The translations under genes were made by a program, and so were the position numbers. The notes beneath the pieces are model-generated. The model made no database searches, had not been told where the DNA came from, and was given only the letters and a program-made list of their open reading frames with translations. A stretch of 64,000 bases of DNA, from positions 1-64,000 of the forward strand of contig NZ_KE386822.1 of assembly GCF_000428945.1 (NCBI RefSeq), written 5' to 3'. Positions 1-64,000 of this stretch are shown here, piece by piece; the first letter of the stretch is position 1, and every line of letters begins with the position of its first letter. The stretch is from Hamadaea tsunoensis DSM 44101. GTDB taxonomy: Bacteria; Actinomycetota; Actinomycetes; Mycobacteriales; Micromonosporaceae.

Positions 1-49
1 CCCCCAGCCCCCAGCCCCCAGCCCCCAGCCCCCAGCCCCCAGCCCCCAG
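1..49. repeat. Heptamer tandem repeat (CCCCCAG)x7
   Basis: Seven perfect head-to-tail copies of the 7-bp unit CCCCCAG begin at the window edge and may continue to the left. No reading frame of note uses it. This is a slippage-prone simple repeat in the non-coding tail downstream of the minus-strand primase-like gene. Confidence 0.9.
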
Positions 50-138
50 CCTCCAAGATTCCGCTTGGATCAGGGAAATCACCCGAATCATGGCCCAAGA
101 TTCGGGTGGTAACCGTGATCCAAGCGGGATCTTGGAGG
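50..138. repeat. Nested inverted repeat 3' of primase-like gene
   Basis: The outer arms 50-71 and 117-138 are 22 bp each and pair with one mismatch. An inner pair, 80-89 and 99-108 (CACCCGAATC / GATTCGGGTG), is perfect. The structure lies 57 bp beyond the stop of the minus-strand gene at 195, so it could act as a transcription terminator or be a small palindromic element. The right arm contains GATCTTGG, the same core word found in the other 3'-end palindromes of this window. A GAGGC-rich stretch follows at about 137-176. Confidence 0.7.
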
Positions 139-194
139 CGAGGCGCGGCGGCGAGGCGAGGCGAGGCGAGGCGGCGGGGTGAGGGGCGGGGGAG

Positions 195-1226
195 TCAGGC
201 GGCGATCTCGCGGACGACGCCGGCCATCACCTCGTGCAGCGGCAGCCGGAGGCGTACGCTCGCCCGCGCGCCGAGTTCCTCGCCGAGATCGGGGGCGTCC
301 CGGAAGCACGGCGTGATCGCCCGCCAGACGCGTACGCGGGTCTCCGGTTCGCGCAGGTCCAGCGTTGCCGGGTCGAGCCGGTCGAGGATGTGCTCGAGCC
401 GGGCCACCGGCAGTGGCCTGAGCCGGCCGAGCATGATCCGGCTGGCCGCGGCCGGTCCGTGGCCCGCGAGGAGGCTCGCCGGATCGGCCTGGTCGGGCAG
501 CGCCGCGGCCTCCACGATCCCCGGCCACGTACGCAGCAGCGGCACCCACCGCTCGAACGCCTGCCGGCCGGCCGCGTCGCCGTCGAGCACGACGGACAGC
601 GGCGGATGCTCGGGCAGCCACTCGCCGAGCAGGGCCAGGTGCTCGGGCGTCAGCATGGTCCCGCACAGCGCCACCGGGATCACGAGTTCGGGGCGGCCCT
701 CGTGGAGCATCCGGTGGACGGCGATCGCGTCCGTCGGGCCCTCGACGACGACCACGCGCACGGCCCGGATGTCGTCCGGGTCGCGCAGGGCGAGCTGGCG
801 GCCGAGCCCGAACAGCGCGGCGCTCTTCTGGTAGACCGCGGTGGTCGGTGTGTTGAGGTACTTCGGCGCGGCCGGTCGCCCGGACAGGTCGCGCCCGGTG
901 AACCCGACGACGTCGCAGGCCATGTCGTGGATCGGGAACACCACCCGGTGCCGGAAGTAGTCCACGGCCCGCCCGTTGTACGCGCGGTGGGCCAGACCGG
1001 CCGCGATCAGCTCGGCGACGGTGAAGCCGCGGCGGGTCAGGTTGTCGATGAGGGCGGTCCAGTGCTTCGGCGCGTAGCCGGGCTGCCACCAGGAGCCGAT
1101 CGCGCCCTCGATGCCCTGCCGGCGCAGGTAGCGGACGGCCGCCGGCGCATGGGGGAGCCGCGCGGCGTAGTAGGCCGCGGCGGCTGCGTTGGCCGCCCGC
1201 AGGCGGTCCGGGGCGACGGGCTCCAT
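195..1226 (-). CDS. DnaG-like primase core (Toprim) protein without zinc finger
   Basis: 343-residue protein resembling the catalytic core of bacterial DnaG primase, which makes RNA primers for DNA replication. The N-terminal core signature is visible as FTGRDLSG (about 109-116) followed by PKYLNTP and the QKSAALFGL stretch. The Toprim signatures follow: VVEGPTDA with acidic E162, and LDGDAAG with D215 and D217. The CHC2 zinc-binding domain that normally starts DnaG, and the C-terminal helicase-binding domain, are both absent; DnaG is usually about 600 residues. It is therefore more likely an accessory or mobile-element-type primase than the housekeeping enzyme. The ATG at 1226 fits the conserved start, with only a weak GAGCTC ribosome site. 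What lies beyond the left edge is unknown. Confidence 0.75.
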   Translation of the reverse strand: MEPVAPDRLRAANAAAAAYYAARLPHAPAAVRYLRRQGIEGAIGSWWQPGYAPKHWTALIDNLTRRGFTVAELIAAGLAHRAYNGRAVDYFRHRVVFPIHDMACDVVGFTGRDLSGRPAAPKYLNTPTTAVYQKSAALFGLGRQLALRDPDDIRAVRVVVVEGPTDAIAVHRMLHEGRPELVIPVALCGTMLTPEHLALLGEWLPEHPPLSVVLDGDAAGRQAFERWVPLLRTWPGIVEAAALPDQADPASLLAGHGPAAASRIMLGRLRPLPVARLEHILDRLDPATLDLREPETRVRVWRAITPCFRDAPDLGEELGARASVRLRLPLHEVMAGVVREIAA

Positions 1227-1335
1227 CGGAGCTCATTTTAGTACAGGTGTTCTGAAGTTATCCAGGCTTCCATCACATTTCGTTGATGGATGGTGACGGG
1301 GGGTGTCGCAGTGCCCCCCGTCGGCGCGTCTGAGG

Positions 1336-1617
1336 TCAGGGCAGCGGGCGGCGGAGCGAGTACGTCACGGCGAACAGCCGGTGCGGTTCGTTCGCGTGGA
1401 AGACCGCGTTGCGGTGGTACGCCTCCCACCCGTCGGCGCCCGCCCGGTTGAGGTGGATCAGGTCGTCGTACCGCTCGTCGGTGCCCCAGCGCTGGACTCC
1501 GGAGCCGGTGTAGAAGATGGCGTCCCAGTCCATGAAGCGGTCCGTGCCGAGGGTGCCGGCGGAGCGGTATTCGAGGCGTGCGTACTCCCATCGGGTCATG
1601 AACGCATTGTGCCGCAT
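1336..1617 (-). CDS. Small DUF4177-like protein
   Basis: 93-residue soluble protein of unknown function. The pattern W-E-Y near the start (MTRWEYARLEY) and a later LNRAGADGWEAY stretch resembles the small DUF4177 family, where a conserved Gly-Trp-Glu follows a Leu-Asn helix. An internal ATG at 1599 (residue 7, MTRWEYARL) could be the true start and would put the WEY motif at the usual distance from the N-terminus. No signal peptide or membrane segment is visible. It stands alone between the primase-like gene and a VOC gene on the same strand. The family assignment is by motif resemblance only. Confidence 0.55.
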   Translation of the reverse strand: MRHNAFMTRWEYARLEYRSAGTLGTDRFMDWDAIFYTGSGVQRWGTDERYDDLIHLNRAGADGWEAYHRNAVFHANEPHRLFAVTYSLRRPLP

Positions 1618-1677
1618 AGGTAGCCGAGCGCCACCGCTGTACGCCGCGCGGGTCCGGTTTCCGTCTACAGAGGCCGG

Positions 1678-2061
1678 TCAAACCGGGCGGTGGCAGACCG
1701 CCTCGACGTTGTTGCCGTCCGGGTCGCGCACATAGGCCGCGTAGTAGTGGGCGTGGTATTCGGGGCGCGGCCGGGGTTCGTGCAGCACGGGCGCGCCCAG
1801 CCCGACGGCGGCCGCGAAGAACGCGTCGACGGCCGCCCGCGACGGGGCGTGGAAGGCGATGTGCGCCTCCTTGGCCACCCCCTCGGCGGTCGCCAGGCCG
1901 ATCCAGAAGTCGGGCCGGGGACCGTCCTGCCCGACCGTGCCGTAACCGATCGTGTCGTCGTAGTCGAACAGCCGCTTGCCGCCCAGCGGGGCGAGCACCG
2001 CGTCGTAGAACGCGATGCTCGCGGCCAGGTCGTCGCACGGGATCGCGACATGATCAATCAC
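1678..2061 (-). CDS. VOC (glyoxalase/bleomycin-resistance fold) protein
   Basis: 127-residue single VOC-domain protein. It opens with the typical IDHVAIPCDDLAASIAFY and closes with YVRDPDGNNVEAVCH, both hallmark stretches of the fold. Candidate metal ligands are the N-terminal His of DHVAI, the central His of EAHIAFHA and the terminal Glu of NNVEAV. Such proteins are metal-dependent lyases, dioxygenases or drug-binding proteins, and the substrate cannot be told from sequence. The GTG at 2061 was chosen because it gives the standard VIDHVAI start; upstream sequence in the same frame is not protein-like. It follows the MFS gene in the same direction, separated by a short CCGGATCAG repeat. Confidence 0.85.
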   Translation of the reverse strand: MIDHVAIPCDDLAASIAFYDAVLAPLGGKRLFDYDDTIGYGTVGQDGPRPDFWIGLATAEGVAKEAHIAFHAPSRAAVDAFFAAAVGLGAPVLHEPRPRPEYHAHYYAAYVRDPDGNNVEAVCHRPV

Positions 2062-2107
2062 GGCGATGATTGTCCGTGAGGGGTACGACAATCCTTCCGC
2101 CCCAGGC

Positions 2108-2163
2108 TGTCGGGGCCGGATCAGTGGTCGTAGCCGGATCAGCTGTCGGTGCCGGATCAGACG
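2108..2163. repeat. Short tandem repeat with CCGGATCAG core
   Basis: Three imperfect copies of an 18-19-bp unit beginning GCCGGATCAG lie between the VOC gene and the MFS gene. The last copy contains the MFS stop codon (complement of TCA at 2157-2159). A similar core appears in the 15-bp array at 10332-10415, and a related GATCTGCCGG word in the array at 25864-25930. Confidence 0.7.
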
Positions 2164-3383
2164 GTGACGGGCTCGGCCGCCGCCGCGCGCGGCCGGGTCC
2201 GCACGCCCCAGGCCACCACCGCCGGGTACGCGAGCGCGGCGCCGGCGAAGACCAGCCCGGTCGCGATCCAGCCGAAGCCGCCGAGCCCGAGCACGAGCGC
2301 GGTGACGAGCGGCGGGGCGACCATGTTGCCGAGCTGCCGCCCGGTGAGCCAGGTGCCCTGATACTGGCCCTGCGCCCAGTCCGGCGCGAGCTCGAAGACG
2401 ACCGCCCAGGTGGCCGAGGAGAGCAGCAGCTCGCCGAGCACGTGGACGACGGCGGCGGCCAGCACCGCCACGATCACCCCGGCCACCGGCAGGACGCCGA
2501 TCAGTCCCAGCAGGACGCACGAGGCGGCCACGACCAGGGCGCCCCGGCGGCTGGCCCGGGCCGCGGCGGCCGGACCCTCGATCCCGCGGGAGGCGCGTAC
2601 CTGGAGCAGGACGCAGCCGGCGGTGTTGACGACGAGGGACGCCGACACCAGCCACAGCGGCGCACCGCCCCGGGCGACCAGCCACAGCGGCAGTCCGACC
2701 ACGAACATGGCGTTGTACAGCGCCGACAGCAGCCCGTCGATCGCCGCGAACACGAGGAACGGCCGGTCCCGCAGGGCCACCAGCCTCGGCCCCGTCGCGG
2801 GCGCGGCCACCGGCGCGACCCGGCCGGCCCGGGCCACGATCGCGGCCGCGATCACGAAGGAGACCGCGTCGGCCAGCAGCAGCACCACGTATCCGGCCCG
2901 CGTGTCGAGCGCCAGGGGCACGGCGGCGGCGAGCGTACCGAGGCCGATGCCAAGGTTGTTGGCCGACCGGGTGTACGCGCGCAGGCGTACCCGTTCACCG
3001 GGAGCGGCGGCCGCGGCCACCATGGCACCGCTCGCACTGCGCGCGGCCGCGTCGGCGGCGCCGACCAGACAGGTGAGGACGGCGTACGACCAGAATCCGT
3101 CGATCAGGGTGAGGCCCGCGAAGCCGGCCGCGGAGACGAGGAGCGCGCCGATGTACATGCCCTTGGGGCCGGCGCGGTCGGCGAGATAGCCGAGCGGGGT
3201 GGAAAGGACGATGCTGACCGCGGCGGCGGCGCTCAGCCCGAGGGCGACCTGGGCGGGGGTGAGCCCGATGACGCGGGTGAGGAACAGGACGCTGGTCGCC
3301 AGGTACGCGCCGTTCCCGACCGTGTTGACCAGGGTCGCGGTGACGAGGACGCGGGCGGTACCGGGCGGTGGCAGCAGGGGCAT
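2157..3383 (-). CDS. MFS transporter
   Basis: 408-residue integral membrane protein with about twelve hydrophobic segments, as expected for a major facilitator superfamily exporter. The conserved loop after helix 2 appears as GYLADRAGPKG, the family's G-x-x-x-D-R-x-G-R-like signature. The likely role is drug or metabolite efflux; the substrate is unknown. The ATG at 3383 (MPLLPPPG) is preferred. An in-frame TTG at 3398 would add five residues but overlaps the palindrome at 3401-3410. No good ribosome site precedes either start. It is followed by the VOC gene on the same strand. Confidence 0.85.
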   Translation of the reverse strand: MPLLPPPGTARVLVTATLVNTVGNGAYLATSVLFLTRVIGLTPAQVALGLSAAAAVSIVLSTPLGYLADRAGPKGMYIGALLVSAAGFAGLTLIDGFWSYAVLTCLVGAADAAARSASGAMVAAAAAPGERVRLRAYTRSANNLGIGLGTLAAAVPLALDTRAGYVVLLLADAVSFVIAAAIVARAGRVAPVAAPATGPRLVALRDRPFLVFAAIDGLLSALYNAMFVVGLPLWLVARGGAPLWLVSASLVVNTAGCVLLQVRASRGIEGPAAAARASRRGALVVAASCVLLGLIGVLPVAGVIVAVLAAAVVHVLGELLLSSATWAVVFELAPDWAQGQYQGTWLTGRQLGNMVAPPLVTALVLGLGGFGWIATGLVFAGAALAYPAVVAWGVRTRPRAAAAEPVTV

Positions 3384-3399
3384 GCCCTGATTAAACAAT

Positions 3400-3413
3400 A
3401 CGTACGTACGGTT
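3400..3413. promoter_or_regulatory. CGTACGTACG palindrome upstream of MFS gene
   Basis: A perfect 10-bp palindrome CGTACGTACG (3401-3410) lies 17 bp before the preferred MFS start. CGTACG cores are common in TetR-family operators that control efflux genes. No TetR-type regulator is encoded nearby, so the operator role is inferred. Confidence 0.4.
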
Positions 3414-3446
3414 TGCAATCCCACCCCCTCGCCCCGCCCCCTACCT

Positions 3447-3520
3447 CGACGATCTTGCGCGAATGTCCGGGCTTTTCCGACATCGCGGACGGAATGCGAG
3501 ACACTCGCGCAAGATCGTCG
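3447..3520. repeat. 3'-end palindromic repeat, family A, copy 1
   Basis: 74-bp element whose ends form a perfect 16-bp inverted repeat (CGACGATCTTGCGCGA at 3447-3462; complement at 3505-3520), extendable to 20 bp with one mismatch. It lies 17 bp beyond the stop of the minus-strand hydrolase gene. Further copies are at 18995-19070, 29328-29407 and 60531-60606. The position suggests a terminator-like or mRNA 3'-end stem-loop. Confidence 0.9.
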
Positions 3521-3537
3521 CAGCGGGGGCGCGGGGG

Positions 3538-4350
3538 TCAGTGGGCTGAGAGGAGGGCGGCCAGGGCGGGCGCGAACTCCGCCGGGCTCGTCGCGTATCC
3601 GATGTGGTCGCCGGGGAGGTCGGTCACCCGCGACCCGAGCCAGTCCGCGATCACCAGGTTGGGCCGGTACGGCACGAACTCGCGGCCCGCGGCGCCGCCC
3701 ACGAGCAGGATCCGGTCCGAGATCCGGCCGAGCGCGTCGAAGTCGGGCGCGTACCGGGTGTACTGCCGCAGTTCCGTCTCCAGGAACAGGTCCAGGTTCC
3801 GGTTCATCCGCTCGATCAGCTCCACGACGTGCGGCGGCAGCTCGCCCGCGGCGGGGCGCATGGGCGGCGGCGCCCCGATGCGCGCGTTGAACTTCGCCAT
3901 CGCCGCGATCGCGCCGTTGGCCTGGTACTCGGCGTGGACCTCGTCGAGGAAGGCGAGCCACTCGTCGCCGTCGGGCAGGAGGTGGAGCAGGGGCGGCTCG
4001 TGGCAGACGAAGGCGCGTACCAGGTCGGGGCGCCGGGTCGCCAGGTCGAGGCCGACGATCGCGCCTGAACTGGACCCGAACACGTACGCGGGCCCGTCGC
4101 CGAGCTGCTCGATCAGCATGGCCGCGTCGGCCGAGTCCTGCGCGAGGCGGTCCCCGGATCCGGAACCGGGGGCGCTGCGCGAGAACCCCCGGCGGTCGTA
4201 CGCGACGGTCGTGAACCTGTCGGCGAGAAGCTGGGCGGTCGGGGCGAAGGGGCCGGCGTCGCCGTTGCCGCCGGCGATGAAGAGCAGCAGGGGACCGCTG
4301 CCCCGGGACTCGTAGTAGATGCCGTTGAGCTCCATGCTGTTGGCCTGCAT
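3538..4350 (-). CDS. Alpha/beta hydrolase
   Basis: 270-residue alpha/beta-hydrolase-fold protein. The oxyanion region is LFIAGGNGD (about 23-31), the nucleophile elbow is GSSSG with Ser94, and the catalytic His is H249 in LPGDHIG. The cap region is short and there is no signal peptide, so it is a cytoplasmic esterase, haloperoxidase-like or lactonase-type enzyme of unknown substrate. The ATG at 4350 sits 6 nt after a TACGGT -10 hexamer and 18+6 nt after a TTGACA -35, implying a leaderless transcript. ATG 4335 (MELNGIYYES) is an alternative. Two identical-type operators overlap the promoter, so the gene is probably repressor-controlled. Family A copy 1 follows its stop. Confidence 0.85.
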   Translation of the reverse strand: MQANSMELNGIYYESRGSGPLLLFIAGGNGDAGPFAPTAQLLADRFTTVAYDRRGFSRSAPGSGSGDRLAQDSADAAMLIEQLGDGPAYVFGSSSGAIVGLDLATRRPDLVRAFVCHEPPLLHLLPDGDEWLAFLDEVHAEYQANGAIAAMAKFNARIGAPPPMRPAAGELPPHVVELIERMNRNLDLFLETELRQYTRYAPDFDALGRISDRILLVGGAAGREFVPYRPNLVIADWLGSRVTDLPGDHIGYATSPAEFAPALAALLSAH

Positions 4351-4352
4351 GC

Positions 4353-4397
4353 GTCAACCGTAGTTGACACACGGAGTCACTGTCAACCAAAGTTGAC
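4353..4397 (-). promoter_or_regulatory. Promoter with twin GTCAAC-N4-GTTGAC operators
   Basis: Two 16-bp palindromes GTCAAC-N4-GTTGAC occupy 4353-4368 and 4382-4397, 29 bp apart. Read on the minus strand, a TTGACA -35 (4386-4381), an 18-nt spacer and a TACGGT -10 (4362-4357) are embedded in them, and the hydrolase ATG starts 6 nt further on. The operators thus cover both promoter elements, the classical arrangement for repression by a dimeric regulator. No regulator gene is adjacent. Confidence 0.75.
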
Positions 4398-4441
4398 GCC
4401 AGCTCTTGCGGCTGCCACAGCTCCTATGGCTGCCGCAGCTG

Positions 4442-5497
4442 TTACAGCGGCTGCACCGCCACCGGCTCCCCGCTGCGGGCGGCCTCGTCGATCGCGAGGC
4501 TGAGCAGGTGGTCGTGGCACGCCTCCGCCAGGGGGTACGGCGCTTCGCCCACGCCCCGGCACCAGTCGCCCATGCGGGACAGGAGCGTGGCGATGGCGAT
4601 CTCCTCATCGGACAGTCGCGCGCCCGCGAACGGGTTGCGCCACACGACCGTGCCGTCGTAGGAGATGTGGTCGAGGTCGAAGCCCTCCAGGTTGAGGTCC
4701 CGGCCGAGCTGGCGGCGGCGGAAGCTCGACTGCACCGGCGTACGCGGATCGGCCATGCGCACGACGGTGTCGTCGGCCAGCTCGCCGGCGCTGCCCCGGA
4801 CCACCACCCGGCGGCTGCGCAACGGATTCCACCACTGGCCGTCGGTGAAGTCGTAGAGGCCCGCCCGGCCGCCGAAGTCCAGCGTCGCCAGCGTCGTCAC
4901 GGCCGGCCGCGGCGTCAGGTCGTCGCGCCAGCCGTCGCGGTCCAGCGGGTCGGCGAGCGGCGCGGTGAAGGCGGTCGCGCGTACGGTCGCGGGCGTCCGG
5001 CCCACTCCCAGGAATCCGCGCAGCATCGACACCGCGTGATATCCGTGGGTCGACGACACCTGCGCCGACGTCCGCTCGCCGATCGCGCCCGCCTGCAGGA
5101 CCGCGAGCCGCGCGGCGTGGTCGGGCAGCATCAGGTACTGCTCCGCGACCTGCACGAGCTCCGCGTTCTCCGCGCGCAGCAGGTCCGCGAGGCCGTCGCG
5201 GTCCGGCGCGGGCGGCGTCTCCGAGAGCACGCGTACGCCTTGCGCCGCCAGTGTTTTCACCAGACCGGGATTCGTGTCCCACGGCACGGAGGTGATCACG
5301 AATTCCGGCGATCCCGTACGCACGGCCGACTCGACGTCGTGCACGACGGGAATCGGCCGGTCGACGCCCGCGTCGGGAGACCTCGTCAGCACCGAGGTGA
5401 CCGTGAACCGCTCGGGCAGCACCGCCGCGAGCTTGAAGAAGAACTGTGCCCGCCAGCCGCGGCCGATCACCGCGTAACGGATGGGGTCGGATGCCAC
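4442..5497 (-). CDS. Gfo/Idh/MocA-family oxidoreductase
   Basis: 351-residue NAD(P)-binding protein of the glucose-fructose oxidoreductase / inositol dehydrogenase family. The Rossmann start is YAVIGRGWRAQF (8-19). The position normally occupied by the catalytic EKP motif reads ETP (E93-T94-P95), so the usual active-site Lys is missing. This is seen in some divergent members and questions a standard dehydrogenase role. A later THGYHAV stretch supplies candidate substrate-domain His residues. The start is GTG 5497, 6 nt after a minus-strand TAGGGT -10, so it is probably leaderless. It is divergent from the VOC gene at 5516 with only 18 bp between the start codons. Confidence 0.8.
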   Translation of the reverse strand: MASDPIRYAVIGRGWRAQFFFKLAAVLPERFTVTSVLTRSPDAGVDRPIPVVHDVESAVRTGSPEFVITSVPWDTNPGLVKTLAAQGVRVLSETPPAPDRDGLADLLRAENAELVQVAEQYLMLPDHAARLAVLQAGAIGERTSAQVSSTHGYHAVSMLRGFLGVGRTPATVRATAFTAPLADPLDRDGWRDDLTPRPAVTTLATLDFGGRAGLYDFTDGQWWNPLRSRRVVVRGSAGELADDTVVRMADPRTPVQSSFRRRQLGRDLNLEGFDLDHISYDGTVVWRNPFAGARLSDEEIAIATLLSRMGDWCRGVGEAPYPLAEACHDHLLSLAIDEAARSGEPVAVQPL

Positions 5498-5502
5498 CCG
5501 CG

Positions 5503-5509
5503 TACCCTA
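5503..5509. promoter_or_regulatory. Shared bidirectional -10 element
   Basis: The 7-mer TACCCTA reads TACCCT on the plus strand, 7 nt before ATG 5516, and TAGGGT on the minus strand, 6 nt before GTG 5497. Both flanking genes could therefore be transcribed as leaderless mRNAs from one symmetrical -10 element. Confidence 0.6.
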
Positions 5510-5515
5510 TGCCAC

Positions 5516-6232
5516 ATGATCCGCTGGGTATACGCCTTCCTCGACCTGCCGGCGGCGGCCTTCGACCGGGGTGCCGCGTTCTGGACCGCGGCGACCGGGA
5601 CGGCGCTGTCGCCGTCGCGCGGCGAGCGGGACGAGTTCGCCACCCTGGTGCCGGCGGGCGCGGACCCGCACCTCAAGGCGCAGGCGGTGGGCGGTGACGG
5701 CGGTGTGCACGTGGACCTGTGCGCGGACGACCCGATGGCGCTGGCCGGATCGGCGGTCGCACTGGGCGCCGGGCTGGTGGCCAACCACGGCGACTGGGCC
5801 GTCCTGCGCTCGCCGGGCGGCGTCCTGTTCTGCGCGGTCGCCTGGCACGGTGAGACCACCCGCGCCCAGCCGTACGCCGGCAGCCGCGCCGATCAGATCG
5901 CGCTCGACGTCGCCCCCGACCGGTACGCCGCCGAGATCGCCTTCTGGGCGGAGCTCACGGGATGGCCCGGGCGGCCCGGATCGCGGCCGGAGTTCCACCT
6001 GCTGTGGGATCGGGACCTCCCGTTCCGCCTGCTGATCCAGCGCCTCGACGAGCCCCGGCCGGGCGGTGCCCACCTCGATCTGGCGGCCGGCCCGATCGAG
6101 CAGGTACGCGTCCGCCACGAGGAGCTCGGCGCGACCGTGATCGCCGAATATCCGATGTGGACAGTCATGCGTGACCCGGCCGGCCGGACCTACTGCCTGA
6201 CAGTCCGCGACCCGCACACCGGCGCCCTGTAG
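5516..6232 (+). CDS. Two-domain VOC family protein
   Basis: 238-residue protein made of two glyoxalase-like (VOC) modules. The first runs from MIRWVYAFLDLP through GGVHVDLCADDP to RSPGGVLFCAVAW. The second runs from DQIALDVAPDRY through AHLDLAAG to MRDPAGRTYCLTV. This duplicated arrangement is typical of actinobacterial VOC enzymes and binding proteins of unknown substrate. ATG 5516 lies 7 nt after TACCCT, giving a leaderless mRNA. It is divergent from the Gfo/Idh gene, which suggests joint expression. Its stop codon lies inside a 9-bp stem-loop shared with the convergent nSTAND gene. Confidence 0.85.
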   Translation: MIRWVYAFLDLPAAAFDRGAAFWTAATGTALSPSRGERDEFATLVPAGADPHLKAQAVGGDGGVHVDLCADDPMALAGSAVALGAGLVANHGDWAVLRSPGGVLFCAVAWHGETTRAQPYAGSRADQIALDVAPDRYAAEIAFWAELTGWPGRPGSRPEFHLLWDRDLPFRLLIQRLDEPRPGGAHLDLAAGPIEQVRVRHEELGATVIAEYPMWTVMRDPAGRTYCLTVRDPHTGAL

Positions 6233-6244
6233 CCCCAGGGCGCC
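6221..6244. terminator. Bidirectional stem-loop between convergent genes
   Basis: A perfect 9-bp inverted repeat, GGCGCCCTG (6221-6229) and CAGGGCGCC (6236-6244), brackets the TAG stop of the VOC gene and ends 8 bp before the stop of the opposing nSTAND gene. It has no T-tract, as is common in high-GC actinobacteria. Confidence 0.6.
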
Positions 6245-6252
6245 GGGGCGGG

Positions 6253-9200
6253 TCAGGGGCAGACCGGGCGGTAGGGGACCGAGGGAAGGTGGGCGGTCCA
6301 CTCCTGCGGGGTGAGGTCGCGGCGGACCTGGGCGCAGATCGTGCGGGTCGCCGTCGCCGGGTCCAGCCGCCAGTGGATGATCCGGCCGTCCTCCCCGCCG
6401 GAGAGCAGGTCGCCGCCCGGCAGGAAGGCCAGCCCGCGGATCCGGCCGGTGTGCCCGGCGAGCGTGGCGACGAGCCGCCGGCTGCCCACGTCCCAGATCG
6501 CGACCGTCCGGTCGTCGCCCGCCGAGGCCAGGAACCGGCCGTCCGGGCTGAACGCGAGTACCTGCACCGGCGCGCTGTGTCCACTGAGGACGGCGAGCGG
6601 TTCCAGCGTACGCGCGTCCCAGAGTTTCACCGTCCGGCCGTCCCCGGCGGTGGCGAGCAGGGTGGCGTCGGGACTGAGGGCCAGGTTCTGCAGCGCGCCC
6701 TGGCGACCCGGCACGGCCTTGTAGTCCGCGGTCGCCACGTTCCAGGTCTGGATCATGCCGTTGAGGCCGCTGCCGAGCAGCCGTCCGTCCGGCGTGAACA
6801 CCAGCGAACCGGACAGGTGGCTGGGGTACCTGTCGAGGTAGTGGGGTGCGGCCGGGTCGGCGACGTCGAACACGAACGCGCCGAGCGTCGCCGCGGCGAG
6901 CAGATCGCCCCGGGGCGCGTACGCGACGCCGGTCGTGGCGCCGAAGCCGGGCATGACGACGGGGGGACCGAGCCGGTGCCCGGTCGCCGGGTCCCACAGG
7001 GTGAGGCTCATGCTCCTCGTCACGACGGCGAGGACCTTGCCGTCCGGGCTGAAGGCCGTCGAGGCGACCTGATCGCCGAGCCCGTCGAGGGTCGCGCGGG
7101 GGCGGCCGTCGGCGTTCCAGAGGCGTACGGAACCGTCGCCGCCGGCCGTCGCGACGATCGTGCCGTCCGGGCTGACGTCGACGTCGTTGACCGGTGCGTC
7201 CACGGTGAACGGCACGGTCGTGAGGTCGTGCAGCACGATCGAGCCGTTGTAGCCGGCCGAGGCCAGCGCGCCGCCGTCGGCCGCGAGGGCGAGCGCGATC
7301 GTCTCGGTCCGCCCCCGGTCCAGGAAGGCCGCCACCCGGCGCCGCTGCGCGATGTCCCACAAGGAGACGACGCCGGTCTCGTCGGCGATCGCGATCCGCC
7401 CGCCGACCGGTGCCGAGACGGTCCAGCCGTAGGTTCCCCCGAGCGGGAGGGCGGGCAGTTGCACAGGTGCGGCACCGGACAGGTCCCACAGGAAGGCGCC
7501 CTGGTCGTCGCCGGAACCGGAGATCATCGGCCGGTCCGGCCCGAACGCGACGGAAAAGACGTGCGTACGCTTGCCGCCGAGGCGGAACGTCGGTTCCCCG
7601 GTCGCCAGGTTCCAGACGATCGGCTGGTCGGCGCCGGTCGCGGAGACCAGCCACCGGCCGTCGGCGCTGAAACTCAGCGAGGTGACGGCGCCCGCACTGC
7701 CCGACAGCAGCATACGCCGCCCGGAGTCCAGGTCGTGGACGGCGATCCTGAACCGGTCGTCCTTGCCGAGGCCGACGGCCACCCGGTTGCCGTCGGCCGA
7801 CACCGCGATCGTGCCGGTCGCGCCCTTCTCCGCCAGCTCCGTACGCCGTGACCAGTCGGCCGCGTTCCACACCACGGTCTGGGGCGCGTCGCCGCGCTTG
7901 CCGGCGGTGACGAGCGTACGGCCGTCGCCGCTGAACATGACCCCGGCGGCGTGCGAGAAGCCGGCGTCGAGGGTGGCGCGTTCCGTGCCGGCGGCGGTGT
8001 CCCAGATGGACAGCCGCCCGTCCGTCCGGCCCGACGCGAGCAGCTGGTGGTCGGGGGAGAGGGAGACCGAGCCGATCGTCGGACCGTCGAGATTGAACAC
8101 CCGCCGGTCCGGCACGGAGGCCGCGCTGACGAGCGCGCCGCGGGTCTCGGTGTCGCCGTGCAGGCCGGCGGCCGCCAGGGCGAGCAGGCCGGCCAGGTCG
8201 GGGTCGGTCGCCAGCATCGTCTTGGCCTGCAACGCGACCGCATCCGCGAGCGCCGCCAGCTGCTGGTCGCGGGCCTGCTGGCGCTGCCGCAGGGCGACCA
8301 CGCCGCCGGTGACCGCCAGCACCAGCAGCACCGAGATCGCCGCCACCAGCCGCTTGAGCTGCGTCGCCCGCCGCCGGGCCCGGTCCGCCTCCGACTCGGC
8401 GAGATCGCCGCTCGCCGCGAGGAAGGCATGCTCCAGCTTGTTCAGCTCCGCCGGATGCTCGCGCGCCCAGGCCCGCGCGGCGTACAGCTGGGTGCCGCGC
8501 AGCAGCGCGCCGTCGTCGCGTTCGAGCGCGTTCCAGGTGTACGCGGCATCCGTCAGCCGGCGCTGGACGACCACGGTCGCCCGGTCGTCGGTCAGCCAGC
8601 GGTGCAGCCGCGGCCAGGCCCGGATCAGCGCCTCGTGGGCGACGTCCACGGTGTTCCCGCCGGTGCCGGTGCCGGTGCCGGTGCCGCCCGTGCCGCCGGT
8701 GCCGGTGCCGGTGCCGTCGTGGCCCGGGACGGAGTCGTGGCCGAGCACCACGAGGCGCGCCTCGGCGAGCCGGTCGAGGACGGCGTCGACGACTTCGGGC
8801 TCGGCCACGCCGTCGAGCTCGTCCCGGGAGATCGGCCGCCGGGTGTCCTCGGTGCCGTCGCCGAGGGCCGTCAACCGCAGCGCGATCTGCTTCATGGCGC
8901 GCTGCTCGGCCGGGGTGCAGTTCGCGTACAGGCGTTCGGCGGTCTGCGCTATCGCACCGCGTACGCCGCCCGTCTCCTGGTACGCCGCCAGCGTCAGGGT
9001 CGGCCCCCGGCGCAGCCGCCACGTCTCCAGGAGCGCGTGCGAGACCAGGGGCAGCGCGCCGGGCTGCCCGGCCGCGTCGGCGAGCACGGTCGTCAGCAGG
9101 TCCGGCTCCACGCCGATGCCGGCATGCGCCGCCGGCTGGACGATGATGTCGCGCAACTCGTCCGGGGTCATCGGGCCGACGAGCGTACTGGCGTCGCCGG

Positions 9201-10065
9201 CGAGGGCCGCCACGATCCGGGGATGCTGGCTGACATGGGCCAGGAAGTCCGCGCGTACGCCGAGAATCACGGTCGTACGCCGATCGGGCCCCAGGCTGAC
9301 GTCGAGCAGCGCGTCGAGGAAGCGCGACCGTTCGTCCTCGTCCGCGCAGAGGGTGAAGATCTCCTCGAACTGGTCGACGATGAGCAGCGCCCGGGTGTCG
9401 GCGGGACCCGCGGCGAGCGCGCCGCGGATGGCTATGTCGAGCGCGGCCGGATCGGCCGCGTAGGCCTCGGCCACCGGCTCGGCGTCGTCGCCGGACAACT
9501 TCGCGACCTGCTCGGACAATGCGCGCACGGGGTGTTCGCCCGGGGTCATGAGCATGATCCGCCAGCGCCGCGCGCGGGCGCGGTCGGCCTGGATCCGGCC
9601 GATCAGCCCGGCGCGCAGCAGCGAGGACTTGCCGCTGCCGGAGGCGCCGAAGACGCCGCTGAAGGGCCGCCGCTCGACCTGGCCGAGCAGCTGGTCGACG
9701 AGCGCCCGGCGGCCGAAGAACCACTCGGCCCGCTCCGGCTGGAACGGCGCGAGTCCCTGGTAGGGGCAGGGCTCCTGGGTCGGCGGCACCGGCCGCGCGG
9801 CCTCCTGGTCGGCGGTCGCCTCCCAGCGGGCCTGCCATTCGGCGGCGTCACCCCCGCACGCCGCCACGTACGCCAGCGTCACTTCGAGCGAGGCCAGCCG
9901 GTCGCCCTTGGCCGCCTCGGCGAGCGTGCTGGGTGAGTAGTGGGCGAGCTTGGCCAGCCGCCGATAGCTGGGATTGCCCGCCCGTTCCCGCAGCTGCCGT
10001 AGCTGCCAGGCGAATCGGGGCACCGGCCCCGCATCCGGGTCGACCGGCTTCTCCGGACGTCCCAT
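6253..10065 (-). CDS. HTH-nSTAND NTPase with C-terminal WD40 propeller(s)
   Basis: 1270-residue signalling-type protein. An N-terminal XRE-like helix-turn-helix (about 18-70, RRLAKLAHYSPSTLAEAAKG) is followed by a novel-STAND NTPase domain. Its Walker A is GASGSGKSS (140-148) and its Walker B is LLIVDQFEE (227-235). A low-complexity Gly-Thr linker sits near 450-470, a predicted membrane helix at about 573-592, and a long series of WD40 repeats runs from about 620 to the end, with recurring SPDG and LWD motifs. STAND proteins act as ligand-triggered molecular switches, and some bacterial relatives serve in defence; the actual ligand and effect here are unknown. ATG 10065 was chosen because GGAGG lies 8 nt upstream; longer in-frame starts lack this. 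It is monocistronic. Confidence 0.88.
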   Translation of the reverse strand: MGRPEKPVDPDAGPVPRFAWQLRQLRERAGNPSYRRLAKLAHYSPSTLAEAAKGDRLASLEVTLAYVAACGGDAAEWQARWEATADQEAARPVPPTQEPCPYQGLAPFQPERAEWFFGRRALVDQLLGQVERRPFSGVFGASGSGKSSLLRAGLIGRIQADRARARRWRIMLMTPGEHPVRALSEQVAKLSGDDAEPVAEAYAADPAALDIAIRGALAAGPADTRALLIVDQFEEIFTLCADEDERSRFLDALLDVSLGPDRRTTVILGVRADFLAHVSQHPRIVAALAGDASTLVGPMTPDELRDIIVQPAAHAGIGVEPDLLTTVLADAAGQPGALPLVSHALLETWRLRRGPTLTLAAYQETGGVRGAIAQTAERLYANCTPAEQRAMKQIALRLTALGDGTEDTRRPISRDELDGVAEPEVVDAVLDRLAEARLVVLGHDSVPGHDGTGTGTGGTGGTGTGTGTGGNTVDVAHEALIRAWPRLHRWLTDDRATVVVQRRLTDAAYTWNALERDDGALLRGTQLYAARAWAREHPAELNKLEHAFLAASGDLAESEADRARRRATQLKRLVAAISVLLVLAVTGGVVALRQRQQARDQQLAALADAVALQAKTMLATDPDLAGLLALAAAGLHGDTETRGALVSAASVPDRRVFNLDGPTIGSVSLSPDHQLLASGRTDGRLSIWDTAAGTERATLDAGFSHAAGVMFSGDGRTLVTAGKRGDAPQTVVWNAADWSRRTELAEKGATGTIAVSADGNRVAVGLGKDDRFRIAVHDLDSGRRMLLSGSAGAVTSLSFSADGRWLVSATGADQPIVWNLATGEPTFRLGGKRTHVFSVAFGPDRPMISGSGDDQGAFLWDLSGAAPVQLPALPLGGTYGWTVSAPVGGRIAIADETGVVSLWDIAQRRRVAAFLDRGRTETIALALAADGGALASAGYNGSIVLHDLTTVPFTVDAPVNDVDVSPDGTIVATAGGDGSVRLWNADGRPRATLDGLGDQVASTAFSPDGKVLAVVTRSMSLTLWDPATGHRLGPPVVMPGFGATTGVAYAPRGDLLAAATLGAFVFDVADPAAPHYLDRYPSHLSGSLVFTPDGRLLGSGLNGMIQTWNVATADYKAVPGRQGALQNLALSPDATLLATAGDGRTVKLWDARTLEPLAVLSGHSAPVQVLAFSPDGRFLASAGDDRTVAIWDVGSRRLVATLAGHTGRIRGLAFLPGGDLLSGGEDGRIIHWRLDPATATRTICAQVRRDLTPQEWTAHLPSVPYRPVCP

Positions 10066-10437
10066 GCTCCGCACCTCCGTCGCGACCGGCCCGCCCGACC
10101 CCGGGAGACACCGTCCCAGCTGGACAGATCCAGGTGGACAGTGGCTCATGGTTGTCCGGGGTTGTTTGTCCGGCGGGCGCTACCGTAGCGCACAAGGTCC
10201 ACAACTCGGCATGCTGCATTCGTTCCACCTTCCTCTCCAAGGGGGCGGCGGCCCGGGGGCGATCCCTGTCCGGCCGCCGCCCCGGCGGGGCCCTGCGACT
10301 AACGGGGGAGCAGGGCCCCCGCTCACCTCATCGCTTCCGGATCAGCCGCTTCAGCATCAGCCGCTTCCGGATCAGCCGGTTCAGCATCAGCCGGTTCCGC
10401 ATTAGCCGCTTCCGGTGGAACGGGGCACCATGGTGAG
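10066..10437. other. Intergenic region between nSTAND and cobB
   Basis: 372 bp between two divergent genes. It contains a perfect 7-bp palindrome GCGCTAC-C-GTAGCGC (10177-10191), a repeated GTTGTCCGG/GTTTGTCCGG pair just before it, and the 15-bp tandem array at 10332-10415. A minus-strand reading frame from ATG 10219 has an AAGGTGG site but overlaps the nSTAND N-terminus in another frame and was not accepted as a gene. No confident promoter was found for cobB. Confidence 0.6.
10332..10415. repeat. 15-bp tandem repeat array upstream of cobB
   Basis: About 5.6 copies of a 15-bp unit alternate between two versions, CGCTTCCGGATCAGC and CGCTTCAGCATCAGC, with increasing divergence toward cobB. The array ends 22 bp before the GTG start of cobB. 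Its 15-bp period keeps all frames open, so translation of it is not evidence for a gene. Confidence 0.85.
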
Positions 10438-11307
10438 GTGACGATTCCCGCCCTGCGGCCCGCGACCACCCTGGAAGCGGCCACCCTCGATCAACTCGAA
10501 CAGCTCGCCGATCTGATGGCGGCCGGCGGGGTGACCGTCCTGAGCGGGGCCGGGCTCTCCACGGAATCGGGCATCCCCGACTATCGCGGCCCGAGCGGCG
10601 TAGCACGTCGGCATACGCCCATGACGTATCAAACGTTCACCGGCGACGTGCTCGCCCGGCGGCGCTACTGGGCCCGCAGCCACCTCGGCTGGCGCCGGAT
10701 CGCCCGCGCCGAGCCGAACGCCGGCCACCGGGCGGTCGCCGATCTGGCGGCGGCCGGGATCGTCGGCGGCATCATCACGCAGAACGTCGACGGCCTGCAC
10801 CAGGCCGGCGGCGCGCGTACCGTCGTCGAACTGCACGGCAACCTCGACCGGGTGGTCTGCCTCGACTGCGGCGCCTCGACCGGCCGCCTCGAGCACGACG
10901 AGCGGCTCCGGACGGCCAACCCCGCCTTCGCGCCCGAGATCCTCGCCGTGAACCCGGACGGCGACGTCACCCTCGACGACGGCGCGCTCGACGGCTTCCA
11001 GATCGTCGACTGCACCGCCTGCCCCGGCGGGACCCTCAAACCCGACGTCGTCTTCTTCGGCGAGACCGTGCCACTCGACCGGGTGAGTCACAGCTACGCG
11101 CTGGTCGCCCAGGCCCGCCTGCTGCTCGTGCTCGGCTCGTCCCTGACCGTCATGTCCGGGCGCCGGTTCGTCATCCGCGCGGCCAAGCTGGGCATCCCGG
11201 TCGCCATCGTCAACCAGGGACCGACGCGCGGGGACGACTACGCCTCGCTCCGGGTGGACGCTCCGCTCGGCGAGATCCTGCCGGAACTCGCGGCCCGATT
11301 GCGCTGA
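10438..11307 (+). CDS. cobB: NAD-dependent protein deacetylase, sirtuin (CobB-type)
   Basis: 289-residue class-II/III Sir2 enzyme that removes acyl groups from lysines using NAD+. The NAD-binding GAGLSTESGIPDYR (37-50), the TQNVDGLH catalytic stretch (114-121) and the catalytic His in ELHGN (H133) are intact. The structural zinc site is formed by C141, C144, C192 and C195 (CLDC ... CTAC). The C-terminal LGSSLTV and VAIVNQG motifs complete the Rossmann fold. GTG 10438 is used; no stronger in-frame start exists nearby. It is monocistronic and cytoplasmic. Likely substrates include acetyl-CoA synthetases by family analogy. Confidence 0.93.
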   Translation: MTIPALRPATTLEAATLDQLEQLADLMAAGGVTVLSGAGLSTESGIPDYRGPSGVARRHTPMTYQTFTGDVLARRRYWARSHLGWRRIARAEPNAGHRAVADLAAAGIVGGIITQNVDGLHQAGGARTVVELHGNLDRVVCLDCGASTGRLEHDERLRTANPAFAPEILAVNPDGDVTLDDGALDGFQIVDCTACPGGTLKPDVVFFGETVPLDRVSHSYALVAQARLLLVLGSSLTVMSGRRFVIRAAKLGIPVAIVNQGPTRGDDYASLRVDAPLGEILPELAARLR

Positions 11308-11318
11308 CCTCTGGAGAT

Positions 11319-11476
11319 TCAAGATATTCAGGTCCCGGGTTCGTCGATCTCACCTCCGCTCCTCGCGCGGGAGACCGTTCCGGCCCTGGGGGCCTCCACT
11401 GCCAGGTGAGTGGGGCGACGCATCGTCCGCCGCGGTTCGGTCGCGCTTCCCCGTCGGTCTTTGTCGCGGCTGTCCG
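11319..11476 (+). repeat. Interspersed repeat, family B, copy 1
   Basis: About 158 bp that closely matches, in inverted orientation, the segment 29833-30013. Shared landmarks are AAGATATT, CCCGGGTTCGTCGA, CTCGCGCGGGAGACCGTTCC, GTGGGGCGACGCATCGTCC and TTTGTCGCG-CTGTCCG. It encodes nothing convincing. It lies between cobB and the convergent ABC exporter operon. Confidence 0.8.
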
Positions 11477-11516
11477 CCATGGGCGGCTGAAGCGCGGTCG
11501 GCGGTTCGTTCGCGTG

Positions 11517-11590
11517 GATCTTGACGGATGCCCGGAAGGCGACGTCATCCGGGCCGGGACGATGTTTCTTTCCGGACATCCGTCAAGATC
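11517..11590. terminator. 21-bp inverted repeat after ABC exporter operon
   Basis: Arms 11517-11537 and 11570-11590 pair over 21 bp with one mismatch around a 32-bp centre. The structure abuts the stop codon (11591) of the last gene of the minus-strand ABC operon. Like the family A palindromes it begins with GATCTTG and ends CAAGATC, and it probably ends transcription or protects the 3' end. Confidence 0.75.
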
Positions 11591-12310
11591 TCAAGAGGTT
11601 TCGCCCGCCACGCTGAAGGAGCGCAGCCGGTCGACCGCCAGCACCGTGAACGCGACGCTCACCACGAGCGCCAGGGCCGCCGCCACCGGTAGCGAGATCG
11701 AGCTGTGCACCGGCATCTGGGGGGACTGCGCGATGTGGTCGGCGATGGAGACCGCGTACTGCTGGATGGACAGGAAGCGGGTGCCCTTCAGAACGTTGCC
11801 GAGCAGCCCCTCCCAGAGCAGCACGTACGCGAGCCCGACCAGCACCGGCCGCCGCGTGAGCAGGCTGAGCGCCAGGAACAGGGCGGAGTACGCGAGCGAG
11901 CCGGCCGCCGCCGCCGCGAGCAGTCCGAGTGCGAGCTGCCCCGATCCGGCGATGAGCCCGATGAGGAACATAGGTACGCCGGTCACCAGCGTCGACACCG
12001 CGAAGGCGACGGCCAGCTTGGCGAGGATGATGTCCCGGCGGGGCAGCGGCTTGGTGAGGACGTGCACGAGGGTGCCGTCGTCGATCTCGGAGCCGAGCAC
12101 CCCGGTCCCGACGATCAGGGCCATCACCGGCAGCACCACGGCGAAGCCGAGGCCGACGACGATCGGCGGGGTCCAGTCCTCGGCCGCGGCGCCGAGCGCG
12201 TCGGCGAGCCAGGCCAGGCCGAGCAGCATCAGCGGCATCGGCAGCAGCAGCAGGAAACGGCGCCGGCCGAACAGCCCCCGCAGGGTGATCGACGCGATGG
12301 TCATGTTCAT
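11591..12310 (-). CDS. ABC-2 type exporter permease
   Basis: 239-residue membrane protein with six hydrophobic segments, the permease half of an ABC-2 exporter. The cytoplasmic stretch LGSEIDDGTLVHVLTKPLPRRDIILAK matches the conserved segment seen after helix 2 in ABC-2 permeases. It forms a transporter with the ATPase gene immediately upstream (12323-13234), separated by 12 bp. It is last in a four-gene operon, and a 21-bp inverted repeat follows its stop. The start may be Met1 (12310) or Met3. Substrate is unknown; such pairs export antibiotics, lipids or peptides. Confidence 0.85.
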   Translation of the reverse strand: MNMTIASITLRGLFGRRRFLLLLPMPLMLLGLAWLADALGAAAEDWTPPIVVGLGFAVVLPVMALIVGTGVLGSEIDDGTLVHVLTKPLPRRDIILAKLAVAFAVSTLVTGVPMFLIGLIAGSGQLALGLLAAAAAGSLAYSALFLALSLLTRRPVLVGLAYVLLWEGLLGNVLKGTRFLSIQQYAVSIADHIAQSPQMPVHSSISLPVAAALALVVSVAFTVLAVDRLRSFSVAGETS

Positions 12311-12322
12311 CTTTCGTCTCCC

Positions 12323-13234
12323 TCAGGCCGCGACGAGGTAGGAGAAGACGCTTTCCAGCGACTCGTCGGTGGGCAGCAGCTGCTCGACGCGTACGCCGGT
12401 GGTCAGCGCGATCTTCGGCAGCGCGCGGGTGAACGTGCCGTAGTCGGAGGCGCGGACGGTGAGTCCGAGTGCCGGGTCGATGTCCACGCCGGCGACGCTG
12501 GCCTCGTTCACGAGCGCGACCGCGAGCCGTCTGTCGTCTGTGGACCTGATGGTGAAGACGTGCGGCCGGTTGGTCATGAGCCGGCGGATGCCGCGGTAGT
12601 CGCCCGACGCGGCGAGCCGGCCCGCCACGATCACCTGGACGGTGCCCGAGACCTGCTCGACCTCTTCGAGGATGTGCGAGCTGAACAGCACGGTACGCCC
12701 GTTCGCGCCCATGTCGTGCAGCAGGCGCATCATGTGCATGCGCTGGCGCGGATCCATGCCGTTGAACGGCTCGTCGAGCAGGAGCACGGCCGGATCGTGG
12801 ACCAGGGCCGCCGCCACGCGCGTACGCTGCCGCATGCCCTTGGAGTAGGTCTCGATCCGGCGGTCCTGGGCGTCGGTCATCTCGACGAGTTCCAGGGCCC
12901 GGCGGGCGGCGGCCTCCGGCTGGGGCAGCTTGTGCAGCTTCGCGCTGGCCAGCACGAACTGCCACGCGGTGAGGAAGCCGTGGACCGCCTCGCGCTCGCT
13001 GACCAGCCCGAGCTTGGCGTAGACCGGCGGGTTGCGCCAGGTCGGCTCGCCGTCGAGCAGCACCCGGCCGCGCGACGGGGCGAGGAACCCGGCCATCATG
13101 TGCAGCACCGTGGTCTTGCCGGCGCCGTTCGGCCCGAGCAGGCCGGTCACGCCCGGCTCCAGCACCATCGACACGTCGTTGACGGCGACCAGGTTGCCGT
13201 ACCACTTGGAGACGCCGTTCAGCTCCACCTTCAT
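12323..13234 (-). CDS. ABC transporter ATP-binding protein
   Basis: 303-residue ATPase of the ABC-2/DrrA-like class. Walker A is GPNGAGKTT, the Q-loop region is degenerate (GLVSEREAVHG), the signature is YSKGMRQR, and Walker B is LLLDEPFNGMD followed by the switch His in FSSHILEE. The C-terminal ~80 residues form the regulatory extension typical of exporter ATPases. ATG 13234 overlaps the TGA of the preceding permease by 4 bp, showing translational coupling. It pairs most directly with the permease at 11591-12310. Confidence 0.92.
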   Translation of the reverse strand: MKVELNGVSKWYGNLVAVNDVSMVLEPGVTGLLGPNGAGKTTVLHMMAGFLAPSRGRVLLDGEPTWRNPPVYAKLGLVSEREAVHGFLTAWQFVLASAKLHKLPQPEAAARRALELVEMTDAQDRRIETYSKGMRQRTRVAAALVHDPAVLLLDEPFNGMDPRQRMHMMRLLHDMGANGRTVLFSSHILEEVEQVSGTVQVIVAGRLAASGDYRGIRRLMTNRPHVFTIRSTDDRRLAVALVNEASVAGVDIDPALGLTVRASDYGTFTRALPKIALTTGVRVEQLLPTDESLESVFSYLVAA

Positions 13235-14112
13235 CGGGCGACCTTCCGGTAGCGCAGCAGGGTCAGCAGGACGCAGGCGGCGATGAACGCCGCCGTCAGC
13301 AGGGTGTACGCGAGGCCGAGCCCGCCGACGGGCAGCGCCTGCCAGTCGCCGGGGCCCCGCCGGAACAGCCACCCCCGGACGCCCTGGATCATCAGGTCCG
13401 GGCTGAGCAGGCCGCCCGCGTGCTGGATCTTCTCGTTGCCGGTGCCGGCCCCGATACCGATCACCGCCCCGGCGACCGCGCTGGTCACCAGGAAGTACGC
13501 CGCGATGATGGCGGCCGCCACGGCCCGCCGCCCGGACAGGGAGCCGACCAGGGTGGCCAGGCTGCCGAAGAGGGCCGCGCAGACCGCCGCGTACCCGAGC
13601 CCGGCCGCGTAGTGCCCGGCCTCCTGCCAGATCGCCTTGCCGCCCGGGGCCGAGAAGAGGCCGCCGAGGAACATCAGGGTCAGCGGGGCGGCCAGCACCA
13701 GCCAGGCGGCCGAGACGACGGCGGCGAGCTTCGCCAGGGCGTAGTCGCGGCGGGTCAGCGGCCGGGAGAAGTACAGCGGCAGCACCCCGGTACGCAGATC
13801 CCGCGAGACCAGTTCCGGCCCGATGATCGCGCAGAACAGCACGACCAGGATCGACACCGAGTCCGTGTAGGCCAGGTAGCCGAGGACGGGCTCGCCCTGG
13901 ATGGCGCGTACGGCGGTGACGATCACGGCGATGCCGAGCGCGACCGCGACGACGAACCACGGGAAGATCTTGGCCTTGGCGCTGCGCCCGAACCCGAACG
14001 CGGTACGCAGCCCGTGGACGTAGAGCGACCGGGCGGCGTACGCGCGGCCGAGGCGCGGGCCGTCGTAGCGCTGGTAGCCGATGTCGTGGATGACGCCTGT
14101 CTCAGTGGACAA
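13231..14112 (-). CDS. ABC-2 type exporter permease
   Basis: 293-residue integral membrane protein with about six transmembrane helices. It has a cytoplasmic N-terminal tail (IHDIGYQRYDGPRLGR) often found in actinobacterial ABC-2 permeases. The conserved loop GPELVSRDLRTGVLPLYFSRPLTRRDYALAK is present. It overlaps the upstream ATPase gene by 11 bp and the downstream ATPase gene by 4 bp. It therefore probably pairs with the ATPase ending at 14102. Two ATPase-permease pairs in one operon could form one heteromeric exporter or two separate ones. Confidence 0.88.
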   Translation of the reverse strand: MSTETGVIHDIGYQRYDGPRLGRAYAARSLYVHGLRTAFGFGRSAKAKIFPWFVVAVALGIAVIVTAVRAIQGEPVLGYLAYTDSVSILVVLFCAIIGPELVSRDLRTGVLPLYFSRPLTRRDYALAKLAAVVSAAWLVLAAPLTLMFLGGLFSAPGGKAIWQEAGHYAAGLGYAAVCAALFGSLATLVGSLSGRRAVAAAIIAAYFLVTSAVAGAVIGIGAGTGNEKIQHAGGLLSPDLMIQGVRGWLFRRGPGDWQALPVGGLGLAYTLLTAAFIAACVLLTLLRYRKVAR

Positions 14113-15064
14113 CTTCGGCCTCCGGTGCGGTCGGTGCGGCGGCGTCGGCGAACAGCTCCGCGATGCGGTGGCGGCGCAGGTCCAGCCGGTGCAGGGGCAG
14201 GTCCAGCCGGGCCACCTCGCCCATGATCTGGTCGTAGGTCCCCGGTCCGGTCAGCGGGACCAGCAGCAGGTGGTTGTCGCGGGTGACCGGCAGGCCGAGC
14301 GCGTCCAGCGCGGCCGCCAGGTCGTCCTGGCCCTCGGCGACCTCGACCGCGAGGACCTCGCTGGAGGTGGTCATCGACGAGACGAGGTCGGCCCGCAGCA
14401 GCCGGCCGCCGTCGATCGCGATCAGCGAGTCGCAGATCCGTTCGACCTCGCCGAGCAGGTGCGAGCAGACGATCAGCGAGATGCCGAACTCGGTGCCGAT
14501 CCGGTGGATCAGGCCGAGCATCGCGTCCCGCCCGGCCGGGTCCAGCCCGTTCGTCGGCTCGTCGAGCAGCAGCAGGTCGGGGTCGTGCACGAGAGCCTGG
14601 GCGAGTTTCACCCGCTGCTTCATGCCGGTGGAGTAGCCGCCGATCTGGCGGTAGCGCTCCTCGTACAGGCCGACGTGGCGCAGGGCCTCCGAGGCGCGCT
14701 CGCGCGCGGCCACCTTCGGCAGCCCGCTCATGCGGGCCATGTGCGTCACGAACTCGGCGGCGATCAGGTCCGGCGGGAGGCAGTCGTGCTCGGGCATGTA
14801 GCCCACGCGGGCGCGGATCTGCTCCGCGTCGGCGCGGGGGTCGAGCCCCAGAACGCTCACGCGCCCCGAGGTCGGCTCGACCAGCCCGAGCAGCATCTTG
14901 ATCAGCGTCGACTTGCCGGCGCCGTTCGCCCCGACGAGGCCGATGACGCCCGGCTGCACCCGGACCGTGAAATCGCTGAGCGCCAGCACGCCGTTGGCGT
15001 ACCGCTTGGTGAGCGACTCGGTCGCGATCAGTGTCACCTCGACACCGTAGGCGCCCGCGAGCAT
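14102..15064 (-). CDS. ABC transporter ATP-binding protein
   Basis: ATPase with Walker A GANGAGKST, signature YSTGMKQR, Walker B LLLDEPTNGLD and switch His in VCSHLLGE, belonging to the ABC-2 exporter class. ATG 15064 gives 320 residues. GTG 15037, which starts at VTLIATESLTKRY, gives 311 residues and matches the usual family N-terminus better, so the start is uncertain. It is first of the four-gene exporter operon and is divergent from the gene at 15213. Its C-terminal region (about 225-320) is the regulatory extension typical of antibiotic-resistance-type exporters. Confidence 0.9.
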   Translation of the reverse strand: MLAGAYGVEVTLIATESLTKRYANGVLALSDFTVRVQPGVIGLVGANGAGKSTLIKMLLGLVEPTSGRVSVLGLDPRADAEQIRARVGYMPEHDCLPPDLIAAEFVTHMARMSGLPKVAARERASEALRHVGLYEERYRQIGGYSTGMKQRVKLAQALVHDPDLLLLDEPTNGLDPAGRDAMLGLIHRIGTEFGISLIVCSHLLGEVERICDSLIAIDGGRLLRADLVSSMTTSSEVLAVEVAEGQDDLAAALDALGLPVTRDNHLLLVPLTGPGTYDQIMGEVARLDLPLHRLDLRRHRIAELFADAAAPTAPEAEVVH

Positions 15065-15212
15065 GGTGAACATCCGGCGGCAACCCTGAGTTATCCCCCA
15101 GGAAACACGCAGCCCACATCCTGTGTGAGTGACGATGTGAGTGATGCCCGCGCATGCCTTTCTCGGCTGCGGGGGTGCCCGGAAGGGAAGAGTTGCGCCT
15201 ATTATCCGCAAC

Positions 15213-15743
15213 GTGAACGACGCTGATCGGCTGACCTGCATCCGGACCACCCCTTGGATCTCCGAGCTGCTCGCGCGGCTTTTCGACTTCGACATCACCC
15301 GCAGCGTCGCGGGGCCGCTGCACGACCTGCAGCTTCCCGGCGGCCAGCCGCTGGAGATGATCGCCGGTGACGCGGGCGGCGGCGCATTCCTCCTGACCGA
15401 CACCGGTGCCGTGGTGTACGCCGGCTCCGAGGGCGAGGGCGGCCTGGTCGCGTACACGCTGCGGGACGCGATGGCGCTCGTCGTCGGGCTGCCCAGCCTG
15501 CACGACGCGCTGGCCAAGCCGCTCGACGAGGAACTGCTCACCTGGATCCTGGCGGCCGACCTGTTCATCCGGGACGACTGGCCGGAGCTGGACGAGCAGC
15601 GCGCGCGGCTGCGCGAGACGCTCGACCTGCCGAGGGCCGAGAACCTGCTGGCGCAGCTGCACGAGGCGGCGGCGGACGAGGCCTACCGCCCGGTCAGCCA
15701 GTACGGCCCCTACGAGCCGATGCTGGCCAGCCTGCGCGACTGA
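15213..15743 (+). CDS. Unrecognised actinobacterial protein, possibly SUKH/SMI1-like
   Basis: 176-residue soluble acidic protein. Function is not recognised. A central stretch, MIAGDAGGGAFLLTDTGAVVYAGSEGEG, resembles the beta-hairpin found in SUKH/SMI1-type proteins, some of which are immunity proteins, but this is only a resemblance. GTG 15213 lies 7 nt after TATTAT (15200-15205), fitting a leaderless start; an upstream in-frame ATG at 15141 has no ribosome site. It converges on the DUF6642-like gene with only 4 bp between stop codons. Confidence 0.6.
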   Translation: MNDADRLTCIRTTPWISELLARLFDFDITRSVAGPLHDLQLPGGQPLEMIAGDAGGGAFLLTDTGAVVYAGSEGEGGLVAYTLRDAMALVVGLPSLHDALAKPLDEELLTWILAADLFIRDDWPELDEQRARLRETLDLPRAENLLAQLHEAAADEAYRPVSQYGPYEPMLASLRD

Positions 15744-15747
15744 GCCG

Positions 15748-16365
15748 TCAGGCCCGGTTGGACTGGGCGGGGATGCGCGGCGCGGCCTCGGCCCGCCACG
15801 CCCGCCCGGTGTTGTAAACGATCCGGAACCCCAGGTAGGCCGAGAGCTGCGCCCAGTGCGCCGAGCCCATCCGCAGCTCGACGGAGTTGCTGCGCTGGCC
15901 GTTGGCGAGCACGTCGAGCAGCACGGTCTCGAACGCGGCCGACTCCACCCAGCCGACCTGCCGGGTGTAGCCGCACATCATCGCCGCGCCCGTGGTGATG
16001 AGGAACTTCTGCAGCGTGGTGGTGGTGGCGTTCATGACCGAGCAGCTGCCGAAGAACAGCCGCTTGCCCTCCAGCTTGCCGGCGAGCTGATCGGCGAGCT
16101 CGTCGAGCTCGACGCTGTGCCAGTCGGTCAGGCACAGCCGGGTGGGCTCGCCGTGCATCGCGAAGAAGCCGACGGTGAAGTCCTGGTACTCGCGCAGCGT
16201 CCACCGGTCGAGGTAGAACCACAGCTCATCGGGGGTGGCGACGTCCTTGTGGATGAACCGGATGGTCCCGAGCCGCTCCAGCAGCTCCAGCGTCGGCAGG
16301 ACGGAGCCGCGCTTGCGCAGATCGCGGTTCCATTGCCCTTCGAAGCAGAAGATCCCACGGCCCAT
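15748..16365 (-). CDS. DUF6642-like protein with caspase-like His/Cys dyad
   Basis: 205-residue protein that opens with GRGIFCFEGQWNRDLRKR and resembles actinobacterial DUF6642 proteins as remembered. The spacing of H71 in FFAMHGEP and C108 in FFGSCSVM, each ending a hydrophobic strand, is like the His-Cys dyad of caspase-fold CHAT proteases. A protease role is therefore conceivable but unproven. The strong ribosome site GGGAGGG precedes ATG 16365 by 8 nt. It has no signal peptide. It converges on the unrecognised gene at 15213-15743. Confidence 0.65.
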   Translation of the reverse strand: MGRGIFCFEGQWNRDLRKRGSVLPTLELLERLGTIRFIHKDVATPDELWFYLDRWTLREYQDFTVGFFAMHGEPTRLCLTDWHSVELDELADQLAGKLEGKRLFFGSCSVMNATTTTLQKFLITTGAAMMCGYTRQVGWVESAAFETVLLDVLANGQRSNSVELRMGSAHWAQLSAYLGFRIVYNTGRAWRAEAAPRIPAQSNRA

Positions 16366-16469
16366 GTGCCACGCCCTCCCCGGTCGGCTTCTCCGCACGG
16401 TAGCGCAGGCGACCGACATTCGTTTCCCCTCGCCGCGCGGATTGCCGGGCCGATGTGAAGATCCGTCAG

Positions 16470-16475
16470 TAGGGT
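16470..16475 (+). promoter_or_regulatory. -10 element for leaderless F420-reductase-like gene
   Basis: TAGGGT lies 7 nt before ATG 16483, placing the expected transcription start at or next to the A of the start codon. No clear -35 is visible. Confidence 0.5.
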
Positions 16476-16482
16476 TGACGGC

Positions 16483-17151
16483 ATGGCGACGATCGGATTC
16501 ATCGGCAGCGGGCACATCGGGAGCACGGTCGCGCGGCTGGCCGTGGCGGCCGGGCACGACGTGATCATGAGCAACTCGCGCGGCCCGGAGACCCTCGCCG
16601 AGCTCGTGGCCGAGCTGGGCCCCCTGGCCAGCGCCGCAACCCCCGAGGCCGCGGCCGAGCAGGGCGACCTCGTGGTGGTGAGCATCCCGCTCAAGGCGAT
16701 CGACAGCGTCCCGGTCGCCCCGCTGGACGGCAAGGTCGTGATGGACACCAACAACTACTACCCGCAGCGGGACGGTCACGTCGCGGCGCTGGACGACGAC
16801 TCGACCACCGGCAGCGAGCTGCTCCAGCAGCACCTGCCGGACGCGTTCGTGGTGAAGGTGTTCAACAACATCAACTACAAGCACCTCGGTACGCTCGCCC
16901 GCCCCGACGGCGCGCCCGACCGCAGCGCGCTGCTCGTCGCGGGGGACAGCGAGCCGGCGAAGCAGCAGGTGACCGACTTTCTCGACCAGATCGGCTACGA
17001 CACCGTCGACGCCGGCGCGCTCGGGGAGGGCGGCCGTAAGTTTCAGGTGGGCTCGGCGGCGTACGGGAACCTCTACGGCGACCTGAGCTCCCCCGACGGT
17101 ACGCCGGCCGACGCGGCGACGGTCTTGTCCGTCCTCATGAAGGACGCATGA
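16483..17151 (+). CDS. NADPH:F420 reductase-like NAD(P)-binding protein
   Basis: 222-residue Rossmann protein beginning TIGFIGSGHIGST, a GxGxxG dinucleotide fold as in archaeal and actinobacterial NADPH-dependent F420 reductases. The SNSRGPETL stretch after the second strand fits recognition of the NADPH 2'-phosphate. The VVVSIPL and KVVMDTNNYY stretches are typical of the family. It may interconvert NADPH and reduced F420, or be one of the many related oxidoreductases. ATG 16483 follows a -10-like TAGGGT by 7 nt. It is monocistronic. Confidence 0.8.
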   Translation: MATIGFIGSGHIGSTVARLAVAAGHDVIMSNSRGPETLAELVAELGPLASAATPEAAAEQGDLVVVSIPLKAIDSVPVAPLDGKVVMDTNNYYPQRDGHVAALDDDSTTGSELLQQHLPDAFVVKVFNNINYKHLGTLARPDGAPDRSALLVAGDSEPAKQQVTDFLDQIGYDTVDAGALGEGGRKFQVGSAAYGNLYGDLSSPDGTPADAATVLSVLMKDA

Positions 17152-17381
17152 TCCACAGGATGATCCACAACTGACCACGACACGTGACGCCGTCCGGATG
17201 ACAACATCCGGGCGGCGTCGTCATACGTACGCGTGACGCCCGTCCTCGGGTGCCGCGACCGTCCATCTGCTCGTGCATGTTCGTCAATGTCCGAGTCTTC
17301 CTTTCGGCGCCTTCGCCTGGTATTCCTGGTGCACCCTCGTTCCCACTACCCCCGCGTTCCCCCGACACCAGGGAGTACCAC

Positions 17382-18182
17382 GTGCGTACCCTGCTCCGCT
17401 CGGCCGCCGTCACCCTCGCGGCAGCCGGCCTCGTCCTCGGCTTCGGCCTACCCGCCGCGGCCGCGTCCAGCGTCAACTACGTAGCGCTCGGCGATTCCTA
17501 CTCCTCCGGCGTGGGCGCCGGGAGCTACATCAGCTCCAGCGGCTCCTGCGACCGCAGCACGAAGGCGTACTCGGCACTCTGGGCGACCGCCCACGCCCCC
17601 GCGTCGTACACCTCCGTCGCCTGCTCCGGCGCGACCACCTCCACGGTCAACAGCTCGCAGCTGTCGGCCCTGACGGCGAGCACCACGCTCGTCAGCATCA
17701 CCATCGGCGGCAACGACGCCGGGTTCTCCAACATCATGTCGACCTGCGTCCTGCAGGGCACGTCGGCGTGTGTCGCGGCGGTCCAGTCCGCCGAGAACTT
17801 CGCCAACTCGACGCTGCCCGGCCGGCTCGACACGACCTACGACAACATCCGGTCGCACGCCCCCAACGCCCGTGTGGTGGTGCTCGCGTACCCGGTGTTC
17901 TACCTGCTCAACCAGCCGCTGTGCGTCGGCCTCTCGGAGACCTCGCGGGCGAAGATCGACGAGGGCATCAACCTCGTCGACAACGTGATCAAGACCCGGG
18001 CCACCGCCCACGGCTTCGTGTTCGCCGACGTCCGCTCGATCTTCGTCGGCCACCAGCTGTGCAGCGGCGGCACCAAGTGGCTGCACGCGCTGAACTTCGC
18101 GTCGCTCGACGTGTCCTACCACCCCACCGCCGACGGCCAGGCCGGCGGCTACCTCCCGGTCTTCACCAGCGCGGCCGGCTGA
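17382..18182 (+). CDS. Secreted SGNH/GDSL esterase-lipase
   Basis: 266-residue exported hydrolase. A signal peptide of about 28 residues ends near LPAAAASS. Block I is GDSYSSG (nucleophile Ser39), block III is IGGNDAGF (Asn of the oxyanion hole), and block V has Asp/His in SYHPTADG (H247). Six Cys suggest three disulfides, as in Streptomyces secreted lipases of this group. It hydrolyses esters, probably lipids, outside the cell. GTG 17382 was chosen because GGGAG lies 7 nt upstream. Upstream codons in frame are not signal-peptide-like. Confidence 0.92.
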   Translation: MRTLLRSAAVTLAAAGLVLGFGLPAAAASSVNYVALGDSYSSGVGAGSYISSSGSCDRSTKAYSALWATAHAPASYTSVACSGATTSTVNSSQLSALTASTTLVSITIGGNDAGFSNIMSTCVLQGTSACVAAVQSAENFANSTLPGRLDTTYDNIRSHAPNARVVVLAYPVFYLLNQPLCVGLSETSRAKIDEGINLVDNVIKTRATAHGFVFADVRSIFVGHQLCSGGTKWLHALNFASLDVSYHPTADGQAGGYLPVFTSAAG

Positions 18183-18221
18183 CCCGTCGTACCGGGCGCC
18201 CCCGCCCGGTACCCTCACCTC

Positions 18222-18989
18222 GTGATACGTGCGGTGGTCACCGATCTCGACGGAACGATCGTCCGGACCGACGGAACGATCAGCCCCCGGATGGCGGCCG
18301 CCGCGCGTACCCTCGCGGAACGCGGGATCCCGCTCATCGCCGCGACGGCCCGCACCCACTACGGCGTCGCCGCCGCGGGTCTCGACTTCACCCTCTCCGT
18401 CTGCTCCGCCGGCGCCATCGGCTGGGACCACGACACCCGCGTGTGGCGCGAGACCTTTCCCCACCCGGCCGTACGCGAGGTCGCCGAGGCGATCCTGCGG
18501 CTACCGGGCGCCGGTGTCGGAGCGCACGACGGCGACCAGTGGTTCATGACGGCGGCGTACGCGACCCTCAACGGCTGGCGCAGCCGCGGCCCGAGGACCG
18601 TCGTCGAGCCGGGGGAACTGCCGCCGTCGGCCTGTGTCATGGCCGCGTGCGCCCCGGATCTCAGCCCGTTCGCGCTGATCGAGGAGCTGGGCGTCGACCC
18701 CGCGATCGCCACCCTCAGCACCGCCGGGCGCAACGTCGTCGACATCACCCCGTCCGGTGTGGACAAGGGGACCGGGGTGCTGCGCGCGCTCGCGTACCTG
18801 GGGATCGCCCCGGAGGAGACGGTGGCCTTCGGCGACATGGTCGCCGACATCCCGATGTTCGGCGTGGTCGGTCTGGGCGTCTCCGTCGGCACGGCCCACC
18901 CGGACGTGGTCGCGGCCGCCCAGCACGTGGCCCCCGACGCCGACTCCGACGGCGTCCCCGAAACCCTCACCCTCCTGGGCCTCCTCTAA
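18222..18989 (+). CDS. HAD-superfamily (Cof-type) phosphatase
   Basis: 255-residue haloacid dehalogenase-fold hydrolase. Motif I is TDLDGTIV (Asp8 nucleophile, Asp10 acid), motif II lies in ATARTH, motif III is the Lys of GVDKGTG, and motif IV is FGDMVADIPMF. The large C2 cap places it with the Cof/YbjI sugar-phosphate phosphatases. GTG 18222 lies 6 nt after TACCCT (18210-18215), so a leaderless mRNA is likely. A family A palindrome starts 5 bp after the TAA stop. Confidence 0.9.
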   Translation: MIRAVVTDLDGTIVRTDGTISPRMAAAARTLAERGIPLIAATARTHYGVAAAGLDFTLSVCSAGAIGWDHDTRVWRETFPHPAVREVAEAILRLPGAGVGAHDGDQWFMTAAYATLNGWRSRGPRTVVEPGELPPSACVMAACAPDLSPFALIEELGVDPAIATLSTAGRNVVDITPSGVDKGTGVLRALAYLGIAPEETVAFGDMVADIPMFGVVGLGVSVGTAHPDVVAAAQHVAPDADSDGVPETLTLLGLL

Positions 18990-18994
18990 CAGTT

Positions 18995-19070
18995 CCGACG
19001 ATCTTGCGCGAATATCCGGGCTTTTCGGACATAGGTCGCGAAATTCGGGACACTCGCGCAAGATCGTCGG
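18995..19070. repeat. 3'-end palindromic repeat, family A, copy 2
   Basis: 76-bp copy with perfect 17-bp terminal arms, CCGACGATCTTGCGCGA at 18995-19011 and its complement at 19054-19070. It begins 5 bp after the HAD phosphatase stop codon. Confidence 0.9.
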
Positions 19071-19155
19071 AAGGGGGCGGGTGGGTGTGAGGGATTCACG
19101 CGAACGGTGTCGGGGAGGCGGCAGCGCGGGGGAGCGGACGGGCGTGTGATGAACC

Positions 19156-19710
19156 ATGGCCGACATCGACCCACCCGTATGGAAGCTCCGCTGGACGGAC
19201 CTGTGGTGGCTGCTCGCCTACCCGGTCTACCAGACCCTCGGCACGATCCGGCACGAGGGCAGCCACGCCCTGGTCGCGAAGCTGGAAGGCGCGGACGTCA
19301 CGAAGTTCGTCATCTACCCGCAGACCGACCTCGGCCGGTTCACGTGGGGATACACGCAGTGGAACAACGCGGACACGGACTGGGTGACGCTCGCGGCGCC
19401 CTACCTCTGCGACCTGCTGTGGTTCGTGGGCTTCTTCTTCCTGCTGACCCGGCTGCCCTGGCGCAACCACCTGATCTGGCTCAACCTCGCGATCCTCGGT
19501 CTGCTGTCGCCCCTGCTCAACTCGGGCGTGCAGTGGATCGAGGGCTTCATCAACCCCGACAGCGACGTCGCCCGGATCCGCGAGAGCGTGCCCGACGTTC
19601 TCGTGCAGCTGTACTTCCTGCTGACACTGACGACCTACGTCATCGGGATCCTGGCGATCTACTGGCGTGACTGGAAGCTCTCCCAGGCACTCCTGCCCGC
19701 CACCACCTGA
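19156..19710 (+). CDS. Small membrane protein with HEGSH (HExxH) motif
   Basis: 184-residue protein with about four hydrophobic segments. The motif HEGSHALVAKLEGAD (H33, E34, H37) fits HExxH and recalls the HELGHALVA of M50 site-2 metalloproteases, in which it lies in or near a membrane helix. The second M50 metal-ligand motif is not evident, so peptidase activity is uncertain. No ribosome site is strong upstream of ATG 19156. It converges on yidD with 3 bp between stop codons. It may be a reduced M50-like or DUF3267-like protein. Confidence 0.6.
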   Translation: MADIDPPVWKLRWTDLWWLLAYPVYQTLGTIRHEGSHALVAKLEGADVTKFVIYPQTDLGRFTWGYTQWNNADTDWVTLAAPYLCDLLWFVGFFFLLTRLPWRNHLIWLNLAILGLLSPLLNSGVQWIEGFINPDSDVARIRESVPDVLVQLYFLLTLTTYVIGILAIYWRDWKLSQALLPATT

Positions 19711-19713
19711 GAA

Positions 19714-20076
19714 TCAGGCGGACGGCACCGGGTCGGGCGTTCCCCACGGGACCGACGCCCGGCACCGGGCCAGCCGCCGCAGGATCAGCCAGCCGCCGCG
19801 CAGCAGGCCGAAACGCTCCAGCGCGCCGACCCCGTAATGGCTGCACGAGGGTGTGAAGTGGCAGATCGCGGGCCGGTGTGCCGAGATCTCCGTCTGGTAG
19901 CGCCGGATCGCCCGGATCGCCTGTGCCCGCCCCTCCGTCAGCCACACGGTCGGATGGTGGGTCAGCATGGTCATGAGGGCGTCGGGCACCTGCTGGCCGC
20001 ACATGACCGCGCAGCAGTCGAAGTCGCCCAGGCAGATCCAGCACGGGCAGAACGGGAACGGCGGCTCGGTCAGCAT
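19714..20076 (-). CDS. yidD: YidD-type membrane protein insertion efficiency factor
   Basis: 120-residue protein. The C-terminal 70 residues carry the YidD/Hly domain: AIRRYQTEISAHRPAICHFTPSCSHYGVGALERFG, with the conserved C-x-F-x-P-S-C-S-x-Y. The N-terminal ~35 residues add a Cys-rich extension (CPCWICLGDFDCCAVMC) not found in the housekeeping YidD encoded beside rpmH-rnpA-yidC. It is thus likely a paralogous or specialised copy. It is translationally coupled to the DinB gene, whose TGA is directly followed by GATG. Confidence 0.85.
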   Translation of the reverse strand: MLTEPPFPFCPCWICLGDFDCCAVMCGQQVPDALMTMLTHHPTVWLTEGRAQAIRAIRRYQTEISAHRPAICHFTPSCSHYGVGALERFGLLRGGWLILRRLARCRASVPWGTPDPVPSA

Positions 20077-20077
20077 C

Positions 20078-20581
20078 TCAGTGCCCGGTGGCCCCGTCGG
20101 TACGCTCGCGCAGCAGATCCAGGTGGCCGCAGTGCCGGGCCGTCTCCTCGATCATGTGGACGAGCGCGTACCGGAGGGTGAACGTCTGGTCCTCGCCCCG
20201 GGCGACCTCGTCGAGATCGGCGTCCACGATGGACGAACGGGACCGCTCGCACTCCGCCGCGTACGCCGAGGCGAGTTCTTCGATGGTCTCGCCCGGCGCG
20301 ATCGGGAAGCCGCCGTGGGGGTCCTCCTCGCTCCACGGCCAGGGCAGGTCGAGGCCGGCGAAGTCGATGCTGAACCAGAAGCGCTCGACGCCGGTGAGGT
20401 GCTTGACGATGCCGGCCGGGGTGAGCGTGGAGGGCGGGACGGGCGCGGCGAAGGCCTGCTCGTCGGTGAGGCCGGCGACCTTCTGGAGCACGGTCGCGCG
20501 GGAGAAGTCGAGCATCGCGGTCAAGGTCTCGCGTTCGCCGGCGGCCTGCGGCGGCCGGCGTCGTTCCATCCCCGTCGTCAT
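20078..20581 (-). CDS. DinB-fold (DUF664, mycothiol-transferase-like) protein
   Basis: 167-residue four-helix-bundle protein. Putative metal ligands are the His of GIVKHLTGVERFW and the two of HMIEETARHCGHLD, the pattern of actinobacterial DinB/DUF664 enzymes, some of which use mycothiol for detoxification. ATG 20581 (MTTGMERRR) is preferred over an in-frame start ten codons upstream whose residues look non-coding. It is cytoplasmic and forms a two-gene unit with yidD. Confidence 0.82.
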   Translation of the reverse strand: MTTGMERRRPPQAAGERETLTAMLDFSRATVLQKVAGLTDEQAFAAPVPPSTLTPAGIVKHLTGVERFWFSIDFAGLDLPWPWSEEDPHGGFPIAPGETIEELASAYAAECERSRSSIVDADLDEVARGEDQTFTLRYALVHMIEETARHCGHLDLLRERTDGATGH

Positions 20582-20616
20582 GCGGCACAGACTAAGGCCG
20601 GCCACCGACAAAGGGT

Positions 20617-20647
20617 GCCCCGCCCGGACGGGCGGTCCGGGCGGGGC
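20617..20647 (-). terminator. Terminator of GH87-type gene
   Basis: A perfect 13-bp inverted repeat (20617-20629 and 20635-20647) with a 5-nt loop lies 13 bp beyond the stop of the minus-strand glucanase gene. There is no T-tract. Confidence 0.8.
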
Positions 20648-20660
20648 GGTGTGGGAGCGG

Positions 20661-23600
20661 TCAGCTGCCGGTGATGTGGAAGTTGGACCCCGGTTCGATC
20701 ACGATGTCCCCGGTGGACGAGTTCGTGATGGTCACGCCGGACAGCGTCGCGCTGCCGTTCGACCCGTTCTGGGCGAGGATCCCCGCGCCGTTGTTAGACT
20801 TGTCGATCTTCACGTTGGTGATGGTGACGCCGAGCGTCCCGCCACCGGACTTGAACTGGATGCCGTCGTAGGTCGAGTCCGAGATGTCGGTGTCGCGGAT
20901 GACGACGCCGGGGATGCCGGTACTCGGCGCGTACAGGGTGATGGCACCGAACTTCTGGTTCTCGCCCCAGAAGACGCCGCCGCAGCGGAACAGGGCGTTG
21001 TTGGCGATCGTCGTCGTGCCCGAGAACGCGATCGGCGAGTGGTCGGTGGCGAGCATGATGCCCGGGTAGTTCATCGTGTCGTAGACGAGGTTGTTCTCGA
21101 TCGCGTTGCCGTAGCCGCCGTAGATCGCGATGCCGTTGGCCCGCCACGGGAGCTGGATCGTGTTGTTGGTGAAGTGGTTGTCGTGGCCGATGTCCACCGA
21201 CTGGTCCTTCACGAACGTGCTGGACCACACCGCGAGGCTGTCGTCACCGGTGGTGCGGAACGACGAGTTGAACACCTTCGAGTTGCGGCTGCCGTTGGAC
21301 AGGTTGATGCCGTCGGCGTACGTGTCGCGGATGCGCATGCCGGTGAACTCGAGCCCGTCGGCCGGGTTCCAGTACGCCGGGGTGTCGGTGTAGTCGCGGC
21401 CGACCCAGGCGCCCACGTTGACGTGCTCGATCCACACGTTGCTGATCTTCGTGTTCTTGCCGAAGCGCCCGTTGAGGCCGTGGCCGCGGTTGGCCCGGTT
21501 CTTGGTGGCACCGAAGATGGCGAGGTCGGAGATCTGGGCGTTGTCGTCGATGTCGAAGCCGACGTTGCCCTCGTGCGGGTGGTTGATGTTGCCGACCACG
21601 TTCTGCGGCTCGGTGTCGGTGTAGAGCTGGGTGTACCACATGCCGGCGCCGCGGATGACGACGTTGCGGATGCCCTTCTGGTTGTACTGGCCGCGGGCGG
21701 GGTCGGGGGTCAGGATCTTCTGCTCCTGCCGCCACTGCCCGGCCGGGATCCAGACGCAGCTGATGACGCCGTTCTGGTCGTCCATCACGGCCTGCTGGAT
21801 CGCGGTGGTGTCGTCGATCCCGTCGTTCGGCACGGCGCCGTAGGTGGTGATCGACGTGCAGCCGGCCGGCTGGCTGATCTGCGGCGCGACCTGTTCGAGG
21901 TCGATGAAGTCGATGATGTAGAACGACGCGCTGTCGGCCGCGTCGCGCTGCAGCTTGAACTTGGTGCCGCTCGGGTAGCTCTGGGCGAGCAGGGCGTGCG
22001 ACTCGTCGAAGAGCCGGCGGGCCGCGTTCGCCTGCGGGGTCTGCGACAGGCCCTCAGTGTCGTCGGTCTGGCCGTAGAGCCAGCTGAACTTCGACGACAG
22101 CGTGATCTTCCGGTCGAAGACGCCGTTGATGTAGAGGCTCAGGCTGTAGTCCTGGCCGCCGCCGCTCGCGCTGTCGGGCACCGAGTTGCGCACGACGATC
22201 GAGTTGGTGGCCGCCGTCGAGGTGAACTCGACGTACTGGCCGGTCGTGTTCAGCTGCACCGACTTGCGGCCCGAGGACTCGGTGGCGAAGTTGGTGTGGC
22301 CGAACGTCCGCAGCGGGTCGGCGGTGAGCAGCGTACCGGTGTAGTTGGCGTTCTCCGCCTCGTACTCGGTCCACGGCACGGCCGCGCCGCGACCGACCAC
22401 GATCGGCTGGGCCAGGCTGTTGTTCGTCTCGTTGGTCTCGGCGACCGCGTTGGCCGCGTCGGCTGTGGCGGTGATGGTCGCCCCGCCGGCCACCGCGATC
22501 CAGCTGCCGTTGACCGCGACGTTCACGGTCGCGCCGGCGGCCACGGCCGCGGTCGGAGTGTCCAGTGTGGTCGAACCGACGACCACGCGGGTGGTGGTCG
22601 TGACGCCGGTCGACGTGGTGCCCCGGTTCTTCAGCGTCACGCTGAACGACACCGGTACGCCGGCCGCCGGGCTCGCCGGGTTGGCGGAGACGCTCAGCAC
22701 CTGCAGATCGGGGCCGGGCGCCTGGGCGACCGTCATCGAGGTCGGGTTGGCGGCCGTGTTGTTGGATTCGTTCTTCTCGAAGACCGTGTTGCCCGGGTCG
22801 ACCCGGACCGACACCGCGTACGCGCCCATGGGCAGGGCGCCGACGGACTTCGTGACGGCCGCCGACGCGCCGGCGTTGAGCGCGCCCACGTTGGCCGTGC
22901 CCTTGAGCTCGCCGTTGAGGTAGAAGCCGACCGTGGTGGCGGCGGAGGCGAGGTCACCCGTGTTGGTCACCGTCGTCGAGAGCGTGACGGAACTGGTCTC
23001 GTCCGGCGAGGCGGGCGTCCACGTCGGGTTCGACACCGTGAGATCCGGGTTCGGGGCCGGCGTACCGCAGACTTCGAGTTCGGCCACCTGGCCCGAGGGG
23101 GCGCCGGTGTTGGCGGAGAACTTCAGCTGCACGTCGGCGGTCGTGGCCGTCACCGGGATGCTGACGACGTTGTTGCCCTGGACGAACTGGTAGTCGGCCG
23201 CGTTCACCAGGTTCGTGTACGTGGTGGCCGCCTGGTCCCGGCCGAGCACCTGGATGTTCTGCGTACGCGTACCCCACGAGGCGTCGGGGTTGAGCTTCAC
23301 GTTGACGCCGGTCAGCGTGTGGTTCGCACCGAGCGCGACGGTCAGCGTGGCCGGGTAGCCCGCCGCGCCCTCCCAGTAGGTGGTGAGGTTGCCGTCGACG
23401 GCGTTCTGCGGCACGAACGTGAAGACCGAGCCGCTCGCGGTCACCGTCTTGCCCTGCGCCACGTTCGTGCAGCCGGGCGGCTGGGTGCCCGTGCGCGTGA
23501 CCGTGTTGCCCTGCCCCGAGAGGTTGCCCGCGCCATCGCGCGCGCGGACGAAGTACGACACCGTCGCCGTCGGCGGCTGACCGTCCGAATAGGTCAGCAC

Positions 23601-24971
23601 CGTGCCCAGCGTCGCGACCAGGTTGCCGTCGCGGTAGACGTTGTAGCCCGCCAGGCCGCTGCCGCCGGTGTCCGTCGACGCGCCCCAGGTCAGGATCACC
23701 GTGCTGCCCGCCGTGCTCGCGCTCAGCGTGCCGGGCACGCTCGGCGGTGTCGTGTCCCCTTGTCCTGTACGCGTCGCGGTGTTGCTGTTGCCCGACACGT
23801 TCCCCGCGACGTCGCGCGCCCGGACGAAGTAGGACACGGTCGCACTGGCCGGCTGGGTGTCGGCGTAGGTGAGCGTGCCCGCGCCGACGGAGGCGATCTG
23901 CGTACCGTCACGGAAGACGTCGTAGCCGGCCAGGCCCGAGCCGCTGTCGGTCGACGCGCCCCAGGCGAGCGTGATCGTCGTCCCCGAGGTGCTCAGCGAC
24001 AGGGTGCCCGGAACCGAGGGCGGTGTGACGTCGCCGCCGCCGCTCGCCGCGTACACCTCGAATTCGGAGATCTGACCCGCGGGCCAGGCGGTGTTCGCGG
24101 TGATGTTGATCCGCACGTAGCGGGCGGTGGCCGCGGTGAAGGTGATCGTCTTGGTGTTCCCGGCGGCCGGGTCGAACGCGTAGGCCGCGGATGCCGCGAT
24201 CGTGGTGAACGTGCTTCCGTTGGTGCTGCCCTGCACGCTCAGCGTCTGTGTACGCGCGCCCCAGCCGGCCGGGACCTTCAGCACGACCTTGCCCACGGAC
24301 TGGGCCGAGCCGAGGTCCACGCCGAGCCACTGCGGGAAGGCGTTGTTGGTCGACTCCCAGTAGGTGGCCTGATTCGCGTCGACCGTCCGGGACGAGTCGT
24401 AGACGTCGGCGTGCCCGCTCTCGGTCGTCGGCCGCCCCTGGGCGAGGTTCGTGCCGGCCGTCGCGGTTCCGTAGACCTCGAACTCGGACAGCTGCGCGGC
24501 GGTCCAGCCGGTGTTGGCCGTGATGTTGACGCGGAGGTAGCGGGCGGTCGCGGCCGTGAAGTTGATCGTCACGGCGTTGCCGGTGGACGGGTTGAAGGCG
24601 TACGCGGCCGACGCCACGACGTCGCCGAAGGTCGTCCCGTCCGAACTGGACTGCACGGCCAGGGTCTGCGTACGCGCGCCCCAGCCGGTCGGCAGCTTCA
24701 GCACGACCTGGTCGACGGCCGTGGCCGCGCCGAGGTCGATCCGCGCCCACTGCGGGAACGTGCTCCCGGCCGACTCCCAGTAGGTGGCCTGGTTGCCGTC
24801 GTTGAGATTCCCGGCACCGTACGCGCCGTTGACAGAACTTGCGCCGGCGGCCTTGCCGAGCGCGAGGTTGGGTCCACCGGCGGCATGCCCGCCGACGGAT
24901 CCGAGGAAGGTGGACACGAGGGTCGCGGCCAGGGCCAAGGCCGCCCCTCGAAGAAGCGGTGATCGATACAT
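20661..24971 (-). CDS. Secreted multimodular GH87-type alpha-1,3-glucanase/mycodextranase
   Basis: 1436-residue exported enzyme. After a signal peptide (about 1-31) come two F5/8-type C (discoidin) modules (about 33-170 and 173-310) and two fibronectin-III modules (about 315-495). Then follow a third discoidin module (about 500-645), two CARDB modules (about 650-860) and a CBM6/35-like module (about 865-1035). The C-terminal ~400 residues are a right-handed parallel beta-helix resembling GH87. The Asp of TYADGINLSNGS and the Asp pair of RTTGDDSLAVWS match the catalytic Asp trio described for that family. It probably cleaves alpha-1,3-glucan (fungal wall or dental-type mutan). AAGGA lies 6 nt before ATG 24971. 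The GH family call is from motif memory. Confidence 0.85.
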   Translation of the reverse strand: MYRSPLLRGAALALAATLVSTFLGSVGGHAAGGPNLALGKAAGASSVNGAYGAGNLNDGNQATYWESAGSTFPQWARIDLGAATAVDQVVLKLPTGWGARTQTLAVQSSSDGTTFGDVVASAAYAFNPSTGNAVTINFTAATARYLRVNITANTGWTAAQLSEFEVYGTATAGTNLAQGRPTTESGHADVYDSSRTVDANQATYWESTNNAFPQWLGVDLGSAQSVGKVVLKVPAGWGARTQTLSVQGSTNGSTFTTIAASAAYAFDPAAGNTKTITFTAATARYVRINITANTAWPAGQISEFEVYAASGGGDVTPPSVPGTLSLSTSGTTITLAWGASTDSGSGLAGYDVFRDGTQIASVGAGTLTYADTQPASATVSYFVRARDVAGNVSGNSNTATRTGQGDTTPPSVPGTLSASTAGSTVILTWGASTDTGGSGLAGYNVYRDGNLVATLGTVLTYSDGQPPTATVSYFVRARDGAGNLSGQGNTVTRTGTQPPGCTNVAQGKTVTASGSVFTFVPQNAVDGNLTTYWEGAAGYPATLTVALGANHTLTGVNVKLNPDASWGTRTQNIQVLGRDQAATTYTNLVNAADYQFVQGNNVVSIPVTATTADVQLKFSANTGAPSGQVAELEVCGTPAPNPDLTVSNPTWTPASPDETSSVTLSTTVTNTGDLASAATTVGFYLNGELKGTANVGALNAGASAAVTKSVGALPMGAYAVSVRVDPGNTVFEKNESNNTAANPTSMTVAQAPGPDLQVLSVSANPASPAAGVPVSFSVTLKNRGTTSTGVTTTTRVVVGSTTLDTPTAAVAAGATVNVAVNGSWIAVAGGATITATADAANAVAETNETNNSLAQPIVVGRGAAVPWTEYEAENANYTGTLLTADPLRTFGHTNFATESSGRKSVQLNTTGQYVEFTSTAATNSIVVRNSVPDSASGGGQDYSLSLYINGVFDRKITLSSKFSWLYGQTDDTEGLSQTPQANAARRLFDESHALLAQSYPSGTKFKLQRDAADSASFYIIDFIDLEQVAPQISQPAGCTSITTYGAVPNDGIDDTTAIQQAVMDDQNGVISCVWIPAGQWRQEQKILTPDPARGQYNQKGIRNVVIRGAGMWYTQLYTDTEPQNVVGNINHPHEGNVGFDIDDNAQISDLAIFGATKNRANRGHGLNGRFGKNTKISNVWIEHVNVGAWVGRDYTDTPAYWNPADGLEFTGMRIRDTYADGINLSNGSRNSKVFNSSFRTTGDDSLAVWSSTFVKDQSVDIGHDNHFTNNTIQLPWRANGIAIYGGYGNAIENNLVYDTMNYPGIMLATDHSPIAFSGTTTIANNALFRCGGVFWGENQKFGAITLYAPSTGIPGVVIRDTDISDSTYDGIQFKSGGGTLGVTITNVKIDKSNNGAGILAQNGSNGSATLSGVTITNSSTGDIVIEPGSNFHITGS

Positions 24972-25224
24972 GACTGTCCTTGTCGCTGAGGGGTGGAGCG
25001 GGCAGTCGTTCTCTGTACTCGCCAGCGAAAGAAGTGAACATTCATTTGTCGAAATTTTGCGCTGACTTGGCCAGGAACGTTACCGGCGTGCTACAACGAA
25101 ATCAACAGTCATGAAAGGACAAGGTCAGGACGCGACCCTGCCCCCCGTAGGGGTGGGCGGCCGGGGGCTTTCTCCGGGAACCCGCCTGATGCGCCTCGGG
25201 ATCCGCCCTTCCTACGGTCGATCC

Positions 25225-25893
25225 GTGAAGACGAATCCCCTCGCCGCGGCCGGCGTCGTCGCCGGTCCGCTCTTCCTCGCGGCCGCGACCGTCGAGGCCG
25301 CCACCCGCCCGGACTACCGGACGCTGCGCCACCCCATCAGCTCGCTCGCCCTCGGCCCCGGCGGCTGGACGCAGTCGGTCCTCTTCGTCGTCGCCGGCGT
25401 CCTGTGTGTACTGCTGACGATCGCCCTCGCGCGTACGCCGGGAGCGGGCACGCGCTGGGGCGTCTTCTGGCTCGGCCTGTGGAGTGTCAGCCTGGTCGGC
25501 GTCGGCCTCTTCGTCACCGACGCGGTCAGCGGCTACCCGGCGGGTACGCCCGACTACCCCGTCGGCACCCTAAGCGGTGCCCTGCACAACGTGTTCGCCC
25601 TGCTCGGCGCGATCGGCCTCGTCGGCTCCTTCGTCACGTGGCGGCGACGGGGCGGGGCGGCCTGGAAGGCGTACTCGATGGTGACGCTCTTGATCTTCGT
25701 CCTGACGTTCCTGCCGGCGGCGGCCGGCCTGGGGCAGGCGGCGGGCCTGGTGGAGATCGCGGGCGGCCTCGAACGCGTCGCCGTGTACGCGGCCTGGGCA
25801 TGGATCACGGTGCTCGCCTGGAAGCTCTACGGTGGACGCTTGGCGCTCAGCCAGGCCTCACGTGTTTTAGATCTGCCGGGTACCCGCTTTTAG
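25225..25893 (+). CDS. DUF998-like integral membrane protein
   Basis: 222-residue membrane protein with six or seven hydrophobic helices. The loop ATRPDYRTLRHPISSLALGPGGW is typical of DUF998 proteins, whose function is unknown. GTG 25225 follows TACGGT by 6 nt, indicating a leaderless start. The last ~10 residues and the TAG stop fall inside the 22-bp tandem repeat at 25864-25930, so the C-terminus has been shaped by the repeat. No neighbour shares an operon with it. Confidence 0.75.
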   Translation: MKTNPLAAAGVVAGPLFLAAATVEAATRPDYRTLRHPISSLALGPGGWTQSVLFVVAGVLCVLLTIALARTPGAGTRWGVFWLGLWSVSLVGVGLFVTDAVSGYPAGTPDYPVGTLSGALHNVFALLGAIGLVGSFVTWRRRGGAAWKAYSMVTLLIFVLTFLPAAAGLGQAAGLVEIAGGLERVAVYAAWAWITVLAWKLYGGRLALSQASRVLDLPGTRF

Positions 25894-25930
25894 ATTTGCC
25901 GGTGATCGGTTTTGGATCTGCCGGGATGAG
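25864..25930. repeat. Three imperfect 22-bp tandem repeats at gene 3' end
   Basis: Three adjacent copies of a 22-23-bp unit of the form (G/C)TTTT(A/G)GAT(C/T)TGCCGG begin at 25864, 25887 and 25909. The first copy encodes part of the C-terminus of the DUF998 protein and the second holds its stop codon. Confidence 0.8.
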
Positions 25931-26096
25931 GGACGTGCTTCTGCCGGCGGGTCGATGCGTCGTGTGACCCCATCTCCCAATGTCTGGCCTGGTGGTTTGC
26001 GTGTGAGCGGAATGTGAGGAGCGCTCCGCCAGACTGGCCGGTGGAGCGGGGGCGGGCCGAGCCGTCACTCGCCCATAGCCTTTTTGGGGGGATGAC

Positions 26097-26492
26097 GTGG
26101 GGGAGTCGGGCGAACAGCTGGGGGCCGACCTGAATCGCATGTGGAAGGTCGCGAACCGGATCCTGCCGGACCTGTCGGCCGAGTTCGCGGCGGCCCGGCG
26201 CGCGGTCTGCGGTACGCGGTCGACGCTGGCCGGATTTCCGTCGGTGCCGGAGGTCAACAACGGCCTGGCGCGATGCGCGTCCGAGCAGCCGTGGCTGGAT
26301 CTGCGGGACGAGCTGGACAAGATCCTGCTGGACACCGTCGACAACATGAACGACACCGCGACGGCGCTCGACATGGCCACGAAGGCGTACGCGAGCACGG
26401 ACGCGGCGGCCGCCGCGGAGTTCGACCGCGAGCGCGACCAGATCGGTTACACCCCGCCGAAAACGGGCCACCTCTGGCGGGAGGACTTCTGA
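26097..26492 (+). CDS. Unrecognised helical protein, first of a WxG-type pair
   Basis: 131-residue, probably all-helical soluble protein. Function not recognised. Its size, Ala-rich helices and tight coupling to the next gene recall the small partners seen in type VII (ESX) secretion gene pairs, but it lacks a clear WxG motif. A GGGGGG stretch precedes GTG 26097. One base separates its TGA from the ATG of the next gene. It ends with IGYTPPKTGHLWREDF. There are no ESX ATPase or membrane genes in the window. Confidence 0.55.
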   Translation: MGESGEQLGADLNRMWKVANRILPDLSAEFAAARRAVCGTRSTLAGFPSVPEVNNGLARCASEQPWLDLRDELDKILLDTVDNMNDTATALDMATKAYASTDAAAAAEFDRERDQIGYTPPKTGHLWREDF

Positions 26493-26493
26493 C

Positions 26494-27435
26494 ATGGGCT
26501 TCGCCGAGGATCTGATGGGCAAGGCGGCCGAGATCGAGAAGCAGGCGTTCGAGATCGGTTTCGGCGAGATGGGCGGCGAGATGGACTTCGGCTTCCTGCC
26601 GTTCGTCGACCACAACCACAACTGGGACGGCTTCATGGCGAACGTCCAGGGCGTCGCCGGACTGTTCGCACCGTTCACGGCGATGCCGACGGACGATCAC
26701 TTCGAGGCGGCCATGGCCGAGCTGCGGTCGGCCATGCAGACGCTGAGCCCGGGGGACATGATGAACGACCCCATGGGCGGTGGCGTGGGCGTCCCGGCCA
26801 ATCCCTACCTGACCATGAGCGAGGTCCACGATCTCATGCACGTCTGGACCGGCGCCGCGGCCGACGACTTCCAGAAGCACTTCGTGGCTCCGTTCCCGGC
26901 GTACAGCCACAACCAGTTCATGCTGGCGACCGTGCTGCACAGCGGGCTGGCGGCCCAGCAGGTGCTCTGGAACACCGCGCGGACGGACATCATGAAGGTC
27001 GCCGACAACACGCTTGAGGCGCTGAACTGCATCAAGCACGCGGACCACCAGCGGACGTCCATGCAGTGGACCATCCTCGGCGCGGTGGTCGCCACGATCT
27101 CGGCACCGGAAGGCGGTGCGGCGATCGTCTTCTACACCGGGCTGTCCAGCGCCTTCTCGCTCGCGGGCGCCAAGGAGGGGCAGATGAAGGACAAGGAGCC
27201 GACCGGCTCGGTCGACGGCGACACCGCCGCGGCGGTCCTGCGCAGCATGAAGGAGGCGATCGACACGACCAAGGCCCAGGTCGCGGCCGGCGACCAGAAG
27301 ATCGCGGAGGTCATGGGGCAGGCCCTGGAGGCGGCCCGGACGCAGCGGGAGCACTTCATCGCGCCGCGGCCCGATCTGGATCAGGCGACGCCGGCCACGG
27401 TGATGTCGCAGACATTCCTCGGCAAACCACTGTAG
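26494..27435 (+). CDS. Unrecognised helical protein with WTG (WxG-like) motif
   Basis: 313-residue protein of predicted amphipathic helices. W118-T119-G120 in DLMHVWTGAAADDFQKHF looks like the WxG turn of ESX/WXG100 substrates and their longer relatives, with a helical hairpin on both sides. One hydrophobic stretch (about 190-225, WTILGAVVATISAPEGGAAIVFY) could enter a membrane. It is coupled to the preceding gene. The role may be secretion-related or toxin-like, but no toxin domain was recognised. A bidirectional terminator follows. Confidence 0.55.
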   Translation: MGFAEDLMGKAAEIEKQAFEIGFGEMGGEMDFGFLPFVDHNHNWDGFMANVQGVAGLFAPFTAMPTDDHFEAAMAELRSAMQTLSPGDMMNDPMGGGVGVPANPYLTMSEVHDLMHVWTGAAADDFQKHFVAPFPAYSHNQFMLATVLHSGLAAQQVLWNTARTDIMKVADNTLEALNCIKHADHQRTSMQWTILGAVVATISAPEGGAAIVFYTGLSSAFSLAGAKEGQMKDKEPTGSVDGDTAAAVLRSMKEAIDTTKAQVAAGDQKIAEVMGQALEAARTQREHFIAPRPDLDQATPATVMSQTFLGKPL

Positions 27436-27461
27436 GCAGAAGGCTGTAGACAGAAGAAAGC

Positions 27462-27488
27462 AGGGGCCGTCCGGATCGGGCGGCCCCT
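27462..27488. terminator. Bidirectional terminator
   Basis: An 11-bp stem with one G-U pair (27462-27472 with 27478-27488) and a GGATC loop separates two convergent genes that end at 27435 and 27496. Confidence 0.8.
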
Positions 27489-27495
27489 CCTCGGC

Positions 27496-28083
27496 TCACC
27501 AGCCCCGCGCGCGCCATTCGGGGATCGAGGGCCGCTCCGCGCCCAGCGTCGTCGGCTTGCCGTGCCCCGGCCACACCACGGTCCCGTCCGGCAGCCGGTC
27601 GAAGATCTTCGTGGTGACGTCCCGCAGCAGCGACGCGAACGCGGCCGCGTCACCCCACGTGTTGCCGACTCCGCCCGGGAACAGGCTGTCCCCGGTGAAG
27701 ATCTGCGGCGGATCGCCCCGGTGGAGGAGCGCCACCGAGCCCGGCGTGTGCCCCACGAGGTGGATGACCTCCAGGTCCACGTCCCCGACGCGTACCGTGT
27801 CGCCGTCGGTGATCGGGTCCGTGGCGACCGGGAGCGCGCCGGCGTCGGCCGGATGGGCGAGCACCCGCGCTCCCGTCGCCGCCACGACCTCCGCCAGCGC
27901 GCCCCAGTGGTCGCCGTGGCGGTGGGTGGTGACGATCGTCGCCAGGGGCTCGGGCCCGATCCACGCGAGCAGTCTCGCCGGTTCGGCGGCCGCGTCGATC
28001 AACAGCCGGTCACCGCCGGCCTCCAGCAGGTACGCGTTGTTGTCGCCGGGACCGACCGAGAGTGAGCGTACGCGCAAGGTCAT
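27496..28083 (-). CDS. MBL-fold metallo-hydrolase (glyoxalase II-like)
   Basis: 195-residue metallo-beta-lactamase-fold hydrolase. The metal site is complete: THRHGDHWG (HxHxDH), GHTPGS, GDSLFPGG and PGHG supply the usual His/Asp ligands. It is related to hydroxyacylglutathione hydrolases, in actinomycetes probably acting on mycothiol or other thioesters. ATG 28083 starts with TLRVRSLSVGPGDNNAYLLE. It is divergent from rsgA, near uvrA, a neighbourhood also seen in other actinomycetes as remembered. Confidence 0.88.
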   Translation of the reverse strand: MTLRVRSLSVGPGDNNAYLLEAGGDRLLIDAAAEPARLLAWIGPEPLATIVTTHRHGDHWGALAEVVAATGARVLAHPADAGALPVATDPITDGDTVRVGDVDLEVIHLVGHTPGSVALLHRGDPPQIFTGDSLFPGGVGNTWGDAAAFASLLRDVTTKIFDRLPDGTVVWPGHGKPTTLGAERPSIPEWRARGW

Positions 28084-28179
28084 ATCGGCCAGCGTAACGA
28101 AATTGGGGTGCGCCCGCGTCAGCGGCCGTTGACCATGGTGTCAGGTCGGCGCGTGGCCGGCCCGGGAGAAACGAGGAAG

Positions 28180-29214
28180 ATGAAACAGCTGGGGTGGGAT
28201 GACCGCTTCGCGGACGCGTACGCCCGCTATGACCGGATCGACACGCGACCCGGCCGGGTGATGCGTGTGGACAGGGGCGTGTGCACGGTGCTGACCGAAT
28301 CCGGCAGCGACCGTGCGAGCCTGGGTGGTGGCGTACTGGCGCAGGGAGCGTCCGACCCGGTACATCTTCCCTGCGTGGGCGACTGGGTCGTGGTACGCGA
28401 CTGGCCCGATCGGCGTACGACGCTGGAGGCCGTGCTGCCGCGCCGGACGGCCATCGTGCGGCGTACCGCCGACAAGGATTCGACCGGCCAGGTGCTGGCC
28501 GCGAACCTGGACGTGGCCGCAGTCGTGGAGCCGCTGGACAGCGGGCCGGATTTCGGGCGTATCGAGCGCCTGCTCGCGCTGGCCTGGGACTCGGGCGCGC
28601 GGCCGCTCGTGGTGCTGACGAAGGCCGACGTGACCGCGCACGCGGAAGCCGTCGCCGACCAGGTACGCGAGGTCGCCCCGAACGTCGAGGTGCTGACGGT
28701 CAGCGCGGACACCGGCCAGGGCCTGGACACGCTGCGCCCGTACGTGGCGCCGGGTCGCACCCTGGCGCTCATGGGCCGCTCCGGTGCGGGCAAGTCGTCG
28801 CTGGTCAACGCGTTGGCCGGGGCGACGGTCATGATGACCCAGTCCGTACGCCGGGTCGACGGCAAGGGCCGCCACACGACGACCTACCGCGCGCTCGTGC
28901 CGATGCCGAACGGCGGTGCCGTCATCGACACCCCGGGCCTGCGCGGTGTCGGTCTGCTGGACGGCAGCGTCGGCCTGCAGGAGGCCTTCGCCGACGTGGA
29001 CGAGCTGGCCATGGACTGCCGGTTCGCGGACTGTACACACTCGACGGAGCCGGGCTGCGCGGTGCAGGCGGCGCTCGACGACGGCGAGCTGACCGCCCGG
29101 CGCTGGGCGAGCTGGCTGCGGCTGCGCAAGGAGCTCGAGCACGAGTCCAAGCGGCGGGCGGTCCGCCTCCGCGAAGAGGAGCGGGCGGTCCGCAACCGCT
29201 ACAAAGGGCGTTAG
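28180..29214 (+). CDS. rsgA: Ribosome small-subunit-dependent GTPase A
   Basis: 344-residue circularly permuted GTPase that helps mature the 30S subunit. An OB-like N-terminal domain precedes the permuted G motifs: G4 TKAD, then G1 GRSGAGKSS, and G3 DTPGLR. A C-terminal zinc knuckle reads CRFADCTHSTEPGC. ATG 28180 (MKQLGWDD) is preceded by GAGGAAG. An in-frame ATG at 28135 is possible but its extra residues look non-coding. It ends in the Arg/Glu-rich helix usual for RsgA. A family A palindrome lies 113 bp after its stop. Confidence 0.92.
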   Translation: MKQLGWDDRFADAYARYDRIDTRPGRVMRVDRGVCTVLTESGSDRASLGGGVLAQGASDPVHLPCVGDWVVVRDWPDRRTTLEAVLPRRTAIVRRTADKDSTGQVLAANLDVAAVVEPLDSGPDFGRIERLLALAWDSGARPLVVLTKADVTAHAEAVADQVREVAPNVEVLTVSADTGQGLDTLRPYVAPGRTLALMGRSGAGKSSLVNALAGATVMMTQSVRRVDGKGRHTTTYRALVPMPNGGAVIDTPGLRGVGLLDGSVGLQEAFADVDELAMDCRFADCTHSTEPGCAVQAALDDGELTARRWASWLRLRKELEHESKRRAVRLREEERAVRNRYKGR

Positions 29215-29225
29215 ATCTTTTAGGG

Positions 29226-29312
29226 CAAAGCATCATCCGCCGCGGCTCGGTCACGGTTTCCCCCCAACCCCCGCCGGGCACTGCTTGGCCCGGCCTTTGT
29301 CGCGACTGTCCG
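29226..29312 (+). repeat. Family B repeat, partial copy 3
   Basis: It retains the GCATC-TCCGCCGCGG-TCGGTC block and the CTTTGTCGCGACTGTCCGA block of family B, with a divergent centre. A further fragment of the second block lies at 29457-29485. Confidence 0.65.
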
Positions 29313-29327
29313 ACTCGTTCCCGTAGG

Positions 29328-29407
29328 GGTCGACGATCTTGCGCGAATGTCCGGGCACTTCGGGTGTATCGGACGAAATTCGAGGCATTCGCGCAAGATC
29401 GTCGACC
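29328..29407. repeat. 3'-end palindromic repeat, family A, copy 3
   Basis: 80-bp copy with the longest arms of the family: 22 bp, perfect, at 29328-29349 and 29386-29407. It lies 113 bp after the rsgA stop codon. Confidence 0.9.
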
Positions 29408-29456
29408 ACCCTTGAAGATCGGGGCACCGTCCGACCCTGGCGGGTTCCGGCGGGTT

Positions 29457-29485
29457 CTGGCTTTGTCGCGACTGTCCGATATAGG
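29457..29485 (+). repeat. Family B repeat, fragment
   Basis: Only the CTTTGTCGCGACTGTCCGATATA end of family B is present, matching the inverted end of copy 2 at 29833-29858. Confidence 0.6.
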
Positions 29486-29508
29486 TGCCGGGCGCGGGTC
29501 GGGTGAGG

Positions 29509-29654
29509 TGATCGTTTACGGCTGCGGTGTCGAAACAGCCACCCGATGCATGATCGTTTACGGTTCTGGAGCGCGTTTGACGGGTTCTGCTACACCTGAC
29601 GCGTCATCGATCATGCAGATCGGGCCGGATTTACACCCCTGCCGTAAACGATCA
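29509..29654. repeat. 146-bp foldback (MITE-like) element
   Basis: Terminal arms 29509-29530 and 29633-29654 pair over 22 bp with two mismatches, the outer 14 bp (TGATCGTTTACGGC) being perfect. A direct copy of TGATCGTTTACGG occurs inside at 29551-29563. A second inner pair (CCCGATGCATGATCG near 29542, CGATCATGCAGATCGGG near 29608) nests within. It has no coding capacity and no clear target-site duplication. Confidence 0.7.
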
Positions 29655-29832
29655 AGAAATTAGCGCGCCGTGTCCGCCTGACGGAAGATCGTTCCCGCAT
29701 CACGGGCAAACGGTTGGTAGCCGAACGGCGTGGACGTGATCCACAGCGGCTGAGATGTCAAAACGTGCCCCATCTCCAAGATTCATAGCGGTCGGGATGT
29801 AGGAAAACGGCCTCTACCAATGTCCAAAGCCG

Positions 29833-30013
29833 CTATATCGGACAGTCGGGACAAAGTCTGGGCGGGGTTCGGGGTCAACGGTGACCGGACCGCGGTGGAC
29901 GATGCGTCGCCCCACTCAGGTGGCAGTGGAGTCCCCGGAGCGCAGCGACAGGGGCGGAACGGTCTCCCGCGCGAGGAGCGGAAGTGAGGTCGACGAACCC
30001 GGGACAATATCTT
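29833..30013 (-). repeat. Interspersed repeat, family B, copy 2
   Basis: About 180 bp that reads on the minus strand like 11319-11476, with shared blocks in the same order and intervening short indels. It is the most complete pair of the family in this window. Confidence 0.8.
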
Positions 30014-30177
30014 GAAAAGATCTTGACCATGTCCGTCGACACGCGGCCGGGGTTCGGACACACGTCCGAAGCCTGGGCGCTAGAGTCGTCGGCGGACCCC
30101 CGGCCTTCGCGTACGGAGCGTGACGGTGACGTTGGCTACGCTGGTGGGGGATCACGGGCATAACGCGTGATGCGTTC

Positions 30178-30200
30178 TTGTCATACGTGGGGTCTACAGT
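30178..30200 (+). promoter_or_regulatory. RecA-NDp (PafBC-type) promoter of uvrA
   Basis: TTGTCA (30178-30183), 11 nt, then TACAGT (30195-30200). This spacing and the words match the mycobacterial DNA-damage promoter written tTGTCRgtg-N8-TAnnnT, which is activated by PafBC rather than repressed by LexA. No LexA palindrome was seen. Transcription would start near 30207, giving a leader of about 94 nt. Confidence 0.65.
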
Positions 30201-30206
30201 CTCGGC

Positions 30207-30224
30207 AGGGCACTTCTGTGCCCT
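30207..30224 (+). promoter_or_regulatory. 5' hairpin in uvrA leader
   Basis: A perfect 7-bp stem AGGGCAC / GTGCCCT with a TTCT loop begins at the predicted transcription start, so the uvrA mRNA would carry a 5'-terminal hairpin that could slow decay. Confidence 0.5.
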
Positions 30225-30300
30225 AAAAGTCCGATTTTGACGTCCGATGGGGATGTCCGATGTTCCTGGGCCTGTTCAGCTGTACCTGTGGGGAGCGACC

Positions 30301-33246
30301 GTGAGTGACCGTCTGATCATCCGTGGCGCGCGTGAGCACAACCTGCGCGAGGTGAGCCTCGACCTGCCCCGGGACGCCATGATCGTCTTCACCGGTCTCT
30401 CCGGTTCCGGGAAGAGCAGCCTCGCCTTCGACACGATCTTCGCCGAGGGTCAGCGGCGCTACGTCGAGTCGCTGTCGAGCTACGCCCGGCAGTTCCTCGG
30501 CCAGATGGACAAGCCGGACGTGGACTTCATCGAGGGCCTGTCGCCGGCGGTCTCCATCGACCAGAAGTCGACCTCGCGCAACCCCCGCTCGACGGTGGGC
30601 ACGATCACCGAGGTCTACGACTACCTGCGCCTGCTGTTCGCCCGGGTCGGCGAGCCGCACTGCCCGGTCTGCGGCGAGGCGATCACCAAGCAGTCGCCGC
30701 AGCAGATCGTGGACCGGGTGCTGGCGATGGCGGACGGCACCCGGTTCCAGGTGCTGGCCCCCGTCATCCGGGGCCGCAAGGGCGAGTACCTCGACCTGTT
30801 CAGCGAGCTGCAGGCCAAGGGTTACGCGCGCGCCCGCGTCGACGGCGTCGTGCACTCGCTGACCGACGTGCCGAAGCTGAAGAAGCAGGAGAAGCACACG
30901 ATCGAGGTGGTCGTCGACCGGCTGGCCGTCAAGGCGTCGGCCAAGCAGCGCCTGACCGACTCGGTCGAGACCGCGCTGGGGCTGGCCAACGGCATCGTGG
31001 TGCTGGACTTCGTCGACCTGCCGGAGGACGACGAGCACCGCGAGCGCAAGTTCTCCGAGCATCTGGCCTGCCCGAACGAGCACCCGCTGGCGATCGAGGA
31101 CCTGGAGCCGCGGGTCTTCTCGTTCAACGCGCCGTACGGCGCCTGCCCGGAGTGCACGGGCCTGGGCCAGAAGAAGGAGGTCGACCCCGAGCTGCTCGTC
31201 CCCGACGTGGAGAAGAGCCTGCGCGAGGGCGCGATCGCGCCGTGGAACAACGGGCACACCTTCGACTACTTCATCCAGGTCCTCGGCGCGCTCGGCGAGG
31301 AGTCCGGCTTCGACCTCGACAGCCCCTGGCGGGCGCTGACGGCCAAGGCGCAGAAGCTGATCCTGCACGGCGTCGAGAACCAGGTGCACGTGCGCTACCG
31401 GAACAAGTACGGCCGGGAGCGGTCGTACTTCGCCGGGTACGAGGGCGTGGTGCCGTGGCTGGAGCGCCGGCACTCCGACACCGAGAGCGAGTGGAGCCGG
31501 GAGAAGTACGAGGGCTACATGCGGGAGGTGCCCTGCTCGGTCTGCGGCGGCACCCGGCTCAAGCCCGAGGTCCTCGCCGTGACCGTCGCCCGGCACAACA
31601 TCGCCGAGGTGTGCGGCCTGTCCGTCGGCGAGGCCGCCGAACTGCTGGAGAAGCTGGAACTCACCGACCGGCAGCTGATGATCGCCGAGCGCGTCCTCAA
31701 GGAGATCAACGCCCGGCTCAAGTTCCTGCTGGACGTCGGCCTCGACTACCTGTCGCTCGACCGGCCCGCCGGGTCGCTGTCGGGCGGCGAGGCGCAGCGC
31801 ATCCGGCTGGCCACCCAGATTGGCTCCGGCCTCGTGGGCGTCCTCTACGTCCTCGACGAGCCGTCGATCGGCCTGCACCAGCGCGACAACCACCGTCTCA
31901 TCGAGACCCTCGTACGCCTGCGCGGCCTGGGCAACACCCTCATCGTCGTCGAGCACGACGAGGACACGATCCGCACGGCCGACTGGGTGGTCGACATCGG
32001 CCCGGGCGCGGGGGAGCACGGCGGGAAGATCGTGCACTCCGGCACCTACGAGGACCTGCTGGCCAACGAGGAGTCGGTCACCGGGGCGTACCTGGCGGGG
32101 CGCAGGAACATCCCGGTGCCGGGGCACCGCCGGCCGCAGACCAAGGGCCGCGAGCTGACCGTGGTCGGCGCGCGCGAGCACAACCTGAAGAACGTGTCGG
32201 TCAGCTTCCCGCTCGGCCAGCTGATCTCGGTCACCGGCGTCTCCGGCTCGGGCAAGTCGACGCTGGTCAACGACATCCTCTACACCGTGCTGGCGAACCA
32301 GATCAACGGCGCGCGGATGGTGCCCGGCCGGCATACCCGCATCACCGGCCTCGACCACGTGGACAAGGTCGTGGGCGTGGACCAGAGCCCGATCGGGCGT
32401 ACGCCGCGGTCGAACCCGGCCACCTACACGGGCGTGTTCGACAACATCCGCAAGCTCTTCGCGGAGACGACCGAGGCGAAGGTACGCGGCTACGGTCCCG
32501 GCCGGTTCTCGTTCAACGTCAAGGGCGGCCGGTGCGAGAACTGCTCGGGCGACGGCACGATCAAGATCGAGATGAACTTCCTGCCGGACGTGTACGTGCC
32601 GTGCGAGGTCTGCAAGGGGGCCCGGTACAACCGGGAGACCCTGGAGGTGCACTACAAGAGCCGGACCATCGCCGAGGTGCTGGAGATGCCGATCGAGGAG
32701 GCCGCCGGCTTCTTCGAGGCGATCCCGGCCATCCACCGGCACCTGAAGACCCTGGTCGACGTGGGTCTGGGCTACGTACGCCTCGGCCAGCCGGCCCCGA
32801 CACTGTCCGGCGGCGAGGCGCAGCGGGTGAAGCTGGCGTCGGAGTTGCAGAAGCGCTCGACCGGCCGGACGGTCTACGTGCTGGACGAGCCCACGACCGG
32901 CCTGCACTTCGAGGACATCCGCAAGCTGCTGCTCCTGCTGCAGGGCCTGGTGGACAAGGGCAACACGGTGATCGTGATCGAGCACAACCTCGACGTGATC
33001 AAGAGCTCGGACTGGATCATCGACATGGGTCCGGAGGGCGGCCACCGCGGTGGCACCGTCATCGCCGAAGGTACGCCGGAACAGGTCGCCGCGGTCGACG
33101 AGTCGCACACGGGCGCGTACCTGCGGCCGATCCTCGAAGCCGTGCCGACGCAACCGCACGCCAAGCGCACCGCCGCCGGTACGCCGAAGAAGGCCGCTCC
33201 GGCGCAGGCGAAGGCACCCGCGAAGCGGACCCGGGCCAAGGTTTGA
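30301..33246 (+). CDS. uvrA: UvrABC excinuclease subunit A
   Basis: 981-residue damage-sensing ATPase of nucleotide excision repair. It has two ABC modules: Walker [10 protein letters not shown] (32-40) and GVSGSGKST (about 646-654), with signature LSGGEAQR in each. Zinc-binding Cys pairs appear as CPVC, CPEC, CSVC and, in the second module, CENC with CEVC. UvrA2 loads UvrB at lesions. GTG 30301 ([15 protein letters not shown]) is chosen because GGGGAG lies 6 nt upstream and it matches the family start. The promoter upstream looks DNA-damage-inducible. It is followed by a convergent glycosyltransferase-like gene. Confidence 0.97.
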
Positions 33247-33264
33247 CCCGACGCCGGAACGGGA

Positions 33265-33942
33265 CTATCCGCGTACCAGGGAATGGGGCGTGGGATTGAC
33301 GAAGCGCTCGCGGGCGCGGGCCCGGGCGGCGCGGCGCAGGCGGGTGAGCTCGTCCGGGTCGTCGGCGAGCTTGCGCAGCGCGATGGCGATCTGCTCGGGG
33401 TCGCCGGCCGGGACCAGCACGGCGGCGTCGGCGAACGCGGCGCGCTGCGGGGCGGTGTCGGAGGTGATCACCGCGCAGCCGGCCGCGGCGGCCTGGTAGA
33501 CCTCGGTCGGGACGAACGAGAGGGCCTCGCCGGAGGTGCCGAAGATGCCGAGGCAGACGTCGTGGCGGGCGACGAGGTCCGGCAGGTCGTGCGCCGGCAC
33601 CCAGGCGCGCCAGGTCACCCAGGCGTTCGGCGCGGCGAGCGCGCGGGCGACGGCGTGCTCGGGCCCGCCGCCGATGACGGTGAAGGTGAAGCGCGGGTCG
33701 CCGGCCAGGGCCGCGATGGCCGCGCCGACGATCGGCGCGCCCTGGGCCGGGGTGAACGGGCCGAAGAAGACGACGTGGACGAGTTCCGTGTCCGGCGCGG
33801 GCCGGGCGGCGAACCAGGGCGCGGTCGCAAGCATCAGGGCGTCGTCCGGGGCACCGTTCGGAGCGTCGGGCAGTGGATCGGGCTGGGCCTCGGGCTGGGC
33901 CTCGGGCGAGGCGTCGCCGTCGACGGGGGACATCTTCATCAT
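33265..33942 (-). CDS. Half-length GT4/GT1-type glycosyltransferase domain protein
   Basis: 225-residue protein that has only the C-terminal, nucleotide-sugar-binding Rossmann domain of a GT-B glycosyltransferase; full enzymes are about 380 residues. The donor-site E-x7-E is present (E139 and E147 in GTSGEALSFVPTEVYQAAAAG). The acceptor domain is replaced by a short acidic Pro/Ala-rich leader with PEAQPEAQP repeats. ATG 33942 is preceded by GGATCGAG. It could be a truncated gene or a stand-alone domain that works with another subunit. It converges on uvrA with 18 bp between stops. Confidence 0.7.
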   Translation of the reverse strand: MMKMSPVDGDASPEAQPEAQPDPLPDAPNGAPDDALMLATAPWFAARPAPDTELVHVVFFGPFTPAQGAPIVGAAIAALAGDPRFTFTVIGGGPEHAVARALAAPNAWVTWRAWVPAHDLPDLVARHDVCLGIFGTSGEALSFVPTEVYQAAAAGCAVITSDTAPQRAAFADAAVLVPAGDPEQIAIALRKLADDPDELTRLRRAARARARERFVNPTPHSLVRG

Positions 33943-34130
33943 CACTCGATCCAACGAGCGCGCCCGTCGGTGGGCGCCGCGGTCAACGCCCCACATCCTA
34001 GAGACCGTTGATCCGCGGGTGTGAGCGCGGCCACACCGCAATCCCGCATGCCGGTACCCGAGGTATATGCGCTCAGGAGATACACAGCCAACCGTGATCG
34101 GTGGTCGAGCCTGAAGCCGGGCAAGACGGA

Positions 34131-34136
34131 TAAAGT
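34131..34136 (+). promoter_or_regulatory. -10 element of Rieske lipoprotein gene
   Basis: TAAAGT ends 6 nt before GTG 34143, consistent with leaderless transcription. Confidence 0.45.
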
Positions 34137-34142
34137 TTGCGG

Positions 34143-34646
34143 GTGACCGAGATGATAGAGGATTCAACTAACTCGACCACCTCGCGCCGGGCGATCTTCG
34201 CCGGCGTCGGTGCGGTCGGAGCCGCGGCCCTCCTCGCCGCCTGTTCCGACGGCTCCGACACGCCGGCGGCGGCCTCGTCCAGCGCGGCGCCGACCGCGAG
34301 CGAGCCGGCAACGGAGCCGAGCGACGACGCGAGCCAGGACGCGCCCGCGGGGGACGCCGTGACGGTGTCGGCCGCCGGCATCGCCGTGGGCGGCGGGAAG
34401 ATCTTCAACGACCAGGGTGTCGTGGTCACGCAGCCGACGGCCGGGACCTACAAGGCCTTCACGAACCTGTGCTCGCACCAGCAGTGCCCGCTGTCCGACG
34501 TGTCCGGCGGGACGATCAACTGCAACTGCCACTTCAGCAAGTTCTCCATCAAGGACGGGGCCGTGGTGAGCCCGCCGGCCTCGCAGCCGCTGAAGGAGTA
34601 CCCGGTGAAGGCGAACGGTACGGATCTGTCGATCACCGTGGAGTGA
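34143..34646 (+). CDS. Tat-exported Rieske [2Fe-2S] lipoprotein
   Basis: 167-residue exported protein. A twin-arginine signal SRRAIFAG leads to a lipobox LLAAC, so it should be exported folded and lipid-anchored. A Ser/Ala/Glu-rich linker follows. The Rieske site is complete: CSHQQC and CNCH supply two Cys and two His for the cluster plus the two disulfide Cys that typify high-potential Rieske proteins. The electron-transfer partner is unknown. GTG 34143 sits 6 nt after TAAAGT; ATG 34152 is an alternative. It lies just upstream of uvrC, unrelated in function. Confidence 0.9.
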   Translation: MTEMIEDSTNSTTSRRAIFAGVGAVGAAALLAACSDGSDTPAAASSSAAPTASEPATEPSDDASQDAPAGDAVTVSAAGIAVGGGKIFNDQGVVVTQPTAGTYKAFTNLCSHQQCPLSDVSGGTINCNCHFSKFSIKDGAVVSPPASQPLKEYPVKANGTDLSITVE

Positions 34647-34650
34647 CCGA

Positions 34651-34673
34651 GTGTCGGGGGGCGTGGGTAGGCT
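34651..34673 (+). promoter_or_regulatory. RecA-NDp (PafBC-type) promoter of uvrC
   Basis: GTGTCGGGG (34651-34659), exactly 8 nt, then TAGGCT (34668-34673): one mismatch in TTGTCR and one in the GTG block compared with the RecA-NDp pattern, with the correct spacing. The uvrC GTG begins 6 nt later, so the mRNA would be leaderless. Confidence 0.6.
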
Positions 34674-34679
34674 GACCGG

Positions 34680-36632
34680 GTGGCCGATCCGTCTACTTAT
34701 CGCCCCGCTACCGGCACGATTCCCGAGTCGCCGGGGGTCTACCGTTTCCGGGACCCCGGCGGCCGGGTCATCTACGTGGGCAAGGCCAAGTCGCTGCGGC
34801 AGCGGCTGAACTCCTACTTCGCCGACCTGTGGTCGCTGCATCCGCGTACGCAGCAGATGGTCACGACCGCGTCCAGTGTGGACTGGGTGACCGTCGGCAC
34901 CGAGGTCGAGGCGCTCCAGCTGGAGTACGCCTGGATCAAGGAGTTCGACCCCCGGTTCAACGTCCGCTACCGCGACGACAAGTCCTACCCGTTCCTCGCG
35001 GTGACGCTCGACGAGGAATACCCGCGGCTGCAGGTGATGCGCGGCGCGAAGCGCAAAGGCGTGCGCTACTTCGGCCCCTACTCGCACGCCTGGGCCATCC
35101 GCGAGACGCTGGACCTGCTGCTGCGCGTGTTCCCGGCCCGGACCTGCAGCGCGGGCGTCTTCAAGCGGGCCGGCCAGATCGGCCGCCCGTGCCTGCTCGG
35201 CTACATCGGCAAGTGCTCGGCGCCGTGCGTCGGGCGGGTCAGCGCCGACGAGCACCGGGCCATCGTCGAGGAGTTCTGCGACTTCATGGCGGGCGGCACC
35301 GACAGGCTGCTGCGCCGCCTGGAGAAAGAGATGTACACGGCCTCCTCGGAGATGGACTACGAGCGCGCGGCCCGGCTGCGCGACGACCTCTCGGCCGCCC
35401 GGAAGGCGCTGGAGAAGCAGGCCGTCGTGCTCGGCGACGGCACCGACGCCGACGTGGTCGCGTTCGCCGAGGACCAGCTGGAGGCGGCCGTCCAGGTCTT
35501 CCACGTCCGCGGCGGCCGGGTCCGCGGCCAGCGGGGCTGGGTCGTCGAGAAGACCGAGTCGCTGACCACCGGCGACCTCGTCCACCACTTCTGCTCCCAG
35601 ATCTACGGCGACACCGCCGAGAGCATGGACGTCCCCCGCGAGGTGCTCGTCCCCGAGCTGCCCGCCGACGCCGACGCGCTGGAGGCCTGGCTGGCCGAGC
35701 GGCGCGGCTCGCGGGTGAGTCTGCGCGTACCGCAGCGGGGGGACAAGAAGACGCTGATGGAGACGGTCGCGCGCAACGCCGGCCAGGCCCTCGCCCAGCA
35801 CAAGCTGAAGCGGGCCACCGACCTCACCGCCCGCAGCGCGGCGCTGGAGGAGATCGAGGAGGCCCTCGCGCTGTCCACCGCGCCGCTGCGCATCGAGTGC
35901 TACGACATCTCCCAGATCCAGGGCACCGACGTGGTCTCCAGCATGGTCGTCTTCGAGGACGGCCTGGCCCGCAAGAGCGAGTACCGGCGGTTCATCATCA
36001 AGGGCGCCACCGACGACGTCTCGGCGATCTCCGAGGTGATCCGGCGGCGCTTCCAGAACTACCTGGCCGAGCGGGACAGCCCCGAGCCCCGGGTGAACGA
36101 GGAGGGGCGGGCGCGGAAGTTCGCGTACCCGCCGCAGCTCGTGGTCGTCGACGGCGGCCAGCCCCAGGTGAACGCCGCCTCCGCCGTGCTGGCCGAGCTG
36201 GGCGTCGTGGACGTCGCCGTCTGCGGCCTCGCCAAGCGGCTCGAGGAGGTCTGGCTGCCCAACGACGAGATGCCCGTCATCCTGTCCCGGTCCTCCGAAG
36301 GGCTCTACCTGCTGCAGCGCGTACGCGACGAGGCGCACCGGTTCGCGATCACGTTCCACCGCCAGCGCCGGTCGCAGCGCATGACGGCCTCCCAGCTCGA
36401 CGAGGTCCCCGGCCTCGGCGAGATACGCAAGAAGGCCCTGCTGCGCCACTTCGGCTCGGTCAAGAAGCTGGGTGCCGCGTCGGTCGGCGAGATCGCCGAG
36501 GTCCCCGGAATCGGACCGCGTACGGCGGAAGCGGTCCTCGCGGTGCTGCACGGCGAGCCGGTCGGCGGATCCCCGGCAACGGACGGCGGTCCCCGGGGAA
36601 GTGATCAACCGCCCGGCGAAACGCCGTCGTGA
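34680..36632 (+). CDS. uvrC: UvrABC excinuclease subunit C
   Basis: 650-residue nuclease making both incisions in nucleotide excision repair. The N-terminal GIY-YIG domain is seen as SPGVYRF and [14 protein letters not shown] (3' incision). The UVR/UvrB-binding helix pair follows ([13 protein letters not shown]). The RNase H-like domain with [13 protein letters not shown] carries the 5' incision site. C-terminal tandem helix-hairpin-helix motifs ([26 protein letters not shown]) bind DNA. GTG 34680 immediately follows a probable DNA-damage promoter. It heads the uvrC-rapZ-yvcK-whiA cluster conserved in actinomycetes, although 73 bp separate it from rapZ. Confidence 0.97.
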
Positions 36633-36705
36633 ACTCCCCTCGGTAGACTCTGCGGCGGCGCGGCGGCCGACAGGGGTGCGGCGGGTCGCAGCAGGGGGAT
36701 GAATC

Positions 36706-37608
36706 GTGGACCGAGCCGAGGCCTCGACCGTGGACGCGGCGGAGCGGGCGCAGACCGATCTGGTGATCGTCACCGGTGTGTCCGGTGGCGGCCGCTCGAC
36801 GGTCGCGCGGGCGCTGGAGAACGTCGGCTTCTACGTCGTCGACAACCTGCCGCAGACGCTCATGCTGCCGATGGCGGAGCTGGCCCACCAGGCGGGCGGG
36901 GCGGCCCGGCAGACGGCCATGGTCCTCGACGTGCGCTCGCGGGCCTTCTCGACGGACCTGGCCGGGGCGATCACCTCGCTCAAGGACCGGGGGTTCGCGC
37001 CGCGGGTGGTCTTCGTCGACGCCGATGACGACGTGCTGATCCGCCGCTTCGAGAACGTACGCCGCTCCCACCCGCTGCAGGGCAACGGCCGGCTGTCGGA
37101 CGGGATCGCGGCCGAGCGGGGCCTGCTGGCGGCCGCCCGGGACCTGGCCGACGTGATCATCGACACCAGTCACCTCAACGTGAACCAGCTGCGGGCGCGG
37201 GTCGAGGAGCTGTTCGCCGGCGAGGACGCGCTGAAGCTGCGGGTGACCGTGCTGTCCTTCGGTTTCAAGTACGGCCTGCCGCCCGACGCCGACTTCGTGC
37301 TGGACGCGCGCTTCCTGCCCAATCCCTTCTGGGTGCCGGAGCTGCGCGAGCACACCGGGCGCGACGCCGACGTAAGCCGTTTCGTTCTGGGCCAGCGCGG
37401 CGCTAATACTTTCGTGGAGACCTACGCCCGTCTGATCAACGCCACCGCGCCGGGCTTCGAGCGCGAGGGCAAGCGGTACCTGACCGTCGCGGTCGGCTGC
37501 ACCGGCGGCAAGCACCGCAGTGTGGCCATCGCCGAGGAACTCGCCCGCCGGCTGCGCGAGCTGCGGGTTGTGGCCCACGCCCAGCACCGCGACCTGGGGC
37601 GCGAGTGA
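36706..37608 (+). CDS. rapZ: RNase adapter RapZ (YvcJ) nucleotide-binding protein
   Basis: 300-residue P-loop protein. Walker A is GVSGGGRST and the conserved VDNLP follows the first strand. The C-terminal domain has the SFGFKYG, DARFLPNPF and GCTGGKHRSV motifs of RapZ, which in E. coli guides RNase E to a small RNA controlling amino-sugar synthesis; in actinomycetes the target is less clear. GTG 36706 has GGGGGA upstream. It overlaps yvcK by 4 bp (GTGA), so the two are translationally coupled. Confidence 0.95.
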   Translation: MDRAEASTVDAAERAQTDLVIVTGVSGGGRSTVARALENVGFYVVDNLPQTLMLPMAELAHQAGGAARQTAMVLDVRSRAFSTDLAGAITSLKDRGFAPRVVFVDADDDVLIRRFENVRRSHPLQGNGRLSDGIAAERGLLAAARDLADVIIDTSHLNVNQLRARVEELFAGEDALKLRVTVLSFGFKYGLPPDADFVLDARFLPNPFWVPELREHTGRDADVSRFVLGQRGANTFVETYARLINATAPGFEREGKRYLTVAVGCTGGKHRSVAIAEELARRLRELRVVAHAQHRDLGRE

Positions 37609-38588
37609 GGATCGTCGCCTTCGGGGGCGGCACGGGCCTGTCGGCGTCGCTGCGGGCGCTGCGCTCCGCGCTCGCGTACACCGCTTCGGGGCGGCCGGCC
37701 CGGAACAAGCCGGAGATCACCGCGGTCGTCACGGTCGGTGACAACGGCGGTTCCAGCGGGCGCCTGCGCATGGAGCGCGGGGCCCTGCCCGTCGGCGATC
37801 TCCGGCAGGCGCTGGCCGCCCTGGCCGCCGCCGATCCCGTGAGTACGCGCAGCGCACAGCTCTTCCAGCACCGGTTCGCCGGTTCCGACTCCCTCGCCGG
37901 GCACCCGGTCGGCAACCTCGTCCTGCTCGGGCTGCTGGAACAGCTGGCCGATCCGGTGAAGGCGCTCGACCACGCCGCGGCGATGCTGAAGGCCGAGGGC
38001 CGCGTCCTGCCGATGTGCCGGCAGCCGGTGACGATCGAGGCCGACCTGCGGGGCGGCGACCCCGGCCGGCCCGACGCCCTCGTCACCGTCCGGGGCCAGC
38101 ACGAGGTCGCGGTCGCCCCCGGCATCATCGACCAGGTACGCCTGGTCCCGCCGGACCCCGAGGCGTGCCCGGAGGTCGTCGCGGCGGTGGGCGCCGCGGA
38201 CTGGCTGATCTTCGGACCCGGCAGCTGGTACACGAGCGTGATCCCGCATCTGCTGGTACCCGGACTGGCCAAGGCGATCGTGGACAGCCCGGCGCGGCGG
38301 ATCGTCACCCTGAACCTGGCCAGCGACACCGAAACGGGCGGTTTGTCGCTTGCCGACCATCTCGGGGCCTTGACCCGTTACCTGGGTGATTTTCGTGCCG
38401 ATATTGTTCTTGCCGACGCCAAAGCCGTCGAAGACCCCGAACCCGTGGCATCTGCGGCACAATGCCTGGGTGCGCGGCTGGTCCTCGCGGACGTGGCGGT
38501 CGCGCGAGGCGTACCGAGCCATGATCCTGTCGCGCTCGGGGCGGCGCTCGGGCCCCTGCTGAGGACCAGGCGGGCCAGGTCGCGATGA
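37605..38588 (+). CDS. yvcK: YvcK/CofD-like gluconeogenesis factor
   Basis: 327-residue nucleotide-sugar-binding protein of the CofD/YvcK fold, required for growth on gluconeogenic carbon sources and for envelope morphogenesis in Bacillus and actinobacteria. Motifs visible are FGGGTGLSASLRALR at the N-terminus, VGDNGGSSGRLR, GHPVGNL and FGPGSWYTSVIPHL, all conserved in YvcK. GTG 37605 overlaps the rapZ stop. It is followed by whiA after about 85 bp. Confidence 0.94.
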   Translation: MRIVAFGGGTGLSASLRALRSALAYTASGRPARNKPEITAVVTVGDNGGSSGRLRMERGALPVGDLRQALAALAAADPVSTRSAQLFQHRFAGSDSLAGHPVGNLVLLGLLEQLADPVKALDHAAAMLKAEGRVLPMCRQPVTIEADLRGGDPGRPDALVTVRGQHEVAVAPGIIDQVRLVPPDPEACPEVVAAVGAADWLIFGPGSWYTSVIPHLLVPGLAKAIVDSPARRIVTLNLASDTETGGLSLADHLGALTRYLGDFRADIVLADAKAVEDPEPVASAAQCLGARLVLADVAVARGVPSHDPVALGAALGPLLRTRRARSR

Positions 38589-38675
38589 ACGCGGGCGGAA
38601 ACGGCGTACACATCCGCCGTGCTACTCGTTAAGAACAGACGGCAGGCGGAGCAGGCTAGAGGGTGGGATGGCGCG

Positions 38676-39659
38676 ATGGCGATGACCGCGGCGGTCAAGG
38701 ACGAGCTCAGCCGGGTGGACGTTCCCAAGCCCTGCTGCCGGCGGGCGGAGATGGCGGCGCTGCTGCGCTTCGCGGGCGGCCTGCACATCGTGTCGGGCCG
38801 GGTCGTCGTCGAGGCGGAGCTGGACACCGGGGCGGTGGCGCGGCGGCTGCGCACGACCGTGGCCGACCTGTACGGCTACCCCAGTGAGATCCACATCCTG
38901 GCCTCCGGCGGCCTGCGCAAGGGCAGCCACTACATCGTCCGGGTGGTGAAGGACGGCGAGGCGCTGGCCCGCCAGACCGGGCTGCTCGACGTGCGCGGCC
39001 GGCCCGTGCGCGGCCTGCCGCCGCACGTGGTCAGCGGCAACATGTGCTGCCAGGTGGCGGCGTGGCGGGGCGCGTTCCTCGCGCACGGCTCGCTCACCGA
39101 GCCCGGCCGCTCCTGCGCGCTGGAGATCACCTGCCCCGGCCCGGAGTCCGCGCTCGCCCTGGTGGGCTCGGCCCGCCGGCTCGGCATCACGACCGCGAAG
39201 GCCCGCGAGGTCCGCGGCGTCGACCGGGTCGTGGTCAAGGACGGCGACGCGATCGCCGCGCTGCTCGCCCGGGTCGGCGCGCACGCCAGCGTCCTCGCCT
39301 GGGAGGAGCGCCGCGTACGCCGGGAGGTGCGGGCCACCGCGAACCGGCTGGCGAACTTCGACGACGCGAACCTGCGGCGCTCGGCGCGCGCGGCGGTGGC
39401 GGCCGCGGCCCGGGTGACCCGCGCGCTGGAGATCCTGGCCGAGGACGCGCCCGGCCACCTGACCAGTGCCGGCCGGCTGCGGCTGGAGCACCGCCAGGCG
39501 TCCCTGGAGGAGCTGGGCGCCCTGGCCGACCCGCCGCTGACCAAGGACGCGATCGCCGGGCGGATCCGGCGGCTGCTGGCCCTGGCCGACAAGCGAGCCC
39601 GCGACCTGGGCATCCCCGACACGGAGGCGGCGGTCACCCCGGAGATGCTGAGCGTCTGA
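38676..39659 (+). CDS. whiA: Sporulation/cell-division regulator WhiA
   Basis: 327-residue DNA-binding protein. The N-terminal half is a LAGLIDADG-like domain without nuclease residues, and the C-terminal half is a HTH domain ([27 protein letters not shown]). In Streptomyces WhiA and WhiB together switch on sporulation septation genes. ATG 38676 ([14 protein letters not shown]) matches the universal WhiA start and has GGTGGGA upstream; longer starts do not fit. It ends the uvrC-rapZ-yvcK-whiA cluster. Confidence 0.96.
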
Positions 39660-42100
<2,441 letters not shown>

Positions 42101-42102
42101 AC

Positions 42103-42888
42103 ATGGCCGAGGTCAAGCGCCGTCCGCTGATGGCCGGCAACTGGAAGATGAACCTCAACCACCTCGAGGCCATCGCGCTGGTGCAGAAGCTCGCGCACAC
42201 GCTCACCGAGAAGGAGCTGACCGACGTCGAGGTCGTCGTGCTGCCGCCGTTCACGGACATCCGCAGCGTGCAGACCGCGATCGACGGCGACAAGTGGCAG
42301 ATCGGCTTCGGCGCGCAGGACCTGTCGCAGCACGCGGCGGGCGCGTACACGGGTGAGATCTCGGGCGCGATGCTGGCCAAGCTCGGCTGCCAGTACGTCG
42401 TCGTCGGGCACTCCGAGCGCCGGGAGTACCACGGCGAGGACGACGCGCTGGTCAACGCCAAGGTCAAGGCGGCGCTGGCCAACGAGATCGCGCCGATCCT
42501 GTGCGTCGGCGAGGGTCTGGAGATCCGGGAGGCCGGCGAGCACGTCGAGCACACCCTGGCCCAGGTCGCGGGCGGCCTCGACGGGCTCAAGTCCGAGCAG
42601 GTCGAGAAGGTCGTCATCGCGTACGAGCCGGTGTGGGCGATCGGCACCGGCAAGACCTGCGCGGCCGAGGACGCCCAGGAGGTCGTGGCGGCCATCCGGT
42701 CGCACGTGGCCGGCGTGTTCGGCTACGAGACCGCCCAGAAGGTACGCGTCCTCTACGGCGGCTCGGTGAAGGCGAACAACGCGGCCGGCATCATGGCCCA
42801 GCCCGACGTCGACGGCGCGCTCATCGGCGGGGCGAGCCTGATCCTGGACGAGTTCGTCGGTATCGCGCGGTTCTCGAAGCAGTCCTGA
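42103..42888 (+). CDS. tpiA: Triosephosphate isomerase
   Basis: 261-residue TIM barrel interconverting dihydroxyacetone phosphate and glyceraldehyde 3-phosphate. Active-site residues are in MAGNWKMN (Lys), VVVGHSERR (His) and [12 protein letters not shown] (Glu). Phosphate-gripping loops are YGGSVKANN and GGASL. ATG 42103 has GGAGAA 7 nt upstream; a GTG at 42097 overlapping the pgk stop is less likely. A strong terminator follows. Confidence 0.97.
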
Positions 42889-42916
42889 ACAGTAGTCACG
42901 AACAGTCCTGTTCGCC

Positions 42917-42947
42917 CGAAAGGCCGGTCCGCTGGACCGGCCTTTCG
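42917..42947 (+). terminator. Terminator of gap-pgk-tpiA
   Basis: A perfect 14-bp inverted repeat (42917-42930 and 42934-42947) with a GCT loop lies 28 bp after the tpiA stop. There is no long T-tract. Confidence 0.85.
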
Positions 42948-43097
42948 CGTCCCCGGAAGATGCCCGGGTGACTGCGGCATGACGGTGCGTGTCCCAAGGT
43001 CAGAAGATGGTTGCGATTCCACCGGGGCGCCTTCTGCGGCACCGGGGGGCGCGCCTAGAGTGTCGGAGTCCCGACCTCCACCCCTCGCGAGGACACG

Positions 43098-44858
43098 ATG
43101 AGTTCCTTCTCCGCCCAGCACCTCCTCCGCCGGGCCTCGCTGCGTCGCGGCCTGGCCGCTTCGGCGGTGGCACTGATCGCGCTCGGCTCGAACGCGGCCT
43201 GCGACTCGGCCGCATCGAGCTCGTCCGACGCACCGACCAAGGGCGGGAACCTCTACGTCTACGTCGCGGCCCTGCCGGACCACCTGGACCCGCAGCAGAT
43301 CAACGCGGCCACCGACGCCAACGTGTCGCGGCTGATCACGCGTACGCTCACCATGACGAAGGCGGAGCCCGGCGCGGCCAGCAGCGAGCTGGTCCCGGAC
43401 CTCGCCACGGACACCGGGCGGCCCAGTGACGGCAACAAGACCTGGGAGTTCAAGCTCAAGGACGGGGTGAAGTGGCAGGACGGCGCGGCCATCAACTGCG
43501 CCCAGCTGAAGTACGGCGCGGAGCGCAACTTCTCCGACCTGATGAGCGACGGCCTGCCCTACGTCCGGCTCTACCTGGACAAGCAGCCGGCCGGCTACAA
43601 GGGCCCGTTCCTCGGCAACAACAACAACGGCAACGGTCTGACCTCCGTGGAGTGCCCGGACGCGCGGACCATCCGCTACCACCTCAAGCAGCCCGTCGGT
43701 GACTTCGGCTACGTGGCCGCCCTGACCCAGCTCGCCCCGGTCCGCCCGGAGCAGGACGGCCAGGACAAGAAGAAGTACGACGAGGAGCCCTTCGCGACCG
43801 GCCCCTACAAGATCGGCTCGCGGACCGACGACCGGATCACGCTCGTCCGCAACGACAACTGGGACCGCAGCACCGACGCGGTGCGCAAGGCGTTCCCGGA
43901 CCAGATCCTGGTCGTGGCCGGCCCCAGCGCGGCCGAGCAGACCAACATGTTCATCGACGACCAGGGCGAGGCCCACTCGGGCATCATGCTCGACCAGGAC
44001 GTCGCCCCGAACTTCCTCCAGCAGGTCGTCAACGACCCCGAGCTGTCGGCGCGTACGGCGGGCGGTTCCACGGGCGCGGTGCGCTACTTCGCCATCAACA
44101 CGCGCAAGCTCACCAACCTCAAGTGCCGCCAGGCCATCGAGTACGCGTTCGACAAGCGCAAGTTCCGTACCGCGCTGGGCGGCTCGATCATGGGCGACCT
44201 GGCGACCGCGATGATCCCGCCGTCGCTCAGCTCGCACAAGGACTTCGACGTCTACGGCAACAACAGCCACCCCGACGGCGACGTCGAGAAGGCGGCCGAG
44301 CTGTTCAAGGCGGCCGGCGCGGCGTGCCCGAAGGAGCTGCGGGTCGCGTACCGGGACACCGCCGCCATCAAGCGCCTGATGAAGCCGCTGACGGAGATGT
44401 ACCTCAAGGTCGGTATCAAGATCACGCCCGTGCCGATGCCCGTGGCCACCTATTACCACGACATCTCCGACTCGGCGCTGAACTTCGACCTGATCTACGC
44501 CGGCTGGGTGCCCGACTACCCGAACGGCTCGGCCGTGATCCCCGCCCTCTTCGACGGCCGGGACCTGCCGGAGCCGGGGGACACCGGTACCAACAACTAC
44601 TCGTTCTTCCACAACGAGGACATCGAGCGCCAGATCGACGAGGCCGTCTCCGAGCCGGACCTCGAGCGCCAGTACAAGCTGTGGGGCGAGCTCGACGAAA
44701 AGATCATGGAGCAGGCCGCGGCCATTCCGGTGATCTTCAACGACGCGCAGCGGATCTACGGCTCGAACGTCACCGGCGTCTTCCTGACCCCGATGTACGC
44801 GCAGCCGGATCTGTCGGCGATCGGTCTGAAGGACCCGTCCGCGTCGAACGCGTCCTAG
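43098..44858 (+). CDS. ABC transporter solute-binding lipoprotein (family 5, peptide/opine type)
   Basis: 586-residue extracytoplasmic binding protein. A positively charged N-terminus and hydrophobic stretch lead to Cys35 (SNAAC), a probable lipid anchor, followed by a Ser-rich linker. The mature part matches family-5 oligopeptide/nickel-binding proteins (WEFKLKDGVKWQDG near 115, FATGPYKI, RQAIEYAFDKRKF). No permease or ATPase gene is adjacent, so it is an orphan receptor that presumably uses a transporter encoded elsewhere. GAGG precedes ATG 43098. Its place between tpiA and secG appears to be an insertion into a conserved block. Confidence 0.9.
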   Translation: MSSFSAQHLLRRASLRRGLAASAVALIALGSNAACDSAASSSSDAPTKGGNLYVYVAALPDHLDPQQINAATDANVSRLITRTLTMTKAEPGAASSELVPDLATDTGRPSDGNKTWEFKLKDGVKWQDGAAINCAQLKYGAERNFSDLMSDGLPYVRLYLDKQPAGYKGPFLGNNNNGNGLTSVECPDARTIRYHLKQPVGDFGYVAALTQLAPVRPEQDGQDKKKYDEEPFATGPYKIGSRTDDRITLVRNDNWDRSTDAVRKAFPDQILVVAGPSAAEQTNMFIDDQGEAHSGIMLDQDVAPNFLQQVVNDPELSARTAGGSTGAVRYFAINTRKLTNLKCRQAIEYAFDKRKFRTALGGSIMGDLATAMIPPSLSSHKDFDVYGNNSHPDGDVEKAAELFKAAGAACPKELRVAYRDTAAIKRLMKPLTEMYLKVGIKITPVPMPVATYYHDISDSALNFDLIYAGWVPDYPNGSAVIPALFDGRDLPEPGDTGTNNYSFFHNEDIERQIDEAVSEPDLERQYKLWGELDEKIMEQAAAIPVIFNDAQRIYGSNVTGVFLTPMYAQPDLSAIGLKDPSASNAS

Positions 44859-44889
44859 TCCGGACGGCGGAGCTGATTTCTCCGGGACC

Positions 44890-44915
44890 GGGGCGTGCCC
44901 TTCGCGGCGCGCCCC
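44890..44915 (+). terminator. Stem-loop after solute-binding protein gene
   Basis: A 9-bp stem with one G-U pair (GGGGCGTGC at 44890-44898, GCGCGCCCC at 44907-44915) lies 31 bp after the stop. Confidence 0.6.
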
Positions 44916-44982
44916 GCTATCCTGGTTCACGTTGTTCGCCCGGCGCCCTCGGCCGCCGCGGCGCCCCTGGAGAGGACGACCC

Positions 44983-45234
44983 GTGCCCATTGCGTTCGCG
45001 TACACGCTGATCGTGATCCTGCTCATCACGAGCGGCCTGCTGACCCTGCTGATCCTGCTGCACCGTGGCAAGGGCGGCGGCCTTTCCAGCATGTTCGGCG
45101 GCGGCGTCTCCTCCAACCTGGCCGGGTCCTCGGTCGCGGAGAAGAACCTCGACCGCTACACCGTGCTCGTGGGCATCATCTGGTTCGCGTGCATCGTCGG
45201 CCTCGGCCTCTGGCTCAAGCTCGCGGTGAAGTGA
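44983..45234 (+). CDS. secG: Preprotein translocase subunit SecG
   Basis: 83-residue membrane protein of the SecYEG channel. Two hydrophobic helices (about 4-24 and 58-78) flank the conserved loop RGKGGGLSSMFGGG. GTG 44983 has GGAGAGGA upstream; a longer in-frame start would add a Pro/Arg-rich non-membrane tail and is unlikely. It sits after the glycolytic genes as in most actinomycetes. Confidence 0.93.
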   Translation: MPIAFAYTLIVILLITSGLLTLLILLHRGKGGGLSSMFGGGVSSNLAGSSVAEKNLDRYTVLVGIIWFACIVGLGLWLKLAVK

Positions 45235-45278
45235 CGGATACCGCCCGGCGTGTCGGGGGTACGCTCTGTCGCCCGGCC

Positions 45279-45306
45279 TTGCCGATGCGGTAGACTCAGA
45301 TAATCT
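45279..45306 (+). promoter_or_regulatory. Promoter of cold-shock gene
   Basis: TTGCCG (45279-45284), a 16-nt spacer and TAATCT (45301-45306) form a vegetative-type promoter. It implies a leader of about 110 nt before the csp start, as is usual for cold-shock genes whose long leaders act in temperature-dependent translation. Confidence 0.55.
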
Positions 45307-45423
45307 TTTTGCGTTGTGGTTCACTCGCGCCGCCTTGCTTCCAAGGTTTCGCGTGCTCCACTGCTTGAAGGTCACGTTGCAGTAAGCACGTGGAAGTAAC
45401 CCACTCAAGGGAGTAAGGCACAC

Positions 45424-45627
45424 ATGGCACAGGGAACCGTGAAGTGGTTCAACGCGGACAAGGGCTTCGGCTTCATCTCGGTCGACAATGGCGGCCCGGA
45501 TGTGTTCGTCCACTTCTCTGCCATCCAGTCCAGCGGCTACCGTAGCCTCGAGGAGAACCAGCGGGTCGAGTTCGAGATCGCTCAGGGGGCCAAGGGTCCG
45601 CAGGCCGAGCAGGTCCGCCCGCTCTGA
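45424..45627 (+). CDS. cspA: Cold-shock domain protein (CspA family)
   Basis: 67-residue single-stranded nucleic-acid-binding protein. RNP1 is KGFGFI and RNP2 is DVFVHF, both complete. It acts as an RNA chaperone and transcription antiterminator in growth and cold adaptation. The leader of about 110 nt and the AAGGGAG ribosome site precede ATG 45424. A textbook intrinsic terminator follows. Confidence 0.97.
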
Positions 45628-45653
45628 TCTTCAGAGCTGCGAGAAACACAATG

Positions 45654-45684
45654 AAAGCCCCCGGACGATGTCCGGGGGCTTTTT
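45654..45684 (+). terminator. Intrinsic terminator of cspA
   Basis: A 13-bp stem (45654-45666 and 45670-45682) with a GAT loop is followed by T residues. It is the only canonical terminator with a U-run noted here and can also serve the convergent pgl operon. Confidence 0.93.
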
Positions 45685-45712
45685 CGTGTCTGCCGGCTTC
45701 CGCCGGACCCTG

Positions 45713-46489
45713 CTAGGACCGCAGGGAGACCGTCTTCGGCGGCAGGTCGGCCGCGGCGGCCCGGTCGAGCAGCCAGAGCGTCCGTTCCGTGCCTTCCACG
45801 CCGCCGGCGGGCAGCTGTACGCGTCCCGCGCCGGAGATCGCCATCCCGATCGGGGCCGCCTTGTCGGGTCCCGTCGCGATCAGCCACACCTCCTCGGCGG
45901 TGTTGATCGTCGGCAGGGTGAGCGTGATGCGTACCGGCGGGGGCTTGGGCGCGCCCCGGACGGCGGCCACGGCCCGCGTGTCGTACGCGGCCGGCTGCTC
46001 CGGGAAGACCGAGGCGACGTGCCCGTCCTCACCCACCCCGAGCAGCAGCAGGTCGAAGTGGGGGAGCCGGGCGCTGCCGGGTGCCGCCGCGGCGGCCAGT
46101 TCGGCGGCGTACGCGGCCGCGGCCGCCTCCGGGTCGTCACCGGCCGGCCCGTCCGAGGGCGGCATCGGGTGCACCCGCGCCGGATCGAGCTTGAGCGCGT
46201 CCAGCAGGGCCGTCCGCGCCTGGGTCTCGTTGCGGTCGGGGTGGCCCGCCGGCAGGAACCGCTCGTCGCCCCACCAGATGTCGACCCGGTTCCAGTCGAT
46301 CGCCGACAGCGCCGGGCTGGCCGCCACCGCCTGGTAGACGGCGGCGGCGACCCGGCCGCCCGTGAGGACGACGGCGACGTCCCCCCGGGCGGACTGCGCG
46401 TCGATGAGGCGTACCAGGAGACGGGCCGCCACGGCCTCGGCGAGCAGTTCCTTGTCGCCGTGGACGATGACGGAGTGCTCCGTGCTCAC
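45713..46489 (-). CDS. pgl: 6-phosphogluconolactonase (DevB type)
   Basis: 258-residue enzyme hydrolysing 6-phosphogluconolactone, second step of the oxidative pentose phosphate pathway. Characteristic stretches are VVLTGGR (phosphate loop), IWWGDERFLP and LLLGVGEDGHVASVFP (catalytic His). GTG 46489 overlaps the opcA stop by 4 bp (GTGA). It is last in the tkt-tal-pgi-zwf-opcA-pgl operon. The cspA terminator region lies just beyond its stop. Confidence 0.95.
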   Translation of the reverse strand: MSTEHSVIVHGDKELLAEAVAARLLVRLIDAQSARGDVAVVLTGGRVAAAVYQAVAASPALSAIDWNRVDIWWGDERFLPAGHPDRNETQARTALLDALKLDPARVHPMPPSDGPAGDDPEAAAAAYAAELAAAAAPGSARLPHFDLLLLGVGEDGHVASVFPEQPAAYDTRAVAAVRGAPKPPPVRITLTLPTINTAEEVWLIATGPDKAAPIGMAISGAGRVQLPAGGVEGTERTLWLLDRAAAADLPPKTVSLRS

Positions 46490-47463
46490 GAGTTCACCAG
46501 GATCTTGGCGGTCCGCTTCGCCGGGCGCTTGTCGAGATCGTGGGTGCCGGTGGCGGCCGCCAGCGCCGTCGCGTACGGCTGATCCGCGTCGAGCCGGCGC
46601 AACTCCTCCGCCAGCTCTTCGCCCAGGCGGCGGGTGACCAGCGGCAGGATCCGGTCGTCCACGCCGGTACGCGACAGGACGGCCGTCCCTTCCCGCCGGG
46701 TGAGCGTCATGTGCCCGTCGCCGTCGGAGCCGGTGAGGGTGAGCGAGACCTCCTCCAGCCGGCCGGAGGCCGCGGGGGAGATCGTCGGGACCACGCCGAG
46801 CCGGACACCGAGCCAGCCGGCCAGCAGCGCGGCGGTGGGGTCGTTCTCGGCGGCGGTGACCGTGACGCCGGTCGCCCGCTGCTCGGTGAGGGTGTCGAAC
46901 GCGCCCGCGATGAGCGTGCGCCACGGGGTCGTCCGCGTCCACGCCAGGTCGGTGTCGCCGGGCGCGTAGTCGGCGGCCCGCTGGCGCAGGGCCTTCAGCG
47001 GGTCGGCCGACTGGGCCACGTCGGTGATGCGCCGCTCGGCGACGACGCCCAGCGGGTCCTCGCCGATGCGGTCCGGCGGTACGCCGTGCCACCAGGTGAC
47101 GACCGGCACGTCCGGCGCGAGCAGCGGCATGACGACGGACTCGGCGTGCCGGGCGACGCCGCCGTGCATGCGCAGCACGACCGCCTCCGCCGGCCCGAGC
47201 CGCCCGCCGACGATGATCTCGGCGTCGAGCCGGTCCTTCGCCGGATCGGTGTTGTTCTCACCGATCCGGCTGACCACGATCAACCGGCACGGATGCGAGG
47301 CCGCGGCGATGGTCGCTGCGTCCTCGACCGCGCGTACCCGGGCTTCTTCCACGACGACGACCAGCGTGAGCGCGAGTCCGCTCGCCACGCCGCCGGCGGA
47401 GTGCCGCTCGGCGGCGAGCTTGCGCACCACCTCGGCGCCGGTGGTGTCCCACAGAGCCAACAT
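46486..47463 (-). CDS. opcA: Glucose-6-phosphate dehydrogenase assembly protein OpcA
   Basis: 325-residue actinobacterial/cyanobacterial OpcA, which activates or assembles Zwf, sometimes in redox control. Conserved stretches are LALWDTTGAEVVRKL at the start, SHPCRLIVV, VVTWWHGVPP and TDLAWTRTTPWRTLIAG. AGGAGG lies 7 nt before ATG 47463. It follows zwf with 11 bp between and overlaps pgl. Confidence 0.95.
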   Translation of the reverse strand: MLALWDTTGAEVVRKLAAERHSAGGVASGLALTLVVVVEEARVRAVEDAATIAAASHPCRLIVVSRIGENNTDPAKDRLDAEIIVGGRLGPAEAVVLRMHGGVARHAESVVMPLLAPDVPVVTWWHGVPPDRIGEDPLGVVAERRITDVAQSADPLKALRQRAADYAPGDTDLAWTRTTPWRTLIAGAFDTLTEQRATGVTVTAAENDPTAALLAGWLGVRLGVVPTISPAASGRLEEVSLTLTGSDGDGHMTLTRREGTAVLSRTGVDDRILPLVTRRLGEELAEELRRLDADQPYATALAAATGTHDLDKRPAKRTAKILVNS

Positions 47464-47474
47464 GTGCCTGCCTC

Positions 47475-49022
47475 CTAAGCCCGGCGCCAGGCGCGGCCCT
47501 CGCGCGCCAGCATCTCGTCCGCCTCGATCGGTCCCCACTCGCCCGCCCGGTAGGGGGCGGGCTTGGTGCCGACCCACGCCTCCTCGAGCGGGTCGATGAC
47601 GCGCCAGCTCTCCTCGACCTCTTCGGCCTGGGGGAAGAGCGTCCGGTCGCCGATGAGCACGTCGAGCACCAGCCGCTCGTACGCCTCCGGACTCGCCTCG
47701 GTGAACGCCTCGCCGTAGGAGAAGTCCATGGCGATGTCGCGCAGCTCCATGGCGGTGCCCGGGACCTTCGAGCCGAACTTGAGCACGACGCCCTCGTCCG
47801 GCTGGACCCGGATGACCAGCTGGTTGTTGCCGAGCAGTTCCACGTCGTCGGGGTTGAACGGCAGGTGCGGCGCCTTCTTGAACAGGACGGCCACCTCGGT
47901 GACCCGGCGCGGCATGCGCTTGCCGCAGCGGATGTAGAACGGCACGCCGGCCCAGCGCCGGTTCTGGATGCCCAGCTCGACGGCGACGTACGTCTCGGTC
48001 GTCGAGGTGGGCGGGACGTCGGTCTCCTCCAGGTAGCCCGCCGCCGGCTCGCCGGCCACCCAGCCCGCGGTGTACTGGCCGCGTACGGTGCCGGCCGCGA
48101 TGTCGTCCGGCAGCGTGATCGCGCGCAGCACCTTCAGCTTCTCCGCGCGGATCTCGGTGGCGTCGAACGACGTCGGCTCCTCCATCGCCACCAGCGCCAG
48201 CAACTGGAGCAGGTGGTTCTGGAGCACGTCCCGCGCGGTGCCGACGGAGTCGTAGAAGCCGGCACGCGTACCGATGCCGACGTCCTCGGCCATGGTGATC
48301 TGGACCGAGTCGACGTACTTCGTGTTCCACACCGGCTCGAACAGGGCGTTCGCGAAGCGCAGGGCCAGGATGTTCTGGACCGTCTCCTTGCCCAGGTAGT
48401 GGTCGATGCGGAACACGTCGGGAGCGGTGAACACGTCGTCGACGAGGTCGTTGAGCTGCTTCGCCGAGGCCAGGTCGTGGCCGAACGGCTTCTCCACCAC
48501 GACCCGCCGCCAGCCGCCCGACTTCTCGTTGCTGGCCATCCCGGTCCGGTCGAGCTGCTTGAGCACGGTCGGGAAGGCGGCCGGCGGGATCGAGAAGTAG
48601 AACGCGGCGTTGCCCTTGATCCCGTGCGTCTCGCGGAGCTGGTCCAGGGTCTGCGCCAGCGAGTCGAACCCGGCGTCGTCGTCGAACGCGCCCGCGACGA
48701 ACTTGATGTTGCCGACCAGCCGCTGCCAGACCTCTTCCCGCCACGGCGTACGCGCGTGCGCCTGGGCGTGCTCCTTCGCGAAGTCCTCGAAGTCGCCGTC
48801 ACCCCAGTCGCGGCGCGCGTACCCGAGCACGACGAAACCGGGCGGCAGCAGCCCCCGGTTCGCGAGGTCGTAGATGGCGGGGATCAGCTTCTTGCGGGCC
48901 AGGTCGCCGGTCACGCCGAAGATGACCAGCGCGCACGGCTCCGGGATGCGGGGCAGGCGGCGGTCCTGAGGATCGCGTAGGGGGTTGCGCGGTCCCTCGA
49001 CGGTCTTACGGGATCGGGGCAT
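47475..49022 (-). CDS. zwf: Glucose-6-phosphate 1-dehydrogenase
   Basis: 515-residue NADP-dependent enzyme committing glucose 6-phosphate to the pentose phosphate pathway. The coenzyme fold is [14 protein letters not shown] (about 34-47). The active-site signature is [13 protein letters not shown], and EKPFGHD is conserved nearby. ATG 49022 is preceded by GGGAG and lies one base from the pgi stop. Confidence 0.97.
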
Positions 49023-49023
49023 G

Positions 49024-50637
49024 TCAGGCTCCCAGGCTGCGGGCCGCGGCGAGCAGCCGTTCCAGGCCCGCCGCGCGGTCGGTCAGGTGCAGGTGCAGCA
49101 GCGGACGGCCACGCCCCGCGAGGGCCTGGCGGTCGCCCGCGGCCTGGGCCGCCTGCAGCTCGCCGAAGCTGTACGCCTGCCCCGGAACCGCGAGGTCCTC
49201 GGCGACCGCGCCGGTGATCTGCAGGAACGAGCCGACCTGCGGACCGCCCTTGTGGAACTGGCCGGTCGAGTGCAGGAACCGGGGGCCCCAGCCGAACGTG
49301 ACCGGCCGGCCGGACGCGGCGGCGAGCAGCGGGCGTACCTGCGCGGCGGTGGCGTCCCCGAACCGGTCCAGGTACGCCATCACGGCCAGGTACCCGTCGG
49401 CGCCCAGCCCGTCGAGCAGCGCCTTGAGGGCCTCCTCGACCGTCTGCGCGGGCGCCGAGGAGTAGCCGGTGACCGGGCCGTCGGTGAACGTGGCCGCGAT
49501 GGTCGGCGTACCGGATTCGAGGATCTTCTTGGTGTTCTCCTTGGACTCGGTCACGTTGGGCTGGTCGAACGGGTTGATCCCGATGACCCGCCCGGCGATC
49601 GCCGTGGCCGCCTCCCAGGCGAGGAAGTGCGCGCCGAGCGGCCCGTTGACCGCGACCGTGCCGGGCGCGGGCGGCGTCGCCATGTCCGTCGCGCCGCCCA
49701 CCACCACGGTGAGCACGTCGTCACCGGTGGCGCCGGGCGCCTCGGGCGACTCCACGACGACCGGCAGGATTCCCTTGCCGAGCTTGCCCGTGGACTCCGC
49801 GATCAGCTGCTCGGCCCAGTCACCCAGGCCGACGATGCCGCTGCCGTCCTCGGCCAGGCTCACCTTGTCCCGGCCTTCGAGCGCCGCCGCGCCGAGCAGC
49901 GCGCCGAGCGCCAGCGACGGGTTGCCCTCGGTCGAGGAGAGCCCCTCGCCCAGCTCCGCGGCCTGGTCGAGCAGCTCGGCCACGTCCACGCCGGCCAGCG
50001 CCGACGGCACCATGCCGAACGCGGTCAGCGCCGAGTAGCGCCCGCCCACGTTCGGGTCCGCGAGCACCACGAAGGCGCCCATCTCGCGCGCCGTCTGCTC
50101 CAGGGGCGAGCCCGGGTCCGTGACGATCACGAAATGCCGGCCCGCCTCGGCCTCCGACAGTCCCAGGTCGAGGAAGGCCTGCCAGTACGCGCGGCGGTGG
50201 CTGTCGGTCTCGACGGTCGAGCCGGACTTGCTGGACACGACGACGACCGTGCTCGCCAGGCGGTCGCCGAGCGCGGCGCGTACCTGGTGGGGGTCGGTGG
50301 TGTCGAGGACGGTGAGCGGCCGGCCGAGCGTACGCGCGATGACCTCGGGCGCGAGCGAGGAGCCGCCCATGCCGGCGAGCACCACGTGGTCCAGGTCGGC
50401 GAGCTCGGCGGTGAGCTCGGCGAGCTGGGGGAGCAGGGCCCGGGAGCGCTCGACGGTGTCGATCCAGCCGAGCCGGATCGAGGCCTCGGGCTGCGCGTCG
50501 GCACCCCAGAGCGTCGCGTCCTTGGCCGCCAGCTTCGCCGGTACGCCGTCGTCGACCAGCTGCGCGCGGGCCTGCGACGGGTCGGCGGGGGCGTCGGCCC
50601 GGACGGCGAGCCCGGCGGCGAATTCCACTTCGGACAT
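49024..50637 (-). CDS. pgi: Glucose-6-phosphate isomerase
   Basis: 537-residue isomerase of the divergent actinobacterial type, interconverting glucose and fructose 6-phosphates. SIS-domain features are [13 protein letters not shown] and [15 protein letters not shown]; the C-terminal [16 protein letters not shown] carries the catalytic His/Lys. ATG 50637 overlaps the tal stop (TGATG). Its location in the pentose phosphate operon allows recycling of fructose 6-phosphate into Zwf. Confidence 0.95.
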
Positions 50638-51743
50638 CAGGCGTTCTCCAGTTTCTTGCTGATGCCGTCGAGCAGCTCGGTCCAGCTGGCCTCGAACTTG
50701 TCGACGCCCTCGCGCTCCAGGACCGCGTACACGTCGTCGAGGTCGATGCCGGCGGCGGTGAGCTCGGCCATGACCTTCGCGGAGTCGGCGAAGTGCGGGG
50801 TGACCGTGTCGGCGGCCGGGTGGCCGTGGTCGGCGACGGCGTGCAAGGTCTTCTCGGGCATGGTGTTGACGGTGTCCGGGGCGATCAGGTCGTCCACGTA
50901 GAGCGTGTCGGGGTAGTCCGGGTTCTTGGTGCCGGTCGACGCCCACAGCGGCCGCTGCACGTTGGCGCCGGCGGCCTTGAGCGCGGCCCACCGGTCGCCC
51001 CCGACGACCTCCAGATACGCCTGGTACGCCAGCCGCGCGTTGGCGACCGCCGCCTTGCCCTTCAGCTCGGGCCGGCCGAGGCCGTCGAGGCGCTTGTCGA
51101 TCTCGGTGTCCACCCGGGACACGAAGAACGACGCGACAGACTCGATCTTGGACAGGTCGTGGCCGTTGGCCTTCGCCTGCTCCAGGCCGGACAGCCAGGC
51201 GTCGAGGACGGCCTTGTAGCGCTCCAGCGAGAAGATCAGCGTCACGTTCACGCTGATGCCGCCGGCCAGCGTGGCCGTGATGGCGGGCAGGCCGGGCTCG
51301 GTGGCCGGGATCTTGATGAACAGGTTCTCCCGGTCGACGAGCCACCACAGCTGCTTGGCCTCGGCGATCGTCGCGTCGGTCACCATCGCCAGGCGCGGGT
51401 CGACCTCGATCGAGACGCGCCCGTCCCGACCGTCGCTCGCGTCGAACGCCGGTCGCATCACGTCGCACGCCCACCGGACGTCGTACGTGGTGATCATGCG
51501 GGCGGCCTCGTCCACGGTCACCTTGCGGACGGCCAGGTCCTTCAGCTGCTCGGCGTACAGCTCCGAGGCGCCGAGGGCACCCGCGAAGATGGTCGGATTG
51601 CTGGTCACGCCCACGACGTGCTGGTCGCGGACGAGGCCGGCCAGCGAGGTCGCCTTGCCGCCGTCGGCGAGGCGCTCGCGGGAGATGTCGTCGAGCCACA
51701 CCGCGACGCCCGCGGCCGAGAGCTCGCCCAGTATGTCGGTCAT
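50637..51743 (-). CDS. tal: Transaldolase
   Basis: 368-residue TIM-barrel enzyme transferring a dihydroxyacetone unit in the non-oxidative pentose phosphate pathway. The signature VTSNPTIF and the Schiff-base Lys in NLFIKIPAT are intact. VNVTLIFS and the [10 protein letters not shown] stretch are typical of the actinobacterial long form. AAGGAG precedes ATG 51743. It is 32 bp downstream of tkt and overlaps pgi. Confidence 0.97.
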
Positions 51744-51775
51744 TGCTGCCGTCTCCTTCTCGGAGTGATTCGGTC

Positions 51776-53866
51776 TCAGTTGCCGGTCGTCGAGCCCTGG
51801 ACCGCACCCGTACGCGACAGCGCCGCGTGGGCCTTGGCCACCACGTTGTCCGGGGTGAACCCGAACTGCTCGAACAGCACCTGGTAGGGCGCGGAGGCGC
51901 CGTAGTGCTCCAGGCTCACGCACTCGCCCTCGTCGCCGACGAGGTCGCGCCACGACATCGCGATGCCGGCCTCGATGCTGACCTTCGCGGCCGCCCTCGG
52001 CAGAACCTCGTCCTTGTACGCGCGGTCCTGCGCCCGGAACCACTCCTGGCAGGGCATGGAGACGACGCGGGTCGGCGTACCGGCCGCTTCGAGACGCTTG
52101 CGGGCCTCGACGGCCAGCCCGACCTCCGAGCCGGTCGCCATCAGCACGACCTGCGGGGTACCGCCCGACGCCTCCACGAGGACGTAGCCGCCCTTGAGGA
52201 AGGACTCGTAGCTCATCGCGGCCGGGTCCTGCACCGGCAGCGCCTGCCGGGTGAGGGCCAGCGCGGTCGGCCGGTCCGTGTGCTCCAGCGCGGCCCGCCA
52301 CGCGTACGCGGTCTCGTTGGCGTCGCCCGGGCGCACGACGTCCAGGCCCGGGATCGCCCGCAGCGCCGACAGGTGCTCGACCGGCTGGTGGGTCGGGCCG
52401 TCCTCGCCGAGGCCGATCGAGTCGTGCGTCCACACGTAGGTCACCGGCAGGCCCATGAGGGCCGCGAGGCGTACGGACGGTCGCATGTAGTCGCTGAACA
52501 CGAGGAACGTGCCGCCGTAGGGGCGGGTCTTCCCGTGCAGGGCGATGCCGTTGAGGATGCCGCCCATGCCGTGCTCGCGGATGCCGAAGTGCAGCGTCCG
52601 GCCGTAGATGTCGCCGGGGAACTCCTTGGTGGCGTGGTCCGGCGGGATGAACGACGGCTCGCCCTTCATCGTGGTGTTGTTGCTCTCGGCCAGGTCGGCG
52701 GAGCCGCCCCACAGCTCGGGCAGGACCCCCGCCAGGCTGTTGAGCACCTCGCCGGAGGCGGCCCGGGTGGCGATCGCCTTCGCGTCGGCCTTCCACTGCG
52801 GCAGCGCGCCCGTCCAGCCGTCCGGCAGCGTACGCGCGACCAGCCGGTCCAGCAGCTCCTTGCGCTCCGGGTTGGCGGCGGCCCACTTGTCGAACGCCTT
52901 CTGCCACTCGGCGTGCTCCTCGGCGCCCCGGGCGAGCACCTCGCGAGCGTGGCCGAGCACGTCGCCGGCGACCTCGAAGGACAGCGCCGGGTCGAAGCCG
53001 AGCACCTGCTTGGTGGCGGCCACCTCGTCGGCGCCCAGGGCGGAACCGTGGATCTTGCCGGTGTTCTGCTTGTGCGGCGCCGGCCAGCCGATGATCGTCC
53101 GCAGCGCGATGAAGCTCGGCCGGTCCGTCTCCGCCTTGGCGGCCTCGATCGCCGCGAAGAGCGCCTCGACGTCCTCGTGGTAGCTGCCGCCCGCGGTCCA
53201 GTCGACCCGCTGGGTGTGCCACCCGTACGCGGCGTAGCGCTCGACGACGTCCTCGGACTTCGCGATCTTCGTGTCGTCCTCGATGGAGATCTCGTTGTCG
53301 TCGTAGATCACGACGAGGTTGCCCAGCTGCTGGTGGCCGGCGATGGCGCTCACCTCGTGGGTGATGCCCTCCTCGATGTCGCCGTCCGAGCAGATGACGT
53401 AGATGTTGTGGTCGAACGGGCTCTGCCCGGCCGGCGCGTCCGGGTCGAACAGGCCGCGCTCGCGGCGGGTGGCCATCGCCATGCCGACCGCGTTCGCCAG
53501 GCCCTGCCCGAGCGGGCCGGTGGTGGTCTCGACGCCCTTGGTGTGCTTCCACTCCGGGTGGCCCGGCGTCAGCGAACCCCATTGGCGCAGCTGCTGCAGG
53601 TCCGACAGCTCCAGCCCGTAACCGCTGAGGTACAGCTGGATGTAGAGGGTCAGGCTGCTGTGGCCGCACGACAGCACGAAACGGTCGCGGCCGAGCCACT
53701 GGGGATCGGCCGGGTCGTGCCGCATCACCCGCTGGAAGAGCAGGTACGCCGCCGGGGCGAGGCTCATCGCCGTCCCGGGGTGACCGTTGCCCGACTTCTC
53801 CACGGCGTCCATGGCCAGCACCCGGACGGTGTCCACGGCGCGCTTGTCCAGATCAGACCAGTTCAT
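51776..53866 (-). CDS. tkt: Transketolase
   Basis: 696-residue thiamine-diphosphate enzyme moving two-carbon units between sugar phosphates. The N-terminal [13 protein letters not shown], the ThDP/Mg motif [15 protein letters not shown] (GDG) and the pyrimidine-binding domain [18 protein letters not shown] are complete. ATG 53866 heads the tkt-tal-pgi-zwf-opcA-pgl operon. The leader carries a 12-bp direct repeat. It is divergent from ctaB, the order seen in many actinomycetes. Confidence 0.97.
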
Positions 53867-54114
53867 CGACTCGTCCTGCTCCCCTGCGAATCATGCGGTA
53901 ACGCTGAATCATGCGGTGATGCTCCGGACGAAGTTTCCGGCCGGAGTATGTCGCTGGCGGCCCCGGTGTCGCCTTTACACCTGTGACCCTACAAGCCGTG
54001 TCTAAACCGCGTACGCGATCTCCCTCACTTACCCGCGGGGTGCCGTGCTACCCCTCGGGGCGTGTGACGGGCCGCACGTCGGCGAGGCAGCCGAATGGCC
54101 GACCGGCGCCTTCT
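53867..54114. other. Divergent tkt-ctaB intergenic region
   Basis: 248 bp holding promoters for both directions. The word GAATCATGCGGT is repeated at 53888-53899 and 53906-53917 (18-bp spacing), 49 and 31 bp upstream of the tkt start, and could be a regulator site. No strong -35/-10 pair was identified for tkt. Confidence 0.5.
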
Positions 54115-54120
54115 GTACCC
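54115..54120 (+). promoter_or_regulatory. -10 element of ctaB
   Basis: TACCCT ends 7 nt before GTG 54128, consistent with a leaderless ctaB mRNA. Confidence 0.5.
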
Positions 54121-54127
54121 TTTGCCG

Positions 54128-55078
54128 GTGAGCACGCTCGCCGCAGAGCCGGCCCCGCCTGTTGAGATCCCCCCACGCGACGCCCCCGAAGGCGTGCGCG
54201 CGCGGCGGAACGTCCGGGCGGTCTTCGCCGCGTACCTCAGCCTGACCAAGCCCCGGATCGTGGAACTGCTGCTGGTGACCACGGTCCCGGCGATGATGCT
54301 GGCGGCCGGGGGCGTCCCGTCGATCGGTCTCATGATCGTCGTACTCGTCGGCGGATCGCTCGCCGCGGGCGCGGCCAACGCGCTCAACTGCTACATCGAT
54401 CGCGACATCGACGTGCTGATGCGGCGCACCTCCCGGCGGCCGCTGGCGGTGCACAGCGTCACCCCGCGTTCGGCGCTGGTCTTCGGGCTCGTCCTCGCCG
54501 CGGTGTCCACCGTCCTGATGGCGGTGTTCACGAACTGGCTCGCCACTCTGCTGACGATCGGCGCGGTCGCGTACTACGACCTCGTCTACACGCTCTGGCT
54601 CAAGCGCACGACCTGGCAGAACACGGTGTGGGGCGGCGTGTGCGGCGCGGCGCCCGTGCTGATCGGCTGGGCGGCCGTGACCGGCGGCCTGGCCTGGCCG
54701 GCGTGGCTGATGTTCGCGATCGTGTTCCTGTGGCAGCCGCCGCACTTCTACGCGCTGGCGATCAAGTTCAAGGACGACTACGCGCGCGCCGGCATCCCGA
54801 TGCTCCCGGTCGTACGCTCGCTGCGCCGGGTCGGTCTGGAGAGTGTGATCTACGTCGTGCTGACCATGGCCGCCTCCGTGGCGCTGTGGCCGTTCGGGAT
54901 GAGCTGGATCTACGGCGTCCCGGCGATCGTGCTCGGCCTGGCCTTCCTGAAGGAGGCCGTCGCCCTCTATGCTCAGGCCCGCCGCGGCGAGACCGTCAAG
55001 CCGATGAAGATGTTCCACTGGTCCACCACGTACCTCACCCTCCTGTTCGTGGCCATCGCCGTCGACGCCATCCTTTGA
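54128..55078 (+). CDS. ctaB: Heme O synthase (protoheme IX farnesyltransferase)
   Basis: 316-residue UbiA-type prenyltransferase with about nine transmembrane helices, attaching farnesyl to heme B for cytochrome oxidase. The Asp-rich motif [15 protein letters not shown] and the second motif [12 protein letters not shown] are present. [12 protein letters not shown] is strongly conserved. GTG 54128 (VSTLAAEP) is chosen because of the leaderless promoter geometry; ATG 54095 would extend it by 11 residues. Heme A synthase is encoded at 56942-57964. Confidence 0.95.
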
Positions 55079-55272
55079 AGCCTTAAGTCGGGACTCGCCC
55101 GAATTCACTGCTCGTCGATGACCGTGCCAGTTTGACGGTCCCCTATGTCCCATATTGACTGGGATGAAATTGGGCAAACCTAGGTAAACCGCGAGTTGCT
55201 CTCAGGTAACGCGAGTCACAGAACTGCTTCGTTTCGGGCGTCCGCGTCCTCGGTCTGCTTATGGTTCTCCTC
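55079..55272. other. Intergenic region after ctaB
   Basis: 194 bp with a short direct repeat: AGGTAAACCGCGAGT (55182-55196) and AGGTAACGCGAGT (55204-55216). No clear terminator for ctaB was seen. Confidence 0.4.
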
Positions 55273-55590
55273 ATGGCAGATGGTTCCGATACGACCCTCA
55301 TCGAGACGCCCGAGGCGACGCTGATCTCCGGCATCAAGGAGTTCGCGGCCGCGCACGGCGGAGCGACGGCGGTCATCGAGTACGTCGGCAGGCGGGGCGC
55401 CCGCATCGTGCTGGTGGGTACCGACGGCGGCTGGGGCGATCTCGTCGCACCGACCACCCAGGTCGCCCGGGCGGCATGCGAGCAGGCCGGCGTAGAAGTG
55501 GAGAACGGCTGGGAGCGGGAGCTCGTGGAGCTCATGCGGCCGAGCAACGACCTCTGGCGGTCGATGTCCAAGCGGACGTTGGCCCGCTGA
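55273..55590 (+). CDS. Small conserved-type protein of unknown function
   Basis: 105-residue soluble acidic protein, not recognised. It has a predicted helix (LISGIKEFAAAHGG), then strands (AVIEYVGRRGARIVLVG) and a Trp-rich loop (DGGWGDLVAP), a compact alpha/beta pattern. ATG 55273 and ATG 55261 are both possible starts and neither has a ribosome site. It sits between ctaB and an ATP-grasp gene. Confidence 0.6.
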   Translation: MADGSDTTLIETPEATLISGIKEFAAAHGGATAVIEYVGRRGARIVLVGTDGGWGDLVAPTTQVARAACEQAGVEVENGWERELVELMRPSNDLWRSMSKRTLAR

Positions 55591-55626
55591 TCTCCATTCG
55601 CACCACCCCCTAGTAACGTTGACGAC

Positions 55627-56541
55627 GTGAACAACCCCTTACAGACTGGCGACGCGACCCGGGCCGAGGCCCGGGTCGCTCTCGTTACCTGTCGTGAACT
55701 GCCCCTGCTCGAGGACGACGACCGCCTGGTGATCGAGCCCCTGGCCCGGCTGGGCGTGCGCGCCGAACCCGCGGTCTGGGACGACCCGGACGTCGACTGG
55801 TCGGCCTACGACCTCGCGGTCGTGCGGTCGCCCTGGGACTACTTCTACCGGTACGCCGAGTTCCTCGCGTGGGCCGCCGCAGTGGACCGGCTCGCCAACC
55901 CGGCCGCCGTCGTCGCGTGGAACACCGACAAGCGCTACCTGCGGGAACTGGCCGCAGCCGGCGTACGCGTCGTGCCGACCACCTGGATCGAGCCGGACGA
56001 CGTCTTCGTGGCGCCCGAGGGTGACTACGTCGTCAAGCCGGCCGTCAGCGCGGGGAGCAAGGACACCGGCCGCTACGGTCCCGCCGAGGCCGGCCTGGCC
56101 GCCGCCCACGTACGCCGCCTGCAGGACGCCGGCCGCCTCGTGATGGTGCAGCCCTACCTGCCCGCCGTGGACACGTACGGCGAGACCGCCCTGCTGTACT
56201 TCGCCGACCCGGCGACGGGGGAGCTCGCGTACAGCCACTCGATCCGCAAGGGCGCGATGCTGACCGGCCCGGACACCGGCACGGACAGCCTCTACGTCCC
56301 CGAGGCGATCGAGCCCCGCGAGCCGACCGCGGCGGAGTTCGAGGTGGCCCGCCAGGTGCTCGCGGCGACCCCGCCCGGCCTGCTGTACGCCCGCGTCGAC
56401 CTCATACCGGGGGTCGACGGCGATCCGGTGCTGGTGGAGCTGGAGCTGACCGAGCCCAGCGTGTTCCTCGGGTACGCGCACCAGGCGGCGGACCGGTTCG
56501 CGGCGGCCATCACGGGACGGCTGAACCGGGCGCCCAGGTAA
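55627..56541 (+). CDS. ATP-grasp protein (RimK/GshB-like)
   Basis: 304-residue ATP-grasp ligase. The nucleotide-binding core is DYVVKPAVSAGSKDTGRY, followed by VMVQPYLPAVDTYGE and the metal site LVELELTEPS (Glu residues). Such enzymes join an acid to an amine; relatives include glutathione synthetase and RimK. GTG 55627 is 7 nt after TAACGT, so leaderless. Codon 5 is TTA (55639-55641), a rare leucine codon read by the bldA-type tRNA in actinomycetes, suggesting developmental control of translation. Substrates are unknown. Confidence 0.8.
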   Translation: MNNPLQTGDATRAEARVALVTCRELPLLEDDDRLVIEPLARLGVRAEPAVWDDPDVDWSAYDLAVVRSPWDYFYRYAEFLAWAAAVDRLANPAAVVAWNTDKRYLRELAAAGVRVVPTTWIEPDDVFVAPEGDYVVKPAVSAGSKDTGRYGPAEAGLAAAHVRRLQDAGRLVMVQPYLPAVDTYGETALLYFADPATGELAYSHSIRKGAMLTGPDTGTDSLYVPEAIEPREPTAAEFEVARQVLAATPPGLLYARVDLIPGVDGDPVLVELELTEPSVFLGYAHQAADRFAAAITGRLNRAPR

Positions 56542-56585
56542 GGCGGATCACCGTCCCGCACCGCTGCCGGCCGGGCCCGTGGCCG

Positions 56586-56945
56586 TTACCGGTCGATGCT
56601 GAAGGCGCGTGCTTCGTCGAGTCCGCTGCGGACGCGTGCCTGCAGGTCGTCGAGGCAGCCCGCGGTGTCGTCGGCCCGCTGCTGGGCGAGTCCGAGCAGC
56701 TCGGAGGCCCGCTCGAACAGTGGCACGGCGTGGGCGGCCTCACCCTGGCGGACCAGCGCGGCGATCGTCTCGACGACCTGGCCGGCGGCTTCGGCGTACC
56801 GGATGGCGCCCCAGTAGTCGAGATCCGTGTCGGCCGCGAACGCCTTCTCGACCGCGCTCGCCAGCGCCGTGGGGTCTACCACGGACCGACGGCGCAGGGA
56901 GGGGGCCACGCCGCACATCATGCACCGCCGGGTGCGTCCGGTCAC
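56586..56945 (-). CDS. Small helical protein coupled to ctaA
   Basis: 119-residue protein. The core (TALASAVEKAFAADTDLDYWGAIRY and after) resembles the helical repeat found C-terminally in some actinobacterial SWIM-finger/DUF6880-like proteins, so it may be a stand-alone fragment of that repeat. The N-terminus has CMMCG. GTG 56945 overlaps the ctaA stop by 4 bp (GTGA), which is the best evidence that it is translated. Function is unknown; a link to heme A synthesis is only positional. Confidence 0.6.
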   Translation of the reverse strand: MTGRTRRCMMCGVAPSLRRRSVVDPTALASAVEKAFAADTDLDYWGAIRYAEAAGQVVETIAALVRQGEAAHAVPLFERASELLGLAQQRADDTAGCLDDLQARVRSGLDEARAFSIDR

Positions 56946-57964
56946 GACCTTTCCGGCACACCTGCCGCGTTTGCAACCGTCAAGTTATCTTCCCTTGACC
57001 GTCCGGCTGACTGGAGGCGTACAGCGGGGGCGTTCGCGGGGGCTCCGGGGCGCAGCGTCCACCCCAGTCCGAGCGCCGCGACCCAGGCCAGCGCCGCGCC
57101 GAGCATGTGCGCGCCGACCAGGATCACCGGCAGGTGCGTGAAGTACTGAACGAAGCCGATCAAACCCTGCGCGGCCAGCACGACGACGAGGATCGCCGCG
57201 GCGCGCGTACCCGCCGTGGCGCCGAACGCCCGCAGCGCCAGCCAGGCCGCGATCGCCAGGCCGAAGACCAGGAAGACCAGGTCGGCGTGCACCTGCGCGA
57301 TCTGCGCCGGGTCCAGGCCGTTGCGGCGCGCATGCTCGTCGCCCGCGTGCGGTCCGCTGCCGGTCACCATCGTTCCCACCACGAGTACGCCGAGACAGGC
57401 CGCCACGACGGCGCCGCCCAGCCAGCGCAGTTCCCGGGGGACGGGGAGGTTCGCCGAGGGCGGGCCGGCCGCCCGCCAGAACCCGTACGCGGCCGCGATG
57501 ATCCCCATCGACACGAGGAAGTGGCCGCCGACCAGCCAGGGATTCAGTCCGGACAGGACGACCAGGCCGCCCCAGACGATCTGCGCCGGAATGCCGACGA
57601 GCGTCGCGACCGCCCAGCCCAGCCCCCGCCGGTGCAGGTACGCGAGCAGCAGCGCGGCGAGCATGAAGACGATGAGGGCGCCGTTGAGCGTACGGTTGCC
57701 GAACTCGATGACGCCGTGCACGCCCATGGCCTTGGTGGTGGTGAGCGACTCGGCGGTGCAGCGGGGCCAGGTCGGGCAGCCGAGGCCGGAGCCGGTGAGG
57801 CGGACCGCGCCGCCGGTGACGACGATGCCGATGTTGGCGACCAGGTTGGCCATCGCGGTCACCCGCAGCAGCCGCTCCGACATCACGCCGGACTCGCGGA
57901 GTGCGGCCGGGGACAGCCGGCCGAGGAAACGCCTGACGGGGGACGGTGGCACGGCACCGAGCAT
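56942..57964 (-). CDS. ctaA: Heme A synthase (CtaA/COX15)
   Basis: 340-residue membrane protein with eight helices that oxidises heme O to heme A for aa3-type oxidase. Heme-binding His residues lie in VHGVIEFGNRTLNG, GGHFLVSMG, VHADLVFLVFG and VGAHMLGAALAW. A Cys pair in GLGCPTWPRCTAES matches the extracytoplasmic disulfide of type-B CtaA. ATG 57964 is used; GTG 57970 and ATG 57883 (MSERLLRV) are alternatives. The small gene at 56586-56945 is coupled downstream. Confidence 0.93.
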   Translation of the reverse strand: MLGAVPPSPVRRFLGRLSPAALRESGVMSERLLRVTAMANLVANIGIVVTGGAVRLTGSGLGCPTWPRCTAESLTTTKAMGVHGVIEFGNRTLNGALIVFMLAALLLAYLHRRGLGWAVATLVGIPAQIVWGGLVVLSGLNPWLVGGHFLVSMGIIAAAYGFWRAAGPPSANLPVPRELRWLGGAVVAACLGVLVVGTMVTGSGPHAGDEHARRNGLDPAQIAQVHADLVFLVFGLAIAAWLALRAFGATAGTRAAAILVVVLAAQGLIGFVQYFTHLPVILVGAHMLGAALAWVAALGLGWTLRPGAPANAPAVRLQSAGRSREDNLTVANAAGVPERS

Positions 57965-58048
57965 AGCCACGGCCCGGGTGTGTCCGCGCTCACGCCGCGC
58001 TCCCGAGATGGTTCACACCCCGTTCATCGGTGATCGCGGGCAGCTTCC

Positions 58049-58054
58049 TATGCT
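58049..58054 (+). promoter_or_regulatory. -10 element of amino-acid ABC operon
   Basis: TATGCT ends 6 nt before ATG 58061, consistent with leaderless transcription of the three-gene importer operon. Confidence 0.5.
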
Positions 58055-58060
58055 GCTCAC

Positions 58061-58933
58061 ATGATCCGCCGACCCCTCCTCCTCGGTATCGCGACCGCGG
58101 CCTTGAGCGCCGCCGCCCTCACGGCGTGCGCGCCGGCCGACGACACGAGCACCTCTCCTTCCGCGGCCGCGTCCGGGGCCGCCTGCGCCAAGGACTCGCT
58201 GAAGACGCTGGCCGCCGGGAAGCTGACCGTCGGCACCGACGAGCCCGTCTACGAGCCGTGGTTCGTCGACAACAAGCCGGACAACCAGAAGGGCTTCGAG
58301 GGCGCGGTCGCGTACGCGGTCGCGACGAAGCTCGGCTACCAGCCGGCCGAGGTCGTCTGGACCCGGGTGACCTTCAACAACGCCATCGCGCCCGGTGCGA
58401 AGACCTACGACTTCGACATCAACGAGTTCTCGATCACCGACGACCGCAAGAAGGCGGTCGACTTCTCCTCGCCGTACTACGACGTGCGGCAGACCGTGAT
58501 CGCGCTGAAGTCCTCGAAGATCGCCGGGGCGAAGTCGCTGGCCGACCTGAAGAACGCCAAGCTCGGCGCCCAGGTCGGGACGTCCTCCTACACCGCCATC
58601 ACCGACGTCATCAAGCCCGGTACGCAGCCCGCCGTCTTCAACAACAACGACGACGCCAAGAAGGCGCTGCAGAACGGCCAGATCGACGGCCTCGTCGTGG
58701 ACCTGCCGACGGCGTTCTACATGACCGGTGCCGAGATCGAGAACTCCCTCATCGTCGGCCAGCTGCCCCCGACCACGGGGAACGTCGAGCAGTTCGGTCT
58801 CGTGCTGGACAAGGGATCGGCCCTGACCGCGTGCGTCAGCCAGGCCGTGGACGCCCTCAAGGCCGACGGGACGCTGGCGAACCTCCAGAAGCAGTGGCTC
58901 TCGCAGGACGCGGGCGCGCCCGAACTCTCGTGA
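58061..58933 (+). CDS. Amino-acid-type ABC transporter solute-binding lipoprotein
   Basis: 290-residue family-3 binding protein. The signal peptide ends in the lipobox ALTAC (Cys23). The ligand-binding core includes LTVGTDEPVYEPW, GFEGAVAYAVATKLGY, DFDINEFSITDDRKKAVDFSSPYY and GAQVGTSSYTAI, the usual order for polar amino-acid receptors. The permease GTG overlaps its TGA by 4 bp. The amino acid transported cannot be deduced. Confidence 0.93.
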   Translation: MIRRPLLLGIATAALSAAALTACAPADDTSTSPSAAASGAACAKDSLKTLAAGKLTVGTDEPVYEPWFVDNKPDNQKGFEGAVAYAVATKLGYQPAEVVWTRVTFNNAIAPGAKTYDFDINEFSITDDRKKAVDFSSPYYDVRQTVIALKSSKIAGAKSLADLKNAKLGAQVGTSSYTAITDVIKPGTQPAVFNNNDDAKKALQNGQIDGLVVDLPTAFYMTGAEIENSLIVGQLPPTTGNVEQFGLVLDKGSALTACVSQAVDALKADGTLANLQKQWLSQDAGAPELS

Positions 58934-59781
58934 CGATCACCGACACCTGGCGGCCCAGCGCCGTCGAACAGGAGCGGATCGCGTACCGGCGACGGCGCGC
59001 GATCCGCTCGGTTCTGCTCGCGGCGGCCTCGACGGCGGTGCTCGGCACGCTGCTGGCCGTCGGCGTCACGAACTCGCCGGGCTGGCCGCGGGTCAAGGAG
59101 TCCTTCTTCGACCTCGCGGTCGCCCAGGACTCCCTGCCGGCCATCCTGGACGGCCTCGTGCTCAACATCGAGCTGCTGATCTGCTGCGCGCTGGGCGCGA
59201 TGGCGCTGGGCCTGCTCATCGCCGTGCTGCGTACGCTGCGCGGGCCGGTCGCCTTCCCGGTCCGGGCGCTGGCCACCGGCTACACGTACGGGTTCCGGGG
59301 CGTACCGCTGATCATCGTGCTGTACGTGATGACGCTCGGCGTACCGGGGCTGCGGCTGTCGGGCATGCCGTCGACCCTCGTCCTCGGCGGCCTGGCGCTC
59401 GTGATCGTCTACGGCGCGTACCTGGCCGAGGTGTTCCGGGCCGGCATCGAATCGGTGCACCCGAGCCAGCTCGCCGCCGCCCGCTCGCTCGGCCTGACCT
59501 ACCGCCAGACCATGCGCCACGTCGTGCTGCCGCAGGCCGTCCGGCGGGTCGCGCCGCCGCTGCTCAACGACACCGTCGCCCTGCAGAAGGACGTCGGCCT
59601 GGTCTCGCTGGCCGGACCCATCGACGCCGTACGCGCGGCGCAGATCCAGGTCGCCGAGCACTTCAACTTCACCCCGTACATCGTCGCCGGGGTGCTGTTC
59701 GTCCTGCTGGCCCTGCCGCTGATCGGCGTCACCGACTGGGTGACCCTGCGGGCGGCCCGACGTCAGGGGGCCCGTTCATGA
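58930..59781 (+). CDS. Amino-acid ABC transporter permease
   Basis: 283-residue membrane protein of the HisM/GlnP class. The EAA loop, [24 protein letters not shown], contacts the ATPase. A cytoplasmic N-terminal tail of about 30 residues precedes the first helix. It overlaps both neighbours by 4 bp (GTGA and ATGA), so the operon is translationally coupled. As a single permease gene it presumably forms a homodimer. Confidence 0.94.
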   Translation: MTITDTWRPSAVEQERIAYRRRRAIRSVLLAAASTAVLGTLLAVGVTNSPGWPRVKESFFDLAVAQDSLPAILDGLVLNIELLICCALGAMALGLLIAVLRTLRGPVAFPVRALATGYTYGFRGVPLIIVLYVMTLGVPGLRLSGMPSTLVLGGLALVIVYGAYLAEVFRAGIESVHPSQLAAARSLGLTYRQTMRHVVLPQAVRRVAPPLLNDTVALQKDVGLVSLAGPIDAVRAAQIQVAEHFNFTPYIVAGVLFVLLALPLIGVTDWVTLRAARRQGARS

Positions 59782-60524
59782 GTCCCGTCCTCCAGTGCCG
59801 GGGGCTGCGCAAGACGTTCCACGGTTCGGTCGTCCTCGACAGCCTCGACCTCGACGTCGCCGAGCACGAGGTCGTCGCGCTCATCGGCGCCTCGGGTTCG
59901 GGCAAGTCGACCCTGCTGCGCTGCGTGAACCTGCTCGAACGGCTGGACGACGGCACGATCCACCTCGGCGGGGAGCACATCACCGACCCCCGGGCCGACG
60001 CCGACCGCGTACGCCGGCAGATCGGGATCGTGTTCCAGGCGTACAACCTGTTCCCGCACATGACCGTGCTGCAGAACATCCTGCTGGCGCCGGTACGCGT
60101 ACACCGGCGGGCGAGGGCCGAGGCGGAGCAGGCGGCGCGGACGTGGCTGGACCGGGTCGGCCTGGGCAACCGCGCGGGTGACTATCCCGACCGGCTCAGC
60201 GGCGGCCAGCAGCAGCGGGTGGCGATCGTGCGGGCGCTGGTCAACAACCCGCGGCTGCTGCTGCTCGACGAGGTCACCAGCGCGCTCGACCCGGAGCTGG
60301 TCGGCGAGGTGCTGTCGATGGTGCGGGAGCTGAAGGGCGACGGGATGACCATGGTCCTCGCCACCCACGAGATGGGCTTCGCCAAGCAGGTCGCCGACCG
60401 CGTCGTCTTCCTCGACGGGGGAAGAGTCCTCGAACAAGGCCCGCCCGAACAGGTCCTCGGCGACCCGGTGGAGGCGCGGACCAGGCAGTTCCTCAGCCGC
60501 ATCATCGAAGCAGGTCGTCTGTGA
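59778..60524 (+). CDS. Amino-acid ABC transporter ATP-binding protein
   Basis: 248-residue GlnQ-type ATPase. Walker A GASGSGKST, Q-loop FQAYNLFPHMTV, signature LSGGQQQR, Walker B LLLLDEVTSALD and switch His in ATHEMGF are all intact. The Walker-B-adjacent residues VTSALD are typical of polar amino-acid importers. It is the last gene of the operon, and a family A palindrome starts 7 bp after its TGA. Confidence 0.96.
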   Translation: MSPVLQCRGLRKTFHGSVVLDSLDLDVAEHEVVALIGASGSGKSTLLRCVNLLERLDDGTIHLGGEHITDPRADADRVRRQIGIVFQAYNLFPHMTVLQNILLAPVRVHRRARAEAEQAARTWLDRVGLGNRAGDYPDRLSGGQQQRVAIVRALVNNPRLLLLDEVTSALDPELVGEVLSMVRELKGDGMTMVLATHEMGFAKQVADRVVFLDGGRVLEQGPPEQVLGDPVEARTRQFLSRIIEAGRL

Positions 60525-60530
60525 CCGACC

Positions 60531-60606
60531 CCGACGATCTTGCGCGAACGTACCGGCACTTCGGGCATTCCGCGCAGATTTTGAGGCATTCGCGCAAGAT
60601 CGTCGG
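60531..60606. repeat. 3'-end palindromic repeat, family A, copy 4
   Basis: 76-bp copy with perfect 18-bp arms (60531-60548 and 60589-60606). It follows the amino-acid ABC operon by 6 bp and precedes the suf operon promoter. Confidence 0.9.
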
Positions 60607-60613
60607 AACGGAT

Positions 60614-60632
60614 TAAAGTTAGGCTTACCTCC
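60614..60632 (+). promoter_or_regulatory. Candidate DtxR/IdeR iron box upstream of sufR
   Basis: The 19-mer at 60614-60632 contains TTAGGCTTACCT and matches about 14 of 19 positions of the DtxR/IdeR consensus (TTAGGTTAGSCTAACCTAA). Iron control of suf genes is known in other actinobacteria. The site is 64 bp before the sufR start. Confidence 0.45.
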
Positions 60633-60685
60633 GGTGGGCTGGATCACCGGGGCCCGGGTTTGCGCACCTGAGAGCAAATAAGTCA

Positions 60686-60698
60686 CACTGGTGTAGTG
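60686..60698. promoter_or_regulatory. Candidate SufR operator
   Basis: CACT-GGTGT-AGTG, a perfect inverted repeat with a 5-bp spacer, overlaps the GTG start of sufR. It resembles the ACACT-N5 type of SufR site reported for mycobacteria, suggesting autorepression. Confidence 0.45.
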
Positions 60699-61397
60699 GA
60701 AATCCAGACCGAGACTCCTGCGGGCGCCGACCGGCGTACCCGGGACAAGGTGCTGGAACTGCTCGGCCAGGCACCGGCGACCGCCGGCCAGCTCGGCACC
60801 GCGCTCGGCCTGAAGCCCGCCGCGATCCGCCGGCATCTCGACGCGCTGTGCGCCGACGGCCTGCTGACCGGCCGCGAGCTGCCGGCGAAGGGCCGGGGCC
60901 GGCCGGCGAAGATCTTCAGTCTGACCCGGCTGGGCCGCGAAGGCCTCGGCGGGCACTCGTACGACAACCTGGCCGCCGCCGCGCTGCGGTGGCTGGCCGC
61001 GCGGGGCGGCGAGGCCGAGGTGGCCGAGTTCGCCCGGGCGCAGGTCGAGACGCTGGAGACCCGCTGCCAGGAGGCGATGAGCGAGGCCGGCGACGACCCG
61101 GTGGCGCGGGCGGAGGCGCTGGCCGGCGCCCTGACCGCCGAGGGTTACGCCGCGAGCGCCTCGGTGATCGCCACGGGCGGGCAGCTGTGCCAGCACCACT
61201 GCCCGGTGGCGCACGTCGCCGCCGAGTTCCCCCAGCTCTGCGAGGCGGAGACGGCGGTCATCGGCCGCCTCGTCGGCTCGCACGTGCAACGGCTGGCGAC
61301 CATCGCCCACGGCGACGGGGTGTGCACCACGCACATCCCCGGCCAGCTCCACCAGATCCAGACCCACCAGACACACCCGATAACGGTGAGGGATTAG
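60696..61397 (+). CDS. sufR: Fe-S cluster-sensing repressor SufR
   Basis: 233-residue winged-helix repressor. The HTH lies at about 25-55 (ATAGQLGTALGLKPAAIRRHLDAL). C-terminal Cys165, Cys169, Cys182 and Cys210 are candidate [4Fe-4S] ligands that let it sense cluster supply. When cluster is lost, suf genes are derepressed. GTG 60696 is used. It is followed by sufB after 3 bp, the standard actinobacterial order sufR-B-D-C-S-U-T. A candidate self-operator overlaps its start. Confidence 0.93.
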   Translation: MEIQTETPAGADRRTRDKVLELLGQAPATAGQLGTALGLKPAAIRRHLDALCADGLLTGRELPAKGRGRPAKIFSLTRLGREGLGGHSYDNLAAAALRWLAARGGEAEVAEFARAQVETLETRCQEAMSEAGDDPVARAEALAGALTAEGYAASASVIATGGQLCQHHCPVAHVAAEFPQLCEAETAVIGRLVGSHVQRLATIAHGDGVCTTHIPGQLHQIQTHQTHPITVRD

Positions 61398-61400
61398 CTC

Positions 61401-62816
61401 ATGACCGAGATCACGCAGGAAGAACACCTCGCTGCGCTAGGCAAGTACGAGTACGGCTGGGCCGACTCGGACCTCGCCGGTGCCGCGGCGCAGCGCGGCC
61501 TGAACGAGGCCGTCGTCCGGGACATCTCGGCGAAGAAGAACGAGCCCGAATGGATGCTCGACCTGCGGCTCAAGGGACTTCGCCTGTTCGGCCGCAAGCC
61601 GATGCCGGCGTGGGGCGCCGACCTGTCGGGGATCGACTTCGACAACATCAAGTACTTCGTGCGGTCCACCGAGAAGCAGGCGGCCAGCTGGGAAGAGCTG
61701 CCCGACGACATCAAGGCGACCTACGACCGGCTCGGCATCCCGGAGGCGGAGAAGCAGCGCCTCGTGGCCGGCGTCGCCGCGCAGTACGAGTCCGAGGTCG
61801 TCTACCACAAGATCCGTGAGGATCTCGAGGAGCAGGGCGTCCTCTTCCTCGACACGGACACCGCGCTCAAGCAGTACCCGGAGATCTTCCAGGAGTACTT
61901 CGGCACGGTCATCCCGGTGGGCGACAACAAGTTCGCCGCGCTGAACACGTCCGTGTGGTCCGGCGGCTCGTTCATCTACGTGCCGAAGGGCGTGCACGTC
62001 GAGATCCCGCTGCAGGCGTACTTCCGGATCAACACCGAGAACATGGGCCAGTTCGAGCGGACGCTGATCATCGTCGACGAGGGCGCGTACGTGCACTACG
62101 TCGAGGGTTGCACCGCGCCCATCTACTCGTCCGACTCGCTGCACAGCGCGGTCGTCGAGATCATCGTCAAGAAGGGCGGCCGCTGCCGCTACACGACGAT
62201 CCAGAACTGGTCGAACAACGTCTACAACCTGGTCACCAAGCGCGCGGTCTGTCACGAGGGCGCGACCATGGAGTGGATCGACGGCAACATCGGCTCCAAG
62301 GTGACGATGAAGTACCCGGCCGTCTACATGACCGGCGAGCACGCCAAGGGCGAGGTGCTCAGCGTGGCCATGGCCGGCGAGGGCCAGCACCAGGACGCGG
62401 GCGCCAAGATGGTGCACGCCGCGCCGCACACCAGCAGCACGATCATCTCGAAGTCGATCGCGCGCGGCGGCGGCCGCACGTCCTACCGCGGCCTGATCCA
62501 GGTACTCGAGGGGTCGCACCACAGCAAGTCCACGGTCAAGTGCGACGCGCTGCTGGTCGACACGATCTCCCGCTCCGACACCTACCCGTACGTCGACATC
62601 CGCGAGGACGACGTCGCGATGGGGCACGAGGCCACGGTCTCCAAGGTGAGCGAGGACCAGCTCTTCTACCTCATGTCCCGCGGCATGTCCGAGGACGAGG
62701 CCATGGCGATGATCGTGCGCGGCTTCATCGAGCCGATCGCCAAGGAGCTGCCCATGGAGTACGCCCTGGAGCTGAACCGCCTGATCGAACTGCAGATGGA
62801 AGGTGCCGTCGGCTGA
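61401..62816 (+). CDS. sufB: Fe-S cluster assembly scaffold SufB
   Basis: 471-residue scaffold protein of the SUF machinery. It opens with [10 protein letters not shown] and has the conserved [46 protein letters not shown] and the late [12 protein letters not shown]. With SufC and SufD it forms the SufBC2D complex that builds [4Fe-4S] clusters. No intein is present, unlike some mycobacterial SufB. Its stop overlaps the sufD start (TGATG). Confidence 0.97.
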
Positions 62817-64000
62817 TGACGACGCTTACGAACGCCGCTCCGCCCAAGACCAAGAGTCAGGCGCTGCGGTCCTACGATGTCGCCGATTTCCCGGCCCTCA
62901 CGGGTCTGGAGGAGGAGTGGCGTTTCACCCCGCTCAAGCGCCTGCGCGGACTCGCCTCGGCGACCGACGCGGTGGCGACCGGGGCGGCCCCGAAGCACGA
63001 GGCCGTCTCGCTGCCGGCCGGCGTGACGCTGTCGTCGATCGGGCGCGACGATCCCCGGCTGGGCAGCATCCTCGCGCCGTTCGACCGGATCAGCGCGCTC
63101 GCGTACGGGGGTGCGCCGGAGGCGCTGCTCGTCAGCGTGGCCAAGGAGGCGACCCCCGGTGAGCCTGCCATCCTGCGGCTCGTGGGCGGCGGCGCCGAGG
63201 GGCTGTCCTTCGGCCACACCTTCGTCGACGTCGGCCCGATGGCCGAGGTCACCCTCGTGCTGGAGCACACCGGCAGCGCCACCCTCGCCGACAACGTCGA
63301 GGTGTCGGTCGGCGCCGGGGCGCACCTGGTCTTCGTCACCATCTCCTCGTGGGCGCCGGACGCGGTCCAGGCGCAGCACATCCGGTTCCGGCTCGGCCGG
63401 GACGCCAAGGCCACGCACGTGCAGGTGACCCTCGGCGGCGACCTCGTACGCCAGTACACCTCGGTCGACTACGCGGACCGCGGCGGCGACATGAGCGCGT
63501 ACGGGCTGTACTTCGCGACCGAGGGGCAGCACCAGGAGCACCGCCTGCTGGTGGACCACTCGGTGCCGGACTGCCGGTCCTACGTGGGCTACCGCGGGGC
63601 GCTGCAGGGCGAGCAGGCGCACACGGTCTGGGTCGGCGACGTGCTGATCCAGAAGGAGGCGACCGGCACCGACACCTACGAGATCAACCGCAACCTGCTG
63701 CTGAGCGACGGGGCGCGGGCCGACTCGGTGCCGAACCTGGAGATCGAGACCGGCGAGGTCGCCGGGGCGGGCCACGCCAGCACGACCGGCCGGTTCGACG
63801 ACGAGCACCTGTTCTACCTGATGGCCCGGGGCATTCCCGAGACCGAGGCGCGCAAGCTGGTCGTGCGCGGCTTCTTCGCCGAACTGCTGGCGAAGATCCC
63901 GGTCGAGGAGATCCGCGAGCGGCTCGGCGGCGAGATCGAGGCCCGCCTCGTCGACGCGGAGTCCGCGTCGGTCGCCGCGGCGAAGGTCGAGGAGATCACG
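62816..64000 (+). CDS. sufD: Fe-S cluster assembly protein SufD (partial, runs off edge)
   Basis: 395 codons are open to the right edge without a stop. The start [22 protein letters not shown] is followed by FPALTGLEEEWRFTPLKRLRG, and the beta-helix core (SYVGYRGALQGEQAHTVWVGDV, INRNLLLSDGARADSVPNLEI) is typical of SufD. DDEHLFYLMARGI parallels the same region of SufB. It forms the heterodimer with SufB in SufBC2D. ATG 62816 overlaps the sufB stop, so the two are co-translated. sufC should follow outside the window. Confidence 0.96.
   Translation, partial: MTTLTNAAPPKTKSQALRSYDVADFPALTGLEEEWRFTPLKRLRGLASATDAVATGAAPKHEAVSLPAGVTLSSIGRDDPRLGSILAPFDRISALAYGGAPEALLVSVAKEATPGEPAILRLVGGGAEGLSFGHTFVDVGPMAEVTLVLEHTGSATLADNVEVSVGAGAHLVFVTISSWAPDAVQAQHIRFRLGRDAKATHVQVTLGGDLVRQYTSVDYADRGGDMSAYGLYFATEGQHQEHRLLVDHSVPDCRSYVGYRGALQGEQAHTVWVGDVLIQKEATGTDTYEINRNLLLSDGARADSVPNLEIETGEVAGAGHASTTGRFDDEHLFYLMARGIPETEARKLVVRGFFAELLAKIPVEEIRERLGGEIEARLVDAESASVAAAKVEEIT

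Follow-up and report, generated by a model that had tools for sequence, protein, structure and literature searches.

What kind of element is repeated, as a long palindrome with identical ends, just behind genes of Hamadaea tsunoensis DSM 44101? The question was raised by a first-pass annotation of the window (the whole stretch of 64,000 nucleotides analyzed here), which described four palindromes of about 75 bp and read them as a lineage-specific terminator or 3'-end RNA module spread as a repeat. Exact 16-mers of the arms were located at all four sites (3447/3505, 18996/19054, 29331/29389 and 60532/60590), confirming that the palindromes are real. There are indeed four copies, but the conserved unit, hereafter F1, measures exactly 74 bp in each, and the 76-bp and 80-bp versions given previously add locally complementary flanking bases. 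All four share identical 16-bp arms around a 42-bp center; F1 thus consists of two copies of CGACGATCTTGCGCGA facing each other with 42 bp between them.

3447..3520, + strand, 74 bp: F1 copy 1, 17 bp after the stop codon of an alpha/beta hydrolase gene (3538-4350, - strand)
18996..19069, + strand, 74 bp: F1 copy 2, 6 bp after the stop codon of a HAD phosphatase gene (18234-18989, + strand)
29331..29404, + strand, 74 bp: F1 copy 3, 116 bp after rsgA (28180-29214), within a composite palindromic island
60532..60605, + strand, 74 bp: F1 copy 4, 7 bp after the stop codon of an ABC ATPase gene (59778-60524, + strand)

The 17, 6, 116 and 7 bp obtained with our own gene calls agree with the earlier distances (5-17 bp, and 113 bp for the copy behind rsgA), which referred to slightly longer elements, and the identities of the four genes agree as well (alpha/beta hydrolase, HAD phosphatase, RsgA, ABC ATPase). 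With up to 3 mismatches, the arm 16-mer matched the window at 13 places, 8 of which are the arms of the four copies, compared with a mean of 2.5 and a maximum of 6 matches in the shuffled window. Strong hairpins are predicted throughout. Copy 1, whose hairpin is lengthened by C-rich and G-rich flanks, reached -75.8 kcal/mol (z -7.8) when 3430-3540 was folded in the sense of the gene, and the predicted folds of copies 2, 3 and 4 reached -50.7 (z -7.2), -56 (z -7.1) and -42.8 kcal/mol (z -4.5). A known RNA family was rejected as an explanation since Rfam returned no match above gathering score in the window; both weak matches at 29200-30310 fell below gathering score, and one (E 0.42) overlapped copy 3.

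Geometry and intactness of the F1 family

Allowing at most 3 mismatches in the 32 arm bases, we found 185 places with F1 geometry in the H. tsunoensis genome (9.48 Mb, 68 contigs) and none with a reversed control pattern. Listings were made of the 153 places with exact 9-bp arms, and the surrounding stretches were read. Altogether 161 of the 185 places were read, those of the window included, and 3 of these were dropped because of identical sequence and 20-bp flank, leaving 158 copies. Copies with an F3-like word (see below) within 400 bp were termed island copies (64 of 158) and the other 94 solo copies.

Decayed F1 copies are nearly absent. The arms of the 161 copies carried 0 mismatches in 81 cases, 1 in 53, 2 in 23 and 3 in 4; no copy with 4-7 arm mismatches occurred in the stretches read, and one stretch with 8 proved to be a half copy. 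Exact 12-bp arms in the loci read were part of a canonical pair in 310 of 316 cases, and two of the 6 outside a pair run off contig ends. Arm spacing in the same loci was 42 bp in 153 of 154 pairs. Columns 4-12 were invariant in the 158 copies, and pairwise divergence per site among the 94 solo copies was 0.31 in the center versus 0.05 in the arms, with a mean of 0.22 changes per copy over the 28 inner arm positions.

The claim that the variable centers remain foldable proved weak. The centers, at -8.46 kcal/mol, folded only slightly better than column-permuted ones, which averaged -7.67 and reached at best -7.95 kcal/mol in 20 permutations, and no covariation across the stem accompanied this. 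Compensatory pairing across the center was not found in the H. tsunoensis genome, where the strongest couplings joined nearby columns, and among 44 distinct elements from Catellatospora no coupling across the spacer stem stood out; the candidate of a structured RNA recognizable by covariation was therefore rejected. The only covarying pair was that of the outer columns 3-72 (A-T 104, G-T 27, G-C 14 and A-C 6 of 156). What the arms hold constant is sequence, not pairing. Linkage among variable center columns of the 94 solo copies vanished beyond approximately 12 nt, and the nearest-neighbor distance between centers was smaller than for permuted columns (4.23 versus 5.69 of 34), so some copying history remains.

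F1 is unevenly distributed among contigs. Of the 153 listed copies, 77 fall on contigs C1, C4, C5, C8, C9 and C11 (2.63 Mb together) and 8 on contigs C2, C3, C6, C7, C10 and C13 (2.51 Mb); several contig ends of the assembly lie near F1 copies. The 13 F1-free loci of 20 kb were taken at arbitrary positions, but on contigs poor in F1 by the listings, and are no test of evenness.

Placement behind genes and within palindromic islands

Placement was determined with codon-usage gene calls made in this analysis rather than curated ones. The 158 copies lay in convergent (74), tandem (61) and divergent (11) gaps, at a locus edge (10) or overlapping a call (2), and for 124 of 156 the nearest gene end was a 3' end. 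Tabulating the distances to stop codons, as the first-pass annotation had suggested, revealed a marked enrichment at 3' ends over uniform intergenic placement. Among solo copies, 76 of the 92 measured were nearest a 3' end (expected 45%), with a median distance of 25 bp, 45 lay within 30 bp of it (expected 12%) and 45 of 94 occupied convergent gaps (expected 23%); assuming independence, the binomial tails are 1e-13, 3e-18 and 6e-8, respectively. Island copies were located farther from stops than solo ones, at a median of 97 bp, and for 48 of 64 the nearest gene end was a 3' end. Within 60 bp, F1 displayed no clear preference for either orientation with respect to the gene (44 same, 34 opposite).

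The flanks are of biased composition. Between stop codon and F1, 81 gene ends averaged 58% C and 17% G, compared with 34-41% C in the stretch behind 434 gene ends without F1, and the sequence after F1 is rich in G and A. Complementarity of the two flanks is mostly compositional (-21.9 versus -20.9 kcal/mol for shuffled partners, with -21.7 the lowest of 20 shuffles). Paired flanks such as TCTCCCCTCC/GGAGGGGAGG had suggested that F1 entered a terminator hairpin already present, at its loop; this was rejected because most of the complementarity stems from composition and continues right to the edge of F1.

A canonical intrinsic terminator is not supported. No T-tract followed F1 within 40 nt in the gene's sense in any of 76 solo copies, nor did a scan around copy 2 detect one; of 352 H. 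tsunoensis gene ends without F1, 61 have a T-tract within 80 nt of the stop. Together with arms that keep their sequence over their pairing and a center of fixed length, this speaks against the term terminator as first used; what stands of that description is a repeated, lineage-specific element placed at 3' ends. Nor is F1 a general terminator, since just 67 of 218 convergent gaps hold a copy, even in loci mostly chosen for containing F1.

Other palindromic features of the window accompany F1 or resemble it:

29215..30300, no strand assigned: rsgA-uvrA gap, a composite non-coding palindromic island with F3 words, F1 and nested F4 palindromes
29295..29313, + strand: F3 word, at most 2 mismatches to CTTTGTCGCGACTGTCCGA, adjoining F1 copy 3
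29461, + strand: further F3 word
29838, - strand: further F3 word
11459, + strand: further F3 word
11517..11590, + strand: F2, a 74-bp palindrome whose arms (GATCTTGACGGATG) differ from those of F1

The F3 word CTTTGTCGCGACTGTCCGA occurs at 83 + 82 exact places in the H. tsunoensis genome; a search of the 353 remaining family genomes found it nowhere. Words of the 29215-30300 island, such as GATCGTTTACGG, GATCCACAGCGG and F3, have many diverged relatives in other loci of the genome. Fifteen pairs of F1 neighbors lie less than 1.5 kb apart, 12 of them in a minus-then-plus arrangement, and where inspected these 12 bracket non-coding islands of nested palindromes. F2 is represented by six copies of 72-74 bp in the H. 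tsunoensis loci read. A further palindrome at 49-139 of the window contains GGATCAGGG and GGCCCAAGATTC words, with similar words in palindromes of the same-genus genome G001. GATC was present in 21 of 76 palindrome arms of at least 14 bp in G001 loci L199-L218 and in 250 of 422 in H. tsunoensis loci, F1 included.

Distribution and inheritance in Micromonosporaceae

The exact F1 pattern was found in 8 of 354 genomes of the family Micromonosporaceae, namely H. tsunoensis and 7 of 11 Catellatospora genomes (genus g9 of our set, identified through named records with identical F1 elements). It was missing from the other 342 family genomes, in a search by exact 13-bp arms that could miss carriers with altered arms. 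Copies with exact 13-bp arms are indeed a minority in Catellatospora (19 of 113 in G086). With 3 mismatches allowed, each of the 7 carriers harbored 37-113 copies; none were found in the other 4 Catellatospora genomes or in three other genomes of H. tsunoensis' own genus. Among 394 genomes sampled from the class, H. tsunoensis alone had the exact pattern. Viral, plasmid or phage origin was rejected, as viral contigs lacked the exact pattern and a blastn search with the consensus against plasmids and phages gave no match. In the papers searched the arm 16-mer was not found, and nothing on F1 stood among the papers listed for actinobacterial or Micromonosporaceae palindromic repeats.

Genome G001 is syntenic with the window (the protein of the UvrA gene is 92% identical) and has no F1 genome-wide, nor at the 6 orthologous places inspected. 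One convergent gap measures 28 bp in G001 versus 601 bp in H. tsunoensis, the stops in another G001 gap lie roughly 5 bp apart as read by eye, and the rsgA-uvrA gap is 225 bp. No target duplication was obvious by eye at the junctions compared. One of the orthologous places holds a different, GATC-containing palindrome with 25-bp arms.

Catellatospora copies have the same arms and usually a 43-bp center, with one center of 42 bp found. Of 21 copies at named Catellatospora loci, 19 had a 3' gene end no more than 100 bp away, and 10 were flanked by 3' ends on both sides. We compared 10 orthologous loci across species in 12 comparisons. Element length was unchanged in 12/12; the center differed at 50 of 516 sites (9.7%) and the flanks at 274 of 2245 (12.2%), with gaps in the flanks only. 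Arms differed at 0 of 288 sites, having been the search criterion. One locus kept (L058/L229) has alignment brackets on both sides with large indels alongside, and two comparisons (L053 versus L236 and L237) were excluded on the ground that in L053 the element follows a different gene, approximately 1.2 kb away from the aligned block. All 14 comparisons, both L053 pairs included, give 60 of 602 center and 402 of 2602 flank differences. Since length was kept at orthologous loci while center and flanks changed, these Catellatospora copies are old residents. Judged by sequence comparison, F1 evidently multiplied in the H. tsunoensis lineage and in Catellatospora, and in the latter it has long been inherited in place.

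Several further observations were made in these genomes. The elements at L053 1059-1125 and at L236/L237 3002-3068 differ at 3 and 7 of 43 center positions and lie near the same genes; L053 has an additional gene (1136-2260, minus strand) in between, and its element possibly moved or came with that gene. In many listed G086 copies GTGA on one arm faces GCGA on its partner, so that a wobble pair recurs on one side. A different palindrome family around AAGAAGGGCACCTTCTT is present in Catellatospora loci (L051 1084-1131 and others), with five copies, all of 48 bp.

Possible roles and likeness to known repeats

The constancy of ends and length around a drifting middle hints at a lasting role at gene ends. 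The reading that we favor, and to which we give about an even chance, sees in F1 a REPIN-like repeat that is old and has no linked RAYT. It would be the central part of a long hairpin at the 3' ends of transcripts from both directions, and sequence-specific recognition would keep the ends of the repeat constant. Preceded by C-rich and followed by G-rich sequence, and located mostly behind stops and often in convergent gaps, F1 constitutes the core of a long predicted hairpin. Such a strand-symmetric hairpin at transcript 3' ends would block 3' exonucleases and may help to end or trim transcripts arriving from both sides, and a sequence-specific factor acting on the DNA or on the hairpin would keep ends and length constant. 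Several results weigh against a transcript-end function: the T-tract is missing (76/76), the center shows no compensatory changes, flank pairing is mostly compositional, 64 of 158 copies reside in islands farther from stops, and orthologous centers and flanks have diverged to a similar degree.

Fixed length with a drifting center is not explained by a plain terminator, and a two-site DNA element therefore stays the main rival. Here a protein would bind both inverted ends at a fixed distance and relieve or insulate supercoiling where convergent transcription meets; gyrase or IHF is said to bind the BIMEs of E. coli. Arms fixed in sequence with just one covarying outer pair, the near-uniform 42-bp spacing despite the drifting center, length kept where the flanks have indels, the lack of a clear strand preference and the convergent enrichment all fit this proposal, which we hold to be possible at well below an even chance. 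Yet solo copies hug stop codons, in tandem pairs as well, as expected of a transcript-end element, and the C-rich and G-rich flanks lengthen the hairpin. A further and more novel proposal, which we rate equally, is that F1 is a host-domesticated, transposase-free Micromonosporaceae repeat whose two sites at 42/43-bp spacing are selected at gene ends, above all convergent ones. Both ends would be recognized by one dedicated factor, insulating neighboring transcription units on either strand; sister species might rely on other GATC-containing palindromes for this purpose, as perhaps at the one G001 site.

A selfish mobile repeat without host role, biased to gene ends by purging elsewhere and constant at its ends because its enzyme needs them, would account for the patchy occurrence in H. 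tsunoensis and 7/11 Catellatospora with absence from three same-genus genomes, for the compact G001 junctions and for the related islands around the H. tsunoensis genome. In C. paridis, moreover, one near-identical element (3 of 43 center differences) lies beside a different gene (L053 versus L236). It is nevertheless unlikely in our view, given orthologous copies that keep their length while the center drifts, almost no decayed or half copies and, in a search covering the Y1 family, no transposase in the H. tsunoensis genome and a loose association in Catellatospora. Ordinary intrinsic terminators grown alike by convergence could draw on the strong predicted hairpins behind stop codons and on the U-tract-less hairpin ends described for Streptomyces clavuligerus in excerpts of PMC8269248. 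However, common 16-bp arms and a fixed length in 185 places are unexpected from convergence, and with no T-tract behind any solo copy examined we consider this very improbable. Most improbable of all are inverted pairs of a DNA-uptake word doubling as terminators. F1 does consist of inverted pairs behind genes, and the part of PMC2267715 consulted mentions uptake words that build terminator hairpins, but the 12-bp arm word is almost confined to the pair (6/316 outside it in the loci read) and single words show no surplus.

REPINs are described as copied by RAYTs, and F1 looks old, intact and stable in position without a linked RAYT; it could thus serve as a natural test of whether such repeats persist for host function. 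High-GC actinobacteria have many transcript ends without a classical U-tract, and F1 may represent one way to end or protect transcripts at convergent genes in these organisms.

Compared with known systems, F1 resembles MITEs in being short and repeated, with inverted ends and no evident coding capacity (general knowledge and excerpts of PMC3733652), and differs in that no parent transposon was found in the Y1-family search. In S. clavuligerus, according to excerpts of PMC8269248, stable GC hairpins without U-tract form one class of transcript ends, and the U-rich class is enriched in C before and G after the hairpin; unlike F1, and as far as those excerpts go, these ends do not make up a family of repeats with constant sequence and length.

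The closest likeness is to REPINs, REP doublets that form hairpins (PMC3116915, in excerpt). With them F1 shares two highly conserved 16-bp inverted ends (310/316 arms paired), a less conserved spacer of set length (153/154 at 42 bp; center divergence 0.31), a length called critical for REPINs, an extragenic location and the capacity to form a hairpin. As far as the excerpts of PMC3116915 allow the comparison, F1 differs by the lack of a RAYT in the H. tsunoensis genome, by the absence of compensatory spacer changes in both H. tsunoensis and Catellatospora and by having hardly any decayed single ends. The RAYT domain (Y1 transposase, PF01797) had no match in the H. tsunoensis genome and matched 5 of 7 F1-carrying versus 1 of 4 F1-free Catellatospora genomes, with some matches broken; RAYT or IS200-type mobilization was rejected on account of this absence and loose association. 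The architecture of F1 is that of a REPIN without a REP tag hairpin or a linked RAYT transposase.

GTAG/CGTC REPs offer a second parallel, drawn here from excerpts of PMC3733652. In these REPs a unit of 20-40 bp folds into a stem by itself, of 8-9 bp in CGTC families, and carries a tag that stays unpaired; by eye, the consensus half element of F1 has no GTAG and no 8-9-bp stem, and its CGTC is paired within the palindrome. The outer ends of F1 also read GACG/CGTC, like CGTC-tagged REPs, and CGTC families are, in the same excerpts, said to be without a dedicated transposase; F1 resembles them in that the H. tsunoensis genome has no Y1 transposase match. Some GTAG/CGTC REP dimers lie inside larger palindromes. 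Finally, these REPs occupy mostly convergent and same-direction gaps, often at most 20 bp from 3' ends, and F1 is placed alike, at 3' ends and in convergent gaps.
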